DNA of 18,897 nucleotides, taken from Desulfobacterales bacterium. Its GTDB lineage: Bacteria; Desulfobacterota; Desulfobacteria; Desulfobacterales; QNYZ01. The notes under the pieces are model-generated. The model was not told the origin of the DNA. It made no database searches and saw only the letters and a list, made by a program, of their open reading frames with translations. The stretch spans positions 1,449 to 20,345 of the forward strand of contig JAOZUU010000001.1 of the NCBI GenBank assembly GCA_029938515.1. The letters run 5' to 3'. The translations under genes and the position numbers were made by a program. Each line of letters begins with the position of its first letter. The first letter of the stretch is position 1. Of the stretch, positions 1-18,897 are shown one piece after another.

Positions 1-2
1 AA

Positions 3-80
3 TCACTGGGTTTCAAAGTCGAATTCGATCCCCAAGGCCAACTTTTACCCGCATGGTACAGTATGGTTCTCCTCGATTAG
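3..80 (+). CDS. C-terminal fragment of an unidentified protein (5' end outside window)
   Basis: The third forward frame is open from the left edge to a TAG at 78-80 and reads as about 25 ordinary residues, ending WYSMVLLD. The composition looks protein-like, and the stop lies only seven bases before the stop codon of the opposite-strand GTPase gene, a normal convergent arrangement. The fragment is too short for me to assign a family. It could also be a chance open frame. Confidence 0.4.
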   Translation, partial: SLGFKVEFDPQGQLLPAWYSMVLLD

Positions 81-87
81 GGTATTT

Positions 88-1047
88 TTATTTCGGTTGG
101 ATCATACACTGTTTCAACTGCGAGAGAATTTGATCCCCATCGATTTCCCATCCGATAAAAGCCAATTGCGTGTGACTTGCATCATCCCACGGAAGCGTTT
201 CTATTTTACCCCCGACAAAATTGACCATGACGGTTCGATCCGGAAACCGAACCGGGCCCTTCATTCGAAACAACTCAAAGGGCAAACCATCGATAAATTG
301 CTTAAAACGGGTTTCATCCAATTGCCGCGACGTTTGAAATGAAAAGGATTCGTAACTTGTTGCAGCAACAGATTCCCGCCTCTGTCCTGTTTGAAAAAAA
401 TCGATCGGTTTTATTCCGAAGATTTTAGGCTTAGGTTTGTCCCAGAGTGTTTCGGGATCAACGCGACAATGAATGGTCGGCACGACCTGAGAATCCGGTA
501 TCACTTCATGGATCTCTTTTAAAAAGTCCGGAATCTGATCCTTATCCAGCAGGTCAATTTTATTCAGAAGAATCAGATGAGCCATTTCCAGCTGATTGTA
601 AAACAGTGGTCCGAATACTTCCCGGGCTTCCCAAAAATCCCCATCCAGCACAGTGATAATTTTTTCAAGTGTCATACATTCTCTTAGACCAGGCCCCGCC
701 AAAACCGCTGAAATGGAGGTCGGATCGGCAACACCGGACGATTCGATCAAGATCCGAACCGGGCGGAATTTTTTCCAGATACGATCCAGCGATTGTCTCA
801 AGTCGGCGGTCAGGGTACAGCAGATACATCCGCTGGTCAGCTCGACAATCTCAGATCCAGAATTCTTTAGCAGCGCTCCATCAATGCCCACATCTCCGAA
901 TTCGTTGACCACCACAACCGTGTCGGACAGATCGGTTTCCCAGGATAAAATCTGCTTCAACAATGTCGTTTTGCCTGAGCCTAAAAAACCTGCCAGTAGG
1001 ATAACAACGGCTTTTTCTCTTGATTTTGATACAGACATTTCCTGCAT
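88..1047 (-). CDS. G3E-family GTPase, CobW/YjiA-type metal chaperone-like protein
   Basis: This 319-residue protein has the full G3E layout. The Walker A loop GFLGSGKTT is at residues 20-28, the Cys motif GCICC at 73-77 (Cys74, Cys76, Cys77) and the guanine-specificity motif NKID at 162-165, followed by a CobW C-terminal domain. Family members couple GTP hydrolysis to delivery of zinc, cobalt-corrinoid or nickel to target proteins. Which metal is served here cannot be read from sequence. The gene is divergent from the sensory operon and convergent with the fragment at the left edge. The start is uncertain: the ATG at 1047 gives MQEM, and a second in-frame ATG lies three codons later; neither has a well-placed ribosome site. 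A second, more divergent G3E gene lies at 14017, so the locus has two candidate metal or cofactor chaperones. Confidence 0.9.
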   Translation of the reverse strand: MQEMSVSKSREKAVVILLAGFLGSGKTTLLKQILSWETDLSDTVVVVNEFGDVGIDGALLKNSGSEIVELTSGCICCTLTADLRQSLDRIWKKFRPVRILIESSGVADPTSISAVLAGPGLRECMTLEKIITVLDGDFWEAREVFGPLFYNQLEMAHLILLNKIDLLDKDQIPDFLKEIHEVIPDSQVVPTIHCRVDPETLWDKPKPKIFGIKPIDFFQTGQRRESVAATSYESFSFQTSRQLDETRFKQFIDGLPFELFRMKGPVRFPDRTVMVNFVGGKIETLPWDDASHTQLAFIGWEIDGDQILSQLKQCMIQPK

Positions 1048-1342
1048 ATTGATATCTTTGCACCTTAAATAATTATTTCAAGCGTTTTCTAAAATGATCT
1101 CTGGTGTGCTTTGTATCTTCAAACTCAATTTTTTTTAATTCCGGGTTGCTCGGATTGGGTTTAGCGATTTAATTTGCGGATCGTTTTTTCAATTTTCGCG
1201 CGTTTTAACCGACGGGCAAAGCATAGTCGATGGGTAACGGCCTGTCAATTTCAGACTGGTTTTTTTGTTTGACGAAAGCCCTTGTTATCAATAATATCAT
1301 TTTATTACTCAACTGAAACCGGGTGCAAAATTAGCGACTCCG
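1048..1342. other. Divergent intergenic region with one recognisable promoter
   Basis: This AT-rich gap of 295 bases separates the - strand GTPase gene from the + strand sensory operon. It holds the forward promoter at 1269-1297. It also contains several T runs (for example near 1129-1136 and 1260-1268). I could not pick a convincing promoter for the GTPase gene on the - strand, and I see no small gene here. Confidence 0.5.
1269..1297 (+). promoter_or_regulatory. Sigma-70-type promoter of the V4R/sensor operon
   Basis: A -35 hexamer TTGACG at 1269-1274 is separated by exactly 17 bases from a -10 hexamer TAATAT at 1292-1297. Each matches consensus at five of six positions. Transcription would begin near 1304, leaving a leader of roughly 40 bases before the first V4R gene. 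This is the best promoter match in the gap. Confidence 0.65.
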
Positions 1343-1888
1343 ATGACAGGGGGAGGCATGACGGCACTTAACTGGCAAAAAGAACTGTCACGGGAAGGCC
1401 ATAGGGTGGTCTTCTCGGGACAACCCTTTACGATGCATTGTCATCATTATAATATGAATTTGCAAAAGACCCTGGAAGACACCCTCGGCGAGGAAGGTGT
1501 CCAGCTATTGTTCCAATCAGCGGAAGAATCAAATTATAACATTTTCCGGCACCTTATCGATCAATATAATCAGATTAAAACCACAAAATCCAAGCTTGAA
1601 ATGGCGGCCACTTTGTTTCAATATTGCGGCATGGGGGTTATCCATTTCCAGACGACCGGGCCTTCGGGCGGTCGTATCGTCAGCCCCTCCAGCCATCACG
1701 TCACCGGTTGGCTGGCCAAATACGGACGGCGCCATACACCGGGCTGTCATTTTACCCGCGGCTGGATTGCGGGTATTATGGCTACGACCTATAACCGGCC
1801 TTTGGGGGAGTATATCGTGGAAGAAACATCTTGCAAGATGATGCGTGAGCCGGAGTGTGTGTTCAACGTCACCACCCATAAAACGTGA
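1343..1888 (+). CDS. V4R-domain protein (4-vinyl reductase-type small-molecule binding domain), first of two
   Basis: The product has 181 residues and one recognisable domain. The C-terminal half carries the V4R signature: a Cys-His-Phe segment, a Gly-rich turn, then paired Cys residues ending with CVFNV. The same domain forms the sensor part of the aromatic-responsive regulators XylR and DmpR and is found in bacteriochlorophyll 4-vinyl reductase-like proteins, where the Cys residues can bind zinc. There is no catalytic partner domain, so a sensory or ligand-presenting role for the downstream kinase is inferred. A second in-frame ATG at 1358 is preceded by GGGAGG, but only one base away; either start is possible. 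A related V4R gene follows after 30 bases. Confidence 0.72.
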   Translation: MTGGGMTALNWQKELSREGHRVVFSGQPFTMHCHHYNMNLQKTLEDTLGEEGVQLLFQSAEESNYNIFRHLIDQYNQIKTTKSKLEMAATLFQYCGMGVIHFQTTGPSGGRIVSPSSHHVTGWLAKYGRRHTPGCHFTRGWIAGIMATTYNRPLGEYIVEETSCKMMREPECVFNVTTHKT

Positions 1889-1918
1889 GTCCTTCGGCCT
1901 GCGGGCCAGGAGATTGCA

Positions 1919-2521
1919 ATGACCATAGACGGGAACAAAATCATTCATGCGGTCATGGAGGGGAGTCGGATCAGGGAAGCCAAGGGTATTATTCCGCTGT
2001 TTGGTGTCTACCTGTCCATATTTTCAACGCAATACTACAACCGGCTCAGCTTTGATTTTGAAATAAAAATGGGTAAGTCAAGAACCGCCGAATCCGAGTC
2101 GTTACTGATCCAGGCCGCCCAGGAATGTGGATATGCCACATTTCATGGGATCCGTAATTCGTGGGAATGGGAAAAAATTGTTCAACCCATGATCGAAAAC
2201 AAAGAGGACCAGATTGAAGGATTTATTGCCGTGGCCGTGGCCTTTGGCTGGGGGGACCTTGAAGTAAAAAAGTTGGTGCCGGATGAAAAACTCGTGATCC
2301 GTGTTGGTGATTCTTATGAGGCCAGCGGCTATCTAGACAGATACGATCCCGCCGGGTCAGGTAAATGTTATATGCTAAGGGGGGTCGCCGGTGCGTTTAT
2401 GGACTTGATCTATGGTGAAGATTACCCCGATGGCTGCTTTGCCTTTACCGCTGAAGAACCTTTTTGTCGCGCCAAGGGAGATGTGTATTGTGAGTTCATT
2501 GCTCGAAAGTCATCTGGTTAA
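1919..2521 (+). CDS. V4R-domain protein, second of two
   Basis: This 200-residue protein resembles the preceding one in plan. An alpha/beta N-terminal half is followed by a V4R-type end with GKCYMLRG, then paired Cys residues and VYCEF close to the C-terminus. That Cys spacing is typical of V4R zinc or ligand sites. No enzyme motif is visible. An AGGAG ribosome site lies about eight bases before the ATG. Its last codons overlap the start of the histidine kinase gene, which suggests translational coupling and supports a shared role as an input module for the kinase. The two V4R copies differ a good deal, so they may bind different ligands or form a heterodimer. Confidence 0.75.
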   Translation: MTIDGNKIIHAVMEGSRIREAKGIIPLFGVYLSIFSTQYYNRLSFDFEIKMGKSRTAESESLLIQAAQECGYATFHGIRNSWEWEKIVQPMIENKEDQIEGFIAVAVAFGWGDLEVKKLVPDEKLVIRVGDSYEASGYLDRYDPAGSGKCYMLRGVAGAFMDLIYGEDYPDGCFAFTAEEPFCRAKGDVYCEFIARKSSG

Positions 2522-4745
2522 TTTATCATTAAAGCAGAAAGCGACTATCGACCGGCAGGCCTGCTGGGAAACGCTGTCCTGCGCCAAGGTGTTGTGCTCG
2601 GTCCACGGCAAACCCAAAACAGATTGCTGGTTAACCCCCCGGACACATTGTTCCACTTTTATTGTTAAAAATTTATCCGAAAAGATTCCCACCTGTTTGA
2701 CCTGTTCATATTTCAAAGCCAGGGGCGGGCAGCAGAATTCCCGGAACTGGAATCAATTCATAGCCGATCAGCTTCACATTTACAATGTCAACGCTTTGGA
2801 AAGGATGTATCATAAAGAGGAAAGTTTTATAGAGATTTTAAACCGTATCCCGGACGGGCTGTTCACCACGGATAAAGAATGGCGAATCACCTATTTTAAT
2901 CCGGCTGCAGAAAAAATAACCGGATTTTCAGCCTACGATGCTATCGGTATGTACTGCAAGGATGTGTTTAAAAACTCTATCTGCGAATCTGACTGTGCGT
3001 TGAAACGGGCGGTCGCGGAGGGACACGACATCCACAACCGGGAATATTCAATTACAAACATTGATGGCAAAAAGGTGCCCATTATCTGTTCCACCTCGGC
3101 ATTCACGGACAAATCCGGCCAGGTAACGGGCGGGGTGGAGATATTTAAGGATATTTTCGAGATCAAGCGGCTGCAGGAGGAGGTTTCCAGTCGCGAAAGA
3201 AAATATCGCCGGATATTCGAGGGCAGCCATGACATAATCTATACGACCAACCAGTCGGGCCAGATACTTGATATGAATATAGCCGGCGTGCGCGCGTTGG
3301 GGTATTCGACCAAAGCAGAGCTGATCAACAGCCTGTCCGCTCCCGGGATGTATCGCCACACTGAAGACCGGAAGAAGTTTCTGGCGGAAATCAACCGAAA
3401 CGGATCCGTCAAGGATTACGAGGTCGATTTCATCAAACGTGACAATTCTCCACTGCATGTGCTGATATCAAGTCGACGTTACGAAAATTCTGAAACCGGC
3501 GATATTGAGTACGAAGGGATTATAAAAGATATCACCCACCGCAAGGAGAGAGAAGAAGTCATCAAGGAAAGAAACCGGGAACTATCCATCCTTAACAGCG
3601 TGGCGGTGGCCGTAAACAATAAGATGGACTTAGATCACGTCCTGAAGGTAACGCTCACGGATGTGCTCAGGGTGCTGCGATTGAAACGGGGCGCTATTTT
3701 TCTCATTGACCGGGATGAAAAAAAGGCCTGGCTCCAGGCAAGATCCGGTCTGCCCCGTCCGGATGGCCGGAACCATGTGGTTTTTAAAGATGACATCCTT
3801 GAAAGGCATATGCTTATCCAGGAATCACCGTTGACACCGAAGCCTACATTTCCCTCTTTCAAGGTTCGGTATCATTCAGATAATGGCAAACTTGTTCCGT
3901 GGCTGTTATGTTTTCTAATCACCTTCAAGGGAAGGGGGGTCGGTTTTTTCGGATTTGAGATTCCCGCTTCACGCGCACTCAACCGTAATGAAATCCACCT
4001 GATGGGGTCTCTGGGAAATTTTTTGGGTGGAACGATTGAAAACGCGCAATTAATGAAAATGATCAGTCAACACCGCGGAGAGCTCAGACAGCTGACGGAA
4101 AAACTGTTTCAGAATCAGGAAGAAGAACGTCGGCGCATTGCCCGCGAATTGCATGATGAAGCCGGCCAGTCGCTGACAGCCATCAAATTGGGGTTGGATC
4201 GACTGGAAGAAAGGCATGGAGAAGATGATACCGGCCTTAAATCGGAAATTGATGAGATTCGGAGAATGATCAAACGAACGTCGTCTGAAATCAGACACAT
4301 TTCCTATCATCTACACCCGACCCTGTTGGTCGACCTGGGCCTTGAACCCGCGCTCAAGCTGTATTTTAAAGAAATCGCAACTCGCTCCAACCTGGTTGTT
4401 GAATTCAACATGGTGGGCTTTGATCATCGGCTGGATATGGATATGGAGACGATATTCTACCGTTTCAGCCAGGAAGCGCTCACCAATACCCTGAAACATT
4501 CCGGTGCCGAAAATTTCCGGCTCTCCATTATCAAAAGTTATCCCCAAATTATTTTTGTGGCTGAAGATAACGGCGTGGGGTTTGACACGCAAATTGTTGG
4601 AAAAGATAAAATGAGTCTGGGACTACTGGGAATGCGTGAAAGAGCGTCTTATGTTGACGGGACCTTTCAGCTTCGCAGCCAGCCGGGGAAAGGCACCCGA
4701 ATCCGGATCCAAATACCCTTTAGCGAGGAATCCGATGCCGACTGA
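2490..4745 (+). CDS. Cytoplasmic sensor histidine kinase: Cys-rich two-CW-type domain, PAS, PAS, GAF, HisKA_3, HATPase
   Basis: The chosen GTG start gives 751 residues and has AAGGGAG nine bases upstream. In-frame ATGs at 2412, 2430 and 2481 lie inside the V4R gene and are less well placed. Domains in order: a Cys cluster at about residues 25-72 (Cys25, 31, 36, 46, 54, 69, 72, with CW at 25 and 46); PAS at about 110-225; PAS at about 230-355; GAF at about 370-540; a HisKA_3 dimerisation helix with ARELHDEAGQ and likely phospho-acceptor His555; and a HATPase domain with an N box (EALTNTLKHS) and EDNGVGFD. There are no membrane helices or signal peptide, so it should sense an internal cue. The Cys cluster resembles the two-CW domain of Desulfobacterota and may bind metal or report redox state. 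The gene overlaps the response regulator by 11 bases. Confidence 0.9.
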   Translation: MSSLLESHLVNLSLKQKATIDRQACWETLSCAKVLCSVHGKPKTDCWLTPRTHCSTFIVKNLSEKIPTCLTCSYFKARGGQQNSRNWNQFIADQLHIYNVNALERMYHKEESFIEILNRIPDGLFTTDKEWRITYFNPAAEKITGFSAYDAIGMYCKDVFKNSICESDCALKRAVAEGHDIHNREYSITNIDGKKVPIICSTSAFTDKSGQVTGGVEIFKDIFEIKRLQEEVSSRERKYRRIFEGSHDIIYTTNQSGQILDMNIAGVRALGYSTKAELINSLSAPGMYRHTEDRKKFLAEINRNGSVKDYEVDFIKRDNSPLHVLISSRRYENSETGDIEYEGIIKDITHRKEREEVIKERNRELSILNSVAVAVNNKMDLDHVLKVTLTDVLRVLRLKRGAIFLIDRDEKKAWLQARSGLPRPDGRNHVVFKDDILERHMLIQESPLTPKPTFPSFKVRYHSDNGKLVPWLLCFLITFKGRGVGFFGFEIPASRALNRNEIHLMGSLGNFLGGTIENAQLMKMISQHRGELRQLTEKLFQNQEEERRRIARELHDEAGQSLTAIKLGLDRLEERHGEDDTGLKSEIDEIRRMIKRTSSEIRHISYHLHPTLLVDLGLEPALKLYFKEIATRSNLVVEFNMVGFDHRLDMDMETIFYRFSQEALTNTLKHSGAENFRLSIIKSYPQIIFVAEDNGVGFDTQIVGKDKMSLGLLGMRERASYVDGTFQLRSQPGKGTRIRIQIPFSEESDAD

Positions 4746-5400
4746 ATCTATCAACATCTTAGTGGTCGATGACCACACGATTGTTCGCCAGGGACTGGCA
4801 CGGCTCCTGGAAGAACAACCCGATCTTAGCGTCGTTGGGCAAGCAACCAATGGCCGCGAAGCCGTGGACTTAACCCGAGAATTAAAACCGGATATTGTGA
4901 TCATGGATATTGCCATGCCCCGGATGAACGGTATTGAGGCCGCTAAACGGATTCACAAACATCTGCCGAAAATCAAAATCATCATCCTCTCCATGTATTC
5001 CCACGAACACTATATTCAGGAGCTGCTCGAAACCGGCGTGTCGGGCTATCTCCTGAAGGATTCAAGCGGCCGTGATATTATCAAAGCCATTCATGCCGCC
5101 ATGAATGATGAAACCTATTTAAGCCCTTCCATTTCAAAGATGCTCGTGGATAACTATCTTTCCCCAAAAAAGGGGTCTTCCATCGTCGAGCGTTACAAAC
5201 AGCTGTCCAACCGGGAAAGGGAAGTTTTCCAGCTCATTGCCGAAGGGCATTCGACACGCCAGATTGCCGATATACTCTACGTCAGCATTAGTACGATAAA
5301 ATCTCATCGCGCTAAAATTATGGAAAAACTTAAGATCAATTCCTCTGTCAAACTGATCCATATTGCCATTCAGCTGGGGATAGTCGATCCTGAGCTGTAA
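4735..5400 (+). CDS. NarL/FixJ-type response regulator
   Basis: The product has 221 residues. A receiver domain carries the acidic pair at residues 12-13, phospho-acceptor Asp58 in VIMDIAMP and Lys108 in GYLLKDS. It is joined to a LuxR-type helix-turn-helix at about residues 158-203 (LSNREREVFQLIAEG through TIKSHRAKIMEKL). I chose the ATG at 4735, with GAGGAA four bases before it, because the receiver domain begins at once; the open frame extends 33 codons further upstream without any matching domain. It overlaps the kinase stop by 11 bases and is its obvious partner. Promoter targets are not shown by the sequence, but the methyl-transfer operon starting 200 bases downstream is the natural candidate. 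Confidence 0.92.
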   Translation: MPTESINILVVDDHTIVRQGLARLLEEQPDLSVVGQATNGREAVDLTRELKPDIVIMDIAMPRMNGIEAAKRIHKHLPKIKIIILSMYSHEHYIQELLETGVSGYLLKDSSGRDIIKAIHAAMNDETYLSPSISKMLVDNYLSPKKGSSIVERYKQLSNREREVFQLIAEGHSTRQIADILYVSISTIKSHRAKIMEKLKINSSVKLIHIAIQLGIVDPEL

Positions 5401-5409
5401 TCCTTTTTT
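5371..5409 (+). terminator. Probable intrinsic terminator overlapping the end of the response regulator gene
   Basis: Left arm 5371-5381 pairs with right arm 5387-5397 around the loop AGTCG. There is one G-U pair and one G-G mismatch in eleven positions. Six T residues follow at 5404-5409, six bases after the stem. The hairpin uses the last codons of the regulator gene. The spacing to the T run is slightly long, so termination may be partial. Confidence 0.5.
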
Positions 5410-5503
5410 AACGCTGATATCCCGTCAGTTTAAAACCCTCTCTTTAAATCATTTTAATCCTTAAAATCATCTGCCCACGGTAAAAAAATCAACTTTTAGA
5501 CGA

Positions 5504-5532
5504 TTCCCAAATCAAGCAGGTTCAATTATAAA
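5504..5532 (+). promoter_or_regulatory. Candidate promoter of the methyl-transfer operon
   Basis: TATAAA at 5527-5532 is a five-of-six match to a -10 box, and TTCCCA at 5504-5509, 17 bases upstream, is a weak four-of-six -35. A poor -35 would fit activation by the adjacent response regulator. AT-rich near-repeats of the type AAATCAT occur upstream, at about 5445-5470, and could be regulator sites. I found no sigma-54 pattern with correct spacing in this 200-base gap. Confidence 0.3.
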
Positions 5533-5600
5533 CAATGGTGTTTTTTAGATTTGCCTGTAGCAGGAATTTAAACCAGTCCATTTTTTCAAAGGAGGAGGGA

Positions 5601-6554
5601 ATGTTTCAATTAGATACCAAACAAAAAGTGTGTGAGGTAGGTGGCGTTAAATTCGGCGGCCAGCCGGGTGAATATCCTTGCGTTTGCGTAAGTTCCATTT
5701 TCCAAAAAGGCGACAAGGTATTTACCGGCAAACGCAAAGAAGGCTTTGACGAAAAACGGGCTGAAGAATTGCTTAAGACCCAGGAACGCTTGACGGCTGA
5801 AACCGGCGTGCCGGGTATGGCAGACATCGTGGCCAACACCGGTAAAGAGTTTGAGACCTTTATCGATTTCGTAACCGAGAAAAGCGACATGCCGTTTTGC
5901 ATCGATGCCTGGGTGATGAAACCCAAGCTGGCGGGTGCTGCCTATTGTGCCGAGAAAGGCCTGCTTGACCGTATGTTTTATAACAGCCTGACCATATGGG
6001 AACAGGATCTGGAGACGGAAATCAAGGAGATCGTCAACATCGGTGTCAAACACGTTTTGTTGGTGTCTTTCGACCAGGAAGACCAGATGCCTAGTGGTCG
6101 GATCACCGGCACCCAAAAACTGCTGGATGCAATCGAAAAGGTAGGTGCCGAATTCGAAAGCATTTTTGTGGACACTTCGGTGATGAACGGTCCGGCTACG
6201 GCTTTCTGTGGCGTTGCCAACCGGATGATCAAAGAAAAATGGGGCTTTCCCACCGCCAGTGCACCGAGCAACGGCTCATACATGGATCTAAAACGTTTTA
6301 AGGATATGTGGGATTTCAAAGGTTGGTCCTCCACCGATGCCGCCTTGGAAGGGCTTTCGGCTTTCTTTTACCATGACATGATTTTTTCCGGTCCCATGGC
6401 CGGCGCTACCCGGATTTTACCGGCAGTTGCCGAAGCTGATGCGTTTTTGGCCACAGCCGCATTTGCAGAGACCAAGCAACTACCCAAAGATCCAAATCAT
6501 CCGCTTTTTAAGCTGTTCCCGGATTTTGTTGAGCAGCTAAAGACGATGATGTAA
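5601..6554 (+). CDS. MtrH-like methyltransferase (methyl-corrinoid to tetrahydrofolate/pterin type)
   Basis: The product has 317 residues and reads throughout as the MtrH family: a TIM-barrel protein that moves the methyl group between a corrinoid protein and a tetrahydropterin. Recognisable segments are the N-terminal GGVKFGGQPGEYPCV, the Asp-containing strand with PFCIDAW, and the glycine-rich end of the barrel with SAPSNGSY. The ATG at 5601 is preceded by AAAGGAGGAGGG. The open frame starts earlier, at 5535, but the additional 22 residues have no family support. In the Mtv and Mto demethylase systems an MtrH-like protein is the second methyltransferase, passing methyl from the corrinoid protein to the C1 carrier. 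That role fits here because a corrinoid protein and its activator follow in the same operon. Direction of methyl flow cannot be read from sequence. Confidence 0.88.
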   Translation: MFQLDTKQKVCEVGGVKFGGQPGEYPCVCVSSIFQKGDKVFTGKRKEGFDEKRAEELLKTQERLTAETGVPGMADIVANTGKEFETFIDFVTEKSDMPFCIDAWVMKPKLAGAAYCAEKGLLDRMFYNSLTIWEQDLETEIKEIVNIGVKHVLLVSFDQEDQMPSGRITGTQKLLDAIEKVGAEFESIFVDTSVMNGPATAFCGVANRMIKEKWGFPTASAPSNGSYMDLKRFKDMWDFKGWSSTDAALEGLSAFFYHDMIFSGPMAGATRILPAVAEADAFLATAAFAETKQLPKDPNHPLFKLFPDFVEQLKTMM

Positions 6555-6614
6555 TCGACAAACTAATATATTAAACAAGGCAATTATCAATAATTAGAAA
6601 AGGAGCTAAACATT

Positions 6615-7667
6615 ATGGCGGAACTTACCCCCAAAGAACGCGTTTTGCGACTGCTGCGCAAGGAACCTATCGACACCATGCCGTTTTTCAGCGGAATGGG
6701 AATGGTTGTGATGCCGGGTATTGAAAAATCCGGCTACAATTTTCCCACCGTGCACACCGATGCCGAGCGGATGGCGTGGTCGGCCATATGGTCGGCACGG
6801 CTGATGAATTTTGACTGTGTGGTGATTCCTTATGATATGACCATGGAATCTGAAGCCATGGGCAACACGATCAGTCTGTACGCGGATTCCGAGGATATCC
6901 TATACCCGACCATCCCCAACAAGATCTGGTCCACCCTGGACGAGGTGGAAATACCGGATAAAATCTGGGAAAAAGGACGTTTACCAATTTTGGCAGATGC
7001 AATAAAGATTATCAAGGAAAATGCGCCGGAGCTGGCCATCGGCTGTTGGCAGCTAGGTCCTTTTACCCAGGCCGGTCAAGTTCTGGAGCTGGATCTGATG
7101 CTCAAGGGTATCTTCAAACAAAAGGAGAAAGTTGAAAATATTCTCGATAAGATATCCGACATGATCATCGATATTGGAAAATGGCTTCAGGCTTCGGGCT
7201 GTGACTATATTACGCTACGCGAGCCGGGGGTGGCGGCGGACCTGCTGAGTCCCAAAACCTTCAAAAACTTCATCCAGCCGAGACTGACCCGGATCTTAGC
7301 GGGGTGGGAATCACCCAAGCTCCTTCACATTTGCGGTAAAACAGAACCGCTACTGGCTATGATGTCCGAGTGCGGCGCGGATGGTTTAACGGTGGATATT
7401 AAATGTGATGTTAAAAAAGGCCGGGAGATTTTAGGGCCGGACGTGTTGTTTATGGGCAACATTGACACCTACACCATGACCTGTGACGAGAAAACCCCCA
7501 AAGACAAAGCGATTGAGCATATCAAGGGGATGATTGACGGTGGAATCGATGCGGTGATGCCGGGTTGTGACCTGTGGCCGGCGATTATTGAGGAAAACAT
7601 GAAAGCGTGTGTGGATACCACCCATGAGTATGGCAAGAATCCAAGTCCGGCGGTCGGCCGGCTGTAA
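6615..7667 (+). CDS. UroD-family zinc-dependent corrinoid methyltransferase (MtbA/MtaA/MtoB-like fold)
   Basis: This 350-residue protein belongs to the uroporphyrinogen decarboxylase superfamily, but its neighbours and metal ligands point to methyl transfer rather than haem synthesis. The zinc site is His238-Ile-Cys240 (in LLHICGKTEP) with the third ligand Cys318 in VMPGCDLWP, the H-x-C...C pattern of MtbA, MtaA and the MtoB/OdmB-type O-demethylases. AGGAG lies about ten bases upstream of the ATG. In a three-component demethylase this protein would be methyltransferase I, taking a methyl group from a methylated substrate and giving it to the corrinoid protein encoded next. The substrate is unknown; methoxyarenes and methylated thiols are both possible. 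A second member of the family at 11794 has the third ligand replaced by a UGA codon. Confidence 0.85.
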   Translation: MAELTPKERVLRLLRKEPIDTMPFFSGMGMVVMPGIEKSGYNFPTVHTDAERMAWSAIWSARLMNFDCVVIPYDMTMESEAMGNTISLYADSEDILYPTIPNKIWSTLDEVEIPDKIWEKGRLPILADAIKIIKENAPELAIGCWQLGPFTQAGQVLELDLMLKGIFKQKEKVENILDKISDMIIDIGKWLQASGCDYITLREPGVAADLLSPKTFKNFIQPRLTRILAGWESPKLLHICGKTEPLLAMMSECGADGLTVDIKCDVKKGREILGPDVLFMGNIDTYTMTCDEKTPKDKAIEHIKGMIDGGIDAVMPGCDLWPAIIEENMKACVDTTHEYGKNPSPAVGRL

Positions 7668-7757
7668 AAACCACCTGTAATAATCGGGTAGTGCCATTTG
7701 TTCATGGTTTATCGCATTAGGTAAAAATTATTAAAATATCAATAAGGAGACATAAAA

Positions 7758-8423
7758 ATGGCGTCAAAAGAAGAGTTGATTGAAAAATTAAAAGAAGGTG
7801 TTGTTGAGTATGAGGAAGATACGGTGAACGAAGCCTCCCAGCAATGGCTCGATGACGGGCATGAGGCGCTGGAGGGAATCATGGAAGGTCTCGCCGCCGG
7901 CATGGAGATTGTCGGTGATCTTTATGATAAGCAAGAGTACTTTGTCCCTGAAGTATTGATGTGCGCAGATGCACTTTATGGTGGGTTGGATATTCTCAGA
8001 CCCCATGTCCCGGAAAAAGAGGGTGGCCCCAAGGCCCAGGTGGTAATCGGCAGCATCCAGGGAGATGTCCATGATATCGGTAAAAACCTGGTAAAGATGA
8101 TGTTCGATGTGGCCGGTTGGGATGTTCATGACCTGGGCCGTGATGTTCCCCTGGAAAATTTTGTGAGCGAACAACTCAAGACCGACTCCGAGGTCGTCGC
8201 GATGTCTGCCATGATGACCACCACCATGCTGGGTATGAAAAAAGTCATCAAGATGATCAAGGATAAGAATCCGGATGTGGCGATCATGTTAGGTGGCGCA
8301 CCGGTAACAAAGGACGTAGCCAACCTGTTTGGTGCCGACGGGTACGCCGAGTCTGCCGGAAACGCCGTTTCCGAAGGTATAAAAATGATTGGCCGATTGA
8401 GAGAATACCAGAAAAAGGACTGA
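7758..8423 (+). CDS. Corrinoid (B12-binding) methyl-carrier protein, MtbC/MtvC-like
   Basis: The product has 221 residues. An N-terminal four-helix cap spans about residues 1-90, and a Rossmann-like B12-binding domain follows. The hallmark DxHxxG motif is GDVHDIGKN at 102-110, with His105 as expected lower axial ligand to cobalt. Later B12-site segments SAMMTTTM and MLGGAPVT are present. Length and layout match the corrinoid subunits of methylamine, methanol and methoxyarene methyltransferase systems. It should shuttle the methyl group as methyl-Co(III) between the UroD-type and MtrH-type enzymes encoded upstream. AAGGAG lies eight bases before the ATG. A strong RNA hairpin follows the stop codon, which may raise the level of this subunit relative to the activator gene downstream. 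Confidence 0.93.
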   Translation: MASKEELIEKLKEGVVEYEEDTVNEASQQWLDDGHEALEGIMEGLAAGMEIVGDLYDKQEYFVPEVLMCADALYGGLDILRPHVPEKEGGPKAQVVIGSIQGDVHDIGKNLVKMMFDVAGWDVHDLGRDVPLENFVSEQLKTDSEVVAMSAMMTTTMLGMKKVIKMIKDKNPDVAIMLGGAPVTKDVANLFGADGYAESAGNAVSEGIKMIGRLREYQKKD

Positions 8424-8453
8424 TTTAGTAAAGCCATAAATTTTTAGATAATA

Positions 8454-8484
8454 TTTTTAACCCTGCTGACAGCAGGGTTAAAAA
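8454..8484 (+). other. Long perfect stem-loop downstream of the corrinoid gene
   Basis: Bases 8454-8467 pair perfectly with 8471-8484 (14 pairs) around the loop GAC. The outer pairs are T-A, so the T run is on the 5' side and the A run on the 3' side on the + strand. There is no downstream T tract, hence it is not a standard intrinsic terminator for + strand transcripts. A role in 3'-end protection or mRNA processing is inferred. Confidence 0.6.
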
Positions 8485-8485
8485 A

Positions 8486-8532
8486 TCCTTCCTGAGAATG
8501 GCGTGCCATCCGTACGTTATTATAAGGAAGGA
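8486..8532 (+). other. Second potential RNA fold in the corrinoid-activator gap
   Basis: TCCTTCCT at 8486-8493 is complementary to AGGAAGGA at 8525-8532. A small hairpin, ATGG/CCAT, sits inside the loop. An alternative pairing, GGACGA with TCGTCC, uses the 3' arm plus bases up to about 8550 and excludes the first. The remaining bases to 8580 show nothing recognisable. Confidence 0.35.
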
Positions 8533-8597
8533 CGACCGATACCATCGTCCAATAAATTTATCTGGAAAACGATATCGAAGAAGGAGGAAGACGGCGA

Positions 8598-10658
8598 ATG
8601 GATGAAGACAAGGTAATGGTGATATTCCAACCTTCGGGCCAACGCGGGGAAGTGCCCAAAGGCACCAATATAATCGAGGCCTCCAGATTGCTGGGGGTAG
8701 ACATTGAGGCGCTGTGCGGGGAGAAAAAAGTATGTGGGAAATGCATCGTCCGTATCGAGGAAGGCCATTTTGAAAAGTACGGCATCACCTCCAGCACTAC
8801 CCATGTCAGCCCATGGCTGGAGGAAGAAGACAAGTTTATAACGCCCGATCTTAAGGAGAAGGGATTCCGGTTGGGATGTGTGGCCGCTATAGAAGATGAT
8901 ATCCTCGTTTTCGTTCCTGAAGAATCAAGGGCCGGAAAACAAGTGGTCAGCAAAGCCGCAAGGGATATCCATATTGATCACAATCCAGCAGTGAGGGTTT
9001 ATTCTGTTGAGGTTTCCCCGCCAACCTTTGAAGAACCCACAGGTGACTTTGAACGGGTTTGCCGGGGGCTGGAAAGAGATTACGGTCTTGAAAACCTGAC
9101 CATTGATATTTTTACCCTGCGGCGCCTTCCTGATGCTTTGCGTGAGGGCAACTGGACCGTGACCGTTAGCGTCTGGAACGATAAAGAGGTCATTCGGGTG
9201 CGACCGGGCAAGGTGGAGCAGGCGTACGGCATTGCCATTGACGTGGGAACGACCACCGTGGCCGGTTACATGTGTGATTTACAGACCATGGAAGTGTTGG
9301 AAACCGTATCAATGATGAATCCCCAGTGCAAATACGGTGAAGACGTGATGGCACGCATCACATACCACATGATGAATGAAGACGGATTGAAACGTATGAG
9401 CGATGATATCATTGAAGGAATCAATGAGCTGATCGAAAAGGCTGTCGCCAGTACATATCCCCCCAAAAAGAAGAAAAAAAAGAAAAAGGGGGAAAAAGGG
9501 CCGGCCGAGTATGTGGAAGTCCCCGAGGAAGGCAAGACATATCTGCGCCTGATCCGTGAAGATATCGAGGATATTACCATCGGTTTTAACACGGCCATGC
9601 ACCACATTTTTCTTTCATTGAATCCGGAGTATGTCGGATTGGCGCCCTTTCCGCCGGCGATTCACCATAGCATGGACATCAAAGCCCGTGATCTGGGGGT
9701 CAATGTCAATCCATCCACCTATTTATTTGTCCTGCCCATTGAGGCCGGATTCGTGGGCGCCGACAATGTGGGCGTACTGATTGCCGAAGAGCCCTACAAA
9801 CACGAAGAAAACCAGCTGATAATCGATATCGGCACCAATGGCGAGTTGGTTCTGGGAAATCGCCATAAACTGATCTCTTCATCGTGCGCGACAGGCCCTG
9901 CTCTGGAAGGCGCCCAGCTTGCTTTCGGCATGCGGGCCGCTCCAGGGGCCATCGAGCGCATCGAAATTGATCCGGAGACCAAGGAGGTCGATTATAAAGT
10001 CATCGGCCGGGAAGCCTGGCGCAAATTTTCAGAACCCGAGGAGATGAAAGCAAAGGGTATCTGCGGTTCCGGTATCCTGGACGTGTTGGCCGAGCTTTAC
10101 AGAGCCAACATCATCTTGAAAAGCGGCGTGTTCAATAAAAAGGGGCTGAAGGATCATCCACGATTCAGGAAAAATCCGGACACCAAGCAGCCGGAATTTA
10201 TTTTGGCCTGGGCTAATGAATCAAGCATTGACAAGGATATTGTCATCACCCAGAAAGATATCCGGCAGATTCAGCTTGCCAAGGGCGCCCTTTATGCCGG
10301 CTGCAAGTTGATGGTTGAGCGGATGGGACTGGACAAGGTTGATACGGTGAAGATTGCCGGCGCTTTCGGTACCCATGTGGATCGTGAAAAAGCCTTGATC
10401 ATGGGGCTGTTTCCGGATTGTGAAATCGAAAAAATAAAGGGTGTGGGCAATGCCGCCGGAGACGGATGCCGGGCGGCCTTGTTGAACGCCACAAAGCGTG
10501 TGGAAGCCAACTGGTGCTCACGCAACGTGGAGTACATTGAATTAACTGTGGAAAAAAACTTCCAACAGGAATTCATGGAAGCCATGCAATTACCACATAT
10601 GACGGACGAATTCCCCCATCTCGAGGGTATTGTCCCCGATGACATCCTGAAGCAGTAG
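8598..10658 (+). CDS. RACo/RamA-type reductive activator of corrinoid proteins (2Fe-2S ferredoxin plus ASKHA ATPase-like domain)
   Basis: The product has 686 residues. A plant-type 2Fe-2S ferredoxin domain comes first, with Cys40, Cys46, Cys49 and Cys94. A linker follows, then from about residue 205 the DUF4445 ASKHA-fold region with IDVGTTT, IIDIGTNGE, GSGILDVLAELY and GAFGTHVDREK. Family members such as RACo and RamA use ATP to drive electron transfer to Co(II) corrinoid, restoring the active Co(I) state. The protein would serve the upstream corrinoid protein. Eight consecutive Lys (residues 290-297, coded by an A-rich run at 9465-9488) interrupt the ASKHA region near NTAMHHI, an unusual insertion. 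AAGGAGG lies ten bases before the ATG. The DUF6951 gene follows after ten bases. Confidence 0.92.
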   Translation: MDEDKVMVIFQPSGQRGEVPKGTNIIEASRLLGVDIEALCGEKKVCGKCIVRIEEGHFEKYGITSSTTHVSPWLEEEDKFITPDLKEKGFRLGCVAAIEDDILVFVPEESRAGKQVVSKAARDIHIDHNPAVRVYSVEVSPPTFEEPTGDFERVCRGLERDYGLENLTIDIFTLRRLPDALREGNWTVTVSVWNDKEVIRVRPGKVEQAYGIAIDVGTTTVAGYMCDLQTMEVLETVSMMNPQCKYGEDVMARITYHMMNEDGLKRMSDDIIEGINELIEKAVASTYPPKKKKKKKKGEKGPAEYVEVPEEGKTYLRLIREDIEDITIGFNTAMHHIFLSLNPEYVGLAPFPPAIHHSMDIKARDLGVNVNPSTYLFVLPIEAGFVGADNVGVLIAEEPYKHEENQLIIDIGTNGELVLGNRHKLISSSCATGPALEGAQLAFGMRAAPGAIERIEIDPETKEVDYKVIGREAWRKFSEPEEMKAKGICGSGILDVLAELYRANIILKSGVFNKKGLKDHPRFRKNPDTKQPEFILAWANESSIDKDIVITQKDIRQIQLAKGALYAGCKLMVERMGLDKVDTVKIAGAFGTHVDREKALIMGLFPDCEIEKIKGVGNAAGDGCRAALLNATKRVEANWCSRNVEYIELTVEKNFQQEFMEAMQLPHMTDEFPHLEGIVPDDILKQ

Positions 10659-10668
10659 ATCTGTTGTA

Positions 10669-11043
10669 ATGGGCGTGCCAAAACCACTAGGAGAAACAGA
10701 ATACAAGGAGGATATCTGTACCACCGTAGACCCTGGGATCTGTGGCCTCCCTTGTCGTATCAGAGCCCACAAAGAAAGTGCCCGGGCAGTCACCATTGAC
10801 ATTGGACGGACGCAGTGCGAACAGATCGTCATGCTCGCCAAACGGATCGACAGAATAACCTTACAGGAGTTGTTTGCACCACTAACCCGTAATCCCGTGT
10901 GCGTGGCAGCTCAGAAGGCCGGTTGCCACGCCTCTTGCCCGGTACCGGTGGCGATTTTAAAAACAGCGGAAGTGGCCATGGAAATGGCGCTTCCAAAGCA
11001 GGTTATAATCAAGTTTGAAGCCTGTGACAGGAAAGAAAAATGA
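10669..11043 (+). CDS. DUF6951-type small Cys-rich protein
   Basis: This 124-residue protein of unknown function contains DPGICGLPCRI, a later C-x-Q-type Cys, and the C-terminal CHASCPVP. The Cys pattern suggests binding of a metal or Fe-S cluster, and I recall similar proteins beside corrinoid methyltransferase genes, named DUF6951. It is translationally coupled to the DUF2284 gene by a four-base ATGA overlap. The start is in doubt: the ATG at 10669 has no ribosome site, while a perfect AAGGAGG at 10705-10711 is followed in frame only by ATC, TGT and ACC codons just before the conserved region. A non-standard start there would shorten the protein by about 15 residues. Confidence 0.7.
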   Translation: MGVPKPLGETEYKEDICTTVDPGICGLPCRIRAHKESARAVTIDIGRTQCEQIVMLAKRIDRITLQELFAPLTRNPVCVAAQKAGCHASCPVPVAILKTAEVAMEMALPKQVIIKFEACDRKEK

Positions 11044-11651
11044 GCCAAGCCAAGCCAAACCCAAAAATAGTCTCTTTTAAATCCCAGAAAGAGGGAATTT
11101 CACAGGCATTGATTCAGAAGCTGCTGGAAAAAGGAAAAAACTACGGTTTGAACGCCATATTTCCCTTTTCCATTGATAAAATCAAAGTGGCCCAATGGGT
11201 TCAACTTAAATGCCGCTACGGTTGCAACCGCTATAATACAAACTGGTGCTGCCCTCCGGCAACACCGGAACCCGACAAGGTTCGCGCGGTGCTATCGGAA
11301 TATTCAGTGGCGCTTCTGCTGGTGGGAAGTACAAATTGTGCCGATTTTTATCTGGACAATAGTCGAAAAAGGGCCAATCAGGTACGTTGCTGGAAGGGCA
11401 GCGTCAGTCTGGAACGGTTGCTCTTTCTGGAGGGATACTACAAAGCATTCAGCCTGGTGGGTGAGTGCTGCGCCTTGTGTAAAACTTGTGCTTATCCTCA
11501 GGAATGTCGTTTCCCCCAGGAAAAACGCCCTTCTATTGAATCCTTTTCCATTGATGCTATCGGGACCCTGCGAAACCTGGGGGTTTCTCCCAGGGTCGCC
11601 AATCATAAAAATGATAGCTACAGCTACTATGGCATCATTCTGCTGGAGTGA
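11040..11651 (+). CDS. DUF2284 predicted metal-binding protein
   Basis: The product has 203 residues and is rich in Cys. The first cluster is KCRYGCNRYNTNWCCPP, the second GECCALCKTCAYPQECRFP; both are typical of DUF2284, a family presumed to bind iron-sulfur clusters or zinc. The reaction is unknown. The gene overlaps the preceding one by four bases (ATGA), so the two are almost certainly co-translated. Their position directly after a corrinoid activator suggests help with electron delivery to the activator or with cofactor assembly, but this is inference only. The following 142-base gap ends this tightly packed block. Confidence 0.82.
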   Translation: MSQAKPNPKIVSFKSQKEGISQALIQKLLEKGKNYGLNAIFPFSIDKIKVAQWVQLKCRYGCNRYNTNWCCPPATPEPDKVRAVLSEYSVALLLVGSTNCADFYLDNSRKRANQVRCWKGSVSLERLLFLEGYYKAFSLVGECCALCKTCAYPQECRFPQEKRPSIESFSIDAIGTLRNLGVSPRVANHKNDSYSYYGIILLE

Positions 11652-11793
11652 CTGGTATGGGATAATCTGGCAGATTGATAAAACAACATGCGGATTCAGT
11701 CAGGCCATTGGAAAGGAGGTGGTCAGGGAGAACAGAGGAACTATCGTTTCATAGAATTGTGAACCCATAATCACTACATAAAGGAGGGGAAGA

Positions 11794-12828
11794 ATGGCTA
11801 AGCAAATGCTAATTGATGCCTACCGCGGGAAAAAGACAGTTAAACCCCCGTGGGTGCCTTACGCTGGCGTTCATTGCGCTTTTTTAATCAATGAGCCGGC
11901 TGACAAGATGCTCCAGGATCCGGAATTGCTGGCAAAAGGGGTGGTCCATACCGCCAAGCGATACAATGCAGATGGCATCCCACTGGTATTCGATTTGTCG
12001 GTGGAAGCCAATTCCGTGGGCTGTGAGCTGAAGTGGTGGGAGGATAATGTGCCTTCCGTCAAAAACCATCCATGCTCGGACAAAACACCTGCCGAGGCCG
12101 GTCTTCAGCTGCCCACCAAGGATTCGGGGCGCTGGTCGGTGCTCTATGAGGCCGCCAGAATCGCTAAACCCCAGCTCGACGAGCTCGATTGTGTATTGAT
12201 GGGACTTTATTGTGGTCCCCTGACGCTAGCCTCTCACTTGGCTGGTGTACGTATTTTTACGGATGTTTATAAACATCCTGAATTCGCCGATGAAGTGTGT
12301 AAGTTTGCCGGCGAGATCGGGAACCTCGCCGCCGGATTTTATGCCGAGATGGGATGCGAGATCATTGCCATCGTTGACCCCGTGGCCTCGCAGATCAAAT
12401 CGGAAACCTTTAAGAGATACGTTACACCCCATTGCCAGGCGGGCATCAAGACCATTCATGACGCTGGAATGACATCTTCTTTTTTCATTTGTGGTGACGC
12501 CACCAAGGTCATGACAGACGTCTGTACCATTGGCACGCATGGTTTTGCCATTGACGAGCAGATGAACATGAATTTTATCCGCGACCTGGCCCTCAAACAC
12601 AAGGTCGGATTCGGTGGCAACCTGAAATTGACGCTGGCCTTGAGCCTGGGCCTGCTTTCGCCCCGGGAAGATGCCATCGTAAGCTTGGCTGCAGGAGGTC
12701 AGCATGGTTATACGTTCGCACCCGGCTGAGACATGCCCTACGATGTTCCGGTGGAACATATGGACCAAGCGATTGAAGTGCGTGACTGGTTTGAGCAGTA
12801 CTATTCAAAGTATCCGGAATCTTGGTAA
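11794..12828 (+). CDS. Selenocysteine-containing UroD-family methyltransferase (UGA at 12727-12729 read as Sec312)
   Basis: Read through a single in-frame UGA, the product has 344 residues and ends at TAA 12826-12828. Up to the UGA it is a UroD-superfamily protein like the one at 6615. The UGA lies in the context FAPG-U-DMPYD, which aligns with MPGC-DLWP of the paralog, whose Cys318 is the third zinc ligand. The 32 codons after the UGA continue as an acidic amphipathic helix ending PESW, then TAA. A perfect seven-pair hairpin starts 13 bases after the UGA. Spacing from the first Cys is nearly equal: Cys233 to U312 here, Cys240 to Cys318 in the paralog. The His of the H-x-C pair is Phe231 here (FFICGD), so the metal site is altered. 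GGAGG precedes the ATG. Alternatives are a nonsense mutation or a sequencing error. Confidence 0.82.
12743..12759 (+). promoter_or_regulatory. Bacterial SECIS-like hairpin directly behind the in-frame UGA
   Basis: ATGTTCC at 12743-12749 pairs perfectly with GGAACAT at 12753-12759 around the loop GGT. The loop sits 21-23 bases after the UGA at 12727-12729. Bacterial SECIS elements lie within the coding region at about this distance and show G (often GGU) in the apical loop. If the closing C-G pair opens, the loop becomes the five-base CGGTG. Confidence 0.7.
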
Positions 12829-12853
12829 ACCACTCTAAGAAAGGAGACGGATC

Positions 12854-13258
12854 ATGGCGGATAAATTAAACATAGATGTGGTGACCCTGGACAGCGTTCA
12901 ATGCGCTGCATGTGGATACATGATGGAATCCATTGCGGCCCTGCCCGATGATGTCCAGGAAGTCATCGATTACACCGAATGGTCGATTAAGAACAAAGAC
13001 GGCATCGGTAAATTCATGGAACTCGGTGTTAAAGTCCTGCCGTCCATTTGCATCGAAAGAGACGTTGTATTTCCAAGCATCATTCCTCAATACGAGGAAC
13101 TCATCGATGAAATGGCCAAGCGTGCACCCACTGATGCCATGAAGGAGAGGATCGCGTCCCTCAGAGACGTTGGATTTCAATTTGACAAGATCCAGGAAAA
13201 CCTGGCAAAGGCCGGTGCCGGCATGGCGACACGTGTCGACTCTACAGTGAAAAAATAA
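12854..13258 (+). CDS. Thioredoxin-like protein with CAAC motif
   Basis: This 134-residue protein begins with a thioredoxin-type strand followed by Cys17-Ala-Ala-Cys20. A proline in KVLPSICIE matches the usual cis-Pro strand facing the redox pair. The C-terminal 40 residues are helical and not part of a minimal thioredoxin fold. AAAGGAG lies nine bases before the ATG. The gene begins 25 bases after the selenocysteine methyltransferase gene, so the two should be co-transcribed, and reduction of the selenol or of a selenyl-sulfide in that enzyme is a reasonable guess. CAAC is not a common active-site dipeptide, and a metal or C1 carrier role is also possible. Confidence 0.65.
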   Translation: MADKLNIDVVTLDSVQCAACGYMMESIAALPDDVQEVIDYTEWSIKNKDGIGKFMELGVKVLPSICIERDVVFPSIIPQYEELIDEMAKRAPTDAMKERIASLRDVGFQFDKIQENLAKAGAGMATRVDSTVKK

Positions 13259-13275
13259 GGCCACTTCACAACCTT

Positions 13276-13305
13276 GAATTAGGGCCCCGCAAGGGGCCCT
13301 AATTC
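13276..13305 (+). other. Thirteen-pair stem with GCAA tetraloop
   Basis: Bases 13276-13288 pair perfectly with 13293-13305, closed by GCAA, a GNRA tetraloop. The stem includes eight consecutive G-C pairs. No T run follows on the + strand (the next bases are ACATCCGG), so standard termination is not expected. An mRNA-stabilising or processing element behind the thioredoxin-like gene is more likely, though a weak terminator cannot be excluded. Confidence 0.55.
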
Positions 13306-13326
13306 ACATCCGGAGTCTTCGACATT

Positions 13327-13623
13327 TTGAACACCAACGACATTCTTGAACAGCTGAAATCGTTTACCATCAACCATGGCCTGCCGAAGACGGACATGGC
13401 GCTTTTCAACACCCTGTGCCCATACTGCGGCAAGACCGATCGCATACGGCCCTTGGAGCATCCCGACGATCTTTCCCATACGATGACATCCGAAGATCTG
13501 ACGGCCTACGAGGGCTTCTGGAAACATTTTGCTGCGTCCGAAGGATCGCTGGGTGTATGCAAATTTTGCCAGAACCCATTGAGGCTGGGCGGTAACGGGC
13601 GAGCCGAACCACTGTACCAATAA
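13327..13623 (+). CDS. Small hypothetical protein with two CxxC pairs
   Basis: The product is 98 residues and I do not recognise a family. It holds CPYC about a third of the way in and CKFC near the end, a spacing that would suit a zinc-ribbon or a redox protein. The reading frame has no ATG or GTG at its start. TTG at 13327 is 11 bases after GGAG, and ATT at 13324 is eight bases after it, so a rare start codon is needed. The upstream frame is closed by TAA at 13300. Codon use looks ordinary and the gene lies in line with its redox neighbours. It could assist metal transfer to the methyltransferases, but nothing in the sequence proves this. Confidence 0.55.
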   Translation: MNTNDILEQLKSFTINHGLPKTDMALFNTLCPYCGKTDRIRPLEHPDDLSHTMTSEDLTAYEGFWKHFAASEGSLGVCKFCQNPLRLGGNGRAEPLYQ

Positions 13624-13634
13624 CGTCACCGTCG

Positions 13635-13653
13635 ATGCAATGAACCATTGCAT
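13635..13653 (+). other. Short stem-loop after the small CxxC gene
   Basis: ATGCAATG at 13635-13642 pairs with CATTGCAT at 13646-13653 around AAC. Only a short ATTT follows, so terminator function is doubtful. The rest of the 145-base gap up to 13768 shows no gene and no promoter I would defend. Confidence 0.35.
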
Positions 13654-13768
13654 TTGATTCGTCAGTGCGTTATTGCAAATTTCCCGGTTCTAAATTTTTC
13701 CGTTTTGGCTTGTCCGGGTTTGGACGATCGCATATAACATCATACCCGCACCAAACTGAGGAGAGAAC

Positions 13769-14017
13769 ATGAAAGTCGAAATATTAGGATCCGGCTGCAA
13801 AAACTGTGATCAACTCCTTGAAAATGTGTTGTCGGCCGTCTCGTCACTCGATGGTGAAAAGACTATCAAAGTAGAAAAAATCGGCGACGTCCAGTATTTT
13901 ACCAAAATGGGCGTATTCATGACCCCGGGCCTGGTCATCGACGGTGAGGTGATCTCGGTTGGAAAAGTGCTGTCCGCGGATGAAATCAAACATAAGATCG
14001 AGGAGAAAATGGGCTGA
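13769..14017 (+). CDS. Small thioredoxin-fold protein (redox-active disulfide protein 2 type)
   Basis: This 82-residue protein has Cys10-Lys-Asn-Cys13 immediately after the first strand and a cis-Pro strand of the form MTPGLVIDG. Both are typical of the compact thioredoxins often found beside arsenite, organomercury or methyl-transfer genes. GAGGAG lies about six bases before the ATG. Its stop overlaps the ATG of the next gene (TGATG), which couples it to the G3E GTPase, and the flavoprotein reductase gene follows that. The set suggests a dedicated dithiol relay; its final acceptor may be the selenocysteine methyltransferase. The redox partner is inferred. Confidence 0.82.
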   Translation: MKVEILGSGCKNCDQLLENVLSAVSSLDGEKTIKVEKIGDVQYFTKMGVFMTPGLVIDGEVISVGKVLSADEIKHKIEEKMG

Positions 14018-15057
14018 TGTCTGATGTAACCCGCGTTTACCTGATTACCGGCTTTTTAGGTGCCGGAAAAACGACCCTTCTCAATCGGATTATTCAACGA
14101 TTCCCAAGCGACAAAAAACTGACCCTCCTTGTCAACGAATTCGGAGAAATTGGTGTAGACGGCACCTTGGTTGAAGGCGAGGATATCGACATGATGGAAA
14201 TCAGTAAGGGATCCATCTTCTGTGTCTGCGTCAAAACCGATTTCATCAAAGGGTTGTATGAACTGAACACGACGGTCAAACCGGATGTCATGCTGATTGA
14301 GTCTACCGGTGTGGCCAACCCGTCAGATTTAAAAAAAGACTTGGCACTGCCGATTTTTAATAACCGTTTCGAGTTCATGGAGCAGTTCTGCATCCTCGAT
14401 GCCGTCCATTTTCTGGATGCTTATGAGGTCTATGCCTCTCTTGAGAAACAAATTGCATCTTCCAGTGTATTTATTATCAATAAAACCGACATGGCTTCTA
14501 CCGATAAGATTGCCGAGACCAAAAAGGTGATTCGTCAGTTCCATTCAGACCCCACTTTTTTTGAGACGACTTATGCGGACATTCCACTGGATGAATTTTT
14601 TGGATTCGATGATCAACAGGCATCCGCATCAGACAGTTCCAACACTCCTGCGGGAGATCGACCGGTGTTGTCCGCCGATGAACTCGACAAATTCATCGAC
14701 AATCTGCTTGATGATCCCAACCTTGAAATCACACCACCGGATATGCTCGTATCCGTTGCCTATCATTGGACCGGAGATGACCTGCATCAAATCAGACAAG
14801 CTGCCGACACGCTCCCCGATTCCGTGGTGCGGGCCAAGGGTTTTGTTGAGGAGAACAACCAGATATATATTTTCAATTATGTAATGGGAGACTGGACGCT
14901 CGAAAAAACCGACATCCCCGGCAAGGACATCGCCCATAAAAACATCCTCGTATTTATCGGTCCTCCCGATGCCATGGACGGCATCGAGGAGACCACGAAA
15001 ACGGGCAATTGGAAAAACATGGGCGTGTATCAGCCTTTTTCAGAAGATACCCCATAA
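14017..15057 (+). CDS. Divergent G3E-family GTPase with altered Cys motif
   Basis: The product has 346 residues. It keeps the Walker A loop GFLGAGKTT at residues 12-20, the NEFGEIGVDG segment and an NKTD guanine motif. The usual GCICC metal motif is replaced by GSIFCVC at 65-71, leaving Cys69 and Cys71 only, in a C-x-C arrangement with one additional residue compared with canonical members. Binding of a different metal, or a metallocofactor rather than zinc, is therefore possible. It overlaps the small thioredoxin gene by one base, with GAGGAG ten bases before its ATG. Given the location, a role in loading metal or corrinoid into the methyltransferase set is plausible. It differs clearly from the G3E protein at the left end of the window. 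Confidence 0.85.
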   Translation: MSDVTRVYLITGFLGAGKTTLLNRIIQRFPSDKKLTLLVNEFGEIGVDGTLVEGEDIDMMEISKGSIFCVCVKTDFIKGLYELNTTVKPDVMLIESTGVANPSDLKKDLALPIFNNRFEFMEQFCILDAVHFLDAYEVYASLEKQIASSSVFIINKTDMASTDKIAETKKVIRQFHSDPTFFETTYADIPLDEFFGFDDQQASASDSSNTPAGDRPVLSADELDKFIDNLLDDPNLEITPPDMLVSVAYHWTGDDLHQIRQAADTLPDSVVRAKGFVEENNQIYIFNYVMGDWTLEKTDIPGKDIAHKNILVFIGPPDAMDGIEETTKTGNWKNMGVYQPFSEDTP

Positions 15058-15076
15058 AACCGGGATGGTTAATACC

Positions 15077-16000
15077 ATGACTGAAAATCACTATGATATT
15101 TTAATTGTCGGAACCGGACCGGCCGGTGCCACCGCTGCCTTTTATGGACAGCGCCTTGGCCTGAAAACGGTCGTATTTGGTGACACTCCCGGGGGAATCA
15201 CTTACATGATCGAGAGCCTGGTGGATTTCCCATCAATTGTTGGGGGTATTTCAGGGACGGAATTTGGCGTAAAGCTCTTTCAGCAGGCCCAGATGGAGGG
15301 GGCGATGTTCACCATGAGTCTGTTGGACACCCTCAAAGAGACGGATGATCAATTTTTCGCCACCGATACGAACGGTTTAACCTACACTGCGCCTTGTGCC
15401 GTCATCGCCACGGGCAGAGCACCAAAGCGGCTTCAGGTGGCGCGTTCAGATATGAAAGGTGTCAATTTATGTTCCGTTTGTGACGGTCCGTTGTTCAGAG
15501 ATAAAGACGCCACCATTGCGGTGGTGGGCAGCAATAATGCGGCAGGGCAGCACGCCCTGACCCTGAGCCGCGTTGCCACCAAGGTATACATAATCTGCAG
15601 GAGCCAAACGCTTTTAATGGATGCCGCCCACCGCCAGTTAGTTGCCGACCAGGAAAATATCGATGTATTAACGGGCACCGAGGCCACCGGCTATGTGGGC
15701 CTCGATTGTGTGGAATCGCTCGCCGTAACAACCAGCGATGGTGAAACAAAACATTTCGCCGTGGATGCCGTTTTTCCTGCCATTGGATGGGAACCCAACA
15801 TTAAATGGCTCGACTTTCCGGTTAAGCGTACTCCCGAAGGTTATTTAATTACCGATGAAACGCTGATGACCTCCAAGACCGGCCTGTTTGCCGCCGGTGA
15901 CATTCGGGAAAAAAAATTGTATCAGGTGCTGACAGCATGCGCCGATGGTGCTCGCGTCGCAAAATACGTATCCGAGTTTCTGGAAAAAACGAACGGGTAG
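15077..16000 (+). CDS. Thioredoxin-reductase-like flavoprotein with atypical NAD(P)H site
   Basis: The chosen start gives 307 residues, the usual length for low-molecular-weight thioredoxin reductases. An in-frame ATG at 15065 is an alternative, and neither has a strong ribosome site. The FAD motif VGTGPAGATAA is at 11-21, the redox pair Cys132-Ser-Val-Cys135 is followed by DGP, and the C-terminal FAD segment GLFAAGDIREKK is intact. The pyridine-nucleotide region is unusual: GSNNAA replaces GGGDSA at 151-156, and CRSQTL replaces the HRRxxxR segment that binds the NADPH phosphate. Ferredoxin-dependent reductases show similar losses, so ferredoxin or another donor may feed it. It would reduce one or both thioredoxin-like proteins encoded upstream. 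It ends the redox block; a 186-base gap follows. Confidence 0.85.
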   Translation: MTENHYDILIVGTGPAGATAAFYGQRLGLKTVVFGDTPGGITYMIESLVDFPSIVGGISGTEFGVKLFQQAQMEGAMFTMSLLDTLKETDDQFFATDTNGLTYTAPCAVIATGRAPKRLQVARSDMKGVNLCSVCDGPLFRDKDATIAVVGSNNAAGQHALTLSRVATKVYIICRSQTLLMDAAHRQLVADQENIDVLTGTEATGYVGLDCVESLAVTTSDGETKHFAVDAVFPAIGWEPNIKWLDFPVKRTPEGYLITDETLMTSKTGLFAAGDIREKKLYQVLTACADGARVAKYVSEFLEKTNG

Positions 16001-16150
16001 TTATCAAGAAAACCGGAGATTGGAAATATACAGGCGCCATCATCATAAGGATTAGAGTACTAAACCTGCCGACATTTTCTAAAATCAACCCACATAATTT
16101 GAAAATTCATCTTTTAGCCGATTGACGAATCAAAGTAATCTGTTGGTATA

Positions 16151-16172
16151 CATGGTATAATATATTACCATG
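16151..16172 (+). promoter_or_regulatory. Extended -10 promoter inside a palindromic operator, upstream of padR-like gene
   Basis: TGGTATAAT at 16153-16161 is a perfect extended -10 element. It sits inside an inverted repeat whose arms are CATGGTA (16151-16157) and TACCATG (16166-16172), separated by eight AT-only bases. No good -35 is present at 17 bases, as expected for an extended -10 promoter. Binding of a dimeric PadR protein here would block polymerase, giving self-repression of the regulator and transporter genes. Confidence 0.6.
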
Positions 16173-16186
16173 GAGGTTATCAGGGC

Positions 16187-16585
16187 ATGACCATCGACAT
16201 TGAAGACTGCCCCTGTTCGGGTAAGAATATGAGTAATCTGGCCGGCCCCTGGATTCTTCTTACGCTTTACCATCATCAGGGAACCCACGGTTACGAAATC
16301 CGGAAGATCATTAAAGGGTACATTGAAGACTTTTCCGTGGGGATAAATATTACCGGCCTCTATCGTCATCTGAATATGCTTGAACAAAGAGGAATGCTTT
16401 CCTCCGAATGGGATACCACCGAGAAGGGTCCGCCGAAACGAAGGTACACCCTCACGGAAAAAGGAACAGAGTGTCTGTGGCGCTGGATGAACACTTTGGG
16501 CAATCAGGCGCTGCTTATCGGAAGATTTTTTGATCAGGCACGGACGGTTTTCCCATCAGCTGTCCTTCCAAAGGTGCAGGTATAA
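16187..16585 (+). CDS. PadR-family transcriptional regulator
   Basis: The product has 132 residues. A winged helix covers about residues 18-95, with LLTLYHHQGTHGYEI, YRHLNMLEQRGML and RRYTLTEKG matching the PadR family. A C-terminal helix for dimerisation follows. The N-terminus carries Cys8-Pro-Cys10 before the domain, perhaps a metal or redox contact. GGAGG lies ten bases before the ATG. A palindromic operator overlaps its promoter, which suggests self-repression. The ABC transporter genes begin 21 bases after its stop and should be under its control. The signal it responds to is unknown. Confidence 0.85.
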   Translation: MTIDIEDCPCSGKNMSNLAGPWILLTLYHHQGTHGYEIRKIIKGYIEDFSVGINITGLYRHLNMLEQRGMLSSEWDTTEKGPPKRRYTLTEKGTECLWRWMNTLGNQALLIGRFFDQARTVFPSAVLPKVQV

Positions 16586-16606
16586 ACGAATCGGAAGATA
16601 TTTCAC

Positions 16607-17392
16607 ATGGGCCGAAGCATATTAAAGAACCTGATTCCCGTCCTTATATTCATATTACTATGGCAGGTGATAGCGCTTATGGTTACGGCTGTGAAAGGGG
16701 TTCCGTTTCCGACACCGTGGCAGACCGGTGTTAAATTCGGCTCCCTGCTCGGAGGGCAGTTCCTTTCCGATCACACGTTGTACCGTCATATCCTCGACAG
16801 TCTCACGCGCTGGTTTATTGGTTTTTCCATCGCCGCCATAGCGGGAATCGGTTACGGTCTGGCTGCGGGATGGTCGCGTCTGTTTGAAGATGCAACCTAC
16901 AAGATTTTGCACATACTCCAACTCATACCCGGGCTGGCGTGGATTCCGGTGGCCATTCTCATCTTCGGGATCGGTGAAACCGCCACAATTTTTATGATCG
17001 CCATGACCGCCTTTACGCCGGTAGCCATCAACGTGCTTTCAGGAGTCAAACGGTTGGACACAACCTTTGTCCGTGCGGCGCTCATGATGGGGGCCGGCAG
17101 GAAGGCGCTGTTTCTTCAGGTGTTATTGCCCGGTTCACTGCCCGCTATTTTAAGCGGGCTTCGAATTGGTCTTGGAAACGGATGGCGGGTTCTTGTTGCG
17201 GCCGAGATGATTGTGGGTACAGGCACCGGTCTGGGTTATTCCATAATCCAGGCCCGCTGGACACTTGATTATACGTCCGCCTTTGCCTGCCTGGGCGTTA
17301 TCTGTGCCATCGGTCTGGTTTTTGAACAGTTCATTTTCAATCCATTGGAGCAGCGAACCATTGCACGGTGGGCGCTGGATCGTGATGCGTGA
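16607..17392 (+). CDS. ABC transporter permease, SsuC/TauC/NrtB-like
   Basis: This 261-residue membrane protein has about six hydrophobic segments, starting with IPVLIFILLWQVIAL. The cytoplasmic EAA-type loop, near residues 160-190, reads ALMMGAGRKALFLQVLLPGS and places a Gly and a Pro as expected for contact with the ATPase. The family imports sulfonates, taurine, nitrate, or thiamine precursors such as hydroxymethylpyrimidine. The substrate is not visible from the sequence. The ribosome site is weak (CGGAAG), and the stop overlaps the next gene, so translation is coupled. A link with the methyl-transfer genes would make the imported compound a methylated substrate, but the separate regulator argues that the transporter could be independent. 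Confidence 0.9.
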   Translation: MGRSILKNLIPVLIFILLWQVIALMVTAVKGVPFPTPWQTGVKFGSLLGGQFLSDHTLYRHILDSLTRWFIGFSIAAIAGIGYGLAAGWSRLFEDATYKILHILQLIPGLAWIPVAILIFGIGETATIFMIAMTAFTPVAINVLSGVKRLDTTFVRAALMMGAGRKALFLQVLLPGSLPAILSGLRIGLGNGWRVLVAAEMIVGTGTGLGYSIIQARWTLDYTSAFACLGVICAIGLVFEQFIFNPLEQRTIARWALDRDA

Positions 17393-18177
17393 TGATACGG
17401 ATTGAAAATATCAGCAAAAGGTATCGTTATAATGGTCACGAATCCGCAATGATATTGTCGGATATCAACCTCACCATCCCTGAGGGACAATTTGTGTGCT
17501 TACTGGGACCCAGCGGTTGCGGAAAGACAACCCTTCTCAATCTTGTTGCCGGCTTTATCAAACCCTCACAAGGCCGGATCCTGTTTAACGATGCGCGTGT
17601 CACCGGTCCGGGACCCGAACGGGGCGTCGTTTTCCAGGATGCAACCCTGTTTCCATGGCTGACCGTCCGCCAAAATGTAGAATTTGGGTTGCGCCAACGG
17701 GGGTTGAATAACAATAATCGCACAAAAATTGCCACGGAATATCTGCATCTTGTCGGCATGGCCCTCCACGCAAATGCATACCCCCATACGCTTTCCGGAG
17801 GAATGCGACAACGCATCGCCATTGCCAGAGTGCTTGCCCTGGAACCGCAAGCGCTGCTCATGGATGAGCCCTTTAGCAGTTTGGATATCAACTCGCGGGA
17901 GCATCTTCAAGATGAACTGCTGAGAGTCTGGGATGCACACCGGCGCACTTTACTTTACGTTACCCACAGTGTTGAAGAAGCGGTCTACCTGGCTGATCGG
18001 GTGATTATCATGGGACCTGCACCGAAAAGCATTTGCGGGGATATGATCCTGCCCCTGAAGCGGCCCCGGAAGCATTTCTCGGACGAGTTTCGCAGTGTAA
18101 TCGCATCACTGCGCCTTTCACTGGATGCACTTCCCTGCTGCATAAAACCATCCGAAAAAAAAAGCGGTAGAATCTAA
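17392..18177 (+). CDS. ABC transporter ATPase, SsuB/TauB-like
   Basis: The product has 261 residues with every expected ATPase motif: Walker A GPSGCGKT at 39-46, Q-loop Gln82, signature LSGGMRQR from residue 134, Walker B LLMDEP with Glu159, and switch His192. It is most like ATPases of the nitrate/sulfonate/taurine importers. The ATG at 17392 overlaps the permease stop (TGATG); an in-frame GTG lies one codon earlier. The stop codon overlaps the start of the substrate-binding protein gene (TAATG). All three parts of the importer are thus translationally coupled in the order permease, ATPase, binding protein. Confidence 0.93.
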   Translation: MIRIENISKRYRYNGHESAMILSDINLTIPEGQFVCLLGPSGCGKTTLLNLVAGFIKPSQGRILFNDARVTGPGPERGVVFQDATLFPWLTVRQNVEFGLRQRGLNNNNRTKIATEYLHLVGMALHANAYPHTLSGGMRQRIAIARVLALEPQALLMDEPFSSLDINSREHLQDELLRVWDAHRRTLLYVTHSVEEAVYLADRVIIMGPAPKSICGDMILPLKRPRKHFSDEFRSVIASLRLSLDALPCCIKPSEKKSGRI

Positions 18178-18897
18178 TGAACTTGACCTGTGCCCATTCA
18201 AGGTTTCGCGATTGTTGTTTGATTTTATTCGTTACGTCCCTCATTATATCTTGTGACCAGAATGAAGTGGTCAATACAACAAAACCTATCCGGTTTGCCT
18301 TTCAAAACCGCATCGGCAGTGCCATTCCCATTGTTGCCGTAGAAAAAGGATTCTTCAAAAAGCAGGGCCTTATAATCAAGCCACTTCGTTTCAGCAGCGG
18401 TCCGGCCTGTGCGGAAGCCCTGTATTCCGGTTCCGCTGACATCGGAACGATGGGGGACACCACAGCTATTTTTGCCACTGTCCAACACGCAAACCTGAAG
18501 ATGATCGCCAGCCACAGTACCGGTGAACACCGTCACCGACTCATCGTGCAAAACGCCGCCCCCTATCGAACGCTTGGGGATTTGCGCGGCAAACGGATCG
18601 GCATTAAGAAAGGGACTTCGACCCACGGAGGGTTCCTGGCCGCCCTGGCGGCGGGCAACATACCCCGTGCCGCCATAACTGTCGTTGATCTCAATCCCAA
18701 CACCATGCCGGTCGCGCTCATGGCGGGTTCCATAGAAGCATTTGCCGCGAGCGAACCGACACCTTCCCTTGCCGAACTAAAAGGTGGACGTGAACTCATC
18801 ACTTTCGGAGGTTTGGGCAACCAATATCCCATCATGATGCTTGCACACGCAACATTTATAAAAAATCGCGAAAAGGACCTCCTGCGCTTTATCGGTG
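18177..18897 (+). CDS. ABC transporter substrate-binding lipoprotein, SsuA/TauA/NMT1-like (3' end outside window)
   Basis: The frame is open from the ATG at 18177 to the right edge, about 240 residues, so the gene is incomplete here. The first 25 residues form a signal peptide with a hydrophobic core ending LIISC, a lipobox, so the mature protein would be anchored by its Cys. Asp follows the Cys, which in enteric bacteria marks inner-membrane retention. The mature part has the usual fold of the family: an early Gly-Phe-Phe-x-Lys-x-Gly segment (EKGFFKKQGL), a domain with SGSADIGTMGD, and GKRIGIKKGTST, where ligand contacts are expected. It would capture the solute and deliver it to the permease. 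The start overlaps the ATPase stop. The ligand remains unknown. Confidence 0.9.
   Translation, partial: MNLTCAHSRFRDCCLILFVTSLIISCDQNEVVNTTKPIRFAFQNRIGSAIPIVAVEKGFFKKQGLIIKPLRFSSGPACAEALYSGSADIGTMGDTTAIFATVQHANLKMIASHSTGEHRHRLIVQNAAPYRTLGDLRGKRIGIKKGTSTHGGFLAALAAGNIPRAAITVVDLNPNTMPVALMAGSIEAFAASEPTPSLAELKGGRELITFGGLGNQYPIMMLAHATFIKNREKDLLRFIG

Follow-up and report, generated by a model that had tools for sequence, protein, structure and literature searches.

We describe SecU, a UroD-superfamily methyltransferase in whose gene an apparent stop codon almost certainly encodes selenocysteine (Sec), and which we regard as a new family of selenoproteins among the UroD methyltransferases. The gene lies in an 18,897-nucleotide stretch of DNA from a Desulfobacterales bacterium (hereafter the window), together with genes for a corrinoid protein and its reductive activase. 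The original prediction, made from the letters of the window, had proposed Sec in a UroD-family methyltransferase of a corrinoid system, and this proposal is supported by the occurrence of both Sec and Cys forms at residue 312 and by an RNA element behind the UGA which, judging by sequence comparison, is selected as RNA.

The UGA codon and its homologs

The SecU frame extends from ATG 11794 to TAA 12826-12828 and, as predicted, is otherwise intact, codon 312 being its sole in-frame TGA. This codon aligns with Cys318 (MPG-C-D) of the UroD-family paralog in the window, the third ligand Cys to which it had been assigned, and the distance from the preceding Cys differs by the anticipated single residue (79 in SecU, 78 in the paralog). 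The 32 codons downstream had been described as family-like, which agrees with protein-level selection on this tail (pN/pS 0.31 in 52 sequences; 0.34 beyond the hairpin described below and 0.15 in the 60 codons upstream of the UGA) and with a predicted structure in which most of the tail fits the MtaA fold. Since TGA is the ordinary stop of 7 of the 20 window genes, the genetic code as a whole is not reassigned, and we ruled out this explanation. No recurrent in-frame TGA at one position was seen in the neighbouring gene families of the homologous loci.

A scan of 84,980 species genomes with peptide patterns that excluded the TGA site yielded 59 loci; one of the six patterns lay in the tail and could favour loci that keep it. 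TGA is present in all 55 loci that reach the codon, and the remaining four (L056, L064, L066 and L068) stop short. These 55 loci do not equal 55 genomes: two of them, L011 and L055, belong to the same record set, that of the Olavius-associated Delta 1 genome, which has two SecU paralogs, both with UGA, in operons of differing type. Carriers include many sulfate reducers and three Bacillota records, with isolates among them; cultured carriers include Desulfofundulus australicus, Desulfocicer vacuolatum, Desulfatitalea alkaliphila and Pelotomaculum propionicicum. In viral contigs 17 stretches matched a pattern and none encodes a SecU relative. In a draw of 395 genomes of the phylum we found nine orthologs at E <= 1e-90, the window's own included, of which eight have one TGA. 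The ninth, L079, has no internal stop and carries TGT (Cys) at the Sec position; it adjoins genes resembling MtrH and MtbA, names that, like some of those given below for L047 and L055, come partly from translations judged by eye.

Database homologs extend this picture. Among the best 120 of 1094, which include the window's own entry, 117 stop at ...APG, just ahead of the UGA, and 3 have Cys there and run on. A search seeded with L079 (best 120 of 931) added Cys forms, together with a side clade (P0185, P0186, P0191, P0192, P0193, P0195 and P0207) whose residue here is Trp, Ser, Tyr, Ala or Thr, in some members of which the FxCG motif also varies, with P0191 and P0193 lacking Cys233 as well; this side clade counts against the explanation that we favour below. 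Inside the TGA clade, P0230 shows Trp, which could stem either from TGG or from a TGA read with a different translation table. Repeated exchange of Cys and Sec is a classic mark of selenoproteins. In a quick tree of 89 of 173 rows, thinned of near-copies and with L056, L059, L061, L064, L065, L066 and L068 omitted beforehand, verified TGA (34) and Cys (21) require 7 changes, or 11 when entries ending at the UGA are scored as Sec by inference only; row P0207 (Thr) was excluded from the final count, and since 33 of the 86 inner branches are drawn open, both numbers are estimates. The Cys/Sec exchange sought at residue 312 is thus seen among close homologs, and the Cys forms continue past this residue, contrary to a family in which all members end there.

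These observations bear on two simpler readings of the UGA. If it were an ordinary stop, the protein would end at residue 311 and the downstream frame would be a remnant, as the database gene calls that end at the UGA would have it; however, the tail is under purifying selection and packs into the MtaA fold in the predicted model, Cys homologs continue through the position, and the TGA itself is conserved together with its hairpin, so that we consider this reading extremely unlikely. An error of sequencing or assembly, or a gene disrupted in one metagenome-assembled genome (MAG), might be suspected of a MAG in 560 contigs, but the identical codon in 55 of 55 loci of other records, named isolates included, already refutes this by comparison and leaves it a practically negligible chance. 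Decoding of UGA 312 as Sec we regard as close to certain.

The hairpin behind the UGA and the selenocysteine machinery

The predicted SECIS-like hairpin, with a GGT loop 21-23 bases behind the UGA, is found as described, with arms ATGTTCC (12743-12749) and GGAACAT (12753-12759) around the loop (12750-12752). Folded alone it reaches -7.2 kcal/mol with z -1.75, and 14 of 200 shuffles are equally good; the window hairpin taken alone is therefore no proof, and it is the comparison that lifts it above chance. In the 56 UGA genes (the window and 55 loci), the third base is T in all 56 at codons +5 (expected fraction 0.58) and +6 (0.24) and G in all 56 at codon +8 (0.31), where the residue may be Val, Ala, Leu, Ser or Glu; at codon +7, 55 of the 56 genes read CCG (third-base G expected at 0.31). 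These fixed wobble bases form or close the hairpin. In an alignment (A1) of 48 of the 56 sequences, with near-copies omitted and none of L072-L078 in it, 97.3% of cells are paired, compared with 17-55% in slid controls. Compensatory changes comprise two pairs changed on both sides, 3 cells in total. Shuffled alignments show at least as many pair types (500 of 500), and sliding the partners by +2 raises the covariation score from 0.034 to 0.063. Covariation being thin, the argument for RNA is carried by the fixed wobble bases, which indicate that the element is selected as RNA. The Cys gene L079 keeps the protein sequence here and has lost the closing C-G pair and the loop G. Under the bSECISearch rule, the loop reportedly lies 16-37 nt behind the UGA and contains a G; the distance of the hairpin and its loop G agree with this rule. 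L077 and L078 deviate in that they break the consensus stem and would require a shifted one. Rfam gave no match in the window at its gathering threshold.

The prediction had tied Sec to the presence of selA, selB, selC and selD, only part of which is found here. In the source MAG (3.2 Mb, 560 contigs, 72% complete), SelA scores over its cut-off and SelB, SelD and tRNA-Sec do not, the only tRNA called at the best tRNA-Sec locus being tRNA-Ser; their absence above cut-off counts against the favoured explanation. The same MAG has three HdrA-like genes, all below the model cut-off of 1100 bits, with a UGA at the CxxU site of known HdrA selenoproteins, a motif described in PMC13188914. From these genes it is very likely that the organism uses Sec; formate dehydrogenase, a further Sec marker, gave no match over cut-off in the source genome. 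Across carriers, SelB is over cut-off in 42 of the 50 genomes searched, which cover 50 of the 55 loci, and among the 42 are the Desulfotomaculum, Desulfofundulus and Pelotomaculum carriers (L039, L045 and L046; G030, G036 and G037), which we take to be the Bacillota. As SelB also occurs in 352 of the 395 genomes of the phylum, its presence in carriers is not discriminating, and we dropped it as specific support.

Active site and gene neighbourhood of SecU

SecU belongs to the URO-D superfamily (PF01208, 152.5 bits, over cut-off), in agreement with its predicted fold: residues 1-335 of the model (pLDDT 94.9), which take in most of the tail, superpose on MtaA. It stays below the cut-offs of the more specific models, namely TIGR01463 for MtaA/CmuA (116.8 bits, cut-off 235.4), NF040654 (95.1, cut-off 400) and TIGR01464 for HemE (48.5, cut-off 302.95), and no selenoprotein model of NCBIfam release 20 matches it at E <= 0.001. 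The active-site set reads Phe231-x-Cys233...Asp254-Glu255...Sec312, as opposed to the canonical His-x-Cys...Cys. The claim that Sec replaces a zinc-ligand sulfur stands as to the position, which is that of the canonical third ligand, and needs qualifying as to the site as a whole, since the first ligand His, in a change that the original prediction did not mention, is Phe in all 57 aligned family members. The loss of this His speaks against a zinc site of the ordinary S-methyltransferase kind. Asp254 and Glu255 are kept in 57 of 57 and presumably are the counterparts of the metal-side carboxylates of MtaA. The cluster does contain a corrinoid protein and an activase, as in MtaA/CmuA-type systems; what SecU lacks is the His-Cys-Cys site of that family, which is Phe231-Cys233-Sec312 here.

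The genes around SecU are listed in Table 1. Their order is MtrH, the MtbA-like paralog, corrinoid protein, RACo, DUF6951, DUF2284, SecU and TrxL, followed by a 98-aa CxxC protein, a second thioredoxin, a G3E GTPase and a thioredoxin-reductase-like protein.

Table 1. Features of the SecU region, with positions in the window
Feature	Position	Strand	Remarks
MtrH-family methyltransferase	5535..6554	+	PF02007 over cut-off
UroD-family paralog, MtaA/MtbA-like	6615..7667	+	canonical His238-x-Cys240...Cys318
Corrinoid protein	7758..8423	+	closest model TIGR02370, 191 of 215 bits
RACo-type corrinoid reductive activase	8598..10658	+	PF14574, PF17651, PF17650, Fer2
DUF6951 protein	10669..11043	+	PF22263; near in 20/29 loci
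DUF2284 predicted metal-binding protein, without Sec here	11040..11651	+	PF10050; near in 15/29 loci
SecU, UroD-superfamily methyltransferase, almost certainly Sec-containing	11794..12828	+	344 aa with UGA 312 read through
UGA, almost certainly selenocysteine, residue 312	12727..12729	+	TGA in 55/55 loci reaching the codon; Cys in homologs
Bacterial SECIS-like hairpin ATGTTCC-GGT-GGAACAT	12743..12759	+	loop start 21 nt behind UGA
TrxL, thioredoxin-like protein, CAAC motif	12854..13258	+	directly behind SecU; homologous domain fused in gut relatives
98-aa TTG-start ORF, CPYCG...CKFC motifs	13327..13623	+	tblastn matches in 24/59 loci
Second thioredoxin-like protein, MTH895/ArsE type	13769..14017	+	PF13192
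G3E/CobW-type GTPase, GSIFCVC motif, candidate metallochaperone	14017..15057	+	downstream in 31/37 loci
Thioredoxin-reductase-like flavoprotein	14969..16000	+	Pyr_redox_2 over cut-off; TIGR01292 below; listed ATG probably upstream of the true start

In loci with enough sequence, a corrinoid protein is near SecU in 26 of 29, RACo in 24 and MtrH in 16. The MtrH-family protein of the window remains below NF002142 (274 of 287 bits) and NF047990, the MtgA model (152 of 550), and by family resemblance would be of the methyl-corrinoid:tetrahydrofolate type. The 98-aa ORF, which lies mostly between TrxL and the GTPase in the family loci, has no Pfam or NCBIfam match. A second CobW-type GTPase is encoded divergently at 88-1047 on the minus strand, and one also occurs near SecU in L014, L015, L020 and L036. 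An ABC transporter (permease, ATPase and binding protein) occupies 16607-18897, its permease being nearest SaoP; L016 is the sole locus of the 59 with matches to the permease and the binding protein. A Sao system was rejected, as the permease scores 149.1 of 295 bits against SaoP and Trx3 19.4 of 65 against SaoT.

In other loci SecU has further methyltransferase genes beside it: it adjoins MtmB- and MTTB-family genes in L049 and an MTTB-family gene in L047, and MtmB-like genes were recognised by eye in L047 and L055, with the MtmB identity resting on PF05369 for L049 and on the likeness of the first residues for L047 and L055. An in-frame TAG marks pyrrolysine in MtmB; the MtmB-type proteins at L047:980-2362, L049:3144-4526 and L055:1081-2463, next to a corrinoid protein and SecU, are without one. 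This neighbourhood bears on the possibility that Sec is genuine and SecU itself is the substrate-specific MT1, charging the corrinoid with a methyl group taken from its substrate, with MtrH passing the methyl group to tetrahydrofolate. The MtrH-family member of the operon could act as MT2, and MtrH accompanies SecU as noted above, but the MtmB and MTTB families are substrate enzymes, so that SecU would be the second component in those loci, and we consider the MT1 role improbable. From the MtmB- and MTTB-family neighbours in this group of loci, SecU appears to work with more than one source of methyl groups.

SecU is also linked to TrxL. Of the 53 loci that extend 700 bp or more beyond SecU, 51 have TrxL within that distance, 44 of them at a gap of 18-33 bp, and L055 and L063 have none. 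In addition, a 25.8 kb Subdoligranulum plasmid record without annotation (L080) encodes a distant relative in which a UroD and a TrxL-like domain form a single protein (119-1495), followed by a BioB-like radical SAM protein (1559-2569) and a G3E GTPase (2602-3501). Among the best 120 of 5532 homologs of this protein (E <= 0.001), the thioredoxin part has CAAC in 118, the Sec position is Cys in 117 and His-x is replaced by Phe-Val in 118; P0301 shares 36% identity with SecU in its UroD part and 44% with TrxL in its thioredoxin part. From fusion and adjacency together we infer that TrxL is a functional partner of SecU. By eye no corrinoid gene was recognised in the 5.6 kb downstream of the gut fusion gene, which counts against the favoured explanation, and our literature search found no described function for the gut fusions.

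Possible mechanisms and known systems

We believe that SecU is a selenoprotein of corrinoid-dependent methyl transfer with a Sec-ligated metal, a dedicated TrxL partner and a GTPase that loads the metal, an explanation that we judge, taken as a whole, to be probable. SelB would read UGA 312 as Sec through the hairpin behind it, and SecU, on the MtaA fold, would most likely move a methyl group between the corrinoid protein of the operon and a soft acceptor or donor (S or Se). Cys233 and Sec312, along with the Asp/Glu pair, would bind a metal, probably zinc, supplied by the G3E GTPase encoded nearby, while TrxL could keep the Cys/Sec site reduced or hand over a thiol. PMC2770081 reports COG0523 GTPases next to the zinc enzymes mtaA/mtaB, a subfamily to which the GTPase of the SecU operon may or may not belong.

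The strongest rival is a zinc site turned redox, in which Cys233 and Sec312 would alternately form a selenenylsulfide and be reduced again, by electrons that arrive through TrxL and the thioredoxin-reductase-like protein; reductive demethylation or dealkylation would be the task of the UroD fold, by a logic comparable to glycine reductase. The exchange of the His ligand for Phe throughout the family and a CxxC partner that neighbours SecU in 51 of 53 loci and is part of the same protein in gut relatives both fit such a pair, as do the thioredoxin-reductase-like gene and the second thioredoxin, present in 19 and 21 of 37 loci, and the zinc-free state of some UroD-family methyltransferases (CdmB; PMC13222342). 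The thioredoxin-reductase-like gene was not found, however, in 18 of the 37 loci, the conservation of Asp254 and Glu255 in every aligned member speaks against the loss of the metal, and the G3E GTPase in 31 of 37 loci suits one. We therefore regard a Cys-Sec redox pair without zinc as possible though somewhat unlikely; the Sec finding itself is intact under both readings.

The prediction had also argued that selenium at this site implies selenol-based methyl chemistry. On the boldest reading, Sec312 itself would take the methyl group from methyl-Co(III) or give it to Co(I), a selenium-based relay derived from a zinc thiol-activation site, with Cys233 and the CxxC of TrxL accepting or reducing the adduct and the methyl group leaving on a thiol. 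We consider this relay quite doubtful. If true, an enzymatic methyl relay would pass through Se-methyl-selenocysteine, and a thioredoxin-like protein would be its built-in partner, joined in gut Clostridia to the Cys form of this enzyme in a single chain.

SecU can be set beside several known systems. The soluble methylcobamide:coenzyme M methyltransferases MtaA, MtbA and MtsA belong to the same UroD superfamily, from which SecU departs by Phe for His, Sec for the third Cys and its TrxL partner, and by scores below the curated cut-offs given above. The Type 1 Mlp clusters, proposed S/Se methyltransferases of anaerobes, resemble SecU in combining UroD-family enzymes with a corrinoid protein and an activase in genomes rich in selenium metabolism; the Mlps keep His-Cys-Cys, several Mlps1 excepted, whereas SecU lacks the His, and the accessible part of PMC10418091, on which this comparison is based, makes no mention of Sec within the Mlps themselves, in contrast to the Sec of SecU. 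The UroD-thioredoxin fusions of gut Clostridia (for example Subdoligranulum, Faecalibacterium and Pseudoflavonifractor; PF01208 and PF13192 in many entries) are like SecU in that P0301 has no His and keeps the Cys pair and in the G3E GTPase near the Subdoligranulum gene, and unlike it in being single proteins with Cys for Sec in 117 of the best 120. Finally, the glycine reductase proteins GrdA/GrdB and the Sao proteins presumably share with SecU a Sec with a nearby Cys and thioredoxin-like neighbours. They are other protein families without a corrinoid methyltransferase, and their relation to SecU is one of logic only. These features are covered in part by PMC13188914.

We found no UroD-family selenoprotein in the literature searched. 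The 119-family selenoprotein table of a 2026 review (PMC13188914), through which alone PMC12013261 and PMC9879109 (Haft and co-workers) were covered, has no URO-D family entry, and none appears in the accessible parts of PMC9312934, PMC10418091, PMC8318568, PMC2398784, PMC9723677, PMC2770081, PMC13222342, PMC12013277, PMC9768040, PMC11097638 and PMC6778437, where the supplementary lists of PMC8318568 and PMC6778437 could contain one uncommented.

SecU puts Sec at a methyl-transfer site rather than at a classic redox site. Its public entries are commonly 32 residues short and cut at the active site, as in 117 of the best 120 of 1094 homologs. Moreover, the link to TrxL by adjacency and fusion offers a concrete way into a group of gut proteins that seems to be uncharacterised, and the presence of SecU in sulfate reducers and three Bacillota records, isolates included, makes the family amenable to experiment.
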